From contig JAFWNF010000007.1 in the NCBI GenBank assembly GCA_017510445.1, positions 1 through 64,000 on the forward strand: DNA of 64,000 nucleotides. Direction: 5' to 3'. Positions within the stretch are counted from its first letter, which is position 1; each line of letters starts with the position of its first letter. Shown here piece after piece: positions 1 through 64,000 of this stretch. The notes below the pieces were generated by a model. The model did no database searches. It had not been told where the DNA came from and saw nothing but the letters and a program-made list of their open reading frames with translations. The DNA comes from Candidatus Saccharimonadota bacterium (GTDB taxonomy: Bacteria; Patescibacteriota; Saccharimonadia; Saccharimonadales; Saccharimonadaceae). The position numbers and the translations under genes were made by a program.

Positions 1-32
1 CATCCTGAACCAGGATCAAACTCTCCATTAAA
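1..32 (-). rRNA. rrs: 16S ribosomal RNA, 5' end only
   Basis: The minus strand reads AGAGTTTGATCCTGGTTCAG followed by GATG, the conserved first bases of bacterial 16S rRNA; the rest lies beyond the left edge. The mature 5' end is placed about 7 bases upstream of AGAGTTTG by analogy with other bacteria, so the boundary at 32 is approximate. The base after CTGG is T where most bacteria have C, which is a mismatch to the usual 27F primer. Confidence 0.93.
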
Positions 33-179
33 GACTCTAATGAGTCGAAAAATTTGAAAACTCAAATATAAAAGACTGACGATGATAAAATTCTCTAAAG
101 AATTTAAATTGCACAACTAAATTGTTAAAAATCTCTAAGGGTCAACAAAAATTCGTAAATAACTCCTTAGACTTTTTCC

Positions 180-208
180 ATCTTATCGCATCTCTAAAGA
201 TATGTCAA
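180..208 (-). promoter_or_regulatory. rRNA operon promoter
   Basis: On the minus strand TTGACA (203-208) and TAAGAT (180-185) are separated by exactly 17 bases and point at the 16S gene about 140 bases away. The leader between them contains TTTTTAACA near position 125, which resembles a boxA antitermination element. No other gene lies between the promoter and the rRNA. Confidence 0.75.
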
Positions 209-228
209 GGGTTTTTTCGAATTTTTTG

Positions 229-642
229 TTAAAAATTTGAACAAACATAAAAAACCGTTGCACCAATTATAAATCCAAGTATAGTTCCTACGGAAACTTC
301 TAGAAGTGTATGGCCTTCCGCAATTCTGATCGGCTTTGGAATTAATTTATTCAAAGCCTTTCCCTGCTCCCCAACCACATAGCGAACATTCATTGCATCA
401 TAGAGCACAATTGCCGTCACACATACTGCTAGTGCAAAAAGAGACGAATCTATTCCTTCAGAAAATCCAAGAAAAGTCGTTGCAGAAACAAGACTCGCCG
501 CATGCCCGGACGGCATATCACCAGACTTCACTAAATATTTCCAAACGTCTTTTTTCCCCTTAATTAGTGCAATTAAAAACTTTATCGCCTGCGCAATCAT
601 AAACCCGCAGATAAAAGCAATGATTATTTTTAGCCCATTCAT
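229..642 (-). CDS. Divergent PAP2 family membrane protein (YuiD-like)
   Basis: About 137 residues with hydrophobic helices at both ends and in the middle. The motif SGDMPSGHAA near residue 41 is the degenerate phosphatase signature of the DUF212/divergent PAP2 family, related to membrane lipid phosphatases but usually lacking part of the catalytic set; its substrate is unknown. The ATG at 642 was chosen over an upstream GTG because a -10 box TATAAT (649-654) ends exactly six bases before it, which predicts a leaderless message. The gene sits between gyrA and the rRNA promoter, with its promoter in the short gap after gyrA. Length and motif fit the family; function in this organism is not evident. 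Confidence 0.85.
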   Translation of the reverse strand: MNGLKIIIAFICGFMIAQAIKFLIALIKGKKDVWKYLVKSGDMPSGHAASLVSATTFLGFSEGIDSSLFALAVCVTAIVLYDAMNVRYVVGEQGKALNKLIPKPIRIAEGHTLLEVSVGTILGFIIGATVFYVCSNF

Positions 643-657
643 AACCACATTATATCA

Positions 658-3219
658 TTATTCGGTTTTTGTTTCACTTTTTGCTATTTCAGTAGCTTCA
701 TTATTTTCTTCATCAGGCAAAACAATACCAATCGAAGCAACCGTATCGCCTTCGCTCATTCTCATAATTCTCACTCCTTGGGTAGCACGTCCAAGCGTCG
801 GAATCTCTTTCATTGCAATTTTAATTGCCTGGCCTTTTGTTGACATTACGATCGCTTCTTTAGCCTCTTGATCAAGCGTATGAACCGCCACTATTGGACC
901 AGTTTTTGCGGTCACAGCAGCAACTTTTATGCCAACTCCACCTCTCTTATGAGCTGGGAAATTCGCAACCAAAGTAGCTTTTCCGTATCCGTTCGCCGAA
1001 ACAACAAGCAATTTTTGTTTCGGGTCAGTAACGACATCCATTCCAACAACTTCATCTTTTGGACGAAGTCTCATTCCACGTACGCCTCTTGCAGATCGCC
1101 CCATACTTCTCACATCAGCTTCATTAAATCGAATTGCTTGACCAGCAGATGTCGAAATTATAATCTCGTTTTTCCCCGTCGTCCCCTGAACCCACTTAAG
1201 TTCATCACCTTCATCGAGTTTTATCGCTATTAAACCATTCGAGCGAATGTTGAAGAAATCCTTAATCGGGCTCTTTTTAATCGTCCCCTTCTTCGTCGCC
1301 ATAAATAGATAGCCATCTTCAAGTCCCTCCCCCTGTTTAATAATCGCTGTTATCTTTTCATCTGGGTGCATATTGAGCATATTAACTGCTGCTGTTCCCT
1401 TTGCAGACAAAGAAGCTTGTGGCACTTCATAGGCTTTCAAACGGAAAATCCTACCTTGAGACGTAAAGAATAACAAGAAATCATGAGAGTTCGCCGTGAT
1501 AATTTGAGAAATGACATCTTCCTCTTTTGTTGTCATACCTCGTTTTCCTTTTCCGCCTCTGTTTTGACGACGGAATTCAGCCTGAGGAACTCTCTTCATA
1601 TAATTCTCTGTTGTAAGGAGAATTACACTTTCTTCTTCTGGGATTAACTCTTCTTCAGAAAACTTACCAACTTCATGATTAATAATCTTACTTCTTCTCT
1701 CGTCGCCATACTTTTCCTTGGCAGCAAGAAGTTCCTCTTTAACGACATTCAAAACTTTCTTTTCGTCAGCCAAAATTTCCTCGAGTTTCTTGATCAGTTC
1801 ATGAATTTCCTTAAGTTCTGCTTCGATCTTATCTCTTTCAAGACCTTGGAGTCTACGAAGTTGCATCTGTAAAATAGCTTGCGCTTGAATTTCAGATAGG
1901 CCGAATCTCTTCATCAACTGTTTATCCGCATCATCATAACTTGCACGAATCACTTTAATAATCTCATCGATGTTATCTAGCGCAATCTTCAAACCTTCCA
2001 AGATATGAGCACGTTCTTTTGCTTTCTTAAGATCAAATTCTGTTCGACGACGCACAACTTTTTGACGATGTTTAATAAACTCTGCCAAAATTTCCTTAAG
2101 ACCCAAAATTCTCGGCTGAATTCCATCAATAAGCGCCAACATATTATAGTGAAATGTTGTTTGAAGTGGAGTCATCTTATAAAGCTGATTCAAAATTTTC
2201 TTCGGGAAAGCGTCCTTCTTAAGTTCAATAACTACGCGAACCTTACCGCGAGCAGATTCGTCTCTGGCATCCGATATATGATCAAGTTTTTTACTCAAAA
2301 CTAGCTCACGTACTTTCTCAATAAACGCCTCTTTACTCATTCCATACGGAACTTCCGTAATTACAATATTGTATCTGCCACCTTTTCGTTCCTCGATATT
2401 AGCTACAGCACGAATCGTCACCGATCCCTTCCCAGTTGCATAGGCCTGTTTCATTGGCGCACCACCATAGACCTCTGCTCCTGTTGGAAAATCTGGACCT
2501 TTAACATGCTTCATCAGTTCATCGAGCGTAATCTCTGGATTATCGATTTGCGCTACCGTGGCATCAACCAATTCTCCAAGGTTGTGTGGTGGAATATTGG
2601 TTGCCATACCAACCGCAATACCCATCTGACCATTAAGAAGAATATTAGGAAGGGCCGCTGGCAAAACCACTGGCTCTTGTTCCGTACCATCAAAGTTATC
2701 TCTAAAATCGACTGTATCTTTCTCAATATCCGTCAGAAGTTCTGCCCCGACTTTATCCATCCTGGCCTCCGTATAGCGGTAGGCCGCTGGTTCATCACCA
2801 TCCATCGAGCCAAAGTTGCCTTGTCCTTCTATCAAGGTATAACGCATCTTCCAAGGCTGCGCGAGATTCACCATCGCCATATAGATAGACGAATCACCAT
2901 GTGGGTGGTATTTACCCATGACGTCACCTACGATACGAGCGGACTTTACTGTAGCGTGTGGAGCCTTCCAACCATTTTTATTCATCGTATACAAAATACG
3001 ACGATTAACTGGCTTAAGACCGTCTCTTACATCAGGAAGTGCACGATCAACAATGACCGACATTGAATATCTCAGGAAGTAATCCTCCATCGTATTTTCA
3101 ACAGTGCGGACTTCAATTCCTTTTTCTTTCACTACTTCTCCCTCTATAGATTCTGTAGATTCGATAATCTCCTTTTTATCGTCTTCGATGTTTTCCATTT
3201 TCTTATTTTCCTCTGTCAT
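658..3219 (-). CDS. gyrA: DNA gyrase subunit A
   Basis: An 853-residue type IIA topoisomerase subunit that cuts and rejoins DNA in the GyrA2GyrB2 complex. The N-terminal winged-helix and tower region is intact, with the active-site tyrosine in [10 protein letters not shown] at about residue 142. The C-terminal beta-pinwheel carries a GyrA box ([11 protein letters not shown]), which favours gyrase over ParC and so implies negative supercoiling activity. An acidic tail follows. The start is fixed by AGGAGGAATT just upstream. The gene follows gyrB by 8 bases and is evidently co-transcribed with it. Confidence 0.98.
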
Positions 3220-3227
3220 AATTCCTC

Positions 3228-5222
3228 CTAAAAGTCCAAATCGTTAAGGTCAACCGAAGCCGCCCTAGATTGTATAAAGTTTTTTCTCAGATCTGCTTGA
3301 TCACCCATCAGTTTCGTAAAAATCGCGTCTGCTTTCTCGGCATCTTCAATATTTACCCTGACTAAAATACGATTTTCAGGATTCATTGTGGTTTCCCAAA
3401 GCTGTGAAGCATCCATTTCGCCAAGACCTTTAAACCTCTGTTGTGCGGTATATCCAGCCTGTTTGAATCTCTCCGCTTCCTCATCAATTTTTACGCCATT
3501 CGCTTTTCGTTCGGCAATCTTCTCTGTTAATGTTTTTTCAAGCGCATCTTCATCATAGATATAATCAATCTTGCGACTTGAGCCAGTGCCCTTAATCAAA
3601 CCAAATAGTGGCGGTTTCGCAAGATAAACATGACCTTGTTTAATCACCTCTGGCATATATCTAAAGAAGAACGTAAGAAGCAGTGTTGAAATATGTGATC
3701 CATCCACATCAGCATCAGTCATAAATACAATCTTATGATAGCGGAGTCCTTCAATATTAAACTGTTCACCAATACCTACGCCAAGCCCCTTTATTAGAGA
3801 GACTAGCTCGGCATTAGCTAACATTTTATCTAGCCTTGCGCGCTCAGTGTTAAGCACCTTACCACGGAGCGGCAAAATTGCCTGAATCTTCGAATCACGT
3901 CCCTCTTTTGCGGAACCGGCCGCCGAATTACCCTCGACAATAAAGAGTTCGCAGTCTTCAGCGTGGCGAGAAGAACAATCAGCAAGCTTTGAAGGGAGAT
4001 TTAGTCCTTCAAACGCCCCTTTGCGAATTACGTTATCGCGTGCCGCTCTTGCTGCCTTACGTGCTCTCGCAGCCAAAGTAGCTTTAGAAACAATTTTCTT
4101 CGCAATCGCAGGATTCTCTTCAAGATAATAACCAAAATACTCGGACATTACCTTATCGACATAACCACGAACCTCTGGATTACCCAGTTTGTTCTTGGTT
4201 TGACCTTCAAACTGTGGATCAGGAAGTTTAACTAGAATAACAGCCGTAAGACCCTCTTTAATGTCGTCTCCAGTCAAATTGTCTTCTTTCTCCTTCAGAA
4301 GCCCATTCTTGCGCGCATAATCGTTTATAGTGCGGTTTAAAGCCGTTCTAAAGCCAACTACATGCATACCGCCATCCGGCGTCAAAACGTTATTAGCGAA
4401 TGGCTTCATAATCTCTGCATATGTATCATTATATTGGACGGCAATTTCTACTTCTGAATCTTCTATTTTCTTTTCGACATAAAAGATATCGTCTGAAAGG
4501 ACTTCTTTGCCATTATTCAGCCTTTTTACATAACTTTTGATCCCGCCCTCGAAGTAGAACGATTCTTTTGCTCCAGTTCTTTCATCTTTTACACTGATTA
4601 GAACCCCTTTTGTAAGATATGCTTGGTGTCTTGCATAATTCGAAACCCAAGAATAATCAAAAGTAGTAGTTTCTTTGAAGATTGTCTCGTCAGGATAGAA
4701 AGTAATGCTCGTTCCCTGTTTTTCTGTTTTTCCAATCACCTTAAACGGCACGTCTGTTTTCCCAACACTAAACTCAACATGATGAATCTTTCCGTCACGA
4801 TAAACTTCTGCAACCATATGTTTAGAAAGCGCATTCACCACCGAAGAACCAACACCGTGAAGACCTGATGAAACTTTATAGCCACCATCGCCGAATTTAC
4901 CACCAGCGTGAAGTACGGTTAAAACGGTTTCTAGTGTAGACAACTTGGTTTTCGGATGAACATCCACTGGAATACCACGTCCGTTATCTTCTACTCGAAC
5001 CCCACCATCATTTAAGATAGTTATTTCTACCTTATTGGCAAATCCAGCAATCGCCTCATCAATTGAGTTGTCAGCGATTTCTTTGATTAGATGATGTAGC
5101 CCATCATAACCCGTAGAGCCAATATACATACCTGGACGCAATCGAACAGGTTCAAGCCCCTCAAGCACTCTAATTTCCGACGAATCATAAACATCGCCGC
5201 CATTTTTTGTCGGTTCAGACAT
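3228..5222 (-). CDS. gyrB: DNA gyrase subunit B
   Basis: A 664-residue ATPase and TOPRIM subunit of gyrase. The GHKL ATPase domain is visible from about residue 20 to 220 (DNSIDEAIAG, DNGRGIP, GLHGVGSSVVNALS). The TOPRIM domain begins at EGNSAAGSAKEGR (most GyrBs have EGDSAGGSA; the catalytic Glu is kept, the next acid is Asn) and contains the metal motif DADVDGSH. The C-terminal gyrB/parE tail with RFKGLGEMDASQLWETTMNP is complete. GAGGTAATTT precedes the ATG. The gene heads the gyrB-gyrA operon from a TTGAAA/TATACT promoter at 5254-5282. Confidence 0.98.
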   Translation of the reverse strand: MSEPTKNGGDVYDSSEIRVLEGLEPVRLRPGMYIGSTGYDGLHHLIKEIADNSIDEAIAGFANKVEITILNDGGVRVEDNGRGIPVDVHPKTKLSTLETVLTVLHAGGKFGDGGYKVSSGLHGVGSSVVNALSKHMVAEVYRDGKIHHVEFSVGKTDVPFKVIGKTEKQGTSITFYPDETIFKETTTFDYSWVSNYARHQAYLTKGVLISVKDERTGAKESFYFEGGIKSYVKRLNNGKEVLSDDIFYVEKKIEDSEVEIAVQYNDTYAEIMKPFANNVLTPDGGMHVVGFRTALNRTINDYARKNGLLKEKEDNLTGDDIKEGLTAVILVKLPDPQFEGQTKNKLGNPEVRGYVDKVMSEYFGYYLEENPAIAKKIVSKATLAARARKAARAARDNVIRKGAFEGLNLPSKLADCSSRHAEDCELFIVEGNSAAGSAKEGRDSKIQAILPLRGKVLNTERARLDKMLANAELVSLIKGLGVGIGEQFNIEGLRYHKIVFMTDADVDGSHISTLLLTFFFRYMPEVIKQGHVYLAKPPLFGLIKGTGSSRKIDYIYDEDALEKTLTEKIAERKANGVKIDEEAERFKQAGYTAQQRFKGLGEMDASQLWETTMNPENRILVRVNIEDAEKADAIFTKLMGDQADLRKNFIQSRAASVDLNDLDF

Positions 5223-5253
5223 AAATTACCTCAACTTATCAAATTACCATCCC

Positions 5254-5282
5254 AGTATACCCCTATTTTTTTATTTTTTCAA
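5254..5282 (-). promoter_or_regulatory. gyrB-gyrA promoter
   Basis: On the minus strand TTGAAA (5277-5282) and TATACT (5254-5259) have a 17-base spacer. The predicted start gives a leader of about 25 bases containing the Shine-Dalgarno sequence of gyrB. The promoter abuts the stop of the upstream ATPase gene. Confidence 0.7.
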
Positions 5283-5287
5283 GGGTA

Positions 5288-8158
5288 TTATCTTAATTTA
5301 ATCACACCTTCTTGAGAAGAACTGTTTAGATCAACTTTTACCTTCTTGCCATGGACCAGTTGTGGCTCCTTTACGGGGCTGTTATTGGCGCTATCATTTG
5401 CGCTAATACTTTGTTTTTCAGTTGGCTTATTCAATTCGGCACTCGGCTGTTCTGCCTTATCTTCCCTTTCCAGTTCATCAAATATCGCTTCTAAAGTGTC
5501 TGCTTTTTTCTCTGGCTTTATAGTGTTATCAGCTTTAGGACCATTCCCCGGTTTTTTCTCAATCTCTTTCTTTTTTTTCATCCATTCCGCCAAAAAATCT
5601 TCTTTATCTTCTCCTGCCTCAGTTTTTTTGTTTGCCACCATTTTCGCTCCTAAGCTACCATCAGCTCTAGGTTCTGCCTTCTCTTCAACTGAATCTTTTT
5701 TTTGCTCAGCCTTGTTAGACTGTCTTTCCCTAATCTCAGCCTCAACTTCCGCTCTGGTTCTACCATATTTAGAGGCCGTATAAATTTTCAGGCTCTTCAT
5801 CAATTCTTCGCTCGCTTCACCCATAGGAGGAGGAAGGCTGATTGTGAACGGTGAACTTGGCATCCCAAAAATCATTACTTTACAAATTGCTTGGTGGTTC
5901 GCAGTTTTCGTCAAATCTTCTGCCGTGAATACAGGTGTAAACGCTTTCACCATCAGATCCGCATCCGTAACACCGATACGGCCACACATGATTGTTCCGA
6001 CGTTACCTAAAAGTGCTTCCCTAATCTTGTCCGTTAACTGCGTCATAAATTGGTTTGCAACAATAAGATTCAAACGATACTTTCTAGCCTCTGATAGAAT
6101 CGACTCAAAGCTGTCAGTTGCGAAGTTCTGAAACTCATCCACATAAAGACAAAAGTCCTTACGTTCATGTTCTGGGATATCCTGTCTCGACATAGCCGCC
6201 TGCTGGAATTTCATAACAAAAATCATACCGAGAAGGTTCGCATTGATATCTCCTAATCTACCCTTAGATAGATTGACAAGGAAAATCTTCTTATTATCCA
6301 TAATTTCGCGAATATTAAACCCAGACTTTATTTGCCCTAAAGTGTTTCGCATAATTGTATTTGAAAGAAATGGCCCCCATTTAGAAGCAAACCAAGTAAT
6401 CACTTCGCCCGCATCGTTCGACCTCTGTGAAGCTGGAAACTCTTTTGTCCAATAATCGTATACCGCTTTATCTGTTACATATTTTAGCTTTTCTTTTACG
6501 AATTCCGGATCCGTAAAACATTGTGGAATATCGATAAATGTTGCTCCTGCCGGATCAGCCATGAGAAGAAGTGCGGCATTTCTAAACATATGTTGCCCTC
6601 TCGGACCAAAGAACCCCTGATTACTAGGATCAAAAAGGCTTTGAAGCATCGATATACCCTCTTGAACAATAAAGTCTTTTTGATCGTCATTAGTAAATTC
6701 AAACATATTCATGCCTACAGGATGTTCGATATCTGCAGGGTCAAAATAGATCACGTCGTCAATTCTTTCTTTCGGCACTCTCTGTAGAATAGCTTCAACG
6801 GCATCGCCGTGCGGGTCAATAAATGCAAACCCTTTTCCATCACACATATCTTGAAACGCCAAATTTTCGAGAAAAACAGATTTACCCATACCAGTCTGAC
6901 CAATTACGTACATATGCCTTCTTCTGTCGTCATCGCTTAGATATATTTTCTTCTGTTCGCCTCTGAATTCATTAACACCGAGGAAGAGACCTTCTGTCGC
7001 TAATTTTGCAGGACCGTCCACTTGCTTTGTTAACTGTCTTTCAACCTGGCTTGTAGGAATATCTTTCTGTTCTGGCAAGTGAAAAATTGTTGAAAGCTCA
7101 ACGCTATTTAAAATATTTGAACGCTCACTTAAAGGAAATGTTCTAAGAATATAATCGCGCGAAAGTTTTTTAGTATCTCCGATTGTATCTACTCTGAAAC
7201 CGTTATAAATAGGCGAATCAAATTGAGAAAAAGCCGTTGCTACTCCGCTCAAAATTGCTTCCGAACGAGGTTTATTCGTCGTGCTAACGACAATTCTAAC
7301 CAGCGTTTCAAACGCTGGAAATTTCGTTTTGTTCTCAATTGCAGTTACTTCCTCCTGTTGAAGATTTGTTAGTGGCTTTTTTTCTTCAATTTCCTCTTTG
7401 CTTCTCTCATTAGGTGGTCTAAATGGCGCCTCAACAATATCCGCAAATAAGTTGCCAGCCCCCGTAAACACGGTTTTCTTTGAGGTCCCCTCTTTGATAT
7501 TCTGCACGCGTTCTAATGCGCCTTTCGACCAACTGCTTTTTGCTGGCCTAATAAGAATTTGAATCCCAACACCTTCACCCTCTTTAGCTGTCGACATCGC
7601 GCCCAGAATTGCTAAGCTTCCGTCTCTCTTAGAATCCTCATATGTATTAATTGGATAACAATACTCCTTTTTTAACCTCAGTTCACACCCTGCTACGCCA
7701 TTCACTTTTCCTTCCTCGGAAAAAATATTGGCTCTTGTAGAGATTTCCAGCCTGGCTGTAGGGTACGCAGAAATAACCGCCTGTTTCATTATTTCGACCT
7801 TATCATTCGGAACTAAAGTATAGTATTTTATTAGCCCGTTCATCGCGACAATCTCAAACGAAACGTGATCCTGCCCATAAATCTTTGCCTTTAGGCCCTT
7901 AGTTGTCATAGATGCCAAAATAGAATACATCACTTGCGCCTGAGAAATTGCTTCATTCGTAATGTCTCTTTCGTCTCGGCTTCCAGTCTGAATGTCGTCT
8001 GTCGTGGGTGGCAAATGAATTAATAGCGGAGTCATCTTTATCCCGCGCTCAAAATTCCTTTTTTCTCTTACTCTTTTCAGAAAAACTAGCGCCACGATCA
8101 CAGAGGCAAGAATCGCCACCGCTACCAACCCAATAATAATCCAAACCCACCCTTCCAT
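5288..8158 (-). CDS. Type IV secretion/conjugation-type coupling ATPase
   Basis: A 956-residue protein of the VirD4/TraG-VirB4-like ATPase class seen widely in CPR genomes. A single N-terminal transmembrane helix (about residues 4-28) anchors it. The region to about 330 is a CPR-specific N-terminal domain. The RecA-like core has Walker A GQTGMGKS at about 417-424, then FIDPHGD, and Walker B LYVDEF near 669, followed by GRIGVTDADLM. The last 180 residues are charged and low-complexity (Lys/Glu-rich, probably disordered). No relaxase or other T4SS component is in the window, so DNA or protein export at the membrane is inferred from the family. Two small genes lie immediately upstream on the same strand and may be functionally linked. 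Confidence 0.85.
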   Translation of the reverse strand: MEGWVWIIIGLVAVAILASVIVALVFLKRVREKRNFERGIKMTPLLIHLPPTTDDIQTGSRDERDITNEAISQAQVMYSILASMTTKGLKAKIYGQDHVSFEIVAMNGLIKYYTLVPNDKVEIMKQAVISAYPTARLEISTRANIFSEEGKVNGVAGCELRLKKEYCYPINTYEDSKRDGSLAILGAMSTAKEGEGVGIQILIRPAKSSWSKGALERVQNIKEGTSKKTVFTGAGNLFADIVEAPFRPPNERSKEEIEEKKPLTNLQQEEVTAIENKTKFPAFETLVRIVVSTTNKPRSEAILSGVATAFSQFDSPIYNGFRVDTIGDTKKLSRDYILRTFPLSERSNILNSVELSTIFHLPEQKDIPTSQVERQLTKQVDGPAKLATEGLFLGVNEFRGEQKKIYLSDDDRRRHMYVIGQTGMGKSVFLENLAFQDMCDGKGFAFIDPHGDAVEAILQRVPKERIDDVIYFDPADIEHPVGMNMFEFTNDDQKDFIVQEGISMLQSLFDPSNQGFFGPRGQHMFRNAALLLMADPAGATFIDIPQCFTDPEFVKEKLKYVTDKAVYDYWTKEFPASQRSNDAGEVITWFASKWGPFLSNTIMRNTLGQIKSGFNIREIMDNKKIFLVNLSKGRLGDINANLLGMIFVMKFQQAAMSRQDIPEHERKDFCLYVDEFQNFATDSFESILSEARKYRLNLIVANQFMTQLTDKIREALLGNVGTIMCGRIGVTDADLMVKAFTPVFTAEDLTKTANHQAICKVMIFGMPSSPFTISLPPPMGEASEELMKSLKIYTASKYGRTRAEVEAEIRERQSNKAEQKKDSVEEKAEPRADGSLGAKMVANKKTEAGEDKEDFLAEWMKKKKEIEKKPGNGPKADNTIKPEKKADTLEAIFDELEREDKAEQPSAELNKPTEKQSISANDSANNSPVKEPQLVHGKKVKVDLNSSSQEGVIKLR

Positions 8159-8161
8159 AAC

Positions 8162-8554
8162 CTAAGCAGCCTTTTTCATATTTCCGTTAATTTCTTCGAA
8201 TAATTCTTGGATTGCATCATTCAAATTATAAGGATCCTCGCTTGCTCTCACTATCGCTCCTCTCATATCTCTATAATTACCATTTCCAAATTTACCATTA
8301 TTCCCAAAGTCGCGAATCATTGAATTCGCCACCTCACTGTCTCCTTTAAGGCTTTCCTCAGGGGGCATTTCCATCACAATCTTTTCGTTAGAAACACCAG
8401 ATTCAGCTATTTTTTGTATCGCGTCAACTGTCGTATCTACATTTTTTTCTGGAGAGACAACCTGGGATGCATTTTGTGCCTCAAGATCACTTTTAACTTC
8501 TAGCCCACCTAGTTGGTTGTTTTGTCTATCTGGAAATTGGATAATATTGCCCAT
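8162..8554 (-). CDS. Hypothetical protein adjacent to the coupling ATPase
   Basis: A 130-residue, mostly polar protein with no transmembrane segment and no motif I recognise. It begins MGNIIQFPDRQNN and has a low-complexity N-terminal half rich in Ser, Val, Glu and Asn; the C-terminal 50 residues (from MIRDFGNNGKFG) look more structured. A -10-like TAGAAT (8561-8566) ends six bases before the ATG, so a leaderless start is likely. The stop is 4 bases from the ATPase start, suggesting an accessory factor of that protein. Function unknown. Confidence 0.72.
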   Translation of the reverse strand: MGNIIQFPDRQNNQLGGLEVKSDLEAQNASQVVSPEKNVDTTVDAIQKIAESGVSNEKIVMEMPPEESLKGDSEVANSMIRDFGNNGKFGNGNYRDMRGAIVRASEDPYNLNDAIQELFEEINGNMKKAA

Positions 8555-8558
8555 ATGC

Positions 8559-8921
8559 TTATTCTACCATATTTATCTTCTTTTTTACTAAAAAACATCC
8601 CAGAAACACAAACAAAATAGCAATCAAAACCGATCCGATATTAAAAATTTCAAATGCCCGCATAAGAAGCAAAATAATTGGACCAAACGCCAAAATTACA
8701 GAATAGAAAAAATCCAATCTCTTGCTCCTCTTTTTCCCCTTTAAGACCGCACGGATTATACAAACGAGAAAATAAAAAAGACCAAACAAAAAAACATACA
8801 ACGCCACAAAAAAAATCAAAACCCCTAAAGGCCCGATTTCAGATGGAGAAGTATAATTTAGAAAAAACAACATCAAGATAAGCGATAAAACACCAAGAAA
8901 CAGAACATACTTCTTTTGCAT
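8559..8921 (-). CDS. Small four-helix membrane protein, hypothetical
   Basis: About 120 residues with four hydrophobic segments (roughly residues 5-22, 31-55, 72-88 and 93-110) separated by a Lys/Arg-rich loop (KGKKRSKR). There is no recognisable domain. The ATG at 8921 is chosen because TATAAT (8928-8933) ends six bases upstream; an in-frame ATG two codons earlier lies between the box and this start. It leads a minus-strand cluster with the 130-residue protein and the coupling ATPase. Confidence 0.62.
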   Translation of the reverse strand: MQKKYVLFLGVLSLILMLFFLNYTSPSEIGPLGVLIFFVALYVFLFGLFYFLVCIIRAVLKGKKRSKRLDFFYSVILAFGPIILLLMRAFEIFNIGSVLIAILFVFLGCFLVKKKINMVE

Positions 8922-8933
8922 AAGCATATTATA

Positions 8934-9250
8934 TCACAAATTATCCCCACAAGTAATTTTATGGAGTCAGAGTGGTGAGTTATCCGGCCAAAAATACATT
9001 ACTATAAGCCGCAACTCTTCCCCACTCACGACTCTTTGACTGCTTCACATAAGTGAAGCTCATCCTTATCAGTTCTCTCTCTGTTCTATTATTTTTTACA
9101 AGGTACTAACTTTGAGATAAACCAACGCGCTCATTAGTGAGCTTTAGGTAATTCCTATTGTAATTTATGGCTAGAAATTACCTTTTAGATCACTAATCTT
9201 TTCACTTCTATTTATATTTCATCTTTTTCCTTCTTTATTTTTGTCTTTTG
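8934..9250 (-). other. Gene-free structured interval, possible RNA leader or ncRNA
   Basis: No credible ORF. The segment 8962-9031 folds back on itself: GAGTC, GTGG, TGAGTT and CGGC on the left pair in order with GCCG, AACTC, CCAC and GACTC on the right. Further hairpins are GCTTCACATAAGTGAAGC (about 9043-9060) and GGTAATT...AATTACC (about 9148-9183). A minus-strand promoter candidate (TTGAAT/TAATAT, 17-base spacer, 9259-9287) would transcribe the whole interval towards the gene at 8921. I see no match to SRP RNA, 6S RNA or a known riboswitch. Confidence 0.4.
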
Positions 9251-9258
9251 ACAAATTC

Positions 9259-9287
9259 ATATTACCATAAACAATAAAAAAATTCAA
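9259..9287 (-). promoter_or_regulatory. Putative promoter for structured interval
   Basis: Minus strand TTGAAT (9282-9287), 17-base spacer, TAATAT (9259-9264). In such AT-rich DNA this may be chance, but it is correctly placed to transcribe the folded region 8934-9250. Confidence 0.4.
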
Positions 9288-9854
9288 CCCTTTTATTCAA
9301 AATTATGTTGTAATTTTTACAACATAATTGTATTTTTATCTTATCTATTCACAACTCATACTGTTGTTTTTTTTACAACAAAAACAGCCTTTCCTCACGT
9401 TTTTTATATTCAAATAGTCCTATTTTGGTTAAAAATAGTATCGTTTTTTGTTATTGAAGTCCGAACAAAAATTTTCTAAAATTTCAAATTTTAGATTTAT
9501 GTTTTTTGTGAATATTAACTAATTTTCGGATCGTTTGATTTTACAAAAAATACACAATAAAAATCAAATCATTTTTTTGTTTAATTTTTTTAATTGTTTT
9601 ATTTTATTTTTTTCAAAATTTGAATCGTAAATAAAAAAATAAAATACAGCCTCATTGGTTTTTTCAATTTTTGTTTTAAAAAAATTTTTTAAATTTTATT
9701 ATAATTAAAAATTTTCAAAAAATCTAAAGCACAAAATGCAAAACGTTTCTTTAAAAACATTCTTGTATAAAAAACGATTCATTTTTTCATAAATTTCATA
9801 AAAATGGTTGTGGAAAACTCTCAAAAAAATCTTAAAAATTCTTCAAAAAAACTA
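9288..9854. other. Extremely AT-rich gene-free region with palindromes
   Basis: Nearly 570 bases with no ORF, built of A and T runs. A perfect 13-base inverted repeat (AATTATGTTGTAA, three T, then its complement) occupies 9301-9329, and a second TGTTGT...ACAACA dyad sits at 9362-9380. One TTTTCCACAA (minus strand, about 9803-9812) resembles a DnaA box variant. Neither dnaA nor a box cluster is present, so an origin is only a possibility. Confidence 0.5.
9301..9329. repeat. Perfect 13-bp inverted repeat
   Basis: The left arm AATTATGTTGTAA and its exact reverse complement are separated by three T residues. The TTGTAA/TTACAA core recurs as a looser dyad 33 bases further right. It could be a dimeric regulator site or a cruciform-forming element. 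Confidence 0.7.
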
Positions 9855-9883
9855 TTGACACAAGCATTTTTCTGCGATATTAT
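9855..9883 (+). promoter_or_regulatory. Strong promoter of a small transcript
   Basis: TTGACA (9855-9860), 17-base spacer, TATTAT (9878-9883). No coding sequence lies before the terminator ending at 10006. Confidence 0.75.
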
Positions 9884-9889
9884 AGGGGT

Positions 9890-10006
9890 AGCTTTTGTAT
9901 AAAATAATTATACAAAAGCCAAAAATAAAAATTATAGCCAAAAATAACTCCACACTCTACACACTTATAAAAAGACCGGTTTTCCTCGCAGTGGCCGGTC
10001 TTTTTG
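9890..10006 (+). ncRNA. Candidate small RNA of about 117 nt
   Basis: Bounded by the promoter at 9855-9883 and an intrinsic terminator at 9969-10006. The 5' part forms a 12-bp hairpin (GCTTTTGTATAA and its complement). It is followed by two copies of AGCCAAAAATAA about 18 bases apart, and a short CA-rich single-stranded section. There is no ATG or ribosome-binding site, so it is probably non-coding. It is convergent with tmRNA. Confidence 0.6.
9969..10006 (+). terminator. Intrinsic terminator of the small RNA
   Basis: AAAAAGACCGG and CCGGTCTTTTT form an 11-bp stem around a 15-base loop, ending in a T run. It could terminate in both directions. Confidence 0.85.
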
Positions 10007-10121
10007 TTAAAAAACCTGGCAAATTTAGCGAGTAATGTCCGACAAAAACGTAGCGCGTGGAGACTCTGGCGCCTTGTTTTAGGTCTTCAAGGCGCCGCCA
10101 AACTTCACTATTTCAAGACCA

Positions 10122-10143
10122 TCAAAAAATCGAGCTCTGGCTC
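10122..10143 (-). terminator. tmRNA terminator
   Basis: Minus strand CGAGC-CAGA-GCTCG followed by six T residues, 25 bases past the tmRNA 3' end. A second, stronger hairpin (GGCGCCTTG and its complement, about 10069-10097) lies further downstream. Confidence 0.75.
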
Positions 10144-10167
10144 GGTTTTTTGTTCATAAATTCAATT

Positions 10168-10525
10168 TGGTGGAGCTGCCGGATACTGCCTCCGGGTCCG
10201 AAAAATCACTTGGATAGTATTCTACGCACATAGTTCCTTGTTTCATTTTAGCTAAAACTCACAAGCTGCAAGCAACAAAACTCATGAAAGCCATGACAAA
10301 ATTGTCGGGATTATTCTCGTCACAGAATAAACCGTATTCCCGCTATATGATAATTCCTATCCTACGGAACCTCAGATAGAAACCAGCCTATAAATAGAAT
10401 TTAGGCATAAGCTGGCATGTAAGCAACATGCGCAGTTTTTGTGTTTTTAGCACTTATTAATACTTACGGTATTCAATCGGTACGCCTACTATCTGTTAAT
10501 AATTCGTCTAAGCTTTGTCAGCCCC
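10168..10525 (-). ncRNA. ssrA: Transfer-messenger RNA (tmRNA)
   Basis: A 358-nt RNA that rescues stalled ribosomes. The 5' GGGGCTG pairs with 3' CAGCTCC to form the tRNA-like acceptor, and the T arm TTCGGACCCGG...TCCGG and an encoded CCA are clear. The tag frame read from the resume codon GCT gives AKNTKTAHVAYMPAYA then TAA, ending Ala-Tyr-Ala rather than the usual Leu-Ala-Ala. The resume point is inferred from the open frame and its position. It has its own terminator at 10122-10143. Confidence 0.93.
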
Positions 10526-10610
10526 AACCCTTATATTATAGCATATTCCTCTTTAAAATGCTACTTTTATTTTGGTTGTGTTTTCTTCTAAAATAAAGTA
10601 ATCTAGATGT

Positions 10611-12116
10611 ATGATATCGAAAGTCTATTCCGCAATTCCCTACGGATACGAAGGCTATATCGTAGAAGTAGAAGGGACGACAAACAGAGGTCTTCCAAGT
10701 TTCAATATAGTTGGTATGGCAGACCGAACAATCAATGAGTCTAGAGAAAGAGTAAAAAGCGCGCTTGTTAATTCTTCTTTTTCCTTTCCCGATAAGCGCA
10801 TTACAATAAACCTTGCTCCTGCCGATCTCCCTAAAGACGGCTCTTATCTTGATCTGGCAATCGCTTTATCGGTTCTTATCTCTTCTAATCAGTTGCAACA
10901 GAAAGACGTAGAAAAACGTTTATTTGTTGGTGAATTGTCCTTAGACGGTAAATTACGGCCAATAAAAGGCATTATAAATATCGTTGAAGCCGCAAAGAAA
11001 CATGGCTTTAAAGAAATATATCTCCCAGCTAATAATCTCGAACAGGCCTCACTAATTCAAGGAGTTAAGCTCTTTGGAGTAAAAGATTTACAACAACTCT
11101 TCCTTCATCTCAAAAATGAAAGCTTGATTGAGCCCACAAAAAATGTTGTTAAAAAAACTGTAACAGATACAGAAGGGCCGTTTTTAGACCATATTCGTGG
11201 TCAGGCCATTGCTAAAAGAGCTATGGCTATCGCTATTGCCGGGCACCACAATATTCTAATTTCTGGCCCTCCAGGGGCTGGAAAAACTCTCTTAGCTAAA
11301 GTCGCCGCAAACCTTCTGCCAGATCTTTCGCCAAAAGAACAAATTGCCATTACGAAAATTCACTCGATTGCAAATGTTTCAACCGAAATTGCAACGAAAA
11401 GACCTTTTCGTTCACCCCATCATACTGCCAGTTCCGTATCGATAATTGGTGGCGGGACGAACGCTCTGCCGGGCGAAATATCCTTAGCACATTATGGCGT
11501 TCTTTTTCTTGATGAAATTCCAGAATACCCACGCAGTGTGCTTGAAGCCTTAAGACAACCTCTTGAGGATAAGAAAATATCCATTTCCCGCGCAAGCCGT
11601 AAAACAACCTATCCTGCCGACTTTATGCTCATAGCTACCATGAATCCCTGCCCGTGCGGATATGCTGGCGATCCTACCCATGAATGCAAATGTTCCTCAA
11701 ACCAAATCGAAAACTATAATAAAAAGCTTTCTGGTCCACTATTTGACCGCATCGACATGAACGTCGAAGTCCAAAAAGTAGACAATGCCGATCTACTCAA
11801 AAATGAAGATACTGGAGCCAAAGAACATAATGTTGTAAAAAATAAAATAAAAGAAGCCGTCGAGCGCCAACATCTCCGTTATAAAAAAGATGGCCTTTAC
11901 AACAGTTCCCTCTCCTCACATCAGGTCTCAACGCTTTTAAATCTCTCAAAATCCGCTGAACAATTTTTGTATAATGCCTCTGAAAAATTAAACCTGTCGG
12001 CTCGCTCCTATTTTAAGATTATTAAAGTTGCTCAGACCATCGCTGACTTAGAAGGCACCGATAATATTACCGAGGCCCACATCTCAGAAGCTTTGTCTTA
12101 TCGAAAAAGGCGCTAA
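10611..12116 (+). CDS. comM: YifB/ComM-family Mg-chelatase-like AAA+ ATPase
   Basis: A 501-residue protein. An N-terminal ribosomal-S5-like/ChlI domain (to about 165) is followed by an AAA+ core with Walker A GPPGAGKT (about 220), Walker B LFLDEIPE (about 303) and the C-terminal Mg-chelatase segment with a CPCG...C cysteine cluster near 345-362. In other bacteria ComM is a hexameric helicase that promotes branch migration in natural transformation; with type IV pilus genes in the same window a role in DNA uptake is plausible but inferred. The -10-like TAATCT ends six bases before the ATG. Length is normal for the family. Confidence 0.95.
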   Translation: MISKVYSAIPYGYEGYIVEVEGTTNRGLPSFNIVGMADRTINESRERVKSALVNSSFSFPDKRITINLAPADLPKDGSYLDLAIALSVLISSNQLQQKDVEKRLFVGELSLDGKLRPIKGIINIVEAAKKHGFKEIYLPANNLEQASLIQGVKLFGVKDLQQLFLHLKNESLIEPTKNVVKKTVTDTEGPFLDHIRGQAIAKRAMAIAIAGHHNILISGPPGAGKTLLAKVAANLLPDLSPKEQIAITKIHSIANVSTEIATKRPFRSPHHTASSVSIIGGGTNALPGEISLAHYGVLFLDEIPEYPRSVLEALRQPLEDKKISISRASRKTTYPADFMLIATMNPCPCGYAGDPTHECKCSSNQIENYNKKLSGPLFDRIDMNVEVQKVDNADLLKNEDTGAKEHNVVKNKIKEAVERQHLRYKKDGLYNSSLSSHQVSTLLNLSKSAEQFLYNASEKLNLSARSYFKIIKVAQTIADLEGTDNITEAHISEALSYRKRR

Positions 12117-12120
12117 CCCC

Positions 12121-12149
12121 TTGTTTTTTATACGTTTTTTTGGTATAAT
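12121..12149 (+). promoter_or_regulatory. infC-rpmI-rplT-rpmB promoter
   Basis: TTGTTT (12121-12126), 17-base spacer, TATAAT (12144-12149), with a leader of about 28 bases before the infC ATA start. Confidence 0.7.
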
Positions 12150-12182
12150 CTTCAACAGGTTAATTCAAGAGAAAGGAACACC

Positions 12183-12701
12183 ATAAATAAATCATCACAC
12201 ACGAAGATTAATGGAGAAATCCGTTATCCTGAAGTTCGTGTCATCGGTTCAAATGGAGAGCAACTTGGCATCATGTCAAGTAAAGAAGCTCAAGTTCTTG
12301 CTCGCGATCAAGGAGTAGATTTAGTGGAAATCGCCGCTAATGCCAACCCTCCCGTTGTCAAAATCATCGATTGGGGCAAATACCAATACCAAAAGATGAA
12401 AGAAGAAGCCAAAAATCGTAAGAAAGCCCGTGAAAAACAATCCGAGCTTAAACAGATGAAGATCGGCCTCAAAATTAGCGATAACGACCTAAACATTAAA
12501 GTCCGTAAAATCAGAGGCTTTCTCGATGATGGCGACCGCGCCAAGATTATGATAGTCTTCCGTGGCCGCGAAATGGCTCATAAGGAGATTGGGCAAGAAC
12601 TCCTTGATAAAGTTCTTGGTCTTCTTGGAGAAGGCATTATCGTTGAAGGAAAACCCCAATTTAACGGACGTAACTTATCAGTCGGAGTTCGGAAGAAGTA
12701 G
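12183..12701 (+). CDS. infC: Translation initiation factor IF-3, with ATA start codon
   Basis: Binds the 30S subunit and checks start codon and initiator tRNA. The N-domain begins KINGEIRYPEVRVIG and the C-domain DNDLNIKVRKIRGFL...GREM is complete. The first ATG (12273) would remove about 30 conserved residues. In frame upstream, ATA at 12183 lies five bases after AAAGGA and gives 172 residues, the normal IF-3 length. Rare AUU/AUA/AUC starts on infC are the known basis of IF-3 autocontrol in other bacteria; that control is inferred here. It heads an operon with rpmI, rplT and rpmB. Confidence 0.93.
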   Translation: MNKSSHTKINGEIRYPEVRVIGSNGEQLGIMSSKEAQVLARDQGVDLVEIAANANPPVVKIIDWGKYQYQKMKEEAKNRKKAREKQSELKQMKIGLKISDNDLNIKVRKIRGFLDDGDRAKIMIVFRGREMAHKEIGQELLDKVLGLLGEGIIVEGKPQFNGRNLSVGVRKK

Positions 12702-12767
12702 TCCTTTTACTTCCACGGCTCTCTGATCGCACATCATTCATCAATACTTAATCAAAAAAGGAGTAAC

Positions 12768-12962
12768 ATGCCTAAGTTAAAAACTCACAAAGGCACCGCA
12801 AAACGCATCAAGATCACCGGCTCTGGTAAGCTTGTTCGCGAACGCGCCTACGGCAACCATATTCTTGCCAAAAAATCTAAAGCCAGAAAACGCAACATGA
12901 AAACCGCTGCGACTATCGACGGCAAAATCGCTAAAAACATTAAGACCGCATTAGGAGTTTAA
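12768..12962 (+). CDS. rpmI: 50S ribosomal protein L35
   Basis: A 64-residue highly basic protein of the large subunit. It starts [21 protein letters not shown], typical of L35, and length is normal. AAAAGGAGTAAC precedes the ATG. It is second in the conserved infC-rpmI-rplT operon; in E. coli this operon is repressed by L20, but I did not identify the L20 site here. Confidence 0.97.
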
Positions 12963-12964
12963 TC

Positions 12965-13315
12965 ATGAGAGTAAAACGTGGCGTTTCGGCTCGTGCCAAA
13001 CACAAGAAGATTTTAAACAAAGCTAAAGGGATGCAACATTACCGCACCCGTAGCTTCCGCCTTGCCAAACAAGGCGTCATCAAATCACTTCGCTATTCTT
13101 ACCGCGATCGTCGCAACAAAAAACGCGATCTTCGCGCCCTCTGGATCACCCGCATCAACAATGCGTCTCGTGAACTTGGTCTTTCCTATTCTCAGCTCAT
13201 TGCTGGCATGAAAGCCAAAAACATCACCATCGATCGCAAAATGCTCGCTGATCTCGCCGTAAACAATCCAAAAGCTTTTGAAGCAATCGTTAATACCGTA
13301 AAGGAGAAGAAATAA
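12965..13315 (+). CDS. rplT: 50S ribosomal protein L20
   Basis: A 116-residue early 23S rRNA-binding assembly protein. The basic N-terminal arm ([22 protein letters not shown]) and globular domain ([25 protein letters not shown]) are typical and length is normal. It begins two bases after the rpmI stop. Its stop codon overlaps the ATG of rpmB by one base (TAATG), so the two are translationally coupled. Confidence 0.98.
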
Positions 13316-13506
13316 TGGCAGTCTGCGAAATCACCGGCAAAGGTAAAATGTACGGGCACAACGTTTCTTTCTCCCAGAGAAAGACCCGCAAGGTTTTCAA
13401 ACCAAACGTCCAAAAGAAAACTTTGATTATTGATGGCAAAAAGGTCAAATGCAATGTTTCGACCTCCGCTCTTCGTACCCTGAAGAAAAAAGGCATCATC
13501 AAATAA
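13315..13506 (+). CDS. rpmB: 50S ribosomal protein L28
   Basis: A 63-residue large-subunit protein. It has the L28 signature [33 protein letters not shown]. It overlaps rplT by one base and ends the infC operon at a strong bidirectional terminator. rpmB is not usually in this operon in model bacteria, so the arrangement is lineage-specific. Confidence 0.95.
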   Translation: MAVCEITGKGKMYGHNVSFSQRKTRKVFKPNVQKKTLIIDGKKVKCNVSTSALRTLKKKGIIK

Positions 13507-13532
13507 TAATCTAGAATCTGGAAAATCAAAAT

Positions 13533-13555
13533 CCCACCCTTTCGGGTGGGTTTTT
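13533..13555. terminator. Bidirectional terminator between rpmB and rnpB
   Basis: CCCACCC-TTTC-GGGTGGG followed by TTTTTG on the plus strand and preceded by an A-rich run. It can therefore stop both the ribosomal protein operon and RNase P RNA transcription. Confidence 0.9.
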
Positions 13556-13560
13556 GATAT

Positions 13561-13985
13561 GAGCTTTCAATAAGCCGGGTTCTGTAGCCTACAAGTAGGC
13601 TGACAATCATCTATCTAGACAAAGGATTGCTCCTCTGTTCAAGCGGTAAACGTGCATCTTCGGGTCAAAGTATCTAGCACTCCTTGCAACCAGTAGGGTT
13701 TGCCTCCAGTCAGTGTCACCACTAACTGCCGTGGGCTCTTACCCCACACTTTTCACCCTTACCTGGCTTCTAGGACCGCCAGAATTGGTAATTTCTCCGA
13801 ACGAAGCGCTGTTATTGACAGAGCGAGTTCGGAAAATTGCCAAGGCTGGTGGCCCTATAAGTCAGGCGGTTTTGTTTCTGTGGTACTTTCCCTATCCTTT
13901 CGAACGGTCGTCGTTAACGACTACTGTACCCTATGTTGCCCGGACTTTCCTCTCGAGTTTCCTCCAGCGATTGTCTTTAGAGCTC
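13561..13985 (-). ncRNA. rnpB: RNase P RNA, bacterial type A
   Basis: The catalytic RNA of tRNA 5' processing. The minus strand has GAGGAAAGTCCGGGC near the 5' end and ACAGAACCCGGCTTAT near the 3' end, the universal core, with terminal GAGCT/AGCTC pairing as P1. Length is about 425 nt. It starts only four bases after the stop of the Nudix-RNase H gene, so it is either processed from that mRNA or driven by a promoter inside it. Confidence 0.95.
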
Positions 13986-13989
13986 ATGC

Positions 13990-14850
13990 CTATTCTATCA
14001 CATTTTCCTCAAAATGTCTATCGACGGCCTCATTAGCGGCCTCATCTGCCTCTATATTTTGTTCTCGTTTTACGTGGACGAATGCACATGCCTCAAAATT
14101 ATCAAGAAGCTTTTGAATATCATCATAGATCGGCATAATATCTTTATTCTTAATTTTATACACACCATTCATCTGATTAACCATCATTAAATTATCGCTA
14201 ACGAATCTTACCGACTTTAGCCCCATCTCAATTGCTTGCTCACAACCTTCTTTCAGGGCATAGTATTCAGCCACTCTACTCGTCGCAAAACCAATGAATT
14301 CACCGCCCTTTTTCAAAAGTCGATCCCCGTCTCCAATAATGTAATAGCCAATCCCAGCTGGGCCAGGATTTCCTCTGCTACATCCATCGACAAACACCGT
14401 CGCCGCGTTCGCAACATTGCGATAATTACCTTTCTTCGTCTCTTTTCGTCCATAAAGAATTTCGAGTACAGAAAGGCTAGAATCATTTAACCTGATTCCG
14501 CCCTGTTCAACATTATTACTAAATTTATAAGAGGTGTAGTTATCTCCTAGAACAATCTTCTGGTCATCTGAAACTATAATTTCATAAACGATATATAAAT
14601 TTCCTAGCTGGCTCGCCCCTTCTAGAGAGAGAAAAGTAATTGCATCAACTAACTTAATCGAGGTTGTTTGTAGACCAATCTCTTCATAAACAATCCTCGA
14701 CATTGCCTCTTCAGGTTGTTCCCCAAAATGAATCTTACCTGTAGGTATCTCCCAAATAGCAACGCCTTCAGCTCTTCCTAAATTTTTCTTCACAAACAAA
14801 ATATCATCATTTTTCTTGATGATACCAACAACTCTAATTCTCTGTTTCAT
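13990..14850 (-). CDS. Nudix hydrolase-ribonuclease HI fusion
   Basis: 286 residues, two domains. The N-terminal Nudix fold (about 1-135) has the Nudix box G-x5-E-x7-R-I-V-Y-E-E, in which the first Glu of the catalytic REUxEE is Ile, so hydrolase activity may be weakened or the domain may only bind nucleotides. The C-terminal RNase HI domain (about 148-275) keeps all four acidic residues: FVDG, AEYYAL, SDN and EADEAAN. It could remove RNA from RNA-DNA hybrids. GGTGGGAATAA precedes the ATG. A structured leader lies upstream and rnpB starts four bases downstream. Confidence 0.9.
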   Translation of the reverse strand: MKQRIRVVGIIKKNDDILFVKKNLGRAEGVAIWEIPTGKIHFGEQPEEAMSRIVYEEIGLQTTSIKLVDAITFLSLEGASQLGNLYIVYEIIVSDDQKIVLGDNYTSYKFSNNVEQGGIRLNDSSLSVLEILYGRKETKKGNYRNVANAATVFVDGCSRGNPGPAGIGYYIIGDGDRLLKKGGEFIGFATSRVAEYYALKEGCEQAIEMGLKSVRFVSDNLMMVNQMNGVYKIKNKDIMPIYDDIQKLLDNFEACAFVHVKREQNIEADEAANEAVDRHFEENVIE

Positions 14851-14873
14851 TTATTCCCACCGTTTTTCTTTAA

Positions 14874-15012
14874 AACCCTAGTGACCATATTTTCCCCGTA
14901 ATAGATACAAGGTGGGTAAAATCTTATGCGCGATTTCCACGGAAATCTGCCACGAAATCCCTATAACATGATTATTCAGGAAAATCATGCCGCCACTAGG
15001 GCTATATATATT
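14874..15012 (-). ncRNA. Structured leader or small RNA upstream of Nudix-RNase H gene
   Basis: On the minus strand CCCTAGTG (14993-15000) pairs with CACTAGGG (14875-14882), closing a domain of about 125 nt. Inside are hairpins CATGATT...AATCATG and GATTTCC-GTGG-AAATC. The extended -10 TGCTATAAT (around 15015) precedes it. The closing stem ends about 25 bases before the start codon at 14850, as in a regulatory leader. No known riboswitch motif was recognised. Confidence 0.55.
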
Positions 15013-15020
15013 ATAGCAGT

Positions 15021-15680
15021 TTAAAGCCCAACAATCCAGTAGAAAAACCTCAGAATCCCATCCACTCCACCAGATATAATCACCGAGAACGCACTCCCAA
15101 AAATCATAATCAATCCATAAACGATCCATATCCCAAACATTTCAATCTTGTTCATAACGTTTCTAAACCCATCTGGAGCAATCGCATAAAGAATTCTCGA
15201 ACCATCGAGTGGTGGGATCGGAATCATATTGAATACTGCAAAGCCAAGATTAACCATCACAAAATAGCTAAGAATAAGATCGGCAATTTCATTTAACCCA
15301 TTTCCGAAATTCATAATTAGAAAATACCTAATCATAAACGCCAAAAAAGCTAAAACTAAATTTGTCAAAGGCCCAGCAAGGGCGACAAGAGCCATTCCCC
15401 ACTCTTTCCATTTTAAATTTCGGAAATTAACAGGTACAGGTTTTGCCCCTCCAAATACAGTCCCACCCATAATAAACAAAAGTAATGGTAGAATTACTGA
15501 ATAAAACGGATCTAAATGTTTCAACGGATTTAGAGTTAATCTGCCGCTCAATTTTGCTGTATCGTCACCCAATTTATAGGCAACAAATCCGTGCATCAGT
15601 TCATGAAGCGTCATTGATATCAAAATGACGCCAAGAACAATAATAATGCCCAATATTATGTCTACGATATTATTTTCCAT
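15021..15680 (-). CDS. Site-2-type zinc metalloprotease, M50 family
   Basis: 219 residues, about five transmembrane helices. The zinc motif HELMH (about residue 26-30) lies in the first helix region and the third ligand motif NMIPIPPLDGSRIL near residue 155 is typical of the short FPM/SREBF-type M50 peptidases (no PDZ domain). Such enzymes cleave membrane-embedded substrates. It starts one base after the MBL-fold gene, in a minus-strand run with the wHTH gene, miaA and thrS. The substrate cannot be told from sequence. Confidence 0.93.
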   Translation of the reverse strand: MENNIVDIILGIIIVLGVILISMTLHELMHGFVAYKLGDDTAKLSGRLTLNPLKHLDPFYSVILPLLLFIMGGTVFGGAKPVPVNFRNLKWKEWGMALVALAGPLTNLVLAFLAFMIRYFLIMNFGNGLNEIADLILSYFVMVNLGFAVFNMIPIPPLDGSRILYAIAPDGFRNVMNKIEMFGIWIVYGLIMIFGSAFSVIISGGVDGILRFFYWIVGL

Positions 15681-15681
15681 A

Positions 15682-16137
15682 TTAATTCAGAGCGACCACC
15701 TCAAGTGTAGATGGGAGCGATTCAAGGCTCTTAACTTTCAGTTTCTTCTCAACACGCGCAGTTAATTTCAGCTCAGAAACCATTCCGTCAATATTTCCCA
15801 TAGAAACCACGACTTTTGGTTCGATTTCGCGAACTGATCTCACTGAAGACGTACAGAGAATATCAGAAACCCCAAGATCATCTAAGCCATCTTCGATACC
15901 ATCAATAATTCCCACATGAACATTAGAAACTTCGACATCATAAATTACTCTGTTTTTATTTTCGCCGACAGCAATACCACGAACCGTCAAATCTCCAATT
16001 TCAAACTCGCCAGGTCCAGAAATCACGCCAACGCCCAGATTTCCACCAATCGTACCATCACTAACGTTAAAAGATACTGAACACTTTTTTGTGGTGATTG
16101 TAATAATATCTTGATTTTTACTTTCAATTTCAAACAT
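15682..16137 (-). CDS. MBL-fold metallohydrolase-like protein, degenerate
   Basis: 151 residues of repetitive beta-strand pattern with the phrase ISGPGEFEIGDLTVRG, typical of the short UlaG-like beta-lactamase-fold proteins common in Patescibacteria. The HxHxDH metal motif is missing, so hydrolase activity is doubtful. It lies between the M50 protease and the wHTH gene with gaps of only one or two bases. I place the family with moderate confidence and assign no reaction. Confidence 0.75.
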   Translation of the reverse strand: MFEIESKNQDIITITTKKCSVSFNVSDGTIGGNLGVGVISGPGEFEIGDLTVRGIAVGENKNRVIYDVEVSNVHVGIIDGIEDGLDDLGVSDILCTSSVRSVREIEPKVVVSMGNIDGMVSELKLTARVEKKLKVKSLESLPSTLEVVALN

Positions 16138-16139
16138 TT

Positions 16140-16745
16140 TTACTCCTTTATGATTTTCTCTGGATCAATTATTTCTGTTATTTCCATCTCTAGAACATCA
16201 AGAACAAACCTATCTCGAACGCTCTTTCGATAAATAAAATCGTCTTTTGAAAGAATTACATAGTTTAAAGGTTTTCCCTGTTTCTTCTCGACAACTTCTG
16301 CCCAACGCGACAATTTCTTCGTTCGATCGTCACCGATAATTAAAAGATCAATCCCATCCTGCCCAGGCAATCTATTTGTTAAAATTAACCCCTTTAGATA
16401 TTTCTTAACTGGACGAATAATTTCATCCCAAGAGCTCTCGCGCACATCTTTATCTTTAAGCGTATCAACTTTTTTCGAAAACATCTCAACAAGTGGTTTA
16501 AAATATGGATGTTTTGGATTCGCCGAATAATAAACTTTATTATCGAATGTCTCGTTGCGAATTACGCCAATACTCTCTAAATTCATCAGTTCTCGTCTTA
16601 CTGAATTAATCTGTTCTTCAATTACGCGAGTTATTTCTCGCACATAATAAGATTTTCCTGGATTTTCAAAAAATAATTTCAAAAGCTTCGCCCGAGTCTT
16701 CGAGCCGAAAATTTTTTCTGTTGGAGTATTATTTTCTTTGCTCAT
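16140..16745 (-). CDS. Winged-helix regulator with nucleotidyltransferase-like domain
   Basis: 201 residues. Residues 10-75 form a winged helix (IFGSKTRAKLLKLFFENP..SYYVREITR..LESIGVIR). The remainder resembles the minimal nucleotidyltransferase fold (DGIDLLIIGD) that often follows this wHTH in CPR proteins, but the catalytic GS-x-DxD pattern is not clear. It is probably a transcription factor. It overlaps the end of miaA by 17 bases, so it is translationally coupled. Confidence 0.8.
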   Translation of the reverse strand: MSKENNTPTEKIFGSKTRAKLLKLFFENPGKSYYVREITRVIEEQINSVRRELMNLESIGVIRNETFDNKVYYSANPKHPYFKPLVEMFSKKVDTLKDKDVRESSWDEIIRPVKKYLKGLILTNRLPGQDGIDLLIIGDDRTKKLSRWAEVVEKKQGKPLNYVILSKDDFIYRKSVRDRFVLDVLEMEITEIIDPEKIIKE

Positions 16746-17496
16746 TCTGAATATATTTTAGCACGGTTGATTCAATTTTTTCAAGCGATGCCCAAATTAT
16801 ATTCTTATTTCTTTTGAACCAAGTCATTTGTCTTTTTGCTAAATGATAGTCCTCATAAAAAGCCTGCTCTTTCGCAACAGAAAGATCTAATTCTCCCTGC
16901 AAATATTTCCAGACGAATTCATAAATATCACTTTTCATAGCTTGATTGTCCCAACCATATTTTTCTACCAACACTCTTGTTTCTTCGAATAGCTCTTCGC
17001 AAAACATTTTTTCTATCCTTCTTTTTAGCCTATCTCTCAGTTCATCTCGTTCAACTTTAATACCAAAAATTAAATATTTTTGTTCAATTTTATCCCTATC
17101 TGAACAACTTTTTTTCGACTGTTCTGTAAATTTATAGTCGTAAATCAACGCATCAACATAAAGCCCCGTTCCACCAGCGATAATTGGTACATGACCCCGC
17201 TCTTCAATTTCAGAAATCTTTTGCTCAGCATACGCTTTAAAATCGGCTACAGTAAACCTTTCTCCAGGTTCAACTAAGTCTATTCCAAAATGTGGCACTC
17301 CGTCCTGTTCTTCAACGCTTGGTTTTGCCGTGCCAATGTCCATACCTTTATAGATTGCACGCGAATCAGCCGAAATAATCTCTCCACCGATTTTCTTTGC
17401 AATATTAACCGCTACCCCAGTTTTTCCGGAGCCAGTCGGACCAACAATTACAATAACTTTATTATTTGGCTTTTTTGATAAATTCTTCGAGTTCAT
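16729..17496 (-). CDS. miaA: tRNA dimethylallyltransferase
   Basis: Transfers a dimethylallyl group to A37 of tRNAs reading U-starting codons. P-loop GPTGSGKT at about residue 18, then ADSRAIYKGMDIGTAKP and GGTGLYVDALI are canonical. At about 255 residues it is shorter than the usual 300 because the central insertion is reduced and the C-terminus trimmed. The ATG at 17496 is preferred to an earlier TTG; it overlaps the end of thrS by 35 bases, and the P-loop strand begins right after the thrS stop, so no shorter start is possible. Confidence 0.95.
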   Translation of the reverse strand: MNSKNLSKKPNNKVIVIVGPTGSGKTGVAVNIAKKIGGEIISADSRAIYKGMDIGTAKPSVEEQDGVPHFGIDLVEPGERFTVADFKAYAEQKISEIEERGHVPIIAGGTGLYVDALIYDYKFTEQSKKSCSDRDKIEQKYLIFGIKVERDELRDRLKRRIEKMFCEELFEETRVLVEKYGWDNQAMKSDIYEFVWKYLQGELDLSVAKEQAFYEDYHLAKRQMTWFKRNKNIIWASLEKIESTVLKYIQNEQRK

Positions 17497-19222
17497 CAAA
17501 TTTAATCTTTTCCTCTGAATCTCTCATGCGCACAGACACGATTCCCTCTTCGGCATCCTTAGAGCCAACGATAAACATCATCGGGATCTTCATCTGCGTA
17601 CCTTTGCGAATCTTCTTCCCAAGGCTATCGTCCGAATCATCAACAAAATAACGTAGCTTATTATTCTCAATTGGATCGTTCAACTCAATTCTATCAAGCA
17701 CGCCTTTAATTTTATCGGTATAATCCTTCACCTGGTCATTAACCGTTAAAATTCTAATCTGTTCAGGAGCGCACCAAAATGGGAACCAGCCCGCCGTATG
17801 TTCAATAAACACGCTCATGAATCTTTCAATCGAGCCGATAAGTGCACAGTGAATCATAATTGGCGTTTTCTTCGAACCATCCTCAGCGGTATATTCAAGT
17901 CCAAATCTTGTCGGCATTGCATAATCTAGCTGCACCGTTGCTAGTTGCCATTCCCTGCCCAATGCATCGACCGCCATAAAGTCCATTTTTGGCCCATACA
18001 TAGCTGCTTCACCAACTCCTATGAAATAGTCCATCTTAAACTTCTCTGCCATCTCCTGAATCGAATTCTGAGCTTTCTCCCACATTTCTGGCGTACCAAT
18101 ATAACCATCGCCGTCATCGCGGAACGAAAGGCGTAATTTAAGCTTCATGTCAACCCTAGCATATAAATCTTTCGCCGATTCAATCAGCTCGCCAAAGACG
18201 TCGCCAACCTGATCTTCGGTACAAAATACATGTGAATCATCCTGCGTAATCGAGCGAACACGAGAAAGTCCGCCAAGTTCCCCTTTTCTTTCATCGCGAT
18301 AAACCATCGTCGTCTCAAGGAACTTTACTGGGAGTTCCTTATAAGAACGCGGCACACTTGCAAAAATCTGGCTGTGATGTGGGCAATTTACAGGTTTCAA
18401 AGCTAATTCGTCGCCCGACTCCGAACTCACAAATCTCAACATCTCTGGAAATTTTTCAAAATGCCCAGAAGTCTTATAAAGATCGATGCTTGCAATATGC
18501 GGAATACAAACTTTTTGATAGCCACATCGCTCACGGTAGCTATTTGCAAACGCCCCAAGCATATCTCGAAGAATCGTGCCTCTTGGAGTAAATAGTGGCA
18601 AGCCAGCGCCTACTAAATCAGAAAAACAAAACAGTTCTAGCTCTTTTCCAAGTTTACGATGGTCACGAGCCTTTGCTTCTTCCTGTTGCTTTAGATAAGC
18701 ATCAAGTTCCTCTTGTGTTTCAAACGCCACCCCATAAATACGAGTAAGCATTTCGCGCTTCTCGTCTCCACGCCAATATGCTCCTGCTACTTTCGTTAGC
18801 TTAAACACCCCAATTTCCGAAAGATTCTCTACGTGCGGCCCACGACAAAGGTCTTCAAACAAAACTTTATCACCTTTGACGAGATCGTAAAAAGAAATAG
18901 TCTCATCTTCTGGAAGATCATTAATAAGCTCAACTTTGTATTTTTGCCCATTCTTCTCTGCCCAAGCCAAAGCCTCATCTCTTGAAACCTCTTTCCTAAC
19001 CATGTCGCATTTCATCGCAATAATTCCGCGCATCTTCTTCTCTATTTTTGGCAAATCAGCCTCAGAAACCTTCGTGTCGCCAAAATCAATATCATAATAA
19101 AAGCCGTTTTCAATCGTCGGGCCGACTCCGAATGTTGTTGTAGGATAAAGCTCTTTCACTGCAGCAGCCAAAACATGGCTCAAGGTATGATGCATTTTTT
19201 CTAGTTGTTCGGTTTTTTCCAT
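17462..19222 (-). CDS. thrS: Threonyl-tRNA synthetase lacking the TGS domain
   Basis: 586 residues. The protein starts directly in the editing domain (HHTLSHVLAAAVKELYP, HxxxH), so the N-terminal TGS domain (about 60 residues) is absent. The class II core has motif 2 (VYRDERKGELGGLSRVRSITQDDSH), zinc ligands C (VNCPHH) and H (QDDSH, MIHCALIGSIERF), and a C-terminal anticodon-binding domain. Ala in IHCALIG replaces the usual RAI. AAAGGATAAAGT precedes the ATG. It leads an operon with miaA and probably the downstream genes to 15021. Confidence 0.97.
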   Translation of the reverse strand: MEKTEQLEKMHHTLSHVLAAAVKELYPTTTFGVGPTIENGFYYDIDFGDTKVSEADLPKIEKKMRGIIAMKCDMVRKEVSRDEALAWAEKNGQKYKVELINDLPEDETISFYDLVKGDKVLFEDLCRGPHVENLSEIGVFKLTKVAGAYWRGDEKREMLTRIYGVAFETQEELDAYLKQQEEAKARDHRKLGKELELFCFSDLVGAGLPLFTPRGTILRDMLGAFANSYRERCGYQKVCIPHIASIDLYKTSGHFEKFPEMLRFVSSESGDELALKPVNCPHHSQIFASVPRSYKELPVKFLETTMVYRDERKGELGGLSRVRSITQDDSHVFCTEDQVGDVFGELIESAKDLYARVDMKLKLRLSFRDDGDGYIGTPEMWEKAQNSIQEMAEKFKMDYFIGVGEAAMYGPKMDFMAVDALGREWQLATVQLDYAMPTRFGLEYTAEDGSKKTPIMIHCALIGSIERFMSVFIEHTAGWFPFWCAPEQIRILTVNDQVKDYTDKIKGVLDRIELNDPIENNKLRYFVDDSDDSLGKKIRKGTQMKIPMMFIVGSKDAEEGIVSVRMRDSEEKIKFDELEEFIKKAK

Positions 19223-19281
19223 ACTTTATCCTTTCTTTTGTCCTTTTATTTTACCATATTTTATGATAAAATGAAGCGGTT

Positions 19282-19358
19282 GGGTCGCTAGCTCAGTTGG
19301 CTAGAGCGTCTCGTTTACACCGAGAAGGTCGGGGGTTCGAGCCCCTCGCGACCCACCA
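19282..19358 (+). tRNA. tRNA-Val(TAC)
   Basis: A full cloverleaf with acceptor GGGTCGC/GCGACCC, anticodon stem TCTCG/CGAGA around loop TTTACAC, T loop GTTCGAG and encoded CCA. A terminator AAGCCC-GGG-GGGCTT plus T run follows at 19370-19391. Confidence 0.97.
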
Positions 19359-19369
19359 GCAATTAGAAG

Positions 19370-19391
19370 AAGCCCGGGGGGCTTATTTTTT
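19370..19391 (+). terminator. tRNA-Val terminator
   Basis: Six-base stem AAGCCC/GGGCTT, three-base loop, then ATTTTTT. Confidence 0.85.
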
Positions 19392-19451
19392 ACACATTTT
19401 TTTATTATTCTTATGCTAAAATATTCTTAACATAATTATAAAAGGATATAT

Positions 19452-19985
19452 ATGTCTAAAAAATCTAGCTCAAAGATAAAAGCTAAAGCCAATAATTTAA
19501 GTCTTGGTTCAAAAATCTGGCGCATCCTTGTGTGCATCGCTATACCTCTCGGCGGTGGCTTAATCATTTCTATGTTTACTAGAAATGCTATGGGCACTTT
19601 CAACTCTTTTAACCAACCTCCCCTTTCTCCTCCAGCCTGGCTCTTCCCAGTTGCTTGGACAATTCTTTATATTCTAATGGGCATTGCTAGCTTCTTAATC
19701 TTTTATCATGGCCGTAAAACCAAAGAAACTACCAATCTCGCCAAAACCGCTCTTTGTATTTATGGCTTGCAGTTAATTTTTAATTTTGGCTGGACTCTTA
19801 TTTTCTTCAATTTTAGTCTATTTTGGCCGGCTTTCTTTTGGCTACTCACTATGTGGATCTTAATTATTGCACTCATCGTTAAAACCCGCGCAATCAGCAT
19901 GCCTGCTTTTTACATGCTGCTCCCCTATCTAGCCTGGACGACATTCGCCGCTTATCTAAATTTTGGTATCGCTATCTTAAATTAA
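19452..19985 (+). CDS. TspO/MBR family membrane protein
   Basis: 177 residues, five transmembrane helices. Signature segments include PPLSPPAWLFPVAWTILYILMG (TM2), NFGWTLIFF (TM4) and PYLAWTTFAAYLNF (TM5), all typical of TspO, which binds porphyrins, haem or sterols and is linked to stress responses. The N-terminal 25 residues are Lys/Ser-rich. AAAAGGATATAT precedes the ATG. A strong terminator follows. With no haem pathway in view, ligand sensing or scavenging from a host is only a possibility. Confidence 0.92.
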   Translation: MSKKSSSKIKAKANNLSLGSKIWRILVCIAIPLGGGLIISMFTRNAMGTFNSFNQPPLSPPAWLFPVAWTILYILMGIASFLIFYHGRKTKETTNLAKTALCIYGLQLIFNFGWTLIFFNFSLFWPAFFWLLTMWILIIALIVKTRAISMPAFYMLLPYLAWTTFAAYLNFGIAILN

Positions 19986-19997
19986 CGCCCATCAAAA

Positions 19998-20024
19998 AAT
20001 CCCCCCTTTTCGGGGGGATTTTTT
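19998..20024. terminator. Bidirectional terminator after tspO-like gene
   Basis: AATCCCCCC-TTTTC-GGGGGGATT flanked by A and T runs; it serves the tspO-like gene and possibly the convergent DsbA-like gene. Confidence 0.9.
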
Positions 20025-20083
20025 ATACACAAGTATTCCACCCTCAATCAGAAAATCGCCCCCGCCAGAAACGGAAAGGCCTT

Positions 20084-20737
20084 CTAGATCTTTATTTTTT
20101 CTTCAATCACTCTTATCAAATCCCCCAACGGAATTGTTTTCCCTTCTACCCTAAACGTCGGAGTCCCAACAAGATGTATTTTCTTACCCAAACTCTGTTC
20201 AAACTGTAGTCTCTTTTTTGTATTCTCGCTGCTCATATCCTCAATAAATTTTTCCAGATCTCCAGAGCCATCAGAGGCCTGCTCAAAAAATCCAGAAAAA
20301 ATAGCCAATAATCTGTCATCTTCCTCATAAAACCACTCCGCCTGATTCTCGAAAAGTAAATCCTTATACCCCTCAAAATACCCCTGAATCTGCGCAGCAG
20401 TCGCTGCACGCGCCGCTGCTACTCCATTTTTGAAACCAAGATCATAACTTCGAAACACCAAAGCAATCTCTCCCTCATGTTTATCCATCAAATCATTAAT
20501 TCTTCGGTTCCAATCAGCGCAATGTGAACAGCCAAAATCTGCATATTCATAAATAACTACTTTTGCCTCACTGGGATTTCCAACGATTTTTTCGCCAATA
20601 AAGCCAGTCTCCTCTGACGCCTCCTGAATAAAATCGACATTTGACTCTTCTTGCTCTTCCTCACTAGACAGCATTAACCAACCAATTCCGACGGCGATCA
20701 TAGCAACTACTATTCCTAAAATTATCTTCTTTTTCAT
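20084..20737 (-). CDS. DsbA-family thiol-disulfide oxidoreductase, membrane-anchored
   Basis: 217 residues. One N-terminal transmembrane helix (about 5-22) is followed by a linker and a thioredoxin_4/DsbA domain with CxxC in EYADFGCSHC (about residue 72) and the cis-Pro strand VGTPTFRVEGK near 190. It probably oxidises or isomerises disulfides outside the membrane. GGAGAGAAAA precedes the ATG. It lies 15 bases after the XRE-type membrane regulator on the same strand, so the pair is likely an operon. Several proteins here, such as the pilus and surface proteins, have paired cysteines and could be substrates. Confidence 0.9.
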   Translation of the reverse strand: MKKKIILGIVVAMIAVGIGWLMLSSEEEQEESNVDFIQEASEETGFIGEKIVGNPSEAKVVIYEYADFGCSHCADWNRRINDLMDKHEGEIALVFRSYDLGFKNGVAAARAATAAQIQGYFEGYKDLLFENQAEWFYEEDDRLLAIFSGFFEQASDGSGDLEKFIEDMSSENTKKRLQFEQSLGKKIHLVGTPTFRVEGKTIPLGDLIRVIEEKIKI

Positions 20738-20752
20738 TTTTCTCTCCTTTGA

Positions 20753-21388
20753 CTAACCTAATTTATAATATTCGCCTTCTGGAATATAGTCAGCATCTTC
20801 CAAATACTGACACTCATAAACAAGCTCCTCCGCATTCTTACAAAAATAAACTATCGCCGAACATGGTTCACCGGACTTATCGCTTAAGTCGCATTTCACA
20901 TAGAACCGTTTTTCTTTAGTCGCCCCATATCCAACCATTTTCTTCACTTCATATCCATCTACCCCGACTATATTCTCTATTTTGTCCTTAACGAGCTCAT
21001 CAAAAACAATAGTCCCAGAATTTCCAATTTTCGCACCTCCACAACCCCCTAACCAAAACCCAAATAAAATACCTACCAAACAAAAAACTAACCCAACCAC
21101 CCAACAGACAAATCTCCTATCGCGCCCATCATAGCCTATAGTAGCCGGCAACTGAGATTTTCCTCCGATTCCATCCGACGTCTCATTATCAATCAGATTG
21201 TCTATACTACAACCAAATATCTTCCCCAACCTAAATACATGCTCGGTACTAGGATAAGTACATCCATTTTCCCATTTAGAAACCGTCTGTCGCGAAACAG
21301 ACATTTTTTCAGCCAAATCCTCCTGTGAAAGCTGAGCCTTTGTCCGTTGTTTTCTAAGATTATCTTTAAACTTCATATCTAGATTCAT
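20753..21388 (-). CDS. Membrane-anchored XRE/HTH_3 transcriptional regulator
   Basis: About 211 residues. The Cro/CI-type helix-turn-helix spans roughly residues 5-60 (LRKQRTKAQLSQEDLAEKMSVSRQTVSKWENG). A single transmembrane helix (about 103-125) follows, then a Cys-containing extracytoplasmic domain, so it could relay an outside or redox signal to DNA. Start choice: ATG 21388 has GGAG six bases upstream; ATG 21376 lies 10 bases after a TATAAT that covers the first ATG; GTG 21400 is also open. Upstream AACTATCAACTATC is a tandem repeat and a possible operator. Co-directional with the DsbA-like gene. Confidence 0.88.
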   Translation of the reverse strand: MNLDMKFKDNLRKQRTKAQLSQEDLAEKMSVSRQTVSKWENGCTYPSTEHVFRLGKIFGCSIDNLIDNETSDGIGGKSQLPATIGYDGRDRRFVCWVVGLVFCLVGILFGFWLGGCGGAKIGNSGTIVFDELVKDKIENIVGVDGYEVKKMVGYGATKEKRFYVKCDLSDKSGEPCSAIVYFCKNAEELVYECQYLEDADYIPEGEYYKLG

Positions 21389-21457
21389 TATATACTCCAC
21401 CTAGTCAAAAAACTATCAACTATCAGGTGCAATTTTTAGTTTTTCTGCAAAATTCCC

Positions 21458-21525
21458 ATCAAAAAATCCCCGTCAAGGAAATTTTAGACAACAAGAAATC
21501 AAAGGTCTGTCTTTCAAGACCCTAT
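21458..21525 (-). ncRNA. Candidate small RNA, copy B of a two-copy family
   Basis: On the minus strand a consensus promoter (TTGACA 21555-21560, 17-base spacer, TATAAT 21532-21537) starts a transcript near 21525. It contains the hairpin GGTCT-N8-AGACC (21504-21521), then ATTTCTT and TGTCTAAAA, and ends in a hairpin with TTTTTT at about 21458-21485. Promoter, spacer, 5' hairpin and TCTAAAA block match the locus at 62111-62223. It might act in trans, or as an attenuator in front of the XRE regulator gene. Confidence 0.65.
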
Positions 21526-21531
21526 CATTCC

Positions 21532-21560
21532 ATTATATCATACCATAAGCATTATGTCAA
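21532..21560 (-). promoter_or_regulatory. Consensus promoter of small RNA copy B
   Basis: TTGACA, 17-base spacer TAATGCTTATGGTATGA, TATAAT. The spacer differs at only two positions from the promoter at 62195-62223. Confidence 0.85.
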
Positions 21561-21677
21561 GATTAAGACCCTTTCCCTTCCGCCCCAATTTTTTGATAAC
21601 AAAAACTCATCTATTCCCTTTTATTCTAAGCAAAACTCCTTTTATGCTATAATTGATTTATTAACACGGAGGTTTAA

Positions 21678-22250
21678 ATGAAAAAAACAAGTATTTTTAT
21701 TATCATCATCGCCATCATCGTTATTTGTGTTGGCTTTTTCGTTTCAAAATACAACGGTATGGTTACCCTAAATGAAAATGTCGACGCTAAATTCTCGGCT
21801 ATCGACACCCAACTTCAACGTCGTGCCGATCTCATTCCTAACCTCGTCAGTGCCGTCCAAGGTTACATGGACCACGAACAAGAAGCAATCAACAAAGTCA
21901 CCAGCGCTCGCACCAAGCTTGTTAATGCTTCAACCGTCGCTGAAAAAGCTGAGGCCGACAACGCTCTGACCAGTGCTCTTAACGGTTTTCTCGCTCTCGC
22001 TGAAAACTACCCAGACCTTAAAGCAAGTGAAAACTTCATTGGTTTAACAGATGAGCTCGCTGGCACCGAAAACCGCATCACTACCGCCCGCAAAGATTAT
22101 AACGATGCCGTCCAAAATTACAACACCACAATTAAACGCTTTCCAGACAGCTTCCTAGCTAGCATGTTTAATTTCAGCGAAAAAGAATACTTTAAAGCAG
22201 AGGAAGGCGCCAATGAAGTTCCTAAAGTTCAGTTCAATACTGCTAACTAG
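21678..22250 (+). CDS. lemA: LemA family protein
   Basis: 190 residues. An N-terminal transmembrane helix (about 5-24) is followed by the helical LemA domain: YNGMVTLNENVDAKFSAIDTQLQRRADLIPNLV and the C-terminal NFSEKEYFKAEEGA are typical. GGAGGTTTAA precedes the ATG, and an extended -10 TATGCTATAAT lies about 20 bases further up. It overlaps the TPM-domain gene by 38 bases; LemA-TPM pairs are common in bacteria and are thought to act together at the envelope, but the biochemical role is unclear. Confidence 0.95.
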   Translation: MKKTSIFIIIIAIIVICVGFFVSKYNGMVTLNENVDAKFSAIDTQLQRRADLIPNLVSAVQGYMDHEQEAINKVTSARTKLVNASTVAEKAEADNALTSALNGFLALAENYPDLKASENFIGLTDELAGTENRITTARKDYNDAVQNYNTTIKRFPDSFLASMFNFSEKEYFKAEEGANEVPKVQFNTAN

Positions 22251-23157
22251 TCTTCTCCTCCTATTCTTCCCTCTTTGTTGCTCGGCTATCAATCCCCCAA
22301 CTGATCGTTTTTACATCAACGATTTTGCCAATATTCTGAGCGACGAAACTGAACAATATGTTTATGACGAAAGTTATAAACTTCATTCAGCAACCAAAGC
22401 CCAAATCGTCGTCACCACCGTTCCGACACTTGAAGGAAAGACTGTCGAAGAATACGCAACGGAACTTTTCCGTAGTTATGGTATCGGTGACAAAGAAAAA
22501 AATAATGGTATTCTCCTTCTTGTTGCCGTGCAAGAGCGCAAAATGCGCATCGAGGTTGGTTATGGACTCGAGGGCGCAATGCCAGATGCAAAAGCCGGTC
22601 GCATTCGCGACAACTATATTACTCCTTACCTAAAAGAAAATAAATGGGACGAAGGTATTCTGAATGGTTATAAAGCAATCTACCAAGTTGTCGCCGAAGA
22701 ATATAGCCTAGACAGCGACGTTCATCCAGAAGAAATATCATCTTCCAGTTTTTTTGATAGTAGCGGATTTTTGCTTTTGATGCTTCAAATGTTTTCCATT
22801 TTTCCTGTTGCCATTATCAAAAGTGTTATCGAATCAAAATATAAATCAAAAGACAAAGCAAAGAAAAAGAAGGTTGACACCATCTGCTTCATTATCCTCG
22901 AAGCCTTCACTATCTTTGTCGCCTATTCTCTTTATAACTCGAACTCCGAAATCACACTCCCTATATTCATTCTTATCTTCTTCACAATTATGAATTACGT
23001 TCTAATCTTCAGAACCACAGCAACAAGTTCCAGCCGTGGTCATTATTCTGGCGGGTCAAGCAGCGGTTGGTCCAGTGGCGGTTATTCTGGAGGAAGCAGT
23101 TCATCTTCTGGCGGTGGCGGTTCTTCGGGTGGCGGTGGCGCCTCGGGCAGTTTTTAG
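22213..23157 (+). CDS. TPM-domain (YgcG-like) membrane protein
   Basis: 314 residues. A signal peptide (1-25, ending CCSA) precedes a TPM domain (about 30-170; YINDFANILSDETEQYVYDES...GNGILLLVAVQERKMRIEVGYGLEGAMPDAKAGRI type pattern). Two or three membrane helices follow, then a Gly/Ser tail (residues 275-314) as in other YgcG/Psb32 relatives. It overlaps the end of lemA, so the two are translationally coupled. The TPM domain faces outside; reported TPM proteins have phosphatase-like or quality-control roles, none proven here. Confidence 0.93.
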   Translation: MKFLKFSSILLTSLLLLFFPLCCSAINPPTDRFYINDFANILSDETEQYVYDESYKLHSATKAQIVVTTVPTLEGKTVEEYATELFRSYGIGDKEKNNGILLLVAVQERKMRIEVGYGLEGAMPDAKAGRIRDNYITPYLKENKWDEGILNGYKAIYQVVAEEYSLDSDVHPEEISSSSFFDSSGFLLLMLQMFSIFPVAIIKSVIESKYKSKDKAKKKKVDTICFIILEAFTIFVAYSLYNSNSEITLPIFILIFFTIMNYVLIFRTTATSSSRGHYSGGSSSGWSSGGYSGGSSSSSGGGGSSGGGGASGSF

Positions 23158-23254
23158 AGTGTTCTCAACATTATTTTAATCCACTTACTTTTTAGATAAC
23201 TTAATAAAATTTCTCTTGTTTTTTCAGAGAAAATAGTATAAAATAATCTTCACT

Positions 23255-23331
23255 GGGGATATAGCTCAGCTGGTTAGAGCGCGTCACTGATAATGACGAG
23301 GTCTGTGGTTCAAGTCCACATATCCCCACCA
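23255..23331 (+). tRNA. tRNA-Ile(GAT)
   Basis: Acceptor GGGGATA/TATCCCC, anticodon stem CGTCA/TGACG around CTGATAA, and encoded CCA. It stands alone rather than in an rRNA spacer. A hairpin AACCC-GAAA-GGGTT with T run follows at 23336-23355. Confidence 0.97.
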
Positions 23332-23335
23332 CAAA

Positions 23336-23357
23336 ACCCGAAAGGGTTATTTTTTTA
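23336..23357. terminator. Terminator between tRNA-Ile and GT2 gene
   Basis: AACCCGAAAGGGTT followed by ATTTTTTT on the plus strand; it overlaps the end of the convergent glycosyltransferase gene. Confidence 0.75.
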
Positions 23358-24969
23358 CCACTTTTTTCGTTACGTCAAACTTCTCCATATATCTACCAAG
23401 AAGAAGACGTGTTTGTGAATAAAACGCCGCAAAACTTGTATAAAAAAGCGCGATCACTGGCATGAGAAACCACTGCGTCACCATTCCTAAAGTTCTTTTT
23501 TTCTTATATTTCTCCGGTCTTTTTGGCAAAAGTTTAAACGAAGTCCAAACCGTCACAATCACGCCAATAAGCGCCACTGTTTGCACAATACTAACAATAT
23601 TCGGCAAATTAAATGCCGCCATCTCTCTTGAGTACATATTCATAATCATCGGCACCCAGCCACCAAACGCTACAATAGGCGCCATATACGCGCATGTTAC
23701 ATGACTATCTAAAAGTCTGACAAATCTTGGCAAAACCAACCAAAAAGAAATTTTTCTATCTTTTGAAAAGAGTTCCGAACCAACATATGCCACATCGCTC
23801 GCTCCATAATCCCAACGACGTAACTGCACAAACTGTGCCGTCAAGGTTTCAAAGAACGTCTCCGAGATCACAGCATCTTGATAAATCGGTACTCGAATCG
23901 GCAAGACATCGTAATTCCCGTTAAAAAAGAACAGGCTTCTCCAGTATTGATGACCATCTTCAACAATCGTCCTCTTACTCCAGAAATGCATCTGTTCAAG
24001 TGCCAAAAGAGGTTGCGAATGCGACGCGAAATTACGAAGTGCATGAGTTTTCATTGTGGTCGTCACATTAAAGAATGAGTTCGAAATCGCCACCACTCTC
24101 GAAGGCGCAGGAGCATCCCAAACATTATTCGTAAAAATCGAGACTGGCTGATATGAGAGGTTTTGTCGTTCTTTATGTACAACAAATTCATAAGCAACTG
24201 CATCAAGATACTTTTCATGCATTCTGTTATCACTATCAAGTGAAGTCACGATCACATTCTCAACCGGAATATGTTTTTTTCTGACAAATTCAGAAAGAAT
24301 TTCCCCTGCAAAAACCAGGTTCGGCCCCTTCCCTACCACCTCATTTGGTAAATTTTCAGGGTGTTTACTCAAAATAAAATCATAAAAAACATTCTTATTC
24401 TCACTCTTTAATATCTTCACATTCTTTTCAGTCTCTGGGCCACCACGTTCTTCATAAGCCACAACAAATATAATCCTCTCGTTCGGAAATTCCGTATTTT
24501 TAAGCGCTTCAACAGTTGGCCTCAAAGTATCTAGCCCTTCATTATAAACTGTCATAATTACTGCATGGTAAATCTTCTCTGGGTTTGGGTATTCACCCTT
24601 TCGCGCCGCTGAAAGCTTTTTTACATTTTCAATATGTTCATTAAAGTGGTATCCCCCACTTTTTTCGCCTCTCAATCTCTCGTAGGCATCATGACAATTT
24701 ATTAAATCATCATATCTTTTATGCCAATCCACACGCATCGCTGCTTCAAAAGTCTTATGTCCTTGAACTGTTCTAAATGCTGTGCCAATCGCTTTAATTA
24801 ACGTCACAGAAATCAAAACTAAAAGATAAATCGTTCCGAAGATCGGATTAATCGCCGAAAGGACAAACAGCAAAATTATCATCCCGTAGCTCATCATCGC
24901 AGGCAACATCTCAAGAAAACGATAAAGCGGTTTTCGCTTCCCAAACGGAATATCAATAATCTTTCCCAT
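23347..24969 (-). CDS. Membrane family 2 glycosyltransferase (cellulose/hyaluronan synthase-like)
   Basis: 540 residues. Two N-terminal helices (about 22-65) precede a GT-A domain: AVIMTVYNEGLDTLRPTVEAL, DxD in SLDSDNR (about 240), acid base motif EDGHQYWR and QxxRW in QLRRWDYG (about 385). At least three C-terminal helices complete the processive synthase layout. It likely polymerises or exports a surface polysaccharide from a nucleotide sugar. It overlaps its upstream neighbour by one base, so the small membrane protein is a probable partner. Substrate not predictable. Confidence 0.9.
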   Translation of the reverse strand: MGKIIDIPFGKRKPLYRFLEMLPAMMSYGMIILLFVLSAINPIFGTIYLLVLISVTLIKAIGTAFRTVQGHKTFEAAMRVDWHKRYDDLINCHDAYERLRGEKSGGYHFNEHIENVKKLSAARKGEYPNPEKIYHAVIMTVYNEGLDTLRPTVEALKNTEFPNERIIFVVAYEERGGPETEKNVKILKSENKNVFYDFILSKHPENLPNEVVGKGPNLVFAGEILSEFVRKKHIPVENVIVTSLDSDNRMHEKYLDAVAYEFVVHKERQNLSYQPVSIFTNNVWDAPAPSRVVAISNSFFNVTTTMKTHALRNFASHSQPLLALEQMHFWSKRTIVEDGHQYWRSLFFFNGNYDVLPIRVPIYQDAVISETFFETLTAQFVQLRRWDYGASDVAYVGSELFSKDRKISFWLVLPRFVRLLDSHVTCAYMAPIVAFGGWVPMIMNMYSREMAAFNLPNIVSIVQTVALIGVIVTVWTSFKLLPKRPEKYKKKRTLGMVTQWFLMPVIALFYTSFAAFYSQTRLLLGRYMEKFDVTKKVVKK

Positions 24970-25331
24970 TACCCTTCTCCAAGCAACCTAGATAGAACAA
25001 CAAAAGCTCCAATCAGCAGAAAAAACGTAATAGCAACAAAAACCTTCGCTATTCCGTCTTTATTTCGTTCAAAAATCTTTAAGGCAAGAATATTATGTAA
25101 AATCCCAAACAAAATCGCCAAAATCGGAAATGTTAGCATATCGATCCAAGTCCCATCGCGATACCCCCCGATGTCGCCATAACCAATCTTAACAGCCGCT
25201 TTATCTGGATTCAAAGTTGCCAAAGAGAAAACAAGAAGCACCATCCCAACCAAAAAATTCAAAATCATCATCACAAAAAGTCCTCTTTCTTCTCTAAAAA
25301 CAGTCAGAAAAGTATTTTTTAAGTCACTCAT
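24969..25331 (-). CDS. Small membrane protein coupled to the glycosyltransferase
   Basis: 120 residues with three hydrophobic segments (about 17-38, 65-84, 95-115) and no recognised domain. TATAAT (25339-25344) ends seven bases before the ATG, predicting a leaderless message for this gene and the downstream glycosyltransferase. The stop overlaps the GT2 start. It could be an accessory subunit of the synthase. Confidence 0.75.
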   Translation of the reverse strand: MSDLKNTFLTVFREERGLFVMMILNFLVGMVLLVFSLATLNPDKAAVKIGYGDIGGYRDGTWIDMLTFPILAILFGILHNILALKIFERNKDGIAKVFVAITFFLLIGAFVVLSRLLGEG

Positions 25332-25393
25332 TTCTTACATTATACCACAACCAGGATTTTATGCTATAATAACAGCGTATCTGTATAATATAT

Positions 25394-25469
25394 GCCGATG
25401 TAGCTCAGTTGGTAGAGCAGCTCATTCGTAACGAGCAGGTCACAGGTTCGAACCCTGCCATCGGCTCCA
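25394..25469 (+). tRNA. tRNA-Thr(CGT)
   Basis: Acceptor GCCGATG/CATCGGC, anticodon stem GCTCA/CGAGC with loop TTCGTAA (first pair non-Watson-Crick at the top), T loop GTTCGAA and encoded CCA. The extended -10 TATGCTATAAT lies about 30 bases upstream. Confidence 0.96.
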
Positions 25470-25480
25470 TAAAAAAATAA

Positions 25481-25506
25481 CTCGCGTTTCCGCGAGCCAT
25501 TTTTTT
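25481..25506. terminator. Bidirectional terminator between tRNA-Thr and ndk
   Basis: CTCGCG-TTTC-CGCGAG flanked by an A run and seven T residues. Confidence 0.88.
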
Positions 25507-25517
25507 GAACAAATTTT

Positions 25518-26033
25518 TTATCTTGTAAACTTCTCGTTTAAATCAGAGTAGTCATAAAGTTCATTTTCGTTAAACCAAAGGAAAATCTCTTTATTCGCCT
25601 CTTCAAGACTTCCACTAGCATGTACCAAATTCGGCACACCAATTCCCTTCGCATTCGAATAACCAAAACTCATGTGTGAATAGTCCCCGCGAATTGTTCC
25701 CATTTCTGCCGACTTTGGCTCTGTTGGACCAACAATCTTTCTTACTAGTGGTACAGCTTCAACACCTTCGAGCACCATTGCAATTACAGGTCCTGTCATC
25801 ATATATTGCACATTATATTTAAACGCCTCTTCTCCTCGACGAGTAATCATCTGCCCAATATCTTCATAGTGTTTTCGGTAAAGTGTTTCGTCCGGCATCA
25901 CCATCTTCATCCCAACTATTTTAAGACCAACTCGCTCAAATCTTTGCAAAATTTCTCCGACAATCCCACGTTGCACCGCATCAGGCTTTAAAACCACCAA
26001 GCTTCTCTGGATTAAGTCTTTTTCTTTTCCCAT
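25518..26033 (-). CDS. ndk: Nucleoside diphosphate kinase
   Basis: 171 residues, some 25 longer than typical NDKs, with an extra loop (DYSHMSFGYSNAKGIGVPN). It starts RSLVVLKPDAVQRGIVGEI and carries the phosphoacceptor His in NLVHASGS, where most families have H-x-S-D-S, so Gly replaces the Asp. It balances NTP pools by phosphate transfer through the His. A strong AAAGGAGGAAA precedes the ATG. The unusual HASGS may be a lineage feature; the fold and key His are intact. Confidence 0.96.
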   Translation of the reverse strand: MGKEKDLIQRSLVVLKPDAVQRGIVGEILQRFERVGLKIVGMKMVMPDETLYRKHYEDIGQMITRRGEEAFKYNVQYMMTGPVIAMVLEGVEAVPLVRKIVGPTEPKSAEMGTIRGDYSHMSFGYSNAKGIGVPNLVHASGSLEEANKEIFLWFNENELYDYSDLNEKFTR

Positions 26034-26092
26034 TTTCCTCCTTTAATTTTCTCTATTATAGCACCTAAATCCCTTTATGCTATAATAATCCC

Positions 26093-27025
26093 ATGGAAAC
26101 GCTTGAACTTATTAATGATTTTCTCGAAGCTCTCGAAGTCGAACGTGGCCGAAATAAACACACTATCGAAGATTATCGTCTCTATCTTGAGCGTTTTTAC
26201 GAACTGACCACCGACCTTGTCTCTGAGGCTTATAAACCTTCCGAAATTACCCCAGAACTGCTCCGCAAATACCGCCTCCGCCTAAACCGCTACGAAAATG
26301 AAAAAGGCGAAACCCTCTCAATTTTAACTCAGTCTTACCATCTCATTGCTTTACGTGGTTTTTTGAAATATCTAGCCCGTCGCGGAATTAAAACCTTAGA
26401 TCATTCCTTAGTTGATCTCCCTAAAACCGCTAGAAAACAGGTCACATTTCTTCACTTTAACGAAGTTGAGGAACTCCTCTCTGAAATCCCCGAAGATACC
26501 GAAACCGGCCTTCGCGACCGCGCCATTATCGAGCTTCTTTTTTCGGGCGGTCTTCGCGTTTCCGAGCTAATTAAATTAAACCGCGATTCAATTAACTTAG
26601 AAAAACACGAATTCGTCGTCCGTGGTAAAGGTAACAAAGACCGTCCAATTTTCGTATCAAACTCTGCCACCGAAGCTATAAAGAATTATCTCTGTGTTCG
26701 CCACGATTCCCTCCCAGCTCTTTTCCTTAATAACTCCCGCAATCAACAAGCCGTCGATACTTCTGGCGATTTCCGTCGTCTTACTCCTCGTTCAATCCAA
26801 CGCATTATCGAAAAATATGCCAAAAAAGCCGGCATCACCAAACACGTCACTCCCCACACCCTTCGCCACTCTTTCGCTACTGATCTCCTCATGAACGGTG
26901 CTGATCTCCGTTCTGTCCAAGCCCTTCTCGGCCACTCAAATATCTCCACCACCCAAATCTACACTCATGTCACAGATGCCCACCTAAAAGACATCCACAC
27001 CCGTTTTCATTCTGACTCTGAGTAA
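26093..27025 (+). CDS. Tyrosine recombinase, XerC/XerD type
   Basis: 310 residues. A SAM-like N-terminal core-binding domain (about 1-105) precedes the catalytic domain with the R-K-HxxR-H-Y set: GGLRVSEL, GKGNKDR, HTLRHSFAT and LGHSNISTTQIYTHV. Size and lack of extra domains fit the chromosomal Xer recombinase that resolves dimers at dif, rather than a phage integrase. TATAAT (26081-26086) ends six bases before the ATG (extended form TATGCTATAAT). I found no dif site or attachment repeat nearby. Confidence 0.93.
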   Translation: METLELINDFLEALEVERGRNKHTIEDYRLYLERFYELTTDLVSEAYKPSEITPELLRKYRLRLNRYENEKGETLSILTQSYHLIALRGFLKYLARRGIKTLDHSLVDLPKTARKQVTFLHFNEVEELLSEIPEDTETGLRDRAIIELLFSGGLRVSELIKLNRDSINLEKHEFVVRGKGNKDRPIFVSNSATEAIKNYLCVRHDSLPALFLNNSRNQQAVDTSGDFRRLTPRSIQRIIEKYAKKAGITKHVTPHTLRHSFATDLLMNGADLRSVQALLGHSNISTTQIYTHVTDAHLKDIHTRFHSDSE

Positions 27026-27026
27026 G

Positions 27027-28229
27027 CTATATAGCACTTACTAATGAATAAATAGGCATCAACGTACCCATCAAGACCACGCCGATAAGACCCGCCATTA
27101 CCACCATAAGCACTGGCTCAATTAATGTCGAAATATTTTTAATCTTTTCGTCCAATTCGTTTTCATAGACAGTTCCTGCCTTTCTAAGCATCTCGTCGAT
27201 TTTGCCCGATTCCTCGCCAATTGATGCCATTTGAGGCACGAGCGGCAAAATATAATCTTTGTCTTTCAGAGATTCCGAAAGCGCCTTTCCTGCTTTAACT
27301 TTTTCAGATGCATCAAGAATTATTTGTTCTACTATAGCATTAGCTGTCGCTCGTGCAGAAATTTTCATTGAATCAAGCATAGATACACCACTTCCGAGAA
27401 GCATTTCCATAGTTCTCGCGAACCGCGCCATATAAAGTCTTTTAAATAAACCGTTGAAGAGTGGCACATGTAGTTTAATGAACGAAAAAAACTTTTTACC
27501 AGAATCAGACCTTCTAAAGCTCCCTATTAAAACTGCTACTACAATAAGGACTATTGCTATGACATACCAAAAATTAATAAAGAAGTCCATCACGCTAAAC
27601 AAAAAGTTAGTTAGTTCTGGTATAGGTTTTTTCATTGATTCATATAAATTGACGACCTCTGGAACAACCTGAGTCATCATAAAAATCAACACCAAAATAA
27701 TAACCACAAACAAAATAGCTGGATACACCATTGCTCCACGAATCTTCGAAATCATCGCATCATCTTTCTCTTCTTGCATAGCTAAACGACTAAGCGACTC
27801 ATCTAGAGTACCGCTCATCTCGCCAGCAGCCACTAATGAAAGATAAACGTCCGAAAAAACATCAGGATGACTTTTCATCGCATCTGATAATGATTTGCCC
27901 CCTTCAACTTGAGCCAAAAGGTCTTCGACCACAGACTTCATCGCTTTAGCCTGCGTTTGTTCAGATATAGTTCTAAGGCTTGTAGAAAGTGGCAAACCAG
28001 CACCAATTAAAGTTGCAAATTGTCTCGTGAAAACTATCCTGTCTTTTGTTTTAACTTTATTCTGTATTTTAGCAAAAACGCTACTTTTATCTTCTTCGGA
28101 AATACTCTCTGGGAAAAACCCCTGTTCTACCAGAAGCTTCCCTGCCGTTCGTTCATTTTCGGCCTGTATTGCACCTTTTACTATCTTTCCAGTTTCTTTG
28201 TCTCTTGCCCTATAATTAAATCTTTTCAT
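27027..28229 (-). CDS. pilC: Type IV pilus inner membrane platform protein PilC
   Basis: 400 residues with two T2SSF domains (about 65-190 and 265-390) and three transmembrane helices. Signature FTRQFATLIGAGLPLSTSLR and MARFARTMEMLLGSGVSMLDSM are the repeated cytoplasmic domains. It is the platform on which the PilB and PilT motors act. It is last in the operon, two bases after pilT. Confidence 0.96.
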   Translation of the reverse strand: MKRFNYRARDKETGKIVKGAIQAENERTAGKLLVEQGFFPESISEEDKSSVFAKIQNKVKTKDRIVFTRQFATLIGAGLPLSTSLRTISEQTQAKAMKSVVEDLLAQVEGGKSLSDAMKSHPDVFSDVYLSLVAAGEMSGTLDESLSRLAMQEEKDDAMISKIRGAMVYPAILFVVIILVLIFMMTQVVPEVVNLYESMKKPIPELTNFLFSVMDFFINFWYVIAIVLIVVAVLIGSFRRSDSGKKFFSFIKLHVPLFNGLFKRLYMARFARTMEMLLGSGVSMLDSMKISARATANAIVEQIILDASEKVKAGKALSESLKDKDYILPLVPQMASIGEESGKIDEMLRKAGTVYENELDEKIKNISTLIEPVLMVVMAGLIGVVLMGTLMPIYSLVSAI

Positions 28230-28231
28230 AT

Positions 28232-29305
28232 CTATCCCTTCATTAGCCTTTCAAACTCTTTCAGGTCAACTGCAAATTCTCGGCCATCATCATAACTAAT
28301 CTGGCCCGACTGAACCATCTTCACTAGCGTTCTATCCATAGTTTGCATACCCTCATCTACGCCAGTCTGAATTACTGTATCAAGCTGAAAAGTTTTTCCT
28401 TCACGTATTAAAGCTCTTGCTGCCGAATTTGCAATCATAATTTCCGTAGCTACAACTCTGCCACCGTTAATAGCCGGAATTAACCTTTGTGAGCAAATAG
28501 CCATTAAAACATTTGAAAGCTGTGTCTTAATTTGTTGCTGTTGATGTGCCGGGAAAACATCAATAATACGATCTATTGACTGGGCAGCAGAATTTGTATG
28601 AAGCGTCGCAAAAACAAGGTGACCAGTCTCGGCTATCGAAATGGCTGAAGAAATCGTTTCGAGGTCTCGCATCTCGCCAATTAAAACCACATCTGGATCT
28701 TGACGAAGCGCTGATCGAAGCGCAGCGGTAAATGAATACGTATCATAATGAACTTCTCTCTGCACAATAATTGAACGATGTGACTTGTGAGTAAATTCAA
28801 CTGGATCTTCTATTGTAATGATATGTACAGACTTTTCACGATTTATTTTATCTATCAAAGCAGCTAGAGTAGTCGATTTTCCTGATCCTGTTGGCCCAGT
28901 GACTAATACTAATCCTCTAGGATACTCAGCAAACTTCTCGACAGCATGCGGAAGTCCCAGCTCAGATATTGACGGTATTTCATTGGGAATTAAACGAAAT
29001 GCGGCAGCAAGATTACCTTTTTCATGAAAAGCATTCGCTCTAAAACGCCCCAAATCTCCGAATGCGAACGAATAATCAAATTCCTTATCTTTTAGAAGAA
29101 TATTTCTCTGGTTATTATCTAAAGTCGCAAAAACCAAAGATTCAACCACTTCTTCACTGAGCGCAGGTATTCCTCCAATTGCAACCATTTTTCCGTCAAT
29201 TCTCAAAATTGGCGGAGTTCCAACTTGAAGATGCAAATCAGAAGCTTTACGTTTTACGCATTCTTCAAGTAATGTTTCGATCCTGAGTTGCCCACCATTA
29301 TCCAT
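28232..29305 (-). CDS. pilT: Pilus retraction ATPase PilT
   Basis: 357 residues. It has Walker A GPTGSGKSTT near residue 141, the Asp box (ITIEDPVE), Walker B LIGEMRD and His box GHLVFATLHTNSA. The N-terminal PAS-like domain starts ASDLHLQVGTPP. The AIRNLIRE-like C-terminal motif appears as ARALIREGKTFQ. It powers pilus retraction and twitching. A -10-like TAAGAT ends six bases before the ATG, so it may have its own leaderless promoter inside the operon. Confidence 0.97.
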   Translation of the reverse strand: MDNGGQLRIETLLEECVKRKASDLHLQVGTPPILRIDGKMVAIGGIPALSEEVVESLVFATLDNNQRNILLKDKEFDYSFAFGDLGRFRANAFHEKGNLAAAFRLIPNEIPSISELGLPHAVEKFAEYPRGLVLVTGPTGSGKSTTLAALIDKINREKSVHIITIEDPVEFTHKSHRSIIVQREVHYDTYSFTAALRSALRQDPDVVLIGEMRDLETISSAISIAETGHLVFATLHTNSAAQSIDRIIDVFPAHQQQQIKTQLSNVLMAICSQRLIPAINGGRVVATEIMIANSAARALIREGKTFQLDTVIQTGVDEGMQTMDRTLVKMVQSGQISYDDGREFAVDLKEFERLMKG

Positions 29306-29331
29306 AATAGAATCTTACCATAATTATTATC

Positions 29332-31101
29332 TTATGCCAAGTCAGATGAAACTCGGTTCACTTCCTCTAGAGTTGTTATGCCTGATAATGCTTTTAGTAT
29401 TCCATCTTGTCGCATCGTTACCGTACCCTTTTTCTTCGCTAAATTCATAATTTCAGCAGATGTAGAATGATTGATTATTAACTTTTGAATATCTTCATCT
29501 ACCGTAATTGTCTCATAAAGACCAGCTCTGCCCAGATATCCTCCAGGAGTTTCCTTCGTGTCAATACCATCTACCAAAGTATATCCGCTCGTATTAGCAA
29601 CTGGCAGCCCTTGATATCCTAGAATTTGTCCAGCTTTTGCTACCATATCTGCAGTTCTTGGTAAAAGATTTCCTACTGAATCATTAATCATTTTCGTTTC
29701 AAGTTCGCTCGACTTTCTTTGTTCCCTTTTCTCGGCTACCCTCCTAACTAGCCTCTGGCCAATCACTGTATTAAGCGTAGATGCCAAAAGAAACGGTTCA
29801 ATTCCCATATCAAGAAGCCTCGGCAAAATACCTGCAGCAGAGTTAGTGTGAAGCGTAGAAAACACTAAGTGACCAGTCAAAGCAGCCTGCACCGCTAATC
29901 CTGCTGTTTCCGAATCACGAATCTCTCCAACCATAACAACGTCTGGGTCTTGACGCAAAATTGAACGAAGACCTGACGCAAATGTCAATCCAGCATCAAC
30001 ATTAACTTGTATTTGGTTTATCCCGTCCATCTTATATTCAACTGGATCCTCAAGCGTCACTATATTTATCGCTTCGTTCTTAATCTTCGCGACAAGTGCA
30101 TAAAGCGTTGTTGACTTACCTGAACCAGTTGGCCCAGAAGTCAAAATCATTCCATTAGGTTTTGAAATCCCCTCAATTACATCTCGAAGCGCCCTGCCAG
30201 TCATCCCCATTTTCTCTATTTCCATCGCCGTTCCATTCTTATCAAGCAAACGAATCACAACCTGTTCTCCCCAAACCACTGGAGATATTGCGATACGAAG
30301 GTCAATCTCCTTATCTGCCACAGCTACCGTAAACTGACCATCCTGCGGAATACGATGCTCGTCAATTTTTAAATTTGATAATATTTTAATTCTTGAAACG
30401 AGTGCTGGTTCAATAGTTTTCGGAAGTTCCATAATTTGTCTCAAAACACCATCTACCCTACAACGAATAATTAGCTTCTTTTCCAGCGGTTCAATATGAA
30501 TATCAGACGCTTTAGATTTAGCTGCATAATTTAAAATCGTATTAAGTGCTTTAGAAATCGGCGAATCCTGAGTAATTGTTTTGACATCGCTTTTCTCGTT
30601 TGCAATTTCTATTTCTTCGTTTGTTTGTTTGACTGCTTGTTTTACGCTTGAAAAATCACTCTTGTACTGAGCCAATGTTTCACGAACGCCTTCCTCCGAA
30701 GTAACAACAGTCCTAATCGGTTTTTGAATCAATGTAGAAAGATAATCAACCGCCTGAATATTCCCAGCATCAAGCATAGCTATTACTAATCGGCCGTCTT
30801 TTCCTTCCGCTACTGGTACCGCCATATTACGCTCAGCTATATCCTGAGGTAAATTCAAAAGTACTTCCTGCTCAATTTTTACATTTTTTAAATCCACATA
30901 CTGCATGCCTAAAACAATTGCAGAGGCATGTGAAACAATATCGTCTGAAACCAATTTTTTATTCGTCAAAAACGAAAGTACAGGTTGCTTGGCTTTTTTC
31001 GCCTCTTCTTCTGCAGCTAAGACAGCCTCTGCGTCCGCAAGCCCTTCATCAACTATCAGCCTAACAACTTTTTCTTGTGATTCTTTAGTCAGAAGCGCCA
31101 T
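29332..31101 (-). CDS. pilB: Pilus assembly ATPase PilB
   Basis: 589 residues. An N-terminal T2SSE_N domain (about 1-150) precedes a secretion ATPase core with Walker A GPTGSGKSTT near 327, ITLEDPVEYK, GEIRDSETA and GHLVFSTLHTNSA. The tetracysteine zinc motif of classical PilB/GspE is absent; a polar insert (REQRKSSELETK) replaces it. It drives pilus extension. It follows the 94-residue EF-hand protein by 10 bases. Confidence 0.97.
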   Translation of the reverse strand: MALLTKESQEKVVRLIVDEGLADAEAVLAAEEEAKKAKQPVLSFLTNKKLVSDDIVSHASAIVLGMQYVDLKNVKIEQEVLLNLPQDIAERNMAVPVAEGKDGRLVIAMLDAGNIQAVDYLSTLIQKPIRTVVTSEEGVRETLAQYKSDFSSVKQAVKQTNEEIEIANEKSDVKTITQDSPISKALNTILNYAAKSKASDIHIEPLEKKLIIRCRVDGVLRQIMELPKTIEPALVSRIKILSNLKIDEHRIPQDGQFTVAVADKEIDLRIAISPVVWGEQVVIRLLDKNGTAMEIEKMGMTGRALRDVIEGISKPNGMILTSGPTGSGKSTTLYALVAKIKNEAINIVTLEDPVEYKMDGINQIQVNVDAGLTFASGLRSILRQDPDVVMVGEIRDSETAGLAVQAALTGHLVFSTLHTNSAAGILPRLLDMGIEPFLLASTLNTVIGQRLVRRVAEKREQRKSSELETKMINDSVGNLLPRTADMVAKAGQILGYQGLPVANTSGYTLVDGIDTKETPGGYLGRAGLYETITVDEDIQKLIINHSTSAEIMNLAKKKGTVTMRQDGILKALSGITTLEEVNRVSSDLA

Positions 31102-31111
31102 CTAGCCTCCA

Positions 31112-31396
31112 CTATTTTGTATCAATCTCATTACATTCAACTTTTTCTGCATCACTCAGAATACCGTCCTGATCAGCGTCAACACATTTTCCAATATAAA
31201 CCTCCACTGTAGGATTTATCGCATTCACATTAAACATGTCAGGATTTGGCATCTTAACCGTATCGTCTATTGGACTAATCTTCTTATAGGTTACAGAAGC
31301 CTTATCTGGATCCATAAACATCCCAACAACCAAATAAGAAACTATAAATCCAAAAACAGCAATCGCCACAATAGAAATAACATCTGACTGCTTCAT
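31112..31396 (-). CDS. Small membrane protein with EF-hand loop in pilus operon
   Basis: 94 residues. One transmembrane helix (about 6-27) precedes an extracytoplasmic part ending in a canonical Ca-binding loop, D73-A-D-Q-D-G-I-L-S-D-A-E84, flanked by Cys71 and Cys88 that could form a disulfide. It overlaps the PilO-like gene by one base. Its position suggests a PilP-like or calcium-responsive accessory subunit of the pilus. I recognise no named family. Confidence 0.8.
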   Translation of the reverse strand: MKQSDVISIVAIAVFGFIVSYLVVGMFMDPDKASVTYKKISPIDDTVKMPNPDMFNVNAINPTVEVYIGKCVDADQDGILSDAEKVECNEIDTK

Positions 31397-32289
31397 TATT
31401 TTTTTCCTCCTTTGGCCGTTATAGTTTCATTCGTTTCCGATGATAATATTTCATTCGCATAGTACGCCTCAGCCGAAGCAGAAAATTTAACATTTTCGCC
31501 TCCTTTTGGCATCTCGAATTTCAAGGACACGACATTAAAATATCGAATAGATTTGCTAATATTCCCCAACAGATTATTGATCTGTTCAAATGACACATTC
31601 GCATCTTCGTTATTAAAGTTAACCGGAATTGAAGACAACCCTTCTATATTTGATTTGTTACTAGAATTATTTGGCGCAATTGAACTTGGGCTCCAATCTG
31701 AATTGATATAAATCTGGTTTAAACTTGCTAGCAACGCCTCTGTATTTTTACTTGTTGGCAAAGAATCAGGGATAACTCTCAATGCCGAACAAATTTTCAT
31801 CGCATTCATATAATATCTCTTTTCATTAGTCGTCTTTGAATTCATTTTCATCTCCTTCAGCTCCGCAGAAGAGTACTGCTCATTGGTTTCCGGGTTAATA
31901 CAAACCGACAAAGTTTTTCTTGCGACAGACTCAAAATTAATATTAGAGGATGCGTCGTCCATGATGCTAGCCCTAAGCGTACCAGGCACGTCCTTTGACT
32001 CAGTCAAGTTCGGATTACAGGCTTTTAGCTCGTCTTGAGTGTAATCTTTATTTTTGGGAGCCTTGCACGCACCAGAATTTTTAATAGCCGCTGAATATCC
32101 TGAAATTGCTTCACCCTGTTTTGTAATAACTTTATTATTGAAATCTATATACTTTGAAAAATTTATTACTAATACTAAACCAGCGCCAACGACAACTGCT
32201 GTTAAACCAACAATGCCCAACGTAGTCTGCTGTGCCTTTGATATTTTTAACCCTCCAGTCACAGATTGGTTTCGAAAATCGAATTTCAT
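31396..32289 (-). CDS. pilO: Pilus alignment protein, PilO-like
   Basis: 297 residues: cytoplasmic N-terminus, one transmembrane helix (about 24-47), coiled-coil start, then a periplasmic-type domain, as in PilO. It contains several cysteines. It overlaps the PilN-like gene by four bases. Sequence similarity to PilO is weak; the call rests on topology and on position between pilN and pilB. It may span between the PilM/N cytoplasmic ring and outer parts. Confidence 0.7.
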   Translation of the reverse strand: MKFDFRNQSVTGGLKISKAQQTTLGIVGLTAVVVGAGLVLVINFSKYIDFNNKVITKQGEAISGYSAAIKNSGACKAPKNKDYTQDELKACNPNLTESKDVPGTLRASIMDDASSNINFESVARKTLSVCINPETNEQYSSAELKEMKMNSKTTNEKRYYMNAMKICSALRVIPDSLPTSKNTEALLASLNQIYINSDWSPSSIAPNNSSNKSNIEGLSSIPVNFNNEDANVSFEQINNLLGNISKSIRYFNVVSLKFEMPKGGENVKFSASAEAYYANEILSSETNETITAKGGKK

Positions 32290-33458
32290 TGTTCACCTCC
32301 ATCTTCCACGTCTGCGCAATCTACGTCCTCACTTCCACATTTTTCCGCTTCTTCTTCAAATAATTTCTGAATTTGCATATTAGAGTCCGTCACATTCACA
32401 TATCCAGTTGGTGCTATAAAGCTCATATGTTTGTTTTTAAGCAACATCGCCTCAGGATTATAGGAAAGTATTGCCTCAAACTTTAAAACTAATCCCTCTG
32501 GACCTTTTCCATTAGAACTACTAGATATCTCCAACTCCTTAACGATTAAATTACATGAATTTGAACTCGACCAACGACCACCCACAAGTTCATAATTAAT
32601 GCATTTACTTTCAAAATGTTCAATCCCATCAATTTCACCCCCTCCATTAATGTAGTTTTCCTCTCCTTCTCCATGGAACCAATCTTTAAATCTTGGAGTT
32701 CTCCAGATAACTATTGACTCACTGTCGTTTCTCGCCTCTATAACATCCTCTTCGCGGATATTAACCACCTCTGTCTTCCTTACAGTTTCGTTTCCATCTT
32801 CATCAACAACTGTTTCTCCCTCGTCTTCAGGATCACACCCACTTACACCCTTTGTCCAGATAGCGTACAGATCATTTGTCTCCTCATCTCTAAGAATGTT
32901 CCCACTCTCATCAGTTTCAATAATACACACCGAAGGAATAGTCATATTGTTTTCGTTTTTGTACTCTCCATAATCAAATTTCATATACTCCATACTTTTC
33001 TTGAAAGCTTCCAAAACTCTATAATCAATCAATGGCACTACTTTCGCATCGGCCTGTGCCGAAAATCTAATTGTACTATCTACCAAATTGACATTGACGT
33101 CCGAAAAAGTAATTTCATCACCGTTTGTAGGCGCCAAAACATTCAACAAATTAAATATCCTTGAATAATCAACTCTAGACTCAGCTATTTTATCTATATT
33201 ATTAAGCTGATTTTGCATCGTTAAAAATTCATTCAAATCATCATAGGTGGTTATTTTTGATGACATCATTTTCAGTCGATCTGTCTGTTCTCCGATGTTA
33301 ACATCCTGGACCACCTTAATTGAAAGCAAAACAAGTACGACTGTTATCATACTAATCATAGCCAAAACGCATGCGATGAATACAATGTTGCGGATTCTTT
33401 GTGTTTTTAAAACTGCAACTTTAAGATCCGGAACAAGATTAATCTCAAACATTTGCAT
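32286..33458 (-). CDS. pilN: Pilus alignment protein, PilN-like
   Basis: 390 residues. It starts MQMFEINLVPDLK, matching the conserved INLLP-type N-terminal PilN motif that docks into PilM, followed by a transmembrane helix (about 26-49). The soluble part is about twice the size of classical PilN, with an acidic insert (about residues 195-260). It overlaps pilM by 14 bases and the PilO-like gene by four. Identification is good from the motif and context. Confidence 0.85.
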   Translation of the reverse strand: MQMFEINLVPDLKVAVLKTQRIRNIVFIACVLAMISMITVVLVLLSIKVVQDVNIGEQTDRLKMMSSKITTYDDLNEFLTMQNQLNNIDKIAESRVDYSRIFNLLNVLAPTNGDEITFSDVNVNLVDSTIRFSAQADAKVVPLIDYRVLEAFKKSMEYMKFDYGEYKNENNMTIPSVCIIETDESGNILRDEETNDLYAIWTKGVSGCDPEDEGETVVDEDGNETVRKTEVVNIREEDVIEARNDSESIVIWRTPRFKDWFHGEGEENYINGGGEIDGIEHFESKCINYELVGGRWSSSNSCNLIVKELEISSSSNGKGPEGLVLKFEAILSYNPEAMLLKNKHMSFIAPTGYVNVTDSNMQIQKLFEEEAEKCGSEDVDCADVEDGGEQ

Positions 33459-34497
33459 TACTCCTCTCCGCTAAACCAATTGCCACTGCAAACTCGCTCG
33501 CCACGCCAGCCAAATCATTTTGTTGCTCTGGTGTTACACGCACAGCTTGCCATGGATTACCCTGAATAGTAGAAATATTCGTCTTTGCTTCTATATACTC
33601 TGCTACAAAAGGTATCATTTCTGCATAACCAGAAAGCACAATTCCGCCCATCTTCGAGTTCAAATACTTTGATTGGAAGAATTTCGCTGATTTCGTTAAC
33701 TCTGAAGCAAAAGATTCAAGAATTGGGTCTAGCGCTCTAAAAACTTGTCCATCAACTTTATCCTGTGCTAAACCAAATTTCAAAACAAACTGTCTTGCTT
33801 GATCCTCTTTCACTGATAGTGCATTGGCTACGGTTTTTATCATTACCTCAAAACCACCAGGAACTGAACGAACTAATCTTGGCGCTCCTTTATAAACAAC
33901 CACGATATCTGCAGATTTCTCACCAAGATCCACAATCATTTGTGCGTCAACAGCCCCAATTGGCACAAGCGATCTCGCCATAGCTAGTGGCTCCGGTTCA
34001 AAAGCAATCACATTATAACCTAACCCCTCAATGAAATTCAGTTGTTCCTCGGCAAACTTATTTGTAGTCGAAGAAATCAAAACTTCTGCTTTCGCCGGAT
34101 CATTCGGACTTGTTCCAAGACAAATAAAATCTACTTTGGCTTCCTCGATCTGCATCGGGATATATTGATCTACTTGATACTTTACAGTCTTCATCAACTC
34201 TTTAATTGGCGCATTTTCAGTTTCAATTATTGAAGTAAAGGTTTTTTGTGCTGGAAAACCAACTGCAACGTTTTTCGTGCGAATTCCAGCATCAAAAATA
34301 GACTGCTTAATCAAATCACCATATTTTTTTCGTCCCAACTCACTACTATCCTGAGCTAGTTTCGCATCTACAGGAATATATTTATATTTTTGAAGTACCC
34401 AACCATGCTGGATATCTCCATCAAGCTGAACTATACGAATAGAATTCGTCCCAAAATCCATGGCAAAGAATTCGCCCAACCCTTTGAATAGTCTCAT
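33445..34497 (-). CDS. pilM: Pilus assembly actin-like protein PilM
   Basis: 350 residues with an FtsA/actin-like ATPase fold: MDFGTNSIRIVQLDG, DLGEKSADIVVVYKG and GGIVLSGYAEMIP are the phosphate and adenosine motifs. PilM forms the cytoplasmic ring that binds PilN. It is first in the seven-gene operon. TATAAT (34504-34509) ends six bases before the ATG, so the operon message is probably leaderless. Confidence 0.95.
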   Translation of the reverse strand: MRLFKGLGEFFAMDFGTNSIRIVQLDGDIQHGWVLQKYKYIPVDAKLAQDSSELGRKKYGDLIKQSIFDAGIRTKNVAVGFPAQKTFTSIIETENAPIKELMKTVKYQVDQYIPMQIEEAKVDFICLGTSPNDPAKAEVLISSTTNKFAEEQLNFIEGLGYNVIAFEPEPLAMARSLVPIGAVDAQMIVDLGEKSADIVVVYKGAPRLVRSVPGGFEVMIKTVANALSVKEDQARQFVLKFGLAQDKVDGQVFRALDPILESFASELTKSAKFFQSKYLNSKMGGIVLSGYAEMIPFVAEYIEAKTNISTIQGNPWQAVRVTPEQQNDLAGVASEFAVAIGLAERSNANV

Positions 34498-34528
34498 AAG
34501 TCTATTATAAGCATAAGACGGATGAAAT

Positions 34529-35152
34529 TCAAGCGTTTTTTATCGGTTTTTCCAGCTTCAAATAGTAAAATCTTTCAATATTACCATTTTTTCCAAAAAC
34601 GTCATTATCCCGTTTGTTAATGACTAAAAAACCGTTCTTTTTAAGCCAAAACTCAAAATCTTTAATAATTTCTCTACGCATTTTTTCGTTCTTCACCACC
34701 CCTTTATTAAGCTGAAAATCTTTTGCCTCAAACTGTGGTTTGAACATCACCAAGAAGTCCGTCTTACGACGTGCTAAATACATTTTAGCATAAGCAAGTA
34801 CTTTTGTCAAGCTTATAAACGATACGTCCGTCAAAATCACATCTGGCACCTCTTTCAAAATTACTTTTTTAACATTTCCCTGCTCACCTTCAATATCCAG
34901 AGAAACATCAAAAATATCTGTCTTTTCAAACAACTCAATCCTCGGATCAAATCTCAAAGGCGCCTTCATCTGGTCCGTCCCCTTCTCGACCGCAATCACC
35001 TTCTTCGCACCTGCTTTCAAAGCAAACTCTGTAAATCCACCCGTCGACGAACCGATGTCAAGAACAGTTTTTCCGCGAAAATCAAAAGAAAAAGCTCGCA
35101 CCGCCCCTGCAAGCTTTCCTTCAGCACGACTAACGTCTGTTTTTTCACTCAT
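34529..35152 (-). CDS. TlyA-like FtsJ-fold RNA methyltransferase without S4 domain
   Basis: 207 residues. The SAM-binding motif TVLDIGSSTGGFTEFAL and the TlyA motifs LTDVSFISL and FKPQFEA are clear. Classical TlyA (about 270 residues, rRNA 2'-O-methylation) has an N-terminal S4 RNA-binding domain; here only about 28 residues precede the Rossmann fold, so S4 is missing. It begins one base inside the stop of efp and ends with TGA. RNA target not known. Confidence 0.9.
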   Translation of the reverse strand: MSEKTDVSRAEGKLAGAVRAFSFDFRGKTVLDIGSSTGGFTEFALKAGAKKVIAVEKGTDQMKAPLRFDPRIELFEKTDIFDVSLDIEGEQGNVKKVILKEVPDVILTDVSFISLTKVLAYAKMYLARRKTDFLVMFKPQFEAKDFQLNKGVVKNEKMRREIIKDFEFWLKKNGFLVINKRDNDVFGKNGNIERFYYLKLEKPIKNA

Positions 35153-35712
35153 TATTTCTTTCGTTCTCGATACGCGTAAGTATCGGTATCAACAGAAACA
35201 ATATCTCCCTCTCGAATAAACGCAGGAACCTTAATCACAACGCCCGTTTCAAGAGTTGCATCTTTCATCACTGACGTTGAAGTGTCACCCTTTACCGCAT
35301 TTTCTGTGTAGGTAACTTTGAGCCAAAGATTTTTTGGCAGAACAAGGTTAATAGGAGAGCCATTGTAGAATTGAATCTCCATCTCATCCCCATCTTTCAT
35401 AAAATCAGACATGTCGCCCACCATATCAGCCAAAAGCTCATATTGCTCGAAAGATTCAGGATCCATGAAATAAAACTTCTCATCGTCCTTATAGAGATAT
35501 TGCACCTTACGTGTAGTTACTTCAGCTGGTTCAATTTTTTCCTGACCTTTAAAGGTTTTTGGCAGTAATGCTCCAGTAATCAAATTTTTTACTTTGACGT
35601 TAACAATCGAACCGCCTCGGCCCATTACTTTTTGGGAATACTCAACTACTTTGTATGGTTGTCCATCTAAAGTAATCAAAACATTTTTCTTTAAATCAGT
35701 TGGTCCGTACAT
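35152..35712 (-). CDS. efp: Elongation factor P
   Basis: 186 residues, three beta-barrel domains. It rescues ribosomes stalled at proline stretches. The tip of the first loop reads KVMGRGGS with Arg at position 32, where many EF-Ps have a modified Lys; Arg-type EF-Ps of the EarP group are rhamnosylated, but no modification gene is visible here. It is in the rpsF-ssb-rpsR-efp-tlyA run. GGAGGGGAA precedes the ATG. Confidence 0.96.
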   Translation of the reverse strand: MYGPTDLKKNVLITLDGQPYKVVEYSQKVMGRGGSIVNVKVKNLITGALLPKTFKGQEKIEPAEVTTRKVQYLYKDDEKFYFMDPESFEQYELLADMVGDMSDFMKDGDEMEIQFYNGSPINLVLPKNLWLKVTYTENAVKGDTSTSVMKDATLETGVVIKVPAFIREGDIVSVDTDTYAYRERKK

Positions 35713-35720
35713 TTCCCCTC

Positions 35721-35918
35721 CTAGTTAGCCGAAACAAATGGCAAAAGTGCAAGATGACGAGCACGTTTGATTGCAACGGCAAGTTGGCGTTGTTGCTTTG
35801 CAGAAAGACCAGTCTTAGCGATTGGTTCAATACGTCCATAAGGATCGATATAACGTTGCAAAGTTTTTACATCGCGATAATCAAAGTACAAATTTGGATC
35901 AGTTTTTAACTTTTTCAT
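35721..35918 (-). CDS. rpsR: 30S ribosomal protein S18
   Basis: 65 residues, highly conserved: [19 protein letters not shown] and [24 protein letters not shown]. It binds S6 in the platform of the small subunit. The gene lies 19 bases after ssb with GGAAAGAA before the ATG. Length is normal. Confidence 0.97.
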
Positions 35919-35937
35919 TCTTTCCTTTCCCCGTTAA

Positions 35938-36393
35938 TTAAAACGGAATTTCTGATAAATCAATTGGTTCATCTTCTGGCATATCGTCAGCAGAAAAATC
36001 TGCCTCAGCTTCAGGAGCTTCTTGTGATTCACTAGCACCAGAACGGTCACCACGATCAGAAGCCGCAGAAGTAAAGTTGAAGTCTTCTACAACGATTTCA
36101 ACACGTGAGCGTTTTTGGCCGGTGTTTTTATCTTCCCAAGTTCTTTGTGAAAGACGTCCTGAAACAAGCACGCCAGAACCTTTTTTGGCATATTGGCCGA
36201 TCATTTCGCCCAATTTGCCCCAAGCAGAACAATCAATAAACGAAACATCTTCTTTTTGTGCACCATTTGAGTCACGATAGACTCTGTTAACGGCAACAGA
36301 AAAGCTACAGACGCTTGCACCATTTGGCGTCGTACGAAGTTCTGGATCACGAGTTAAGTTACCTGTTATGATTGCTTTGCTAAAACCACGCAT
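35938..36393 (-). CDS. ssb: Single-stranded DNA-binding protein
   Basis: 151 residues. The OB fold covers about 1-105 (NLTRDPELRTTPNGASVCSFSVAVNR, FIDCSAWGKLGE). A disordered acidic linker leads to the C-terminal tip DEPIDLSEIPF, the usual protein-interaction tail. It is three bases after rpsF in the common rpsF-ssb-rpsR order. Confidence 0.97.
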   Translation of the reverse strand: MRGFSKAIITGNLTRDPELRTTPNGASVCSFSVAVNRVYRDSNGAQKEDVSFIDCSAWGKLGEMIGQYAKKGSGVLVSGRLSQRTWEDKNTGQKRSRVEIVVEDFNFTSAASDRGDRSGASESQEAPEAEADFSADDMPEDEPIDLSEIPF

Positions 36394-36396
36394 AAA

Positions 36397-36759
36397 TTAT
36401 TCCTCCTCTGCGTTTTCTTTTTCTTCATCTTCTTTTGGTTGGCGTTCAGCCTTTTTTGCTTCAGCCTTAATTTTTCTTTCGTCTTCAGCCACCAATAGAT
36501 AGCGAATTACTTCGTCTGTGATGTTTAGGACGCTAGAGATTTTGGCTGGGGCACTTGCTGGAAGCTCCAACTCATAAAAATAATAAACAGCAAAATCTTG
36601 GCCACTAATCGAATAGGCAAGCTTTTTCTTCCCTTCGTTAGTTTCCTTAGAGATTTTACCGCCATTTTCCTCGATCAAACTTTTGATCTTGGTGGTAGCT
36701 GGCTCCAAATTCATCTCAAGATCAGGATGAATAAGAACCGTCAGTTCGTAATTTTTCAT
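36397..36759 (-). CDS. rpsF: 30S ribosomal protein S6
   Basis: 120 residues. The ferredoxin-like fold YELTVLIHPDL...ISGQDFAVYYFYELELPAS is typical, with an acidic C-terminal extension (KEDEEKENAEEE). It heads the operon under the promoter at 36826-36854. A leader hairpin with a CCG element resembles the S6:S18 autoregulatory site. Confidence 0.96.
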   Translation of the reverse strand: MKNYELTVLIHPDLEMNLEPATTKIKSLIEENGGKISKETNEGKKKLAYSISGQDFAVYYFYELELPASAPAKISSVLNITDEVIRYLLVAEDERKIKAEAKKAERQPKEDEEKENAEEE

Positions 36760-36784
36760 TACTCTCTTTACTCCTTTGGTTAAA

Positions 36785-36807
36785 GTAAACGCGGCACTCC
36801 CGTTTAC
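36785..36807 (-). promoter_or_regulatory. Putative S6:S18-binding leader hairpin
   Basis: In the rpsF leader, minus strand, GTAAACG and CGTTTAC form a seven-base stem around GGAGTGCCG. A CCG at the 3' side of the loop region matches the known feature by which the S6:S18 complex recognises its own mRNA in other bacteria. The match is by eye only. Confidence 0.5.
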
Positions 36808-36825
36808 TGAGCTAATAACCCACTA

Positions 36826-36854
36826 ATTCTATCACACTTCCCTGTATTCGTCAA
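36826..36854 (-). promoter_or_regulatory. rpsF operon promoter
   Basis: TTGACG (36849-36854), 17-base spacer, TAGAAT (36826-36831) on the minus strand, immediately after the murE-like gene. Confidence 0.75.
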
Positions 36855-36855
36855 T

Positions 36856-38106
36856 TTAGTTTAATTTTTTCAGAATTTTTTTCGCGACTTTTATATCTTC
36901 AAACAGTACTGGGCCTTCTTTTCGAAGAATCGTTTTTTCATGGCCCTTACCGAGGAGTAGCACCAAGTCACCTTTCTTCGCCATCTTTAGAGCCATTTCA
37001 ATCGCTTTTCCGCGGTCAATCTCAACAAACAAATCCTTACCCATCACTTTTCCAGTTTTTTCAACCCCGACCACAAATTGCTCCGCAATTTTCTCTGGGT
37101 CCTCATCTCTAGAATCGTCCTCTGTAATAATCACAACATCCGAGTTTTTCCCCAAAATCTCTCCTCTCGGTTCTCTTGTTGTTTCGTCCCTTCTCCCCGC
37201 ACCTCCGTGCACTGAAATTATTCTTCCCGAAACTTTGCCAATCGATTCAAACACTTTTTCAAGCGCATCTGGCGTATGCGCATAGTCCACAATGACCGAA
37301 AAATTTTGTCCTTCTTCAATTCGGTTCATTCTTCCTTCTACAGACTCTAGAGCAAAAATTCCTTTTTCAATCTCTTCTTTCGTTAAACCTAATTTTTCGC
37401 CCACACAAACTGTCGCAAGCGAATTATAAACATTAAACCGCCCCGGAATTTTTGTCTTTACCTTTATTTCGTCGCATACATATTCCACCCCAGATACTCC
37501 TAATTTAATCTTCTCCGCCTTCTTTTCGCCCTTCTCGATTCCATAGGTCACATAGTTTCCTTTCCCAGCAGATTTCTCAAAATATTTCGCCGATTTATCA
37601 TCCGCGTTTACAATTCCAAATTTTGCTTTTTTGAACAATTTACATTTTGCGTTTCGATAGTTCTCAAAAGTTTTATGATAGTCAAGATGCTCGTGCGTCA
37701 CATTCGTCATCACTCCAATCTCAACTGGAATTCCCAGCGTTCGAAATTGCGCCATTGCATGCGACGTCGTTTCAAGCACTAAAAACTCCACTCCACTCTC
37801 CATAATTTTCTTGATTCTCTTGTTCAAAGTCATCGAATCTACTGTCGTCATATGGTTAAGCTCAGGTTCCAGCTTCTCGACTCCCCATCCAACAGTAGTC
37901 ATAATCCCAGTTTTATGTCCCGCTTCATTTAGCATTTTCCAAATCATGAAACACGTTGTCGTTTTTCCATTTGTTCCTGTAACTCCTATTACTCTTAGTT
38001 TTTTTGCAGGAAAACCAAATCTCAAACCACCAAAAACCGCTTGAGAAAAATGGTACGGCAACATCAGCTGGTTATAAAAAGGTATTTTCTCTAAAAGCTC
38101 TTTCAT
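36856..38106 (-). CDS. murE: MurE-like UDP-MurNAc-tripeptide ligase
   Basis: 416 residues. Mur ligase P-loop GVTGTNGKTTT at about 40, central domain THEHLDYHKTFENYRNAK, and C-terminal domain with SVHGGAGRRDETTREPRGEI and TEDDSRDEDPEKI, the region that reads the third amino acid (DNPR in DAP-specific enzymes, here DDSR). The N-terminal UDP-sugar domain is trimmed to about 35 residues, as in other short CPR MurEs. It likely adds the third peptidoglycan residue; which one is uncertain. TATAAT ends six bases before the ATG. Confidence 0.9.
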   Translation of the reverse strand: MKELLEKIPFYNQLMLPYHFSQAVFGGLRFGFPAKKLRVIGVTGTNGKTTTCFMIWKMLNEAGHKTGIMTTVGWGVEKLEPELNHMTTVDSMTLNKRIKKIMESGVEFLVLETTSHAMAQFRTLGIPVEIGVMTNVTHEHLDYHKTFENYRNAKCKLFKKAKFGIVNADDKSAKYFEKSAGKGNYVTYGIEKGEKKAEKIKLGVSGVEYVCDEIKVKTKIPGRFNVYNSLATVCVGEKLGLTKEEIEKGIFALESVEGRMNRIEEGQNFSVIVDYAHTPDALEKVFESIGKVSGRIISVHGGAGRRDETTREPRGEILGKNSDVVIITEDDSRDEDPEKIAEQFVVGVEKTGKVMGKDLFVEIDRGKAIEMALKMAKKGDLVLLLGKGHEKTILRKEGPVLFEDIKVAKKILKKLN

Positions 38107-38127
38107 ACCTTCATTATAACACTAGTT

Positions 38128-40215
38128 TTATGTTCCAGGAATTCTAAATGCCCCTGGGTCATTCACTGGTGCAGGTTGCGCCACTGGCTGGACTGTCGGT
38201 TGTGGTTGTTGGAACGATGTCGGCGCAGGAATACTCTCGTTCCCTAAAATACTTTGGTCAACTTGTGGCAAACCAGGCCCTTGGTTAACTACAGTTGTAG
38301 GTTCTTGCACTACTGGATTTTGCTGAATAGCTGGCGCTGAAAGTGGTTGCGAAACAACTGGCTCTACCTGCGGAGCAACTTCTTCCGCCTTTACAGCACT
38401 AAAATCAACTGGAGGTGTCGGCGGTGGAGGCAAAATTTCGTCCCCAGGAAGTGGCATTCCCTGTGGTTTTGGTTCAAGTGTTGCCGAAGGCATACTCGCC
38501 GTATTTTGCTCAGTAGATTGTGGCTCACTCGCAGGCTCAATAATATAAGAATTGTTGTTTTGAGCTATCGCTGGTTCGTCTTCGTTCATCCCTACCGGAT
38601 TACTAAAATCTAACCCGGGCAAATGATTTTCTTCCGGTCCTTCACTCACTCCAGGAGCCGCAGCCGATGCAGGGTTGTCACCTAGATATTCGTGCCCTCC
38701 CGTAACTTCACTCGCAGGCTCCGTATTATAATCTTTTCCTAGCGGTTCAGAACTCGTCGATGAACTATCTGGCATATTCCTTAATTCGTTCATTACACTT
38801 TCATCAACAGACGATTTTGCCCCAAGTGACGGTAACGAAAAATCGGTACTATTGTTCTCAACCGGCTGTGGCGCAGGTGCTCCAACCATTGTTGTACCTT
38901 TTTCGTCAACAAAAGCCGGCGCAGGCGTCTCTTCAAACGGTGTAGCCATCTTACCTAGTTCTGTCTTCGAATCATTTGACCCTTCAGCGCTAATTGTAGG
39001 TAAACCTGTTCCTAAAGGCTCAAGATGGACTGGCCCTTCATTTTGAACATTCATTGTTTGGGTTGACTCAACTGGTGCTACACTTTCCTGTCCTAATGGC
39101 TTCAATACTGGTCGTTTATCATCGACGGGATTATCAGCTACTTCAGCAACCGAAAAACCTTTTTCCGTACCAAGTATTGGCCTATCGGCCACCATACCAA
39201 CTGTTTCCTTCGGAGTTTCTTGCGCCACCTGCTCTTCCTGTTGGTCGGACTGTTCAGTGTGTGCATCCTGCACATACTCATTTTGCGTATTTTCCTCTGT
39301 TTTTACTGTGTCTTTTTGTTGAACAACTAGCAAATTTTCATCATTTTTTTCTGGCTCCTCTGTCAACTTTTCTTCAGTTTTTCCTGTTTCTTCCTGTGTG
39401 GTTTCGTCTTTTTCTTTGTTTTCAATCACTTCCCCATTTTCTGCTTTTTTCATATATTCTGAAATAAGCTGTTGATTCGCGCCCACAGACATTAATCTCG
39501 CAGACATATTCATCGTCTCAGGTTGAGTGCGATTATTCGAAAACCTTTCAGTTGCCACAAATATACCAGCGAGCAAAGCTGTCGCAACTTCTCCATCAAT
39601 ATCAATCCCAAGCTCTTCGCCCAGCATAAAGGCTAATTCAGCTGACATCTCGGAAATCGAACTTGCCGCCGGGTCAGACCACTGAATTCCGCCAAAATCC
39701 CCAGGCGCCGAAGCAGTAATATTAATAATCTCTGCATCATGCAAAATTCTACCATGACTTGTCAATGCTTGATCAAGGTCATTCTCATTCGTTACATTTA
39801 GAGCAACAACTAAGCCGATATTAAAATCACCATGCGAAAATTCCAAATCCTCTTCAGAAATCTTTGTTTTATAAGGAGTGATATAAATTTTTACATAATC
39901 GCCATCAACTTTATAATGTAAATGGTCAGCTTTACTTTTATTTAGGGCAATGATGAAATCTTGTAAGCTATCAGTATTAGTTTCTAATCTCTGTTCAGGC
40001 TCCAAAAACTCAATAATACTAGGAGTTTTGCCCGAATAAATCGCTGTCGCATGTTTCCCCATTTTATCGAGAAGGATCGATAAACCAATTGCTGATGCTA
40101 GTTCATCCGCAGACGGATTTTTTGAAAGCGCAATCAAAATATTCTCAGCGGTAGAAATCTTCGCGACAATTTGGCCCATCGTTGAATTGTTTGTTTCTGG
40201 TTTTTGTTCTTGCAT
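38128..40215 (-). CDS. DHH-like phosphoesterase-fold protein with long disordered tail
   Basis: About 695 residues. The first 270 resemble the DHH/NrnA fold (ENILIALSKNPSADELASAIGLSILLDKMGK...GIFVATERFSNNRTQPETMNMSARLMSVGA), but the Asp/His metal motifs, including DHH itself, are not visible, so it may be inactive. The remaining 420 residues are low-complexity, rich in Glu, Gln, Pro, Ser and Thr, and probably unstructured. ATG 40215 is preferred to 40233 because GGGAAAGG lies six bases upstream. It is divergent from rpsT. A palindrome copy related to the RhuM operator lies inside the gene (39256-39278). Confidence 0.8.
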   Translation of the reverse strand: MQEQKPETNNSTMGQIVAKISTAENILIALSKNPSADELASAIGLSILLDKMGKHATAIYSGKTPSIIEFLEPEQRLETNTDSLQDFIIALNKSKADHLHYKVDGDYVKIYITPYKTKISEEDLEFSHGDFNIGLVVALNVTNENDLDQALTSHGRILHDAEIINITASAPGDFGGIQWSDPAASSISEMSAELAFMLGEELGIDIDGEVATALLAGIFVATERFSNNRTQPETMNMSARLMSVGANQQLISEYMKKAENGEVIENKEKDETTQEETGKTEEKLTEEPEKNDENLLVVQQKDTVKTEENTQNEYVQDAHTEQSDQQEEQVAQETPKETVGMVADRPILGTEKGFSVAEVADNPVDDKRPVLKPLGQESVAPVESTQTMNVQNEGPVHLEPLGTGLPTISAEGSNDSKTELGKMATPFEETPAPAFVDEKGTTMVGAPAPQPVENNSTDFSLPSLGAKSSVDESVMNELRNMPDSSSTSSEPLGKDYNTEPASEVTGGHEYLGDNPASAAAPGVSEGPEENHLPGLDFSNPVGMNEDEPAIAQNNNSYIIEPASEPQSTEQNTASMPSATLEPKPQGMPLPGDEILPPPPTPPVDFSAVKAEEVAPQVEPVVSQPLSAPAIQQNPVVQEPTTVVNQGPGLPQVDQSILGNESIPAPTSFQQPQPTVQPVAQPAPVNDPGAFRIPGT
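39256..39278. repeat. Near-palindrome matching the RhuM-Fic operator
   Basis: AGTGTGTGCA-TCC-TGCACATACT, differing from the arms of the dyad at 43226-43250 by one base. It lies within the coding region for the disordered tail. Confidence 0.6.
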
Positions 40216-40261
40216 ATTATGCCTTTCCCGCATTTTATCATAAACATTTTACTTTGTAAAC

Positions 40262-40308
40262 ACTATTTTTCCATAAACTTTACAAAAAACTCAATCCAGT
40301 GTATAATG
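40262..40308 (+). promoter_or_regulatory. rpsT promoter region
   Basis: TTTACA, a 17-base spacer and TATAAT lie upstream of rpsT, giving a leader of about 30 bases with AAGTAGGAATAAA before the ATG at 40341. Confidence 0.65.
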
Positions 40309-40340
40309 AAAAAAATTTATTAACTAAAAGTAGGAATAAA

Positions 40341-40730
40341 ATGCCAATTATCAAATCCGCAAAAAAAGCTGCTCGCCAAACCGAAAAGCGCACAGCTCAC
40401 AACAAACAAATTAAAAAAGACATCAAGGTTGCTATCAAGGCCTTCAAGAAGACCCCGACTGGTGCAAACCTTGCCAAAGCTCAATCTGAGCTCGACAAAG
40501 CAGTAAAAAAGAATCTCATCAAGAAAAATACCGCCGCTCGTCGCAAAGCCGCTCTCATGAAAATTGCAAAAGCCGCTAAAGTTGTCCAAAAAGAAGCTAA
40601 AAAAGTTGAGAAAAAAGCTACCGCAGCCGCCAAAACCCCTGCGAAGAAAACAACGGTAAAAAAGACCATTACCAAAAAACCAGCAACCAAAAAAGCTCCC
40701 GCAAAAAAGACTACAGCGAAGAAAGCCTAA
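40341..40730 (+). CDS. rpsT: 30S ribosomal protein S20 with Lys/Ala-rich tail
   Basis: About 129 residues. The normal S20 part (MPIIKSAKKAARQTEKR...AARRKAALMKIAK, about 85 residues) is followed by a 40-residue histone-H1-like tail of KKTT, KKPA and KKAP repeats. The ATG at 40341, after AAGTAGGAATAAA, was chosen over an upstream one that adds residues not found in S20. The 3' end overlaps the convergent holA by 20 bases. S20 next to holA is a widespread arrangement. Confidence 0.94.
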   Translation: MPIIKSAKKAARQTEKRTAHNKQIKKDIKVAIKAFKKTPTGANLAKAQSELDKAVKKNLIKKNTAARRKAALMKIAKAAKVVQKEAKKVEKKATAAAKTPAKKTTVKKTITKKPATKKAPAKKTTAKKA

Positions 40731-41319
40731 TTAGAAAAGCCTTAATCAGCACCCACGGCTGAACTGCCGTCGACTTCATCTGCATATCAAGTTTAGAGAG
40801 TTCCTTTAGGACTCTCTTTTCTTTTGCCCCCTGTTTCCACTCATATTTCTTAATCGCCTGCGATGCAAGCAGTCCAAAAAACATATACGGGTCTTGCTCA
40901 TTCTCGATTGCTTCAACCATTTTTACTGCCCTCTTCCCGTCACAAATCGCCGCATCAAAGACATTAAACACGACATTTTTGTTTGTTGACTCAAGCAACT
41001 TATATTCAAATATTTCTACACCAGCCTTTTTCATTTCCTTAAACGTACTCGTTCGCTTATCTAGCTTTGTCTCCCAGATGATAACATCATGTGTCGTATT
41101 TAGAAATTCAGGCAGTTTTTCGAAAACATCGTGATTCCCTGATAAATCCTTAACCAATATCTTTCTTTTTTCAGCAAAAAGCGAAGTCCCAAGAAAAATG
41201 CTCGGCAAATCTTCAAATTTTAGATTTTCCCCATCAAATACTTCATAATCTTCGCCAAATTCTCTTTTGATTTTGGCAGATATTGTCGCTCTGTCGTCTC
41301 CGTAAAAAATTCTTATCAT
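40711..41319 (-). CDS. holA: DNA polymerase III delta subunit
   Basis: About 202 residues, shorter than the usual 330, but the pattern IRIFYGDDRATISAKIKREF, LFAEKRKILVKDLSG and C-terminal helical collar region AVKMVEAIENEQDPYMFFGLLASQ matches HolA. It opens the sliding clamp in the clamp loader. The ATG at 41319 overlaps the TGA stop of mutM (ATGA), a translational coupling. Confidence 0.85.
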   Translation of the reverse strand: MIRIFYGDDRATISAKIKREFGEDYEVFDGENLKFEDLPSIFLGTSLFAEKRKILVKDLSGNHDVFEKLPEFLNTTHDVIIWETKLDKRTSTFKEMKKAGVEIFEYKLLESTNKNVVFNVFDAAICDGKRAVKMVEAIENEQDPYMFFGLLASQAIKKYEWKQGAKEKRVLKELSKLDMQMKSTAVQPWVLIKAFLIRLSSL

Positions 41320-42161
41320 TTTTGGCACCTCGAGCAATAATGCGTTCCTCGCCCCGCCACGCGAGCTTTTTTAATTTCTCCCCCACATTTTACACATTTT
41401 TTTCCTTCTCTGCCATACACTTTTGCGAAAAGATCCAAATAGTTTCCTCTTGTTCCATCCGCCTTCACATAATTTCGAATTGTTGAACCCCCCGAGTTCA
41501 AAGAATCTTCCATTGACCTCCTCGCTCCTAAAAGAATTTTTTCAACATCAGTAAATGATAAGTCGACACATTTCCTATCTGGTCGCACTCCAGCAAAAAA
41601 TAAACTTTCATCCGCATAAATATTGCCTAAACCAGCAATTATCGTTTGGTCCAAAATTGCCGATTTTACAGTAGTATTTTTCTTTTTTAGCTTTTCAAAC
41701 AACTCCTCCGTTGTCATCTCCCACGGTTCTTTCGCTAGTTTCGAAATAAATTCTTCTTCTTCTACATCTCTAGTTTTTAAAACTTTTACAAAACCAAATT
41801 TTCTTTGGTCGTTAAAAAATAGTTTCGTGTCGTCACTGAATCCAAACACAACTCGCGTTTGTTTATTAGGCAGTTCTTCCACAAAATTTTCATTCGGATG
41901 CCCACCAGCAAATTTTTCTTGACCTTGATAAATCAGCTGGCCCGTCATTCGTAGATGAACAAGAAAACTATTCTCGTTGGATAAATCAAAGATTAATGCT
42001 TTTCCTCTTCGTCTAAGACTAATTATTTTAGCATTAACCACCTCTGTTTTCTTACCCAAAAACGATTTTTGCTCAAACACATCAACTTGAACAATTTTTT
42101 TATTCAAAATTAATTTCGATAATCCTCGTCTAATCGTTTCGACTTCTGGAAGCTCCGGCAT
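41316..42161 (-). CDS. mutM: Formamidopyrimidine-DNA glycosylase
   Basis: 281 residues. It starts PELPEVETIRRGL with the catalytic Pro and Glu, has the LVHLRMTGQL and FNDQRKFGFV segments, the helix-two-turn-helix (GLGNIYADESLF) and the C-terminal four-Cys zinc finger (CVKCGG...YCSRCQK). It excises oxidised purines. TATAAT ends seven bases before the ATG. It ends with TGA. Confidence 0.97.
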   Translation of the reverse strand: MPELPEVETIRRGLSKLILNKKIVQVDVFEQKSFLGKKTEVVNAKIISLRRRGKALIFDLSNENSFLVHLRMTGQLIYQGQEKFAGGHPNENFVEELPNKQTRVVFGFSDDTKLFFNDQRKFGFVKVLKTRDVEEEEFISKLAKEPWEMTTEELFEKLKKKNTTVKSAILDQTIIAGLGNIYADESLFFAGVRPDRKCVDLSFTDVEKILLGARRSMEDSLNSGGSTIRNYVKADGTRGNYLDLFAKVYGREGKKCVKCGGEIKKARVAGRGTHYCSRCQK

Positions 42162-42182
42162 GCCTTAAATTATATCACGTGA

Positions 42183-43196
42183 CTAGTTTTCTAGCATCTT
42201 ACACGTAAGCGCAACAATCAAATCTTTCTCTTCCGGCTCGCTCTCCGCAATTAATAGCGCCAGTGCTGTCAGAGCCCGATCTGAAATCTTCGTTTCCCCT
42301 CTTTCCGTCAGATGAAAATCGTTTATCGTAAGAAAGACTATAAAAAGTAGTGCTCCGATTCTCTTGTTCCCATCATAAAACGGATGGTCCTTAATCAGAA
42401 AATAAAGCAAGTTCGCCGCCTTTTCTGCTACCGATTTATAAACATCTTCCCCATCAAATGTTTGGTAAATTGCATTCAGGCTCGATTGAAAGCTCTTTCC
42501 TCTCGGTTTTCCAAATAGTTCCCCGCCTTGGACTTTCCTTTTCAGTTCCGAAATAATTTTCACCGCATCTTCTTCATTTAAAACCTTCTTTGACTTCGGC
42601 GCCCGTTTAAAAATAACGTGCCCTTCATCAAATTGTTTCAATGCTTTAAAACTTGCCGAATAATTTGAAATTACCTCTAAAACTCCGTTCGCTTCGAGCA
42701 TCGACAGCTCATTCTTCGCCATCAGCCTTTTGACTAGCCCCAGCGTCCCCTCTAAATTCTTCAGTTTCTTCCCTTCTAGCTCGGAAATCCGTTTTTCGTT
42801 CACTGCCACCCCATTCACCACATAATTATGAAGTATTTTTGTTGCCCAAATTCGAAAATCAGTCGCTTTTCTCGAATTAACGCGATATCCAACCGAAATA
42901 ATTGCATCCAGATTATAAAAATTCGTCAGATAGGTTTTACCGTCCGTAGCAGTATGTGCATTTTTTGCACTAACTCGCTCCTCTTCCAGCTCTCCATCCC
43001 TAAAAATATTTCTCAAGTGTCGGCCAATCACCGTTCTATCAACATCGAAAAGTTTAGAAATCTGTTCCTGCGTCGCCCAAATCGTCTCCTTTTCAATATC
43101 CACATCAAAAACAATTTCCCCTTCTTTTTTCTTATATACTTCCAGCTGTTTTTCTTGATTTTCTAACTTTTTTTTCGTAAATTTCCCCTCACTCAT
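42183..43196 (-). CDS. RhuM/BRO-like DNA-binding domain fused to a Fic/Doc domain
   Basis: About 337 residues. Residues 12-130 are a RhuM virulence-protein domain (IWATQEQISKLFDVDRTVIGRHLRNIFRDGEL...FYNLDAIISVGYRVNSRKATDFRIWATKIL). A coiled segment leads to a C-terminal Fic/Doc domain with HPFYDGNKRIGALLF; Lys after Asn and no second Arg make it closer to Doc (a kinase of EF-Tu) than to AMP-transferring Fic. GGAAAGGAATAACAGGG precedes the ATG at 43196, preferred over the GTG at 43244. A palindromic operator lies at the promoter. It may be a self-regulating toxin-like or phage-defence gene. Confidence 0.88.
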   Translation of the reverse strand: MSEGKFTKKKLENQEKQLEVYKKKEGEIVFDVDIEKETIWATQEQISKLFDVDRTVIGRHLRNIFRDGELEEERVSAKNAHTATDGKTYLTNFYNLDAIISVGYRVNSRKATDFRIWATKILHNYVVNGVAVNEKRISELEGKKLKNLEGTLGLVKRLMAKNELSMLEANGVLEVISNYSASFKALKQFDEGHVIFKRAPKSKKVLNEEDAVKIISELKRKVQGGELFGKPRGKSFQSSLNAIYQTFDGEDVYKSVAEKAANLLYFLIKDHPFYDGNKRIGALLFIVFLTINDFHLTERGETKISDRALTALALLIAESEPEEKDLIVALTCKMLEN

Positions 43197-43225
43197 CCCT
43201 GTTATTCCTTTCCTTTTGACATTTT

Positions 43226-43256
43226 CAGTATGTGCACGCTGCACATACTGATTATA
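43226..43256 (-). promoter_or_regulatory. Palindromic operator at the RhuM-Fic promoter
   Basis: The perfect 11-base inverted repeat CAGTATGTGCA-CGC-TGCACATACTG (43226-43250) abuts the -10 box TATAAT (43251-43256, minus strand) and covers the predicted start site. A repressor bound here would block transcription. Autoregulation by the RhuM helix-turn-helix is an inference. Confidence 0.75.
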
Positions 43257-43306
43257 CCATAATCAGTACTGACCCGCCACTATATTTTCATTATTTTTAA
43301 AGCCGT

Positions 43307-44179
43307 CTACCGACAAACAACTTTAAGCTTTTTATCTTTCAAAAGTTCTATTTTTTGACAATAGAACGTTTTACTCTCCCCCTCCATCTGAATCGTCACC
43401 TTTTCTTTTTCATGGAATAAAACGCCACCCTTCTCTTTTACATCGCCAGGAATTCGACAAAAAATCGAACGCATCATAAAAATCCCGAGCGAAAAAATCC
43501 CTGATAATTTAAATTTTCCAGCTTGGAATTTTTTTGAAAAACAATAGTTCTTCCCCTTCATAAACTTAGCTACATTTTTTCCATTCACCGCAAAATAATC
43601 CGAATATCCACCAGGCAAGAATTTCTTTTTGCGGTTCTTAAAATACCATTTTGCCAGCCACCAATAAGATGATACTTCTGTCCTTTTCTTCTTTTTTAAC
43701 TTTTTCCTTGTTTTTTCCTGATTAAAAATCTCTACCGACTCCGCCATCATTCCTACCGTTACATATCCTGCCCCAAAACGAAAATGCTCCCCGTCAACAA
43801 GCACATTAATCGGATAAAAGTCTCGAATTTTATTTTCTGAAAAACGTTCAATTACTTCTTTAAAATTAAGATTTCCAAGTGTCTTTGCTGTATCACCAAA
43901 ATTTCCAAACGAAAGTGCCGAAAAAACTACATCTTTCCCTGATAAAAGACAGCCATTTAAGCCGATTGACGCTGTCGCATCTCCCCCAATCGTCACCACT
44001 AAATCCCCATCTTCTAAAATTTTTGCTAGCCTGTTTGCATTATCATCTACGTCAGTAGAAACTACTTCATATTTCCCGATTAAAAAACCAGAAAGCTTAC
44101 GCGCCTCCCTGAAGATTTCTTCTTTTGCTAGTTCAGCGCGCGAAGATTTTTTGTTATGAACGACTATTAATCTCTGCAT
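43307..44179 (-). CDS. Diacylglycerol-kinase-family lipid kinase
   Basis: 290 residues. It has the DAGK_cat pattern VVHNKKSSRA, the nucleotide loop VVTIGGDAT (GGDGT in most) and ALSFGNFGDTAKTLG. It probably phosphorylates a lipid alcohol such as diacylglycerol. The C-terminal beta-sandwich is intact but Lys-rich. It follows the pilin-like gene by 19 bases on the same strand. The exact lipid cannot be told. Confidence 0.88.
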   Translation of the reverse strand: MQRLIVVHNKKSSRAELAKEEIFREARKLSGFLIGKYEVVSTDVDDNANRLAKILEDGDLVVTIGGDATASIGLNGCLLSGKDVVFSALSFGNFGDTAKTLGNLNFKEVIERFSENKIRDFYPINVLVDGEHFRFGAGYVTVGMMAESVEIFNQEKTRKKLKKKKRTEVSSYWWLAKWYFKNRKKKFLPGGYSDYFAVNGKNVAKFMKGKNYCFSKKFQAGKFKLSGIFSLGIFMMRSIFCRIPGDVKEKGGVLFHEKEKVTIQMEGESKTFYCQKIELLKDKKLKVVCR

Positions 44180-44198
44180 AAAAACAGTCGGCTACTAA

Positions 44199-45041
44199 TT
44201 AACCGCCCATTATATCCGTCGAAAAACCAGGAACAAGAAAGACTAAAGCTGAATACATTACGGCATAAATCACAAGTCCAATTACAACCTGAATAATGCG
44301 ATTTTTCGCTTTAGTCATTTTTGCCGGATCGCCTTGAGATGTAATATATTGAATTCCAGAAAGCACAATCCCAACTACCCCAAGCACTCCTATCCCATAC
44401 GTCATTATATTCACTACCAAGTTAAGAACACATGTTATTGTTCCACTGCCACTAGTGTTCTGGCACATTTTCAGAATCACCATCTCTGGCGCTCCACCAC
44501 CCTCATAAGTTTCTGTGGTTATTTCAGGCTCGCCACCTCCAGAATTCGAGCCACCTCCAGGATTCGAGCCACCACCAGTATTTCGACCTTCTGCTTCCGC
44601 TTGAGCTTCAGCGCTACTTTGATATTCTACAGTCACAGCAACATCTCCAACTACATAAGTAAAATTGTTACCACTAGTCTTTGGTTCTCTAGTTGTAAAA
44701 TCAATTTTAAAATTCGCAGGAGACGCTTCAAGGTGTTTTATTAAGTTTTCTAGTAGCGTTTGGCAATCGGTAGACCCATTATAGTGTCCAACATAAGTTC
44801 CCTTATCAGTCTTGACGCCAACTGTTTTATCATAATTACCTGAATAACCTGCCTGACTGGTAATACATTTCATACCCAACACCTCTGTCCCTTCAATCTT
44901 TTCATCTCCCCACTTTGCTGCCCATTTATGTTCATTAGCCCACGCACTTTTTACAAACATTCCCGAATTATCAAGAAACACCCCGCAAGAACATCCTAAA
45001 ACTAGTAGTATTCCAAACAAAACTTTTAGTATTTTTTTCAT
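44199..45041 (-). CDS. VirB2/TrbC-like pilin-domain surface protein
   Basis: 280 residues. A signal peptide (1-36, ending SAWA) precedes an extracellular part with a Gly/Ser/Asn-rich linker (GGGSNPGGGSNSGGGEPE). The C-terminal 80 residues have two transmembrane helices joined by SQGDPAKMTKAKNRIIQV, the layout of VirB2/TrbC pilins. GGGAGGTCAA precedes the ATG, nine bases after rpoD. It could form or anchor a T4SS-like surface structure together with the coupling ATPase at 5288. CPR genomes often have such genes. Confidence 0.82.
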   Translation of the reverse strand: MKKILKVLFGILLVLGCSCGVFLDNSGMFVKSAWANEHKWAAKWGDEKIEGTEVLGMKCITSQAGYSGNYDKTVGVKTDKGTYVGHYNGSTDCQTLLENLIKHLEASPANFKIDFTTREPKTSGNNFTYVVGDVAVTVEYQSSAEAQAEAEGRNTGGGSNPGGGSNSGGGEPEITTETYEGGGAPEMVILKMCQNTSGSGTITCVLNLVVNIMTYGIGVLGVVGIVLSGIQYITSQGDPAKMTKAKNRIIQVVIGLVIYAVMYSALVFLVPGFSTDIMGG

Positions 45042-45050
45042 TTGACCTCC

Positions 45051-46022
45051 CTATTTTAAATATTCGTGTAGTTTTTTCGTGTCCTTATGTTTGCGAAGTT
45101 TCGATAACGCCTTCGCTTCAATCTGACGAATTCGCTCCCTCGTCACCGAAAACTCCGCCCCAACTTCCTCAAGCGTGTGTGGTCTCTCTCCCCCAATTCC
45201 AAATCTCATTCGAATAATCTTCTGTTCCCTTTCGGATAAAGTCGAAAGAATTTCCGCAAGTTGTTCTTTTAGAATCTGTGTGACAGCCGAATCTTCTGGC
45301 GAAGCTCTTTCCTCATCTTCCACAAAATCACCTAAAACCGAGTCTTCATCGTCCCCATCACGCCCAACTGATGCGTCTAGCGAAGCAATATCTTGCTTAA
45401 TTCTCATCACATAATCAACCTTCTCGGGCTCCATATCAAGTTCTTTCGCAATCTCCTCATTTGTCGGTTCGCGGTTTAACTCAACCGTCAATTTTCTTGT
45501 CGTTCGAAGCACCTTATTGATCGTCTCAACCATATGTACCGGAATACGAATTGTCCTTGCCTGATCAGCAATCGCTCTCGTAATCGCCTGACGAATCCAC
45601 CAAGTCGCATAAGTCGAAAACTTAAATCCTTTTTCGGGATTAAATTTCTCTACTGCGCGAAGAAGCCCAGTGTTTCCTTCCTGAATTAAATCTAGGAGAT
45701 CAAGCCCTCTTCCCGAATATCTTTTTGCAATCGAAACGACAAGACGCATATTCGCTTCAACCATCTTGTCTTTTGCTTTCTGATCGCCTTTAACGACTTT
45801 CTGTGCAAGTTCAGTTTCTTCCTCTTGTGAAAGCAATGGAATTTTTCCTATTTCTCGAAGATAAAGCCTTACCGAATCGTCAGCAAAAGAATCGACATTT
45901 TCTGCCGTAATCGCGAGGTCCTCATCAGAAAGTTCTTCCTCGTCTTCCAAATCTAATAAATCTGGTTCCTCACCCTCAATAATGCCTTTATTTGCGAGGA
46001 TATTTTCTTCTTCTTGATCCAT
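45051..46022 (-). CDS. rpoD: Primary RNA polymerase sigma factor
   Basis: 323 residues: region 1.2 ([21 protein letters not shown]), region 2 ([22 protein letters not shown]...[17 protein letters not shown]), region 3 and region 4 with the -35-binding helix ([28 protein letters not shown]). Region 1.1 is nearly absent (about 45 acidic residues). It should read the TTGACA/TATAAT promoters seen across the window. A -10-like TATACT ends seven bases before the ATG. Confidence 0.97.
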
Positions 46023-46053
46023 TGTTTATAGTATAATTATTTTTTTCCAAAAA

Positions 46054-47670
46054 TCAACCCTTCCGAATTTGACTAATTCTTTCTAAAATCTTTTTCTTTT
46101 CTATATCGTCCGCTTCTTCAAGTTGCTCCGAAAGTCTTAAAATCTCAGTCTTTTTTATCTCTTCTTTTCTTCTTCTTTCAAGCGCCACAACCTCTTTTTC
46201 TAAGGCCTCCGTCTCCCATTTTCCATACTCATTTTCAAACACCAATTCTAGTTCTTCTAGTCTCACCTCGTCTTCTGGAATCTCAATCTCAATCTTCTCA
46301 CTATTTACGCCCCCATAAATCAAAATTGCCAGCAAATTATCTTCTATTTTCTTTAAAACTTCACTCTTTTGATTACTATTTTTTACCTGTTTTTTTCGTC
46401 TCTGGAAAACCGCCGAATTCTTCTCTTTCACAGACAATTCAAGGTCACTTATTTCTACATCTAATCTTCTCGCGATTTGTTGTTTATAATGCTTCTGCGT
46501 AACTCCAGGCAAATCTTTAATGAGATTCATCGCAAGGTTCGCAAAATCTTGTTTCCCTTCTGCCGTCGAAAGATCAAGTCGCTCTTCATATTTAAGTAAT
46601 AACCAATCAATCGCCGGCATCGGTTTTTTTACGGCTTCCTGCCATAATTTTGGGTCTTTCTGAATCAACTCATCAGGGTCTTTAGCTCCATGATAATCTG
46701 AAATGACCGACATCTTCAGTCCTAATTCACTCGCCATTTTTATCGCTCTCTCCCCCGCATTCACTCCAGCGTCATCCCCATCATACGCTAACCGAATATC
46801 ATTCGTCAGCCTTGAGAGCGCCTTAAGGTGCATTTCTGTCATTGCCGTACCACTTGTTGCCACCGCCTCTTTCACACCTGCCTGATGACTCGATATCACA
46901 TCCATATTACCTTCTACAATCACCACGAACCCATTTTTGCGAATTGCCTCTTTTGCCTGATAAAGCCCAAAAATAAACCGACTTTTATTAAATAAAATCG
47001 TCTCTGGCGTGTTCAAATATTTCGGCTCAGATTTATCCAGAACCCTTGCCGTAAACCCGATTACATTCCCTGTCGTATCGATAAACGGCACCATCATTCT
47101 TCCCCGAAAAAGATCTCCAGAGAACCGATTCAAAAGCCCCGCATTTTCCATCTCTGTTTTTGAAAAGCCTTTTTTTGTCAAAAAATCAGTTAGTGCTTTT
47201 CCATTTTTTGGCGCATAACCAATTCGAAACTCTGAAATCGTCTGCTTATTTAAATTTCTCTTGTAAAAGACATATTCCCAAACTTTTTTACTTTTTGTTA
47301 AGCACCACTGATAGTATTTCGTCGAAAATTCTAGCGCCTCTTTTACCCTTGCCTTTTTCCGCGACATCTCTTTATCCCCACCTTGGTATTTCGAAAGGTC
47401 TACTCCCGCCTGCGACGCCAATTTTTCCATCGCCTCACGAAAAGTGATTCCTTCAACCTCCATTACAAACGTAAAAATATCTCCGCCTTTATTTGCAGAA
47501 AAATCATGCCAAATCCCCTTTTCTGGAGAAACCATAAAGCTCGGAGTCTTATCGACGCCCCAAGGAGACCTACCTTTCAACGTCTTCCCAGCTCGTTTCA
47601 GTTCAATATACTGCCCAACCACATCTTCGACCGGAAGCCTCGCTTTTATCTCCTCCTTCGCGTCATTCAT
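46054..47670 (-). CDS. dnaG: DNA primase with degenerate zinc-ribbon
   Basis: 538 residues. The TOPRIM core is intact: VIVEGNMDVIS, TSGTAMTEMHLKAL and LAYDGDDAGVNAG. In the N-terminal zinc-binding domain the CPFHNEK and HCFGCG ligands are replaced by SPWGVDK and HDFSAN, so no zinc can be bound there although the rest of the fold (TPSFMVSPEKG..GGDIFTFVMEVEG) is kept. The C-terminal helicase-binding region is helical. TAAAAT ends six bases before the ATG. It precedes rpoD in the dnaG-rpoD order. Confidence 0.97.
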   Translation of the reverse strand: MNDAKEEIKARLPVEDVVGQYIELKRAGKTLKGRSPWGVDKTPSFMVSPEKGIWHDFSANKGGDIFTFVMEVEGITFREAMEKLASQAGVDLSKYQGGDKEMSRKKARVKEALEFSTKYYQWCLTKSKKVWEYVFYKRNLNKQTISEFRIGYAPKNGKALTDFLTKKGFSKTEMENAGLLNRFSGDLFRGRMMVPFIDTTGNVIGFTARVLDKSEPKYLNTPETILFNKSRFIFGLYQAKEAIRKNGFVVIVEGNMDVISSHQAGVKEAVATSGTAMTEMHLKALSRLTNDIRLAYDGDDAGVNAGERAIKMASELGLKMSVISDYHGAKDPDELIQKDPKLWQEAVKKPMPAIDWLLLKYEERLDLSTAEGKQDFANLAMNLIKDLPGVTQKHYKQQIARRLDVEISDLELSVKEKNSAVFQRRKKQVKNSNQKSEVLKKIEDNLLAILIYGGVNSEKIEIEIPEDEVRLEELELVFENEYGKWETEALEKEVVALERRRKEEIKKTEILRLSEQLEEADDIEKKKILERISQIRKG

Positions 47671-47708
47671 GTTCCAATTTTATCACAAGGTTATGCTATA
47701 ATAAAAGC

Positions 47709-48302
47709 ATGGACAATATCGCCTATCTGAATCAAATCTCCTCTAAAAACAAGCCAAAAAAATCCGCCCTATTTGGCGAGAAAAAATTCAAAATTATTGG
47801 CATTGTCATAGGCGTAATTACCCTCCTAGTCATTTTACTTATTATTTTTACTAATCTTCCTGCTCAGGAAACCGATCTCGTCCGTCGTCTCGGTTTTCGC
47901 ACAAAAAATCTCAACACACTTATTAAAGACAATCAGTCAAACATAAAATCCGCAAAACTTCGTGCCAGTAGCACTTCCCTCACTGCGATTCTTGATGGTA
48001 TGCTTCAAAACATCCCTTCATATTATGCTGATCCAAATTCCACAACCCCTGACTTTGTCAAAAATGAAGAAAACGAGACCTACAATTTAGCAGTTCAAAC
48101 TCTTAACGACGGAAAAATCACCGGAACTTTCGACCGTGCCTACGCTCGCCAAATGTCTTTCTATGTCAGTATTCTTGTCGCGCTAATTGACGACGTACTT
48201 GCCCAGACAAACAACAACGAAGCTGCTAAAGCCTATTTCACTTCCGAAAAAGCTCAGATCGAAGTCCTTGCCCCCAACTTTGTTGAGTATTATGGGGTTT
48301 AA
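47709..48302 (+). CDS. Hypothetical single-pass membrane protein
   Basis: 197 residues. A basic N-terminus and one transmembrane helix (about 28-52) precede a helical extracytoplasmic domain (about 60-197). No domain recognised. TATAAT (47697-47702, extended TATGCTATAAT) ends six bases before the ATG. It is followed by mscL, which has its own promoter. Proteins of this type are common in Saccharibacteria-like genomes, to my knowledge without assigned function. Confidence 0.8.
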   Translation: MDNIAYLNQISSKNKPKKSALFGEKKFKIIGIVIGVITLLVILLIIFTNLPAQETDLVRRLGFRTKNLNTLIKDNQSNIKSAKLRASSTSLTAILDGMLQNIPSYYADPNSTTPDFVKNEENETYNLAVQTLNDGKITGTFDRAYARQMSFYVSILVALIDDVLAQTNNNEAAKAYFTSEKAQIEVLAPNFVEYYGV

Positions 48303-48325
48303 AAATAGTGTGTTATAATGGCATC

Positions 48326-48802
48326 ATGAAAAAGCTATCAGAAAAGAACCAAGAAAAACTTAGTAAACTTAACAAAAAAGGCCGTGGTTTCTTCGGCGAA
48401 TTCAAAGAATTCATCAATCGTGGTTCAGTCATGGACCTCGCCGTAGGCGTTATCATTGGCGGTGCCTTCACAGCTATCGTTACCTCTCTCGTCAACGACA
48501 TTATCATGCCACTTGTTGGCCTCGTTGCAGGCGGTGTAGATTTCACCACTCTCTCAATCAAAATTGATAACTTCTTCGGTACCGGCGATCAAGCCGTTAT
48601 CGCTTATGGGAACTTCCTCCAAAACGTCGTCAACTTCCTCCTCGTCGCTTTCTGTGTATTCCTCGTTGTCAAAGGCATGAACAAAATGCGTGAACGTGCT
48701 GAGAGATTGAAAAAGAAGAAAGAAGAAAAGGAAGAACAAGAAGAAATCGACGAAACTCTCGTCCTCCTCCGCGAAATCCGTGACTCTCTCAAGAAAAAAT
48801 AA
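48326..48802 (+). CDS. mscL: Large-conductance mechanosensitive channel MscL
   Basis: About 158 residues. GFFGEFKEFINRGSVMDLAVGVIIGGAFTAIVTSLVNDIIMPLVG is the N-terminal helix, TM1 and pore signature; TM2 (about 92-114) and a Lys/Glu-rich C-terminal helix follow. It releases solutes upon osmotic downshock. TATAAT (48314-48319) ends six bases before the ATG at 48326, which excludes the upstream start. Confidence 0.96.
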   Translation: MKKLSEKNQEKLSKLNKKGRGFFGEFKEFINRGSVMDLAVGVIIGGAFTAIVTSLVNDIIMPLVGLVAGGVDFTTLSIKIDNFFGTGDQAVIAYGNFLQNVVNFLLVAFCVFLVVKGMNKMRERAERLKKKKEEKEEQEEIDETLVLLREIRDSLKKK

Positions 48803-48806
48803 GCAC

Positions 48807-48872
48807 TTGCATTTTTCTTGATTTTGTGCTATAATGAAATAAAATGGGTGTATTCCGCCCATTTTTCTTTTT
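48807..48872 (+). other. Promoter directly followed by terminator (tiny transcript)
   Basis: TTGCAT, a 17-base spacer and TATAAT (about 48807-48835, with extended TG) are followed after nine bases by the hairpin ATGGGTG-TATTC-CGCCCAT and a T run. The predicted RNA is about 35 nt. The hairpin may equally be the mscL terminator. A 13-codon ORF starting at the ATG in the hairpin is open, but I do not call it a gene. Confidence 0.45.
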
Positions 48873-48904
48873 GTCTCAACTCTAATCAGTTAATTCTTGT
48901 TAAT

Positions 48905-51415
48905 CTAGAGGCTCCCCCAGTCCTTCCCTACCCCAACATCAACCATAAGTTTCACGTCTAGTTCTGGTGCCACCTTCTCCATCGTCGTTTTCAAAATCTC
49001 TGAAACTTCGTCGGCAATATTTTCATCACACTCAACAAGAAGCGAGTCATGCACCTGAATCAAAAGCTCTGCCCCCTTTGGTAGTTTCTTCTTTACAGCA
49101 ATCATTGCTCGTTTCATCAAATCTGCTTCAGTCCCCTGAATTGGCATGTTTTGCGCTGCTCTTTCTGCCGCACTACGAATCAAGAAATTAGACGATTTAA
49201 CATCCGGTGTCGGTCTTCTACGTCCGAAGAAAGTCTCGACAAACCCTTCTTCTTTTGCTTGTTTTAAAGTCTTCTCTAGATACTCCTTTACAGGCTTTCT
49301 AATTTCAAAATAATTCTCAATAAATTTTTTTGCCTCGAAAAATGACATTTCCGTCTGATCTGCCAAACTTTTCGCACTCATTCCATAAAGTACTCCAAAA
49401 TTAATCACCTTCGCCGCTCGACGTTGCGCCTTCGTCACTTTATCAAACGGCACATTAAACGCTTCGCTAGCTGTTTTTGTATGAATATCAATTCCATCAT
49501 TAAAATCCTTAATTAATGGTTTATCTCCCGAAAGAACCGCCGCTAGTCTCAGCTCAAATTGCGAATAATCTGCATTTACAAACACTTTTCCGTCACCCGC
49601 AACAAATCCAGTTCGAATCCTCTTGCCATCCTCACTTCTAACAGGAATATTTTGAAGGTTCGGATTTATACTTGAAAGCCGACCAGTCGCTGTCACATTT
49701 TGCGTAAAGGTTGTGTGAATTCGGTCATTTTCGTCCGCCAACTCAGGTAATGGCACAATATACGTCGAAAATAGTTTCGATGCTTCCCGATATTCAATAA
49801 CCTTCTCAATAATTTCATGTTCATTTTTTAATTTGTCCAGTTCTTTTGCCCCCGTTGAATAACCTCTGGTCGTTTTTTTAATACCTTTCGTTGGCAATCC
49901 TAAATCCGAAAACAGGATTTCCGACAGTTGAATCGGCGAGTTGACATTAAATTCCTTTCCTGCCAATTTCCATATTTCCTTTTCAAATTCCTGAACTCGC
50001 CCATTGAACTCTGTCTTTAGTCTCTCAAAGTATTCTCTAGAAATTTTTATACCGCTTTTTTCCATTGAAAAAAGCACTGGAATTAACGGTAAATCAAATT
50101 CCGTAAAAATCGTAAACAGCTTCGGAGTTTTTTTGAAATCCTCTATTTGTCTCAAAAACTCAGTTTCCTTATCTAGATCAAACAAACTAATTTTCTCGTC
50201 TCGAGACAACGGATTCAAGAGAAATCTCGCTTGCGACAAATCCCAAAACTTCTTCCCCGAAAGAATCTTTTCGGCAAACTTTTCATCCGAATGCATCCTT
50301 CCCTTCACATCCCACTCCACCAAATAATCCTCAAATTTCAGATTGATAATTTCTGCACCGTCCGAAGCGTTTTCGTCATCTTCAGAATTTATTTTTTCGA
50401 AACTTGTGAGTAGCCCTCTGTCATTCTTTACAACGGTTCCAGAAACCTGAGGAGGTAACGTCGTCCGATGGTTTCCTAGCGAACTGTTGTAAAAATGACG
50501 AGGCGCGTCAGGAACTCGTTGAGAAAAAGAAGATTCTGAAGATGAAAATGTCTTTTCTCCAAAAAACTTTCTCACAAGGCTTTTAAACTCAAGCTTCAAA
50601 AGCCCATTCTTGATTCTTTCTTCATCTACCACCAAATCTGGAACGTCACTCAATGAAACTGGTGCATCAAACATAATTTCCGCCAACTTTTTCGACATGA
50701 AAGCCGACTCTTTTCCATCGACCAATTTTTGCTTCAAAGAACCAGAAATTTGTTCAATATTTTCATAAATATTTTCTAGGGTCAAATAATCGTTCAAAAG
50801 CTTTACAGCCGTCTTTTCGCCAACACCAGGCACCCCAGGGATATTGTCGCTATTGTCACCCTTAAGAGCTTTGAGATCAAGAAATTGAGACTTTTTTATG
50901 CCATATTTTTCTTCAACCGCCTTAACATCAATTTCTTCAATTTTCGAAAAACCTTTAACCAACCGATACATTTTTGTATTCTCATCCACAATTTGTAGCA
51001 TATCCAAGTCCGAAGAGATAATATAGGTTTCATAGTCACCTAAATCATCAGCTTGTTTTGAAAGCGTTCCTATAATATCATCCGCCTCATAACCATCGCA
51101 TTCCAAAAATCCCCATCCAAGATCCGAAATTAGTTCTCTAAGAAGTGGAATTTGTGCATAAAAATCATCTGGCGGTTTTATTCTTCCCGCTTTATATTCA
51201 GAATATATTTCTTTTCGTTTCGAAATCGACGTTTTTGCCTTATCCCAAGCCACCACCACTTTTGTCGGTTTTAATTTATTAACAATTTCCATCGCAATCG
51301 AGGCAAAACCATACACTCCTCCTGTTGGTGTTCCATCAGACAAAGAAAGCGCGCCCATCGCATAATATCCCCGATAAAACACCGATTTTCCGTCTATAAT
51401 CACCAACTTTTTCAT
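48905..51415 (-). CDS. polA: DNA polymerase I
   Basis: About 836 residues. The 5'-3' exonuclease (FEN) domain occupies about 1-290 (KVVVAWDKAK, CDGYEADDIIGTL, GDNSDNIPGVPGVGEKTA). The middle domain lacks the DxE motif of proofreading enzymes, so 3'-5' exonuclease is probably lost. Polymerase motifs A (ADYSQFELRLAA), B (RAAKVINFGVLYGMS) and C (QVHDSLLVE) are intact. TATACT ends six bases before the ATG at 51415, so the start MKKLVIIDGK is chosen. Confidence 0.97.
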   Translation of the reverse strand: MKKLVIIDGKSVFYRGYYAMGALSLSDGTPTGGVYGFASIAMEIVNKLKPTKVVVAWDKAKTSISKRKEIYSEYKAGRIKPPDDFYAQIPLLRELISDLGWGFLECDGYEADDIIGTLSKQADDLGDYETYIISSDLDMLQIVDENTKMYRLVKGFSKIEEIDVKAVEEKYGIKKSQFLDLKALKGDNSDNIPGVPGVGEKTAVKLLNDYLTLENIYENIEQISGSLKQKLVDGKESAFMSKKLAEIMFDAPVSLSDVPDLVVDEERIKNGLLKLEFKSLVRKFFGEKTFSSSESSFSQRVPDAPRHFYNSSLGNHRTTLPPQVSGTVVKNDRGLLTSFEKINSEDDENASDGAEIINLKFEDYLVEWDVKGRMHSDEKFAEKILSGKKFWDLSQARFLLNPLSRDEKISLFDLDKETEFLRQIEDFKKTPKLFTIFTEFDLPLIPVLFSMEKSGIKISREYFERLKTEFNGRVQEFEKEIWKLAGKEFNVNSPIQLSEILFSDLGLPTKGIKKTTRGYSTGAKELDKLKNEHEIIEKVIEYREASKLFSTYIVPLPELADENDRIHTTFTQNVTATGRLSSINPNLQNIPVRSEDGKRIRTGFVAGDGKVFVNADYSQFELRLAAVLSGDKPLIKDFNDGIDIHTKTASEAFNVPFDKVTKAQRRAAKVINFGVLYGMSAKSLADQTEMSFFEAKKFIENYFEIRKPVKEYLEKTLKQAKEEGFVETFFGRRRPTPDVKSSNFLIRSAAERAAQNMPIQGTEADLMKRAMIAVKKKLPKGAELLIQVHDSLLVECDENIADEVSEILKTTMEKVAPELDVKLMVDVGVGKDWGSL

Positions 51416-51486
51416 ATCCTCAGTATAACACATCAAATTGTCTCACCACACTTGATTAATCTATATATACATATATAATCAAGCTT

Positions 51487-51825
51487 ATGAATAAATATTC
51501 TAAAAAAACACCAAAAGTGGCTAGCAAATCTAAAAAACCAACTATATTTTCCATAATAGCCTTCTCAATCTTCCTCCTAGTTACTATTTGCGGAATAATC
51601 CGCATTTACTCATCACAATCAATGTGTGATAATCAAACAGGCTGTTTTCGAGGTTTTTTCGCAGTAATTGATGGTCTCATCCAAACCATTCTTGGATATA
51701 TAGCACTAATAATAACCCAGGTGGTTATTATCTATAAAAAATGGAGCAAACCATTAATAATATTTTCTGCAATTATCTCAGTAATTATTACAATAATAAT
51801 AATTATAACTTTGTCTTTTAGCTAA
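51487..51825 (+). CDS. Small membrane protein, hypothetical
   Basis: 112 residues with three hydrophobic segments (about 20-42, 59-80, 88-110), and Cys-x7-Cys after the first. No recognised family. TATAAT (51474-51479) ends seven bases before the ATG. It stands alone, divergent from polA and convergent with the nucleotide kinase gene. The codon and A/T-rich composition differ somewhat from neighbours. Confidence 0.65.
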   Translation: MNKYSKKTPKVASKSKKPTIFSIIAFSIFLLVTICGIIRIYSSQSMCDNQTGCFRGFFAVIDGLIQTILGYIALIITQVVIIYKKWSKPLIIFSAIISVIITIIIIITLSFS

Positions 51826-51828
51826 AGA

Positions 51829-52413
51829 TCAAAACTCAATTTCTTCCAAAATCTTCTTCAAATTTTCATGTAGATCAGCGACGGTACCATTATTCAGGAT
51901 ATAATAATCCGCTCCCGCAATCGGCCCGCCCTTTTCCAAATTTTCAATTTCACTGCGGTCTCTTTCCATAATCTCCGCTCTATCAAACGGTCTTTCCGGT
52001 CGCACTGCCACACGCTTATATCTCAACTTTTTATCAACAACAATCGCGATAAATGTCATCATTCCAGGAAATTCATGTTTCAAAGTATTATATTCGGTCC
52101 AAGAATATACTCCATCAAGTACAATTCTTCTTTGCCCAGCTTCAATCAATTTCTTCGTCTCGGCAATAACCTGGCGCACCACCCAATCTTTCCCCTCCGT
52201 TTCGCGAATTTCTTCGCGAAACTTTTTTTCACTTTCACCGTCAGGCGTTCTTTCAATTCCCCGTTTCTCCATCTCCTTATAAATCATCCCCCCAAAATAC
52301 ACCTTCGGAACACCTTTATCCGTCATATAATCCACTGCGACAGATTTGCCACTCCCGCTCATTCCGACAAATGCCAGAATCTTCACTTCGCTTGGTTTAT
52401 CGCCAATTGTCAT
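51829..52413 (-). CDS. P-loop nucleotide/dephospho-CoA kinase-like protein
   Basis: 194 residues. Walker A GMSGSGKS at about residue 16-23, followed by a lid region (RPERPFDRAEIMERDRSEIENLEKGGPI) and IVLDGVYSWTEY. The pattern resembles the UPF0200/dephospho-CoA kinase-like group of AAA-type nucleotide kinases. Substrate uncertain: it could phosphorylate a nucleotide or dephospho-CoA. GAGGAAAGAA precedes the ATG. It is in a row argS-orn-MmcQ-like-kinase on the minus strand. Confidence 0.8.
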   Translation of the reverse strand: MTIGDKPSEVKILAFVGMSGSGKSVAVDYMTDKGVPKVYFGGMIYKEMEKRGIERTPDGESEKKFREEIRETEGKDWVVRQVIAETKKLIEAGQRRIVLDGVYSWTEYNTLKHEFPGMMTFIAIVVDKKLRYKRVAVRPERPFDRAEIMERDRSEIENLEKGGPIAGADYYILNNGTVADLHENLKKILEEIEF

Positions 52414-52428
52414 TTTCTTTCCTCTTTA

Positions 52429-52725
52429 TTATTCTTCTGCTTTGCTTAAATTATAACTTAATCTTACTAAATCTTCCACCTCATTTTCCGCAAGTTGCCC
52501 ACTCATCACAATCTCGATCCCTCCACGTCCAAAATATCTACTCTCCATCACACTCTCATATTTCTCTTGTAAAAATTTGGAAAGTCTTGAATCGCATCTA
52601 ATCTCAATCGTATTTTTATTGACGACAAGAAATACTTTTTCTTGCACCAGAAACAGCGCTCTTTCTTTCTCTGTTTTCTTCTTAAAATCAGATATACCAG
52701 CTACTTTAGAAACGTCAAATACCAT
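52429..52725 (-). CDS. MmcQ/YjbR-like small protein
   Basis: 98 residues. The strand-turn pattern FLVVNKNTIEIRCDSRLSKFLQEKYESVM...GRGGIEIVMSGQL and the closing EDLVRLSYNLSK fit the CyaY-like fold of the MmcQ/YjbR family, proposed to bind DNA. GAGGAGATGAA precedes the ATG. It overlaps orn by 25 bases, so it is coupled to it. Family call moderate; function not known. Confidence 0.7.
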   Translation of the reverse strand: MVFDVSKVAGISDFKKKTEKERALFLVQEKVFLVVNKNTIEIRCDSRLSKFLQEKYESVMESRYFGRGGIEIVMSGQLAENEVEDLVRLSYNLSKAEE

Positions 52726-53222
52726 TTCATCTCCTCAATACTGCCCCGAATATCATCTAACGCACGATGATTCTCGGGTTTAGTAAATTTCTTCCCTTTT
52801 TTATTCTCGAAATATATTTTCCATGCACTCACATCGAACATTCGATAGTGGAGTCTTTTATTTAATTCTGGCATTTCTCTTTCGATAAATTTTCGATCTT
52901 GATGGATTGAGTTTCCGGCTAAATAAACCTCCCCCTTAAAATTCTTGTCTAGAAATTCTAAAATTTGTTTCTCCACCTCAGAAACCGACAGCCCTTTCTC
53001 GTTTTGTTTCATCAATGCATCCCGGCTTTCACTGTTTTTCTCCCAAAAATCCCCCACCATTCTTTCTTTCATAAGCTTAGGGTCAACTTTTACCACTGCC
53101 GTCATTTCAGCTTTTGGTTCAAGGTCCCAGCCTGTGCCTATCACTGCGACCTCCAAAATTCGATCCTTTTCTGGAGAAAGCCCAGTCATTTCTAAATCAA
53201 CCCAAAGTAAACTACATTTCAT
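52701..53222 (-). CDS. orn: Oligoribonuclease
   Basis: About 173 residues, DEDDh 3'-5' exonuclease that finishes RNA decay by degrading 2-5-mers. The acidic motifs are LLWVDLEMTGL, GNSIHQDRKFI and the final HRALDDIRGSIEE. The ATG at 53222 overlaps the last codons of argS and gives the usual N-terminus MKCSLLWVDLEMTGL; a longer upstream frame is not supported. A DHH-type alternative is also in the window (38128), but it lacks catalytic residues. Confidence 0.95.
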   Translation of the reverse strand: MKCSLLWVDLEMTGLSPEKDRILEVAVIGTGWDLEPKAEMTAVVKVDPKLMKERMVGDFWEKNSESRDALMKQNEKGLSVSEVEKQILEFLDKNFKGEVYLAGNSIHQDRKFIEREMPELNKRLHYRMFDVSAWKIYFENKKGKKFTKPENHRALDDIRGSIEEMKWYLTFLK

Positions 53223-54891
53223 CTGGCACCTCAATTCCAAGCAAATTAAAACCATGCTCCATAGTCTTTAGATACATTTCTACCAGCTTAATCCTTATTG
53301 CTTCAGATTCACTCCCGACAACAGGACAGTTTTCATAAAACCTTGAAAATTCCTGCGCGACCTCATAAAGATAGTTGCAAACCTTGTGCGGAGCCATCTC
53401 ATTCGTCGCCTCCTTGAGAACTTCAGAATATTGAACAATTTTTTTAATCAATTTTTTCTCAAACTCGTTCAGATCGCCTTTCTCTTCTGTTATTTCAGAT
53501 TGGTTTGAAGCATTCTTGAGAATTTTCTTCGCCCTCACGGCTGAATAAAGCAAATATGGCCCTGAATTTCCTGTCATTTTTACAGATTCCTTCGGGTCGA
53601 AAATGATATCTCCCCCAATCTTATACTTCAAAAACGCATATTTAACTGCTGAAAGCGCAATTTTCTTATCATTTTCCGCCAATTTCTCAAATTCTTCTGC
53701 TGGAGATTGCATATTTTGGGCAACCATATCTAAAACATCAACCGCCTTAAGAAAATTCCCTTTTCTCGAAGACATCTTCTCATTCCCAGGAAGTTTAACG
53801 AGACCATGCGTCAGATGTGCAGTTTTTTCAACCAACTCTGGCGCATATTGTTCAATAGATTTAAGAACAACCTTCATGTAATCAAGTTGTTCGTTCCCAG
53901 TTATTACAACCGATTTATCGAAATGATAATCTGCCCATTTTGTAAAAATCAATCCAACATCTTTGGTCTCATATGTCGGTACACCTTCTTGATTAATAAA
54001 TACGCGTGTGTGAAGCCCAAATTTTTCCCCATCAAACACCACTGCACCATCAGAAACCTCATAAATACCTTTTTTAAGCTGTTCCCGTACTGTTTTTAAT
54101 CCCAACTCTGCAACGGATGATTCAGGATAGTATTTATCAAATTTCACACCTATTTTCGCATAAAAATCATCAAAATATCGATAAGAAAGCTCCCTACCCT
54201 TCCAATAAATCTCCGCAACCTCTCCTTCGCGAATATTTTCCTTATTAATTCGGTATATCTCTTTGTTTAACTCTGTAATTTTCTTTTTTGCTTCGTCATC
54301 TTCCTCATAAGCCCTTGTCCCCTCAACATACGCCTTCGCTATATCTTCTATTTTCAACTCTCCCATCTGCTCAGAAGAATCTTTCGTATATAACAACGCG
54401 TAAATAGTTTTTGCAACATGCAACCCTACATCTCCCCCAAAATTCGCTCTCGTCACTTTTGCTCCAGAATACTCAAAAAGCCTTGATATCGCATCCCCAA
54501 CAACAGAAGTATAAAGATGCCCTGCGTGAAGCACCTTAAATGGGTTTGGGTCAGAAAACTCACAAATCACGTTTTTATCTAAATATTCGTCTAATGATAT
54601 ATTTTTACTGAAATTACTCGTAAAATCGCCCAATTTATTTAAGTAATACCCATTAGACAGTTTAAAATTCAAAAAACCAGGCCCTGCGACCTCAACATTT
54701 TCACCATATTTTTCTCGGATTTCTTCCGCAATCTCCCTTGGATTCCTCTTTAAATCTTTCGAAAGTTTCATTGCGATATTCGAAGCATAGTCCGCCTCTG
54801 TATTCTCCGGTGCAGAAACCACTTCTGGCTCAATTTCCAGAGAAAAGAGCTCAAGGACAAGTTTTTTCAATTTTTCTTGAATTTCTTCCAT
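53212..54891 (-). CDS. argS: Arginyl-tRNA synthetase
   Basis: 559 residues, class Ia. The N-terminal Add-1 tRNA-binding domain (about 1-80), HIGH-type motif FKVLHAGHL, and KMSSRKGN (KMSKS) are clear, with the DALR anticodon domain at the end. It charges tRNA-Arg, one of which is at 57184. TATAAT (54899-54904) ends seven bases before the ATG. It leads the argS-orn-MmcQ-kinase group. Confidence 0.97.
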   Translation of the reverse strand: MEEIQEKLKKLVLELFSLEIEPEVVSAPENTEADYASNIAMKLSKDLKRNPREIAEEIREKYGENVEVAGPGFLNFKLSNGYYLNKLGDFTSNFSKNISLDEYLDKNVICEFSDPNPFKVLHAGHLYTSVVGDAISRLFEYSGAKVTRANFGGDVGLHVAKTIYALLYTKDSSEQMGELKIEDIAKAYVEGTRAYEEDDEAKKKITELNKEIYRINKENIREGEVAEIYWKGRELSYRYFDDFYAKIGVKFDKYYPESSVAELGLKTVREQLKKGIYEVSDGAVVFDGEKFGLHTRVFINQEGVPTYETKDVGLIFTKWADYHFDKSVVITGNEQLDYMKVVLKSIEQYAPELVEKTAHLTHGLVKLPGNEKMSSRKGNFLKAVDVLDMVAQNMQSPAEEFEKLAENDKKIALSAVKYAFLKYKIGGDIIFDPKESVKMTGNSGPYLLYSAVRAKKILKNASNQSEITEEKGDLNEFEKKLIKKIVQYSEVLKEATNEMAPHKVCNYLYEVAQEFSRFYENCPVVGSESEAIRIKLVEMYLKTMEHGFNLLGIEVPDEM

Positions 54892-54950
54892 TTCCTACAT
54901 TATATCATATATTCTCACCCCTGTAAAACATCAAAAATCGCAAAATACTC

Positions 54951-54979
54951 TTGACATTTTTAACCATGTGTGCTATAAT
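54951..54979 (+). promoter_or_regulatory. Consensus promoter of candidate small RNA
   Basis: TTGACA (54951-54956), 17-base spacer, TATAAT (54974-54979) with an extended TGC before the -10. Confidence 0.88.
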
Positions 54980-54985
54980 AAACCT

Positions 54986-55165
54986 CCGCACCTTATAAAG
55001 AAGCTTTCCGCTAGCAGAGATTCCTATTTATCTTTACTACTACTCTTTTCTTCATAAATTTCTCTGCCCTCCCAGCAGAGACGCTCCTTTCTTTTGCACA
55101 CAGTGCACTGTGTGCACATCCACTCCGCGCCCTGGTCCCAGCTAAACCAGGGCAAACTTTTTTTT
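54986..55165 (+). ncRNA. Candidate small RNA of about 180 nt with CCUCC motifs
   Basis: Bounded by a consensus promoter and an intrinsic terminator (CCCTGGT...ACCAGGG, eight T, 55130-55165). Three stem-loops: GCAGAGA...TCTCTGC (55014-55067) enclosing a second ATTTAT/ATAAAT stem and a 22-base pyrimidine-rich loop; TGCACACAG-TGCA-CTGTGTGCA (55095-55116); and the terminator. Unpaired CCTCC (about 54983), CCCTCCC (about 55067) and GCTCC could pair with Shine-Dalgarno sequences. No ORF with a ribosome-binding site. Alternatively it is an attenuated leader of the downstream kinase gene. Confidence 0.65.
55130..55165 (+). terminator. Terminator of candidate small RNA
   Basis: CCCTGGT (55130-55136) pairs with ACCAGGG (55146-55152), then CAAAC and eight T. 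A second hairpin GCCTCG-TTA-CGAGGC with TTTT follows at 55169-55188. Confidence 0.88.
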
Positions 55166-55249
55166 AGTGCCTCGTTACGAGGCCTTTTCCTTGCCCGCAA
55201 TGAGGATAATAATCATGCTATAATATCTTTGGAAATTAATAACCAAACC

Positions 55250-56533
55250 ATGAATAATCTTAAACTTAATGAAGGAATACAAGATAATAATGCCCTGCAA
55301 GCCCAACAAACTGGTTGGGAAATCTCTGAAGATAAAGGTGACAAAAAGATTACATGGGAAGATTTGGCAAATATACCACAGAATGATAAACAAATAAACC
55401 TAAGTTCAGAAGAGAACACAAAAAATACTCAAGAAGCTATGACAACGTTCACATGGACGACTAGCTACGAAAATCTTGAAAAAATCGAAGATGTCGGAGT
55501 TAAATCATTCAAGATTTTTATGCGCCCTCCACCAATAGAAAAAACTTCTGGTTTAACCAGTGGTGAATGGCGCGAGATCTCAGCTAGATTTGATAATCCA
55601 GATGAATGGCATCCTGAAAGGGTAAAGTTTCATGAGCAAATAATCACGACAATGCTCGCAAAAGCCGATGCATTGTCGCAAAGATTAAGACAACACGAAA
55701 TCGAAGAGGGCCGGAGGCCCACAATCTATTGTCTTCGTGGAGCATGTGGAAGTGGTAAAACTACTGCTTTACGTGGTGGACTATTTAATGGAATATTGGA
55801 TGAAACTGGCGAACCAAGCGGAACTTTAGCACCAGATGTATTGAAGACACCACTCAGAGAAGGTGGTAGAATGAGCCATGTCCAAGTCCATGACGAATCC
55901 TCAATGTTAAGCAGAAAACTTTCTCGAGCTATGAAAGAAAAAGCTATGCATGAGTCATTTTCAATGGTGTACGATAAGCTAATGGCATACCCAACGGATT
56001 TTGAAGATGTATTCGAGGACGCTTCTGAAACAAATCGCGAAGTAGCCATCCTAGACATGGACGTTCCGTTAGAATTGTCTGCCGTTAGAGTTTTATCTCG
56101 TACAAAAAATGGCGAAGATCCTAACATCGACTTTACTGGTGTGGCTAATGCATTTTCGGCAATCAGAAAAAACAGGTCAGCACTGTTTAACCAAATATCT
56201 GAACATCCAGATATGGTAAGTGCATATACCCTCAGAGCTTTTGATCCAAACGATAAACGATCAGTAGAAGTTGCGCGCTGCGAAAATGGCAAAATACAAG
56301 TTATCCCTGGCCGAGAAACACTAGCGGAAAAAGCAGTTACATCAAGCGACGAAGATGTTGATGCAGAAGTACAAAAAGTACGTAATACTGTAATCACTGA
56401 AGAATATATTACCTATTTTGAAAATGCATATTTCGATGAAAACTCCAGACAATATGCAGCAAAAAATGTTGCTACCTTAAAAGAGTATATTGGCAAAACA
56501 CTAGGCGAAGCGCTAGATGACAAGTCTAAATAA
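55250..56533 (+). CDS. Zeta-toxin-like P-loop kinase
   Basis: About 427 residues. A polar N-terminal region (1-155) leads to a kinase core with Walker A GACGSGKT (164-171), then APDVLKTPLR and VHDESSMLSRKLSRAMKE, matching the PDxxK and HxEss patterns of zeta toxins, which phosphorylate UDP-GlcNAc and block wall synthesis. The C-terminal 200 residues are not recognised. ATG 55250 is used because the extended -10 ATGCTATAAT lies at about 55217-55224; an upstream in-frame start would include the small RNA region. The next gene may be its partner. No epsilon-type antitoxin seen. Confidence 0.8.
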   Translation: MNNLKLNEGIQDNNALQAQQTGWEISEDKGDKKITWEDLANIPQNDKQINLSSEENTKNTQEAMTTFTWTTSYENLEKIEDVGVKSFKIFMRPPPIEKTSGLTSGEWREISARFDNPDEWHPERVKFHEQIITTMLAKADALSQRLRQHEIEEGRRPTIYCLRGACGSGKTTALRGGLFNGILDETGEPSGTLAPDVLKTPLREGGRMSHVQVHDESSMLSRKLSRAMKEKAMHESFSMVYDKLMAYPTDFEDVFEDASETNREVAILDMDVPLELSAVRVLSRTKNGEDPNIDFTGVANAFSAIRKNRSALFNQISEHPDMVSAYTLRAFDPNDKRSVEVARCENGKIQVIPGRETLAEKAVTSSDEDVDAEVQKVRNTVITEEYITYFENAYFDENSRQYAAKNVATLKEYIGKTLGEALDDKSK

Positions 56534-56544
56534 TAAGGAGGACT

Positions 56545-56895
56545 ATGGAAAACAACACGTCAGATTTTAATCAAAGTACACCACCAGAGCAACAATCCCC
56601 CACTGAAAATTGGGACATTGCTATGGCTGCAGCTAGAAAAGAACAAGAAAAGAAAAATCGCTTAGAAAAAGCGATAGCCGAAGCTGAACAAAACGGAAAA
56701 GAAATCTTTAATTATAATAAATTCGTAGATTCTTATTGGAGAAAGAACGCTTTTTCTGCACAATTACAGGGCAATGAAAGTGAAGCGATGATACAACACT
56801 ATAAAGAAGAGTATTATTTAGAGTTCCCAGACATAAAAACAATAGAAGAATTTGCAGCCGAATTAGAAAAAAGAGATGAGAGCCTAGGAGAATAA
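56545..56895 (+). CDS. Small hypothetical protein downstream of zeta-like kinase
   Basis: 116 residues, charged and helical (KEQEKKNRLEKAIAEAEQNGKEI, YYLEFPDIKTIEEFAAELEKR). No recognised domain or membrane segment. AATAAGGAGGACT gives a strong ribosome-binding site, 11 bases after the kinase stop, so the two are an operon. It might be an antitoxin or chaperone for the kinase; the order toxin-then-partner is inferred. Confidence 0.75.
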   Translation: MENNTSDFNQSTPPEQQSPTENWDIAMAAARKEQEKKNRLEKAIAEAEQNGKEIFNYNKFVDSYWRKNAFSAQLQGNESEAMIQHYKEEYYLEFPDIKTIEEFAAELEKRDESLGE

Positions 56896-57007
56896 ACTAC
56901 TGGCCATTAAAAACATCACTTTCAACGTGAACCTCTGAAGTTCAAATCCTGCTTTTCGTTAAAAATATATAAAAAGAGGCTCTTTAGGTCTCATTTTTTA
57001 TGTTTCC

Positions 57008-57097
57008 TGGCGGAAGCGAGAGGATTCGAACCTCCGAGACGCTTGCGCGCCCACACGATTTCGAGTCGTGCGCCTTCAACCACTCGGCCACGCTTCC
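57008..57097 (-). tRNA. tRNA-Ser(CGA)
   Basis: Class II tRNA with a long variable arm (GGGCGCGCAAGCGTCT). Acceptor GGAAGCG/CGCTTCC, anticodon stem CACGA/TCGTG around CTCGAAA, T loop GTTCGAA, discriminator G, encoded CCA. Confidence 0.97.
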
Positions 57098-57183
57098 ACT
57101 GGTTATTCTAACATAATTTCCTCTCTCTAAACAGCCCAAATTACAACAAAAAATGCCCAAGAGGGCAGTTTTACTATAAATTT

Positions 57184-57260
57184 TGGTATGCCCGACAGGA
57201 TTCGAACCTACGACCTTTTGCTCCGCAAGCAAACGCTCTATCCAGCTGAGCTACGGGCAC
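57184..57260 (-). tRNA. tRNA-Arg(GCG)
   Basis: Acceptor GTGCCCG/CGGGCAT, anticodon stem TTTGC/GCAAA around loop TTGCGGA, T loop GTTCGAA, encoded CCA. The anticodon is GCG, where most bacteria use ACG (read as inosine). It precedes tRNA-Ser by about 86 bases on the same strand and probably shares its promoter. Confidence 0.95.
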
Positions 57261-57385
57261 ACACAACAAATTGTAATATGGTGCGTTTCATGTCCTTTAG
57301 GGGCACTCAACACATTGTGGATGTTTTTACGCATCCACCTAGAAATTAAATGAGCATCACGCGTATACGTGACAACGCCATTATA
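57261..57385 (-). promoter_or_regulatory. Promoter and leader of tRNA-Arg/tRNA-Ser
   Basis: On the minus strand an extended -10 (TGGTATAAT, TATAAT at 57380-57385) gives a leader of about 112 bases with hairpins TCACG...CGTGA and GTGGATG...CATCCAC before tRNA-Arg. These may be processing signals or an attenuator. The rest to 57513 shows nothing more than the promoter of the next plus-strand gene. Confidence 0.55.
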
Positions 57386-57513
57386 CCACAAAAGTCAACA
57401 TTTTTAAAGAGCAAAAACATGTTTTTTCAAAATTCTTTTATACTTCTCTACATTAGATAAACAAATCTTTTCTTTTTCCCTTCCAATTTTAAAAACTATG
57501 CTATTATTATCTT

Positions 57514-58293
57514 ATGAAAAAGAGAGTATCCACTAAAAAAGAAGACAAAAACGGTGGGAAAACCAAAAAAACCTCTCTAAAAACAAAGACTCAGCGCACC
57601 CGCGCTAGACTCCTCGGCAGCTACTATGGTAACCCTATTCGCGACATGAAGCTCGTGTGTATCACTGGTAGCACTGGCAAAAGTATCACCGCTCACTTTG
57701 TCCACGAAATCCTTAAATCCTCTGGTGAGCACGTCGCCATCCTCGCTTCCGAAAAGCCTTTTAAATTAAAGACTCTTCACAAATTCTTTGCCGATGCTTG
57801 GAAAGCTGGTGCAAATTACGTCGTCGTCACTGCTCCACCAGAATCACTAAATAAAAACGTTTTTTATAATCTTCCTGTCGAAGTTGCTGCTTTAACCAAT
57901 TATCTCGATTCTTCCCTCACCACACCAACTTCCGAAGAATTTCTAAAAAGTGGCTCTACCCTTTTTGAAATGAACCCAAAAATTGTCGTTTTAAATACCG
58001 ACGACCTGTATTATAAAGATTTTTCAAAATATTCCGGTAAAGAAAAAACTCTTACCTACGGCCGCAATTATTATTCCACACTCAGAATCGAAAACTCTAA
58101 ACTTTATCGCAAAGGCGTCGAAGCGACCTTTAGCCTTGGCTCGTCATTTTATACTGTCGCTAGCTTTCTAACTGGCGAACCGATAATCTCATATATGGCT
58201 TGCGCCGCCGCAATTGCTACGGCACTCGGCATCGACAACCAGTCAATCGCCGACGGCATCGCTAACTACGAACAGGAAGAAGCGAAATTATGA
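57514..58293 (+). CDS. Truncated Mur-ligase-like protein (central domain only)
   Basis: 259 residues. A Lys/Arg-rich N-terminus (about 1-45) precedes a Mur-ligase ATP-binding domain with P-loop CITGSTGKSITA, and VVVTAPPESL. The C-terminal ligase domain is missing, so it cannot be a complete Mur ligase. The -10-like TATTAT (57502-57507) ends six bases before the ATG. It overlaps the DUF1846 gene by four bases, suggesting a joint function that I cannot name. Confidence 0.78.
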   Translation: MKKRVSTKKEDKNGGKTKKTSLKTKTQRTRARLLGSYYGNPIRDMKLVCITGSTGKSITAHFVHEILKSSGEHVAILASEKPFKLKTLHKFFADAWKAGANYVVVTAPPESLNKNVFYNLPVEVAALTNYLDSSLTTPTSEEFLKSGSTLFEMNPKIVVLNTDDLYYKDFSKYSGKEKTLTYGRNYYSTLRIENSKLYRKGVEATFSLGSSFYTVASFLTGEPIISYMACAAAIATALGIDNQSIADGIANYEQEEAKL

Positions 58294-59744
58294 AAACCGG
58301 ATTCGATTCAGAAAAATATCTAAAACTCCAAAAAGAAAAAATTCTGTCTCGTATCCAACTCTTTGACAAACTTTATCTCGAATTCGGCGGAAAACTCGTC
58401 GACGATTATCATGCTTCTCGCGTTCTTCCAGGTTTTGAGCCCGATCTGAAAATCCGTTTACTCCAAGAGCTGAAGGACCAAGCCGAGATCATTCTTTGTA
58501 TCAACGCCAACGCAATCGAAAATTCAAAAATCCGCTCCGATCGCATGATTTCCTACGAAACTGAGGTTTTTCGTCTAATTGAATTCCTTCGTTCTCGAGA
58601 CATTACAATCGAAAGTGTCGTCATTACTCTTTTCACTGGTCAGAAAAAAGTCGCCGAATTCATTAACGCTCTAAAAGACTACAAAATCACCCCCTACATC
58701 CACACTCCGACCAAAGGCTATCCCACCGATGTCAAAACCATTGTCAGCGAAGAAGGTTACGGCCAAAACCCCTTCATCAAAACCAAAAAGCCTGTTGTCG
58801 TCGTTACTGCCCCCGGCCCAAATTCTGGCAAACTCGCCACTTGTCTTTCCCAACTCTACCACGAATCAAAACACGGCAAAAAAGCAGGTTATGCCAAATT
58901 CGAAACCTTCCCTGTCTGGAGCCTACCTTTGAAACATCCCGTAAACCTCGCTTATGAAGCCGCCACTGCCGATCTCGCCGATAAAAACATGATCGATTAT
59001 TTCCACCTTGAAAAATATGGTGTTCCCGCCGTGAATTATAATCGCGACCTCGAGCTTTTCCCTGTCGTTAAGGAAATTCTCCACAAAATCCTCGGAAAAG
59101 ATATCTATTTTTCTCCCACTGACATGGGTGTTAACGTCATCGGCAAATGCATTACCGACGATAAAGTGACAAGAACCGCGTCAAAAGATGAAATTATTCG
59201 TCGATATCTCAAATCTCTCGTCGAACTAAAAAAAGGCCTTGTTGACGAATCAGTTCCAGAGCGTATTAAGCTCCTCATGAACGAACTCGAAATCAGCGAA
59301 AAAGATCGCAAAGTCGTTAAATATGCTGAAGAAAAGAAGAAAAAATCTCATCTTCCCAGCGCCTGTCTTCAGTATAATTCCAAATTCATCACCGGCCGAA
59401 AAACAGGCTATCTATCTCCTATCTCTAGCACTATGCTAAACACCATCAAAGAAATTACCAAAATCCCCGACGAAGTTGATCTAATTTCTGAAACTATTTT
59501 GGAGCCAATTTTAGAAATCAAAAATAAAACTAGCAATTTCAAAGAAAGTTATCTAAAACTCGGAGAAGTCCTCATCGCCCTCAGTATTTGTTCAACCACA
59601 AACCCAATGGCGAAAAAATCGCTCGATGTTCTTGACAAACTTCGTGGCTCCGAACTCCACGCCACCTATCTCATTCCCGACGACGAGATGATTATTTTAA
59701 ATAATCTCGGTATCAATGTCACTTGCTCCACTGACCTAAATTAA
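58290..59744 (+). CDS. DUF1846 family protein
   Basis: 484 residues, close in length to the UPF0371/DUF1846 family (GFDSEKYLKLQKEKILSRIQLFDKLYLEFGGKL, then TAPGPNSGKLATCLSQLYHE and KYGVPAVNYNRDLELFPV). The family has a P-loop-like GPNSGK and a Rossmann-type fold; its reaction is not established. It overlaps the upstream Mur-like gene by four bases. I see nothing unusual in it. Confidence 0.92.
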   Translation: MKTGFDSEKYLKLQKEKILSRIQLFDKLYLEFGGKLVDDYHASRVLPGFEPDLKIRLLQELKDQAEIILCINANAIENSKIRSDRMISYETEVFRLIEFLRSRDITIESVVITLFTGQKKVAEFINALKDYKITPYIHTPTKGYPTDVKTIVSEEGYGQNPFIKTKKPVVVVTAPGPNSGKLATCLSQLYHESKHGKKAGYAKFETFPVWSLPLKHPVNLAYEAATADLADKNMIDYFHLEKYGVPAVNYNRDLELFPVVKEILHKILGKDIYFSPTDMGVNVIGKCITDDKVTRTASKDEIIRRYLKSLVELKKGLVDESVPERIKLLMNELEISEKDRKVVKYAEEKKKKSHLPSACLQYNSKFITGRKTGYLSPISSTMLNTIKEITKIPDEVDLISETILEPILEIKNKTSNFKESYLKLGEVLIALSICSTTNPMAKKSLDVLDKLRGSELHATYLIPDDEMIILNNLGINVTCSTDLN

Positions 59745-59761
59745 TATGCTATTATTAGTAT

Positions 59762-60706
59762 ATGAAAAACCATAAGTATCTTTTTCTTTTGCTTCTACTT
59801 CCGGTTTTCCTTGCCATTTTGTTTTTTATCCCTTCCCGCGACACTCATGCTGACTTTGGCGATTTCTCCAGCGGTTCAGATTATGGCGGAGGTAGCAGTA
59901 GCAGCCACAGTAGTAGTTCTTCAAGCTACAGTAGCCACGATTATAGTAGTTCGAGTTCTCGTTCCAGTCGAAGCTCATCTTCCGGTAGTTCGAGCGGAAG
60001 TAGCGATGCCTTTCTCATTTTATCCTTTTTCTTCTACATACCACTAGCCTATTTCTTCGGATACTATTTTGGCAAACAAAAAGGAGTTTCACAAACCAAA
60101 TTAACAGCCTCTACCTTAACCCCAACTCTCAAACCAATGTCCGAATACAAATCCGTTGATCCAGATTTTGACGAATCTGTATTCAAAGAAAAAGTCTCGA
60201 ACCTCTATGTCCAATTCCAAAACGCCTGGCAAGCCAAAAACCTCGAAACTCTCCGCCCCTACCTTACAGATATCGCCTTTGCCCAATACGATCGTCAACT
60301 CAACCGCTATCGAAATGCCGGTACCACCAACAAAATCGAAAAAATTGCCGTGCTTTCCGTTGATCTTAAAGGCTGGAGCCAAGATAACGGCAAAGATCAA
60401 ATTGTAGCCCGTATCAAAACTCGCATCGTTGACTATGTCGTCAATGATAAAACCGGCAAAATTGTTGAAGGAAGCGATCAGGTCGACAAATTCATGGAAT
60501 ATGAATGGAGCCTAATCCGCACTACTGGTATCGCAACCGTCACAAAAGACGGTACAACTCACCAACGCTGTCCAAACTGCGGTGGTGCCATCAACATCAA
60601 CGAAACAACGAAATGTTCCTACTGTCGCCATATTGTTTCAACCGATAAATTCAACTGGCTAGTCAGCACCATCAAAGGCATCTCTCAAAGAACTGGAAAA
60701 AAATGA
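59762..60706 (+). CDS. Tim44-like domain membrane protein with Ser-rich region and zinc ribbon
   Basis: 314 residues. Signal peptide or anchor (about 8-24), then a Ser-rich stretch (36-85), a second helix (about 82-104), a Tim44-like domain (about 125-255; VSNLYVQFQNAWQAKNLETLRPYLTD) and a C-terminal zinc ribbon (CPNCGG...CSYC). The Tim44 fold binds membranes or lipids in other proteins. TATTAT (59750-59755) ends six bases before the ATG. It overlaps the permease gene by four bases. Confidence 0.88.
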   Translation: MKNHKYLFLLLLLPVFLAILFFIPSRDTHADFGDFSSGSDYGGGSSSSHSSSSSSYSSHDYSSSSSRSSRSSSSGSSSGSSDAFLILSFFFYIPLAYFFGYYFGKQKGVSQTKLTASTLTPTLKPMSEYKSVDPDFDESVFKEKVSNLYVQFQNAWQAKNLETLRPYLTDIAFAQYDRQLNRYRNAGTTNKIEKIAVLSVDLKGWSQDNGKDQIVARIKTRIVDYVVNDKTGKIVEGSDQVDKFMEYEWSLIRTTGIATVTKDGTTHQRCPNCGGAININETTKCSYCRHIVSTDKFNWLVSTIKGISQRTGKK

Positions 60707-61992
60707 GCCCTTCTCTAATCATCATAGTCGTCTCAATCATCTTGATGATTCTCTCTATTCTGTTCAAATGGGAACTAAAAATCAAAAAATTCCATCTAAA
60801 ACTCTACTTTCTTTTTCCCTTCCTCTGCGCCTTGTTCCTCATTTTCTCAGGCGTCGTAGGGACAGAAAGTCTAAAAAACCTCTTCTTCTCAAATTCCGAA
60901 ATGAATTCCCTAAAAATCCTTGCTATCTTTCTCTCATTCTCCGGACTATCAATCCTCATCGACGAGCTAGGCTTCTTTAAATTCCTCGCCCAAAAAATTG
61001 TAAAAAAATATAAACGAAACCAAACAACTCTTTTCGTTTCCTTCAGTATTTTAGTCGCCATTCTAACCATCTTTACTTCAAATGACATTTTAATCTTGAC
61101 TCTTACTCCATTCATTTGTCATTTTGCTAAACACGCAAAGATTAACCCCATTCCCTACGTCATTACCGAATTCGTCATGGCAAATGTCTGGAGTATGTTC
61201 TTCTTTATCGGCAATCCTACCAATATTTATGTCAGCACCGTTTTTAAAATTCCCTTTAGCGAATATACATCAACTATGTTTCTCCCCACCATCTTCGCTG
61301 GAATCACAGCATTTTCTTTAACCTTTCTCATTTTTAAAAAGCATCTTAAAAAGCGCCTAGATAATCCTGACGAAAAACCAATCAAATTAGCCAATTTCCC
61401 TTTAGTAGTTAGTCTCATAAGTCTCATCACTGCCATTATCTTTGTTGCCTTTAGTCAACCACTTAATATTCCCGTGTGGTTTGCCCCTTTAATCTGTTGT
61501 TTCTCAGCCTACTCCATTGTTTTTTTCTATCTCCTTATCAAAAGAAAAAATTTCAAAACACTCACAGCATCAATCAAAAAACTCCCTCTTGAAATAATTC
61601 CCTTCCTTCTCTCAATGTCTATTTTAGTCGAAGCTCTAAAAACTTCCGGAGTCATCGAACGTCTCGCTCAAGTACTCCAAAACAGCGACATCTTCACATT
61701 TGGCATACTCGCTTTCTTATCAGGCAATATCTTCAACAACATCCCAATGACAATGCTTTTTACAAACCTTCTTTCGTTTATTGGGGCACCTGGAAAACTC
61801 GCTTATTCCCTAATTATCGCTTCAAACATCTGTGCTTTTCTTACGCCAATCGGTGCCCTCGCCGGTATTATGTTTATAAATATTTTAAAACACAACGGGA
61901 TAAAATTCTCCTTCAAAAGATTTTTTATTTACGGGGCAATTATTTCGCTCCCCACACTTTTTGTCTCTCTCCTAGTTTTATACCTAATCTAG
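60703..61992 (+). CDS. ArsB/NhaD-type anion permease
   Basis: 429 residues, about 11 transmembrane helices. The SNDILILTLTPFICHFAKHAKINP and MFFFIGNPTNIYVS segments match the ArsB/NhaD (ion transporter) family, which exports arsenite or other anions or exchanges Na and H. No arsR or arsC is nearby, so the substrate is open. It starts four bases inside the Tim44-like gene. Confidence 0.88.
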   Translation: MSPSLIIIVVSIILMILSILFKWELKIKKFHLKLYFLFPFLCALFLIFSGVVGTESLKNLFFSNSEMNSLKILAIFLSFSGLSILIDELGFFKFLAQKIVKKYKRNQTTLFVSFSILVAILTIFTSNDILILTLTPFICHFAKHAKINPIPYVITEFVMANVWSMFFFIGNPTNIYVSTVFKIPFSEYTSTMFLPTIFAGITAFSLTFLIFKKHLKKRLDNPDEKPIKLANFPLVVSLISLITAIIFVAFSQPLNIPVWFAPLICCFSAYSIVFFYLLIKRKNFKTLTASIKKLPLEIIPFLLSMSILVEALKTSGVIERLAQVLQNSDIFTFGILAFLSGNIFNNIPMTMLFTNLLSFIGAPGKLAYSLIIASNICAFLTPIGALAGIMFINILKHNGIKFSFKRFFIYGAIISLPTLFVSLLVLYLI

Positions 61993-62031
61993 ACCTAGCC
62001 ACCAATTTTTGATAAAATAAATCTGTTATTT

Positions 62032-62107
62032 CTGGGTGTGGCGCAGTTGGTAGCGCGCAGCGTTCGGGACGCTGAGGTCGTCAGTTCAAGTCTGATCACC
62101 CAGACCA
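62032..62107 (+). tRNA. tRNA-Pro(CGG)
   Basis: Acceptor CTGGGTG/CACCCAG, anticodon stem CAGCG/CGCTG around TTCGGGA, T loop GTTCAAG, discriminator A and encoded CCA. Confidence 0.96.
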
Positions 62108-62110
62108 TAA

Positions 62111-62141
62111 GAAAAACCCCACTTTTAGTAGGGAATTTTTC
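62111..62141. terminator. Bidirectional terminator for tRNA-Pro and small RNA copy A
   Basis: GAAAAA, CCC and ACT pair with AGT, GGG and TTTTTC around AAA, with one bulged base. T runs lie on both strands. Confidence 0.78.
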
Positions 62142-62188
62142 TTTTTAGACGCTCAAAAGAAATGGTCTCGGTCCATCCGAGACCTTAT
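62111..62188 (-). ncRNA. Candidate small RNA, copy A of a two-copy family
   Basis: On the minus strand the promoter (TTGACA 62218-62223, TATAAT 62195-62200) starts an RNA near 62188. The hairpin GGTCTCGG-ATGGA-CCGAGACC (62164-62184) is followed by ATTTCTTTTG, GCGTCTAAAAA and the terminator at 62111-62141. Promoter spacer, hairpin and TCTAAAA block are shared with the RNA at 21458-21525. It lies between tRNA-Pro and the 3' end of the surface protein gene. Confidence 0.65.
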
Positions 62189-62194
62189 CTTTCT

Positions 62195-62223
62195 ATTATA
62201 TCACACCATAAGCATTTTGTCAA
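62195..62223 (-). promoter_or_regulatory. Consensus promoter of small RNA copy A
   Basis: TTGACA, 17-base spacer AAATGCTTATGGTGTGA, TATAAT. It differs from the copy B spacer at two positions. Confidence 0.85.
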
Positions 62224-62240
62224 TATAGGGATATTCTTCC

Positions 62241-64000
62241 CTATTTTCTTCTCATCACTCTTCTACTCACAAAGAATGCGGAAGAGATTGTGACTGCCAA
62301 CATGATTGTGACTGTTACGGCAGAATGATCGACAGTATTAAAGCCATGGTCACCTGATTTTTCGTTAGTGTTTGCTTGTTCTTCTCCATCCTCACCAGTA
62401 TCAGGAATATCTGGTGTATCAGGCGTATTATTCTTCTTAGCAGTAAAGGTAGTGGCAATAACGACATCTTCATCTTCTGTTGGTTCATCAAAGTAGACAT
62501 CCATGGTATGTTCACCTTCAGTCAAGCCATCAAGATAGGCTTGTTTGAGCGTAACAATAGTACTACCTTCTGTAATGTCATAATCAACGCCTTCAGTAAT
62601 AACTGTTCCGTCTACTGTTACTTTGTAGTTAAAGAATTTGTTTGCTATATCTACTCTGAATACTGCCTGGTCAACTTCGTCTATTGTGTATTCTTGGTTT
62701 TTTAGCCATTCAGAGGCTGGAGTGTATTCCCTTTTATCAAAGACAGCAGTATATGTGATGTTACTTGTAGCTGGAGGAAGTTCGTCATTTGGTCCGTAGG
62801 TAGTTTCTCCATCAGACCATCCAATGAACTCGTATTGGTATTTTGGTGTAGTTTCTTTGGTTGGTTCAGTTGGTTTTTCTACTGGATCACCATAATGATA
62901 ATCTGTTTTATCAGAAACACCAGTACCATCATCAAAGGATATAGTATACGCATCACCATGAATGTGCACATATTTAGGAACATTTTCAAATACCATTCCA
63001 TCAAAATCAACTGTTGGCTCTATCCCCTTATAACTAAAGTATGATCCGACAAAATAGGATTTCTCCCCCTCTTCTTCATCTTCTTTTTTAAAATTACCCA
63101 CGACCACCTCTTTTTTATCGTCTGCTAAATGATCATCCACTACAACTAATCCATCTCCAATCTTTATCGCCCAATCGTCTGGTAACTCTTCATATATCAA
63201 ACTAATTGGGTCTCCGTCTTCCCCCTGTGCTGTTACGGCCACAGGCGTCATTCCTGTCTCCCCAACACTTATCGTTATATCTATATCCGTTCCGCTGAAT
63301 TCTATTACTCCTCTATCGGGCAGTTTAGCGCCAGCATATCCTTCCATTGCTTCTATCTCTGCTCCAAAATCAGGATCACTCTCTTTAAGGTCTATTATGT
63401 CCCCCATATATCCCATGTCTGAACTGTTTACAACCCCAGCAAGATCCGCATAGATATTTGCAGTTCCTCCAGTAAATTTAGAGAACCCAGAATAAATTCC
63501 AATCCCAGGATAATAATCGCTAGCATGGCTTTCTATATTCAAATTCCCACCGTTCTGATTAAATGCAATCATTGCCATAATCATACCATTAACATTCAAA
63601 TTGCCATCATTAAGAGTTACGCCATAGCCACCGCTAATGCCACAGACATTGGCCACTCCATCATTCATAGTGAAGTTCGTTTTTGCCTGAATACCCATAC
63701 AATCAACCTCTTCTCCTAAAGCATCTTCCAAAAAATCTTGTTTATTAACAAAAGTGTCTAGCATATCGGTATTAGCAAATTTATTCCTCACAATTTCAAT
63801 TCCGTTTTCATTAATATTCAACTCCCCGTTACCATCCATCACAATTTTCGGTGCAACCATTCCAGCAGTATTGATTTTCCCATTGATAATCTTAATATTA
63901 CTATTAAGATTATCGTCATCTCCACAAGCTATCATTAATGCGTTCAGTATACCATCATTTACCAAAATACTCGCTATAGCGTCATCGTCATCTTCAAGGA
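62241..64000 (-). CDS. Large surface protein, C-terminal part (InlB B-repeat, X2-like)
   Basis: Open to the right edge, so the start is outside; at least 586 residues are visible. The region up to about 250 is a repetitive Gly/Asn-rich beta-helix (MNDGVANV, LNDGNLNV, QNGGNLNI). It is followed by a Listeria-Bacteroides InlB B-repeat (YTISFDDGTGV...YQYEFIGWSDG), an X2-like/CBM_X2-like domain (WLKNQEYTIDEV...VDYDITEGSTIVTLKQAYL), a Thr/Pro linker and a C-terminal transmembrane anchor with RRVMRRK. There is no LPXTG. It looks like a host-contact adhesin. Confidence 0.85.
   Translation of the reverse strand, partial: LEDDDDAIASILVNDGILNALMIACGDDDNLNSNIKIINGKINTAGMVAPKIVMDGNGELNINENGIEIVRNKFANTDMLDTFVNKQDFLEDALGEEVDCMGIQAKTNFTMNDGVANVCGISGGYGVTLNDGNLNVNGMIMAMIAFNQNGGNLNIESHASDYYPGIGIYSGFSKFTGGTANIYADLAGVVNSSDMGYMGDIIDLKESDPDFGAEIEAMEGYAGAKLPDRGVIEFSGTDIDITISVGETGMTPVAVTAQGEDGDPISLIYEELPDDWAIKIGDGLVVVDDHLADDKKEVVVGNFKKEDEEEGEKSYFVGSYFSYKGIEPTVDFDGMVFENVPKYVHIHGDAYTISFDDGTGVSDKTDYHYGDPVEKPTEPTKETTPKYQYEFIGWSDGETTYGPNDELPPATSNITYTAVFDKREYTPASEWLKNQEYTIDEVDQAVFRVDIANKFFNYKVTVDGTVITEGVDYDITEGSTIVTLKQAYLDGLTEGEHTMDVYFDEPTEDEDVVIATTFTAKKNNTPDTPDIPDTGEDGEEQANTNEKSGDHGFNTVDHSAVTVTIMLAVTISSAFFVSRRVMRRK

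Follow-up and report, generated by a model that had tools for sequence, protein, structure and literature searches.

Our reading of two minus-strand loci in a 64,000-nucleotide stretch of DNA from a Candidatus Saccharimonadota bacterium (the window) is that both belong to a class of promoter-proximal leaders at which RNA polymerase would pause or undergo attenuation, and from sequence comparison we give this reading a probability of about 0.5. The loci carry a repeated unit of ~80 nt (promoter, 5' hairpin and TTCTT..GAATGTCTAAAA block) that recurs elsewhere in the host genome, and a similar layout, built on unrelated hairpins, follows many promoters outside this family.

The repeated unit in the window and in the host genome

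The features of the two loci, with the basis of each assignment in brackets, are the following:

21532..21560, minus strand: locus 1 promoter, TTGACA-17-TATAAT, TATG ahead of the -10 (hexamer matches 12/12)
21502..21523, minus strand: locus 1 5' hairpin, AGGGTCT-N8-AGACCTT (scan and folding)
21482..21498, minus strand: locus 1 T-rich motif and block, TTTCTTGTTGTCTAAAA (aligned to the other copies)
21461..21484, minus strand: locus 1 probable terminator, AAATTTCC-TTGAC-GGGGATTTTTT (folds; absent from the consensus scan)
20753..21400, minus strand: HTH_3 (XRE) gene 3' of locus 1 (domain match, open reading frame)
62195..62223, minus strand: locus 2 promoter, TTGACA-17-TATAAT, TGTG ahead of the -10 (hexamer matches 12/12)
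62164..62184, minus strand: locus 2 5' hairpin, GGTCTCGG-N5-CCGAGACC (scan and folding)
62150..62162, minus strand: locus 2 pause-like motif, TTTCTTTTGAGCG, then TCTAAAA (sequence, alignment with copies)
62110..62133, minus strand: locus 2 intrinsic terminator, CCCTACTAAAAGTGGGG plus TTTTTCTT (consensus terminator 62133-62117)

A sequence-only reading of this DNA had described two TTGACA-17-TATAAT promoters with spacers differing at two positions, each followed by a GGTCT..AGACC hairpin and a common block ending in TCTAAAA. All of these elements are present (chance expectation of the promoter/spacer pattern within the window, 0.00), and the two loci are 87% identical over a 47-nt stretch. The terminators that it had placed at both loci are recovered by the consensus scan at locus 2 and by folding alone at locus 1, where a stem of about 9 bp is followed by six T; taken together with its T-tract, the 5' hairpin of each locus also scored as terminator-like. 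The neighbours are those that had been named, namely the HTH_3 gene downstream of locus 1 and, at locus 2, the end of a surface-protein open reading frame with a tRNA-Pro on the opposite strand, but the two settings are of different types. At locus 1, promoter, hairpin, block and likely terminator form a leader that precedes the HTH gene in the same direction (the likely start of the gene is an internal ATG with a Shine-Dalgarno sequence, at about 21389), and we read this leader as a likely attenuator. Locus 2 is not such a leader: it ends at a clear terminator adjoining the tRNA-Pro, and we read it as a predicted short terminated RNA.

The unit had been taken for a two-copy family, which proved to be an underestimate. 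The host genome (858 kb, 19 contigs) contains ten promoter matches with up to three mismatches, eight of them with hairpin and block, while a sequence-only profile recovers nine copies at full length (55-77 bits) and one further, diverged copy (29 bits), lower matches scoring at most 23 bits and being partial or covering mainly the promoter end. As had been proposed, the 5' hairpin is kept across copies with differences in the loop and in part of the stem sequence, and no Rfam family fits, the element having no match at the gathering score nor, in eight loci, at E <= 1. The terminator fared less well as a family feature: it is evident at about five of the ten copies, and the others are 5' leaders running into genes. 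The genes behind copies include glmM, metK, the HTH_3 gene of the window and open reading frames without a name. Several copy promoters begin 10-65 nt after the stop codon of a co-directional upstream gene, or overlap its end. A SAM riboswitch lies between one copy and metK, directly 3' of the copy (L006:1312-1404, minus strand; near 57000 in contig C9 of the host genome, G000), so that metK would carry two stacked leader controls.

Variation among copies provides modest sequence evidence for the hairpin. At stem pairs 3, 4 and 6, two-sided changes preserve pairing in some copies, and pairs are broken in others; pair 3, for example, is mismatched in five of the ten copies (C.A in four, T.C in one).

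Hairpin and T-rich motif after other promoters

Promoters were chosen in the host genome by their hexamers alone (TTGACA-17-TATAAT, at most one mismatch) and extended 300 nt downstream. In many of those outside the family, the RNA would begin with an unrelated hairpin and continue with a motif like ATTCTTTTCGAGTG, which gives the layout of 5'-end hairpin and TTNTTTYYGARTG. The motif was first spotted by eye in the host genome; as an unsupervised motif search returned ordinary terminators, it was then scored as a fixed pattern, with shuffles, other positions and congeners as controls. In its strict form (TTNTT-N1-4-GARTG, 20-55 nt after the -10) it follows 6 of the 57 non-family promoters, versus 0.13 in shuffles, and with one substitution 15 of the 57, versus 3.1 (maximum 8, 300 shuffles); farther downstream of these promoters it is rare. 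When only perfect non-family promoters are considered, the motif is present after 9 of 22 in the host versus 2 of 109 in congeners (p = 9e-7). Similarly, the host genome contains six instances of the strict promoter-plus-motif pattern and none of the reversed pattern, while 39 congeners have 0-2 each, close to control counts. Part of the motif-bearing promoters are paralogous (e.g. C9:17982, 21867 and 24520), so that independent cases are fewer than the count, and, the motif being missing in congeners, the evidence for this by-eye motif comes from one species. Across the whole window the motif occurs at chance level, and neither of the two matches inspected there (near 49029 and 57531) is preceded by a promoter and hairpin of this kind. 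The base at the N of TTNTT is C in 11 of 22 cases and T in 5, and as it is mostly not T, the T-tract is usually interrupted. The wider set, to which the two loci belong, would comprise about 25-30 transcripts starting with a hairpin and a T-rich motif.

A pseudouridine-synthase-like gene sets a trap for promoter scans in this genus, as part of its coding sequence (IDKN..KVCYNGKIV) has the look of a near-perfect promoter, TTGACAAAAA..TATGCTATAATGGAAAGATAG. We recognised this stretch, which imitates a promoter plus GGAAAGATAG, as a mimic; it accounts for sites L061, L065, L073, L081, L114, L117, L141 and L145 in congeners and L150 in the host genome (C5:72991).

The first 28 nt of the RNA were folded and compared with dinucleotide shuffles. 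Folding is in the best tenth of shuffles at 47-51% of the non-family promoters versus 12-23% of windows farther down. The corresponding proportion in congeners is 41%, which makes the 5' hairpin a trait of the genus and leaves the motif as the part special to the host lineage. The position of the motif tracks the end of the hairpin (r = 0.71; p = 0.0002 when positions are permuted among leaders, about 1 permutation in 5000 being as tight), certain leaders having a weak predicted hairpin or none. A median of 9 nt separates the hairpin from the G of GARTG, and an RNA end at GAR/TG (an assumed position) would therefore sit 12-13 nt past the hairpin. One might go further and suppose that the strong promoters of the host lineage are hard-wired to a checkpoint 30-40 nt into the transcript, consisting of the 5'-end hairpin and TTNTTTYYGARTG, at some 25-30 leaders; we regard this extension as possible but doubtful. 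In addition, a second -10-like site lies 40-150 nt on in 8 of 29 motif-bearing leaders versus 2 of 40 others (p = 0.014), which is suggestive only of a polymerase that would be paused just upstream of a second promoter in these leaders.

Other arrangements were observed close to strong promoters in this genus. Six congener sites (L068, L142, L064, L113, L122 and L074) have a strong promoter with a perfect terminator about 30 nt on, and often a second -10-like site between terminator and gene. A conserved leader, GTTGGGGCACAAAAAGTGCTCCACACCGCACCTAAATAARTTAT, lies directly 3' of the -10 in at least six congeners (G001:C6:116151, G003:C3:5473, G007:C5:81732, G009:C21:70052, G010:C11:5987 and G034:C9:35165), with hairpin changes that look compensatory, and a variant of it is found in the host genome (C6:150375). 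Three further host sites (C5:141758, C5:142626 and C9:3357; L178, L179 and L157) have a 5' hairpin whose loop carries TGGGAGG or a similar sequence. Finally, a short promoter-plus-terminator transcript (TATATTCGAGG..CCCCCC..GGGGGCACATTTTT) is common to two or three congeners (L058 and L059; compare L077).

Relatives and other readings of the unit

No full copy of the unit was found in the 173 congeners (174 genus genomes including that of the host), in which the best match reaches 43.8 bits and has a different hairpin, and pattern scans of GTDB and IMG/VR returned zero copies. Homologues with compensatory changes, which the sequence-only reading had looked to for support, were thus not found in these genomes and scans. 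The reading had also made its case depend on further copies: these exist in the host genome, but not in relatives. What congeners do have in common is a promoter style, GCTTATGGT-RTG-N-TATAAT-GGAA, and, on sequence evidence, the conserved promoter spacer is a genus-wide style rather than a mark of the RNA element.

The unit had initially been interpreted as a trans-acting or regulator-controlled RNA family. In its trans-acting form, such a family would consist of transcripts some 70-90 nt long, each with a 5' hairpin for protection, a terminator and a conserved single-stranded seed (UUCUUUUGAGUG..UCUAAAA) that might base-pair with A/G-rich ribosome-binding sites. The promoter, hairpin, unpaired conserved block and terminator expected of such RNAs are all present at locus 2 and at some four further copies. 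However, the copies that enter genes, about half of the total, have no evident terminator and would not be expected to give a discrete terminated transcript, the same motif recurs in leaders that precede unrelated genes and have unrelated hairpins, and relatives have no copy. Because about half of the copies are leaders and the layout recurs after unrelated promoters, the unit more closely resembles a signal that RNA polymerase reads in cis. We therefore disfavour the trans-acting interpretation, which we consider unlikely, and the tempting view of a new two-copy small RNA is corrected.

Could the unit instead be a dispersed, promoter-carrying repeat that spread in the host lineage, its conservation reflecting recent copying and no function? 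Ten related copies in one genome against zero in 173 congeners are what such a spread would leave, as are closely related pairs, such as the copies at C9:45720 and C9:126360, which have block and terminator in common. Moreover, glmM in the inspected congeners (62-71% identical) lies directly behind another gene, without the leader. Nevertheless, neither flanks in common nor terminal repeats were seen outside the unit, and copying leaves unexplained why the same layout occurs with unrelated hairpins and why motif position tracks hairpin length. This makes a repeat without function rather improbable.

A third interpretation would place the start of a leader peptide in the block (RTG TCT AAA A.., read as M-S-K..), with attenuation coupled to its translation. 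Several copies do read MSK.. or MLK.. from the RTG of the motif, some of them across the terminator. A long open reading frame farther downstream shares its frame with one site, and two more sites resemble real gene starts. Most of the other reading frames are very short, though, and this interpretation is very unlikely because 9 of the 30 motif sites, window locus 2 among them, have no start codon. Least credible of all is that the inverted repeat serves as the DNA operator of a dimeric regulator or belongs to an RNA of the opposite strand, for although the C.A at pair 3 becomes G.U on that strand (standard pairs in 9/10 versus 5/10 copies), the six-pair totals of the two strands differ little (52 versus 55 of 60), neither window locus has an outward promoter, the spacing between half-sites ranges from 8 to 11 among copies, the stem of one copy differs from the rest (GGAG/CTCC), and the stems of the other leaders are unrelated.

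A putative pause or attenuation step and its known counterparts

Under the pause/attenuation reading, a strong promoter would start an RNA whose hairpin folds at the very 5' end. The sequence TTNTTT(T/C)(C/T)GARTG would then place T residues in the non-template strand of the transcription bubble, with the RNA end about 12-13 nt past the hairpin, and hairpin and T residues together would hold RNA polymerase some 30-40 nt into the transcript, NusG and NusA assisting. Next, polymerase would either meet an intrinsic terminator 20-40 nt on or read through into the gene; termination would yield RNAs of about 70-90 nt at locus 2 and act as an attenuator before the gene at locus 1. What the sequences show is the layout, the number of copies, the enrichment of hairpin and motif after promoters, the coupling of their positions and the NusG residues; we infer that the polymerase pauses or terminates at this point, that NusG brings this about and that downstream genes are controlled in this way.

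The host genome encodes a single NusG, in which W-Y-..-R-N-T is kept in the alignment. The residues Y77, N81 and T82 (B. subtilis numbering) are present (WYIIRNTPGVTGF aligned to WYVVRNTPGVTGF). With one NusG in this genome, a NusG paralogue as reader of the motif was set aside. Congeners have the same kind of NusG and no motif, so that NusG alone does not explain the motif. In B. subtilis, the signal for NusG-dependent pausing consists of TTNTTT in the non-template strand at -11 to -6 and an RNA hairpin that lies 11-12 nt upstream of the RNA end (PMC12288461). NusG-dependent terminators tend towards interrupted U-tracts, and the insertion of two nucleotides between hairpin and RNA end turned one of them into a pause (PMC8060035). 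The TTNTTT sequence fits in most of our leaders, its position relative to the RNA end being assumed. Geometry and NusG residues would thus fit either a hairpin-stabilised NusG pause or a weak NusG-assisted terminator of the B. subtilis type, and we favour one of these as the attenuation step because of that geometry and those residues.

Very little is known about transcription control in very small episymbiotic bacteria, and neither for promoters or small RNA of Saccharibacteria nor for non-coding RNA of the CPR did the papers searched, judged by title and abstract, contain anything relevant. If true, lineage-specific, promoter-linked pausing or attenuation would give some 25-30 leaders a simple layer of regulation and would offer a natural experiment on the spread of such signals.

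Several known systems resemble parts of this arrangement. Like trans-acting small RNAs, about half of the copies have promoter, hairpin, single-stranded block and terminator; unlike them, the other copies are gene leaders, and no Rfam family matches. The leader hairpins of RfaH/ops and LoaP, which are specialised NusG paralogues, combine a hairpin and a pause in a promoter-proximal element, but in the host genome we detected one NusG and no paralogue, and the motif differs from ops. NusG-dependent intrinsic terminators of B. subtilis (PMC8060035) also have a hairpin followed by an interrupted T-tract, whereas our hairpins lie at the RNA 5' end and the motif spacing exceeds the 7-9 nt of release sites. 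The B. subtilis leader pauses (trp, ribD, tlrB and vmlR; PMC12288461) share a 5' leader location and the NusG residues and, if the RNA end lies where we expect it, a hairpin some 12 nt upstream of that end with TTNTTT in between. In contrast to these pauses, the present putative signals are tied to strong promoters, within the ~40 nt that follow them, and carry an extra GARTG, which is no part of the B. subtilis motif. The working parts are thus known from B. subtilis, and their promoter-linked, lineage-specific use is the new part.

Follow-up and report, generated by a model that had tools for sequence, protein, structure and literature searches.

A small membrane protein at the PilP position of the Saccharibacterial type IV pilus operon, with a cysteine-framed EF-hand-type loop in one clade

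The window analyzed here, a 64,000-nucleotide stretch of DNA from a Candidatus Saccharimonadota bacterium, carries a type IV pilus operon on its reverse strand (Table 1). Between pilO and pilB lies a gene whose product we label X, and whose ATG start codon overlaps the stop codon of pilO by a single base (TAATG). A GGAGG motif precedes X at 31410–31406 and another precedes pilB at 31110–31106, the pilB start lying 10 bases beyond X; given these two sites, X looks to be translated. Re-reading of the sequence bears out the original prediction of a 94-residue membrane protein with an EF-hand loop (D73–E84) between two cysteines and a one-base overlap with pilO. The MshEN domain, present here in PilB, is in other bacteria a c-di-GMP-binding domain.

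Table 1. Coordinates and basis of assignment of the features of the locus, in window positions.
Feature	Position	Strand	Basis or remark
DsbA-like Thioredoxin_4 protein	20132–20587	−	the pil operon lies about 10 kb away
pilC, platform protein	27027–28229	−	Pfam T2SSF, 5.7e-56
pilT, retraction ATPase	28232–29305	−	named by gene order and T2SSE match
pilB, extension ATPase	29332–31101	−	MshEN domain, E 1.7e-14
gene X	31112–31396	−	encodes a bitopic protein of 94 aa; lies at the PilP position, flanked by pilO and pilB; ATG start
cysteine-framed module C71–C88 of X	31133–31186	−	strict pattern match, the sole one in its own genome
EF-hand-type loop D73–E84 of X	31145–31180	−	sequence pattern and conservation
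conserved arm motif of X, residues 50–69, PNPDMFNVNAINPTVEVYIG	31190–31249	−	alignment conservation
predicted transmembrane helix of X, residues 3–27	31316–31390	−	AlphaFold2 helix 3–27
pilO	31396–32289	−	Pfam PilO, 7.7e-5; neighbor with related cysteine-framed hairpin
PilO hairpin C75–C91, CKAPKNKDYTQDELKAC	32017–32067	−	ligand-less in the window
pilN	32286–33458	−	position only; no match of the product to Pfam PilN
pilM	33445–34497	−	Pfam PilM_2, 3.3e-33

The AlphaFold2 model of X, computed for X alone, has a single N-terminal helix at residues 3–27 (block pLDDT 81–97), followed by an arm that includes the conserved motif (pLDDT about 55–62). The cysteines and the loop suggest that the N-terminus would lie inside the cell and the loop outside. 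Members of the family share one N-terminal helix, an arm with the motif P..(Y/F)FN....(N/D)PT, and a variable C-terminus, which is acidic in many of them. Within the arm motif, P50, F55, N56, N61, P62, and T63 are invariant across 46 aligned rows, and F55, N56, P62, and T63 are retained in at least 90% of an order-wide sample of 24 rows. No family in Pfam or NCBIfam covers X; fold searches, and sequence-profile searches of the PDB with two X profiles (A3 and A4), gave no solved-structure or fold match, and the viral contigs searched held no relative. A type IV pilin is marked by a prepilin peptidase site, G/A-F....E, ahead of its hydrophobic helix; the N-terminus of X (MKQSDVISIVAIAV), read by eye, has no such site.

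Single-sequence search detected homologs of X in 53 of 60 genomes of relatives; a profile run over the order detected them in 342 of 392 genomes. Across 120 loci of 6–12 kb, pilB adjoins X in 119, the exception (L052) being a spurious second match, and the order pilM-N-O-X-B holds as far as the contigs reach, followed in most by pilT and pilC. Within the order, the pilus operon has X as a constant member. Relative to pilM-N-O-X-B, pilT and pilC are inverted at L101:8528-10790; four other loci (L082, L138, L149, and L150), unlike most, have no separate pilT or pilC within about 4 kb after pilB, so that these genes must be located in another place; and at L230 (genome G416), unlike other loci, pilC follows X directly with no pilB between. 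Open frames of 669–683 aa in three genomes (G136, G144, and G224) were considered as possible X–PilO or X–PilB fusions; for L206 (G144) this was rejected, since a stop codon separates X from pilB there. Among the best 80 of 108, the close relatives of the window belong to Candidatus Saccharibacteria; most come from the ruminant gut, and further ones are oral taxon HOT-351 and Candidatus Nanosyncoccus alces.

Beyond the order, a profile built on the order gave weak matches. Nineteen of 20 loci fetched from other orders or classes lie in a pil operon, with a frame of 77–98 aa and a membrane helix at the place of X; the one outside is L228. A second X profile (A3), built from 12 of these loci and run against 286 genomes, gave full-length strong matches (E < 1e-13) in seven genomes of other classes that were unused in building it (G600, G636, G461, G478, G619, G581, and G590). 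In all, this phylum search listed 122 of the 286 genomes, mostly through weak matches to membrane helices in long frames, and only full-length strong matches were counted. On the strength of the 19 pil-operon loci and the seven strong-match genomes, X reaches beyond Saccharibacteria into some other Patescibacteria; it was not found throughout the phylum.

In the window protein, C71 and C88 flank the loop D73-A-D-Q-D-G-I-L-S-D-A-E84, in which every canonical ligand position is filled and which conforms to the EF-hand pattern of D1, D/N/S at positions 3 and 5, G6, a hydrophobic residue at 8, and E12. Among the stop-to-stop frames of more than 60 aa in the window (270 frames, 38,371 aa), one EF-type loop was observed, where 200 shuffles gave 0.14 per window; for cysteine-framed EF-type loops the corresponding figures are one and 0.0. 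Across the 37 EF-clade X loops, D1, E12, and both cysteines occur in 37/37 and positions 3 and 5 hold D or N, counts that are partly true by definition because the class motif itself demanded D1, D/N/S at 3 and 5, E12, and both cysteines. Free of that definition are G6 (36/37), position 8, the lack of intermediates (among the 80 best loci no half-decayed EF-hand occurs save L095, with A at loop position 6), and the use of both synonymous codons at D1 (GAC 23, GAT 14) and E12 (GAA 21, GAG 16). Positions 2, 4, 7, 10, 11, and 14 vary freely. The original prediction had named conservation of the loop in homologs as its check: within the EF clade the loop is invariant in 37/37, and in more distant orthologs it is absent.

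This loop shares with the canonical EF-hand (PF00036, PF13202) its 12-residue length, its full ligand set, and an exit helix, modeled at residues 82–87, and one relative passes a Pfam cut-off (L097, EF-hand_5, 29.2 versus 25.9 bits). It differs in its two-cysteine frame, in the want of a confident entering helix (none is predicted in the low-confidence arm), and in being single and unpaired: more than one EF-hand loop per X occurs in 2 of 80 loci, and the window protein has one. L092 carries three units and L097 two, numbers that point to multiplication of the EF-hand unit on the X tail. A Pfam EF-hand search of 30 relatives gave none above cut-off, and it left the window's own loop unlisted as well, so the search lacks the sensitivity to pick up a lone loop. 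Excalibur domains (PF05901) are extracellular and carry a cysteine-linked DxDxDG; unlike them, X has a full 12-residue loop with E12, and its cysteines are placed differently. With the Excalibur profile, the window X gave no match at E 1, and the better of two further EF members reached E = 2, below cut-off. Judged by its residues, the X loop would bind calcium, and C71 and C88 would form a disulfide. The absence of VKOR from all 18 genomes searched of g1, our code for the GTDB genus of the window, weakens the case for a disulfide. Thioredoxins of the DsbA-like type, in contrast, occur in 30/30 genomes, and the window's Thioredoxin_4 protein is a candidate oxidant of the cysteine frames.

The scan of public genomes leans toward near kin because it retained the best 80 of 108 relatives; among these 80, the C-terminal loop of X is an EF-hand in 36, a C-8-C short loop in 36, a one-shorter loop in one (L128), a longer loop whose cysteines enclose W(D/N) in five, and absent in two. 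The short loop keeps G at loop position 6 in 36/36 and D/N at position 3 in 33/36. No EF-hand occurs in another 40 loci, of which the remainder of the family supplied 39; among these loci, 15 of g32 show the longer cysteine loop. The EF-hand of X is confined to one clade of g1, and loop-less forms are commoner elsewhere, in most of the order. X itself is widespread in the order, but with the EF-hand restricted to one clade, the label "CPR-specific" that the original prediction gave to a possible calcium switch is not supported. On PilB trees (a quick tree, with weak relevant branches), the four loop states need 3–4 changes. Because EF rows sit around the base of the cysteine-loop clade, the simple reading is one gain of the EF-hand followed by replacement in two sister clades, the alternative on these weak branches being a single EF clade.

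The neighboring PilO shares this module, a feature absent from the original prediction. Of 35 EF-clade loci, 17 encode a PilO with a true cysteine-framed EF-hand, the 18-residue unit C-x-D-x-(D/N)-x-(D/N)-G...E...C; the other 18, including the window, have a PilO hairpin of 17–18 residues without the full ligand set. Beyond the EF clade, the ligands are missing from all 101 PilO rows. The cysteine hairpin as such occurs in 35/35 EF-clade rows, at least 33/37 short-loop rows, and 1/44 rows without an X loop, the last being L123, which is located inside the short-loop clade. Among 20 WD-type rows the sole rule match (L146) falls within a membrane helix and was discarded as false. Elsewhere in the order, PilO from other families contains no cysteine or a single one at most loci. 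PilN and PilO of the window also have extra cysteines outside the hairpin, such as those in PilN SKCINYELVGGRWSSSNSCN. The AlphaFold2 model of PilO from an EF-loop relative (mean pLDDT 73.7) matches the PilO structures 3jc8 and 2rjz and has a helix at residues 20–74, comprising membrane span and stalk, then the EF loop and a helix at 88–93, so that this loop has both an entering and an exit helix.

Searched as a DNA pattern across 99 whole genomes, the strict unit gave 33 matches in 21 of 60 g1 genomes and none in 39 others of the order, with 0 matches for the reversed-pattern control. X accounts for 22 of the 33 and PilO for the other 11, which makes this the same module in two adjacent pilus subunits, found nowhere else in the 99 genomes by the strict pattern, which misses variants such as L095/G016. 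The association of X loop and PilO hairpin amounts to one or two independent contrasts, so no statistic can rest on their co-occurrence. PilO ligands were gained or lost about six times on the tree, compared with two changes in X, and a fixed X–PilO calcium contact is therefore not needed.

Turning to known pilus components, X occupies the place of PilP (PF04351), directly after pilM-N-O, and resembles both PilP and the GspC arm of type II secretion in its membrane anchor and long arm. PilP, in the passages of PMC5805733 that describe it, binds PilNO through an unstructured arm and the secretin PilQ through a β-domain; PMC6916266, where it treats PilP, gives it as absent from the monoderm S. 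sanguinis and holds it absent in monoderms for want of a secretin. Among relatives of X outside the window's family, the last 12 residues contain PF in 25/38 against 1.9/38 in shuffles (14/19 in other families of the order and 11/19 in other orders or classes; for example, GRDNPFGGL), at the point where the folded domain of PilP would begin. The motif occurs in 2/40 of the further family set and 0/80 of the nearest set, the window's own clade. The only comparator, E. coli HofP (the PilP-place protein of hofMNOPQ), has GMRDPFKPP, with RDPF, ahead of a longer folded C-terminal part. In contrast to PilP and GspC, X and its relatives, mostly 75–200 aa and from single-membrane cells, have no folded β-domain, lipobox, or family match; the 94-residue X has no predicted strands (AlphaFold2), no PilP profile match in Pfam or NCBIfam, and no PilP among the PDB matches of profiles A3 and A4. 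X is not filed as PilP because both a profile match and the β-domain were looked for and neither was found. The PilP family search, with no match in the window's own genome or any of 14 control genomes, is uninformative on absence. Given PilNO binding by the PilP arm, the absence of PilP from monoderm S. sanguinis, the PF motif, and the position, we think that X may do the work of a PilP arm that has no secretin-binding domain attached.

We propose, giving the idea roughly even chances, that X is a constant arm subunit of the pilus base, docked on PilNO and fitted in the window's clade with a calcium–disulfide clasp, and that its role is structural. A membrane-anchored, extended arm would dock on the PilN–PilO stalks, as the PilP N-terminal arm does in diderms, and the secretin-binding domain would be missing from X in single-membrane cells that have no secretin. 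In the window's clade, the EF-hand at the outer end of X would hold an extracellular calcium ion constitutively; ion and disulfide together would hold a short turn rigid, and this turn would pin the arm to the PilO stalk at its tip. There the matching hairpin would help to hold X and PilO together in the pilus base. That the calcium site has been replaced in sister clades while the cysteine frame was retained, and that PilO ligands changed about six times, argues for a structural loop rather than a switch. The invariance of the X ligands is stricter than mere stability may need, which counts against a purely structural role.

A calcium switch, in which the loop would empty and fill with extracellular calcium and so set pilus extension, retraction, or host attachment, is the first alternative; it is the view of the original prediction, widened to include PilO, and we consider it unlikely. 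If the loop faces fluids with millimolar calcium, it would usually stay filled; moreover, the EF-hand is single and unpaired, sister clades have other cysteine loops instead, and most of the order has none. On the other side stand the invariant ligands in X, the confinement of the module to two neighboring pilus-base proteins, and the action of calcium on pili through PilY1 elsewhere, as reported in passages of PMC4471445. PilY1/PilC resembles X in having an EF-hand-like loop within a pilus system, but its site lies in a β-propeller domain of a large, late-acting protein, whereas X is a small protein of the base; the conserved loop supports the original prediction of a small EF-hand protein in the pil operon rather than PilY1. 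The T2SS pseudopilus, a type IV filament system, has calcium in a filament subunit rather than in the base. An elaborated version, in which twin cysteine-framed EF-hands on X and the PilO stalk tip would form one extracellular clasp tuning assembly or retraction to host calcium, seems to us less probable again; we know of no type IV filament with calcium control at the pilus base.

About as improbable as the simple switch is a contact role, in which the X arm and its varied cysteine tips would touch peptidoglycan, the host envelope, or the filament, with calcium stabilizing the tip and no PilNO partner. The tip is the fastest-changing part of X (EF, short, WD-type, and repeated loops, and long acidic tails), which favors this reading, but the fixed place inside pilM-N-O-X-B, the conserved arm motif, and the co-occurrence of the PilO hairpin with the X loop speak against it. 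That the loop is a coincidence of the acidic tails that many members carry, and binds no calcium, is very improbable in view of ligands kept in 37/37 despite synonymous codon change, a fixed cysteine frame, repetition of the unit within X, and the same 18-residue unit in PilO.

Pili matter in the episymbiosis of Saccharibacteria. The detailed TM7x inventory lists 24 pilus genes without naming a small protein in the place of PilP (PMC12206443). Numbered by fives, the TM7x locus tags 00415-00475 would amount to 13 genes; 12 of these have names, and the one left over may be X. Class I essential genes make up most of the T4P1 locus SEML1_0104-0116 (PMC10633639). In open-licence PMC literature we found no report of an EF-hand or PilP-like protein in the pili of Saccharibacteria or the candidate phyla radiation. 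What appears new here is that the base of a type IVa pilus has an additional, PilP-placed subunit together with a putative calcium-type module. If X preserves a PilP-like arm but not the secretin-binding domain, the two roles of PilP are separable, and the steadying of PilN–PilO would be suggested as the more general one. The calcium module, for its part, offers through its gains and losses on X and PilO a natural series that is amenable to tests in cultured Saccharibacteria.
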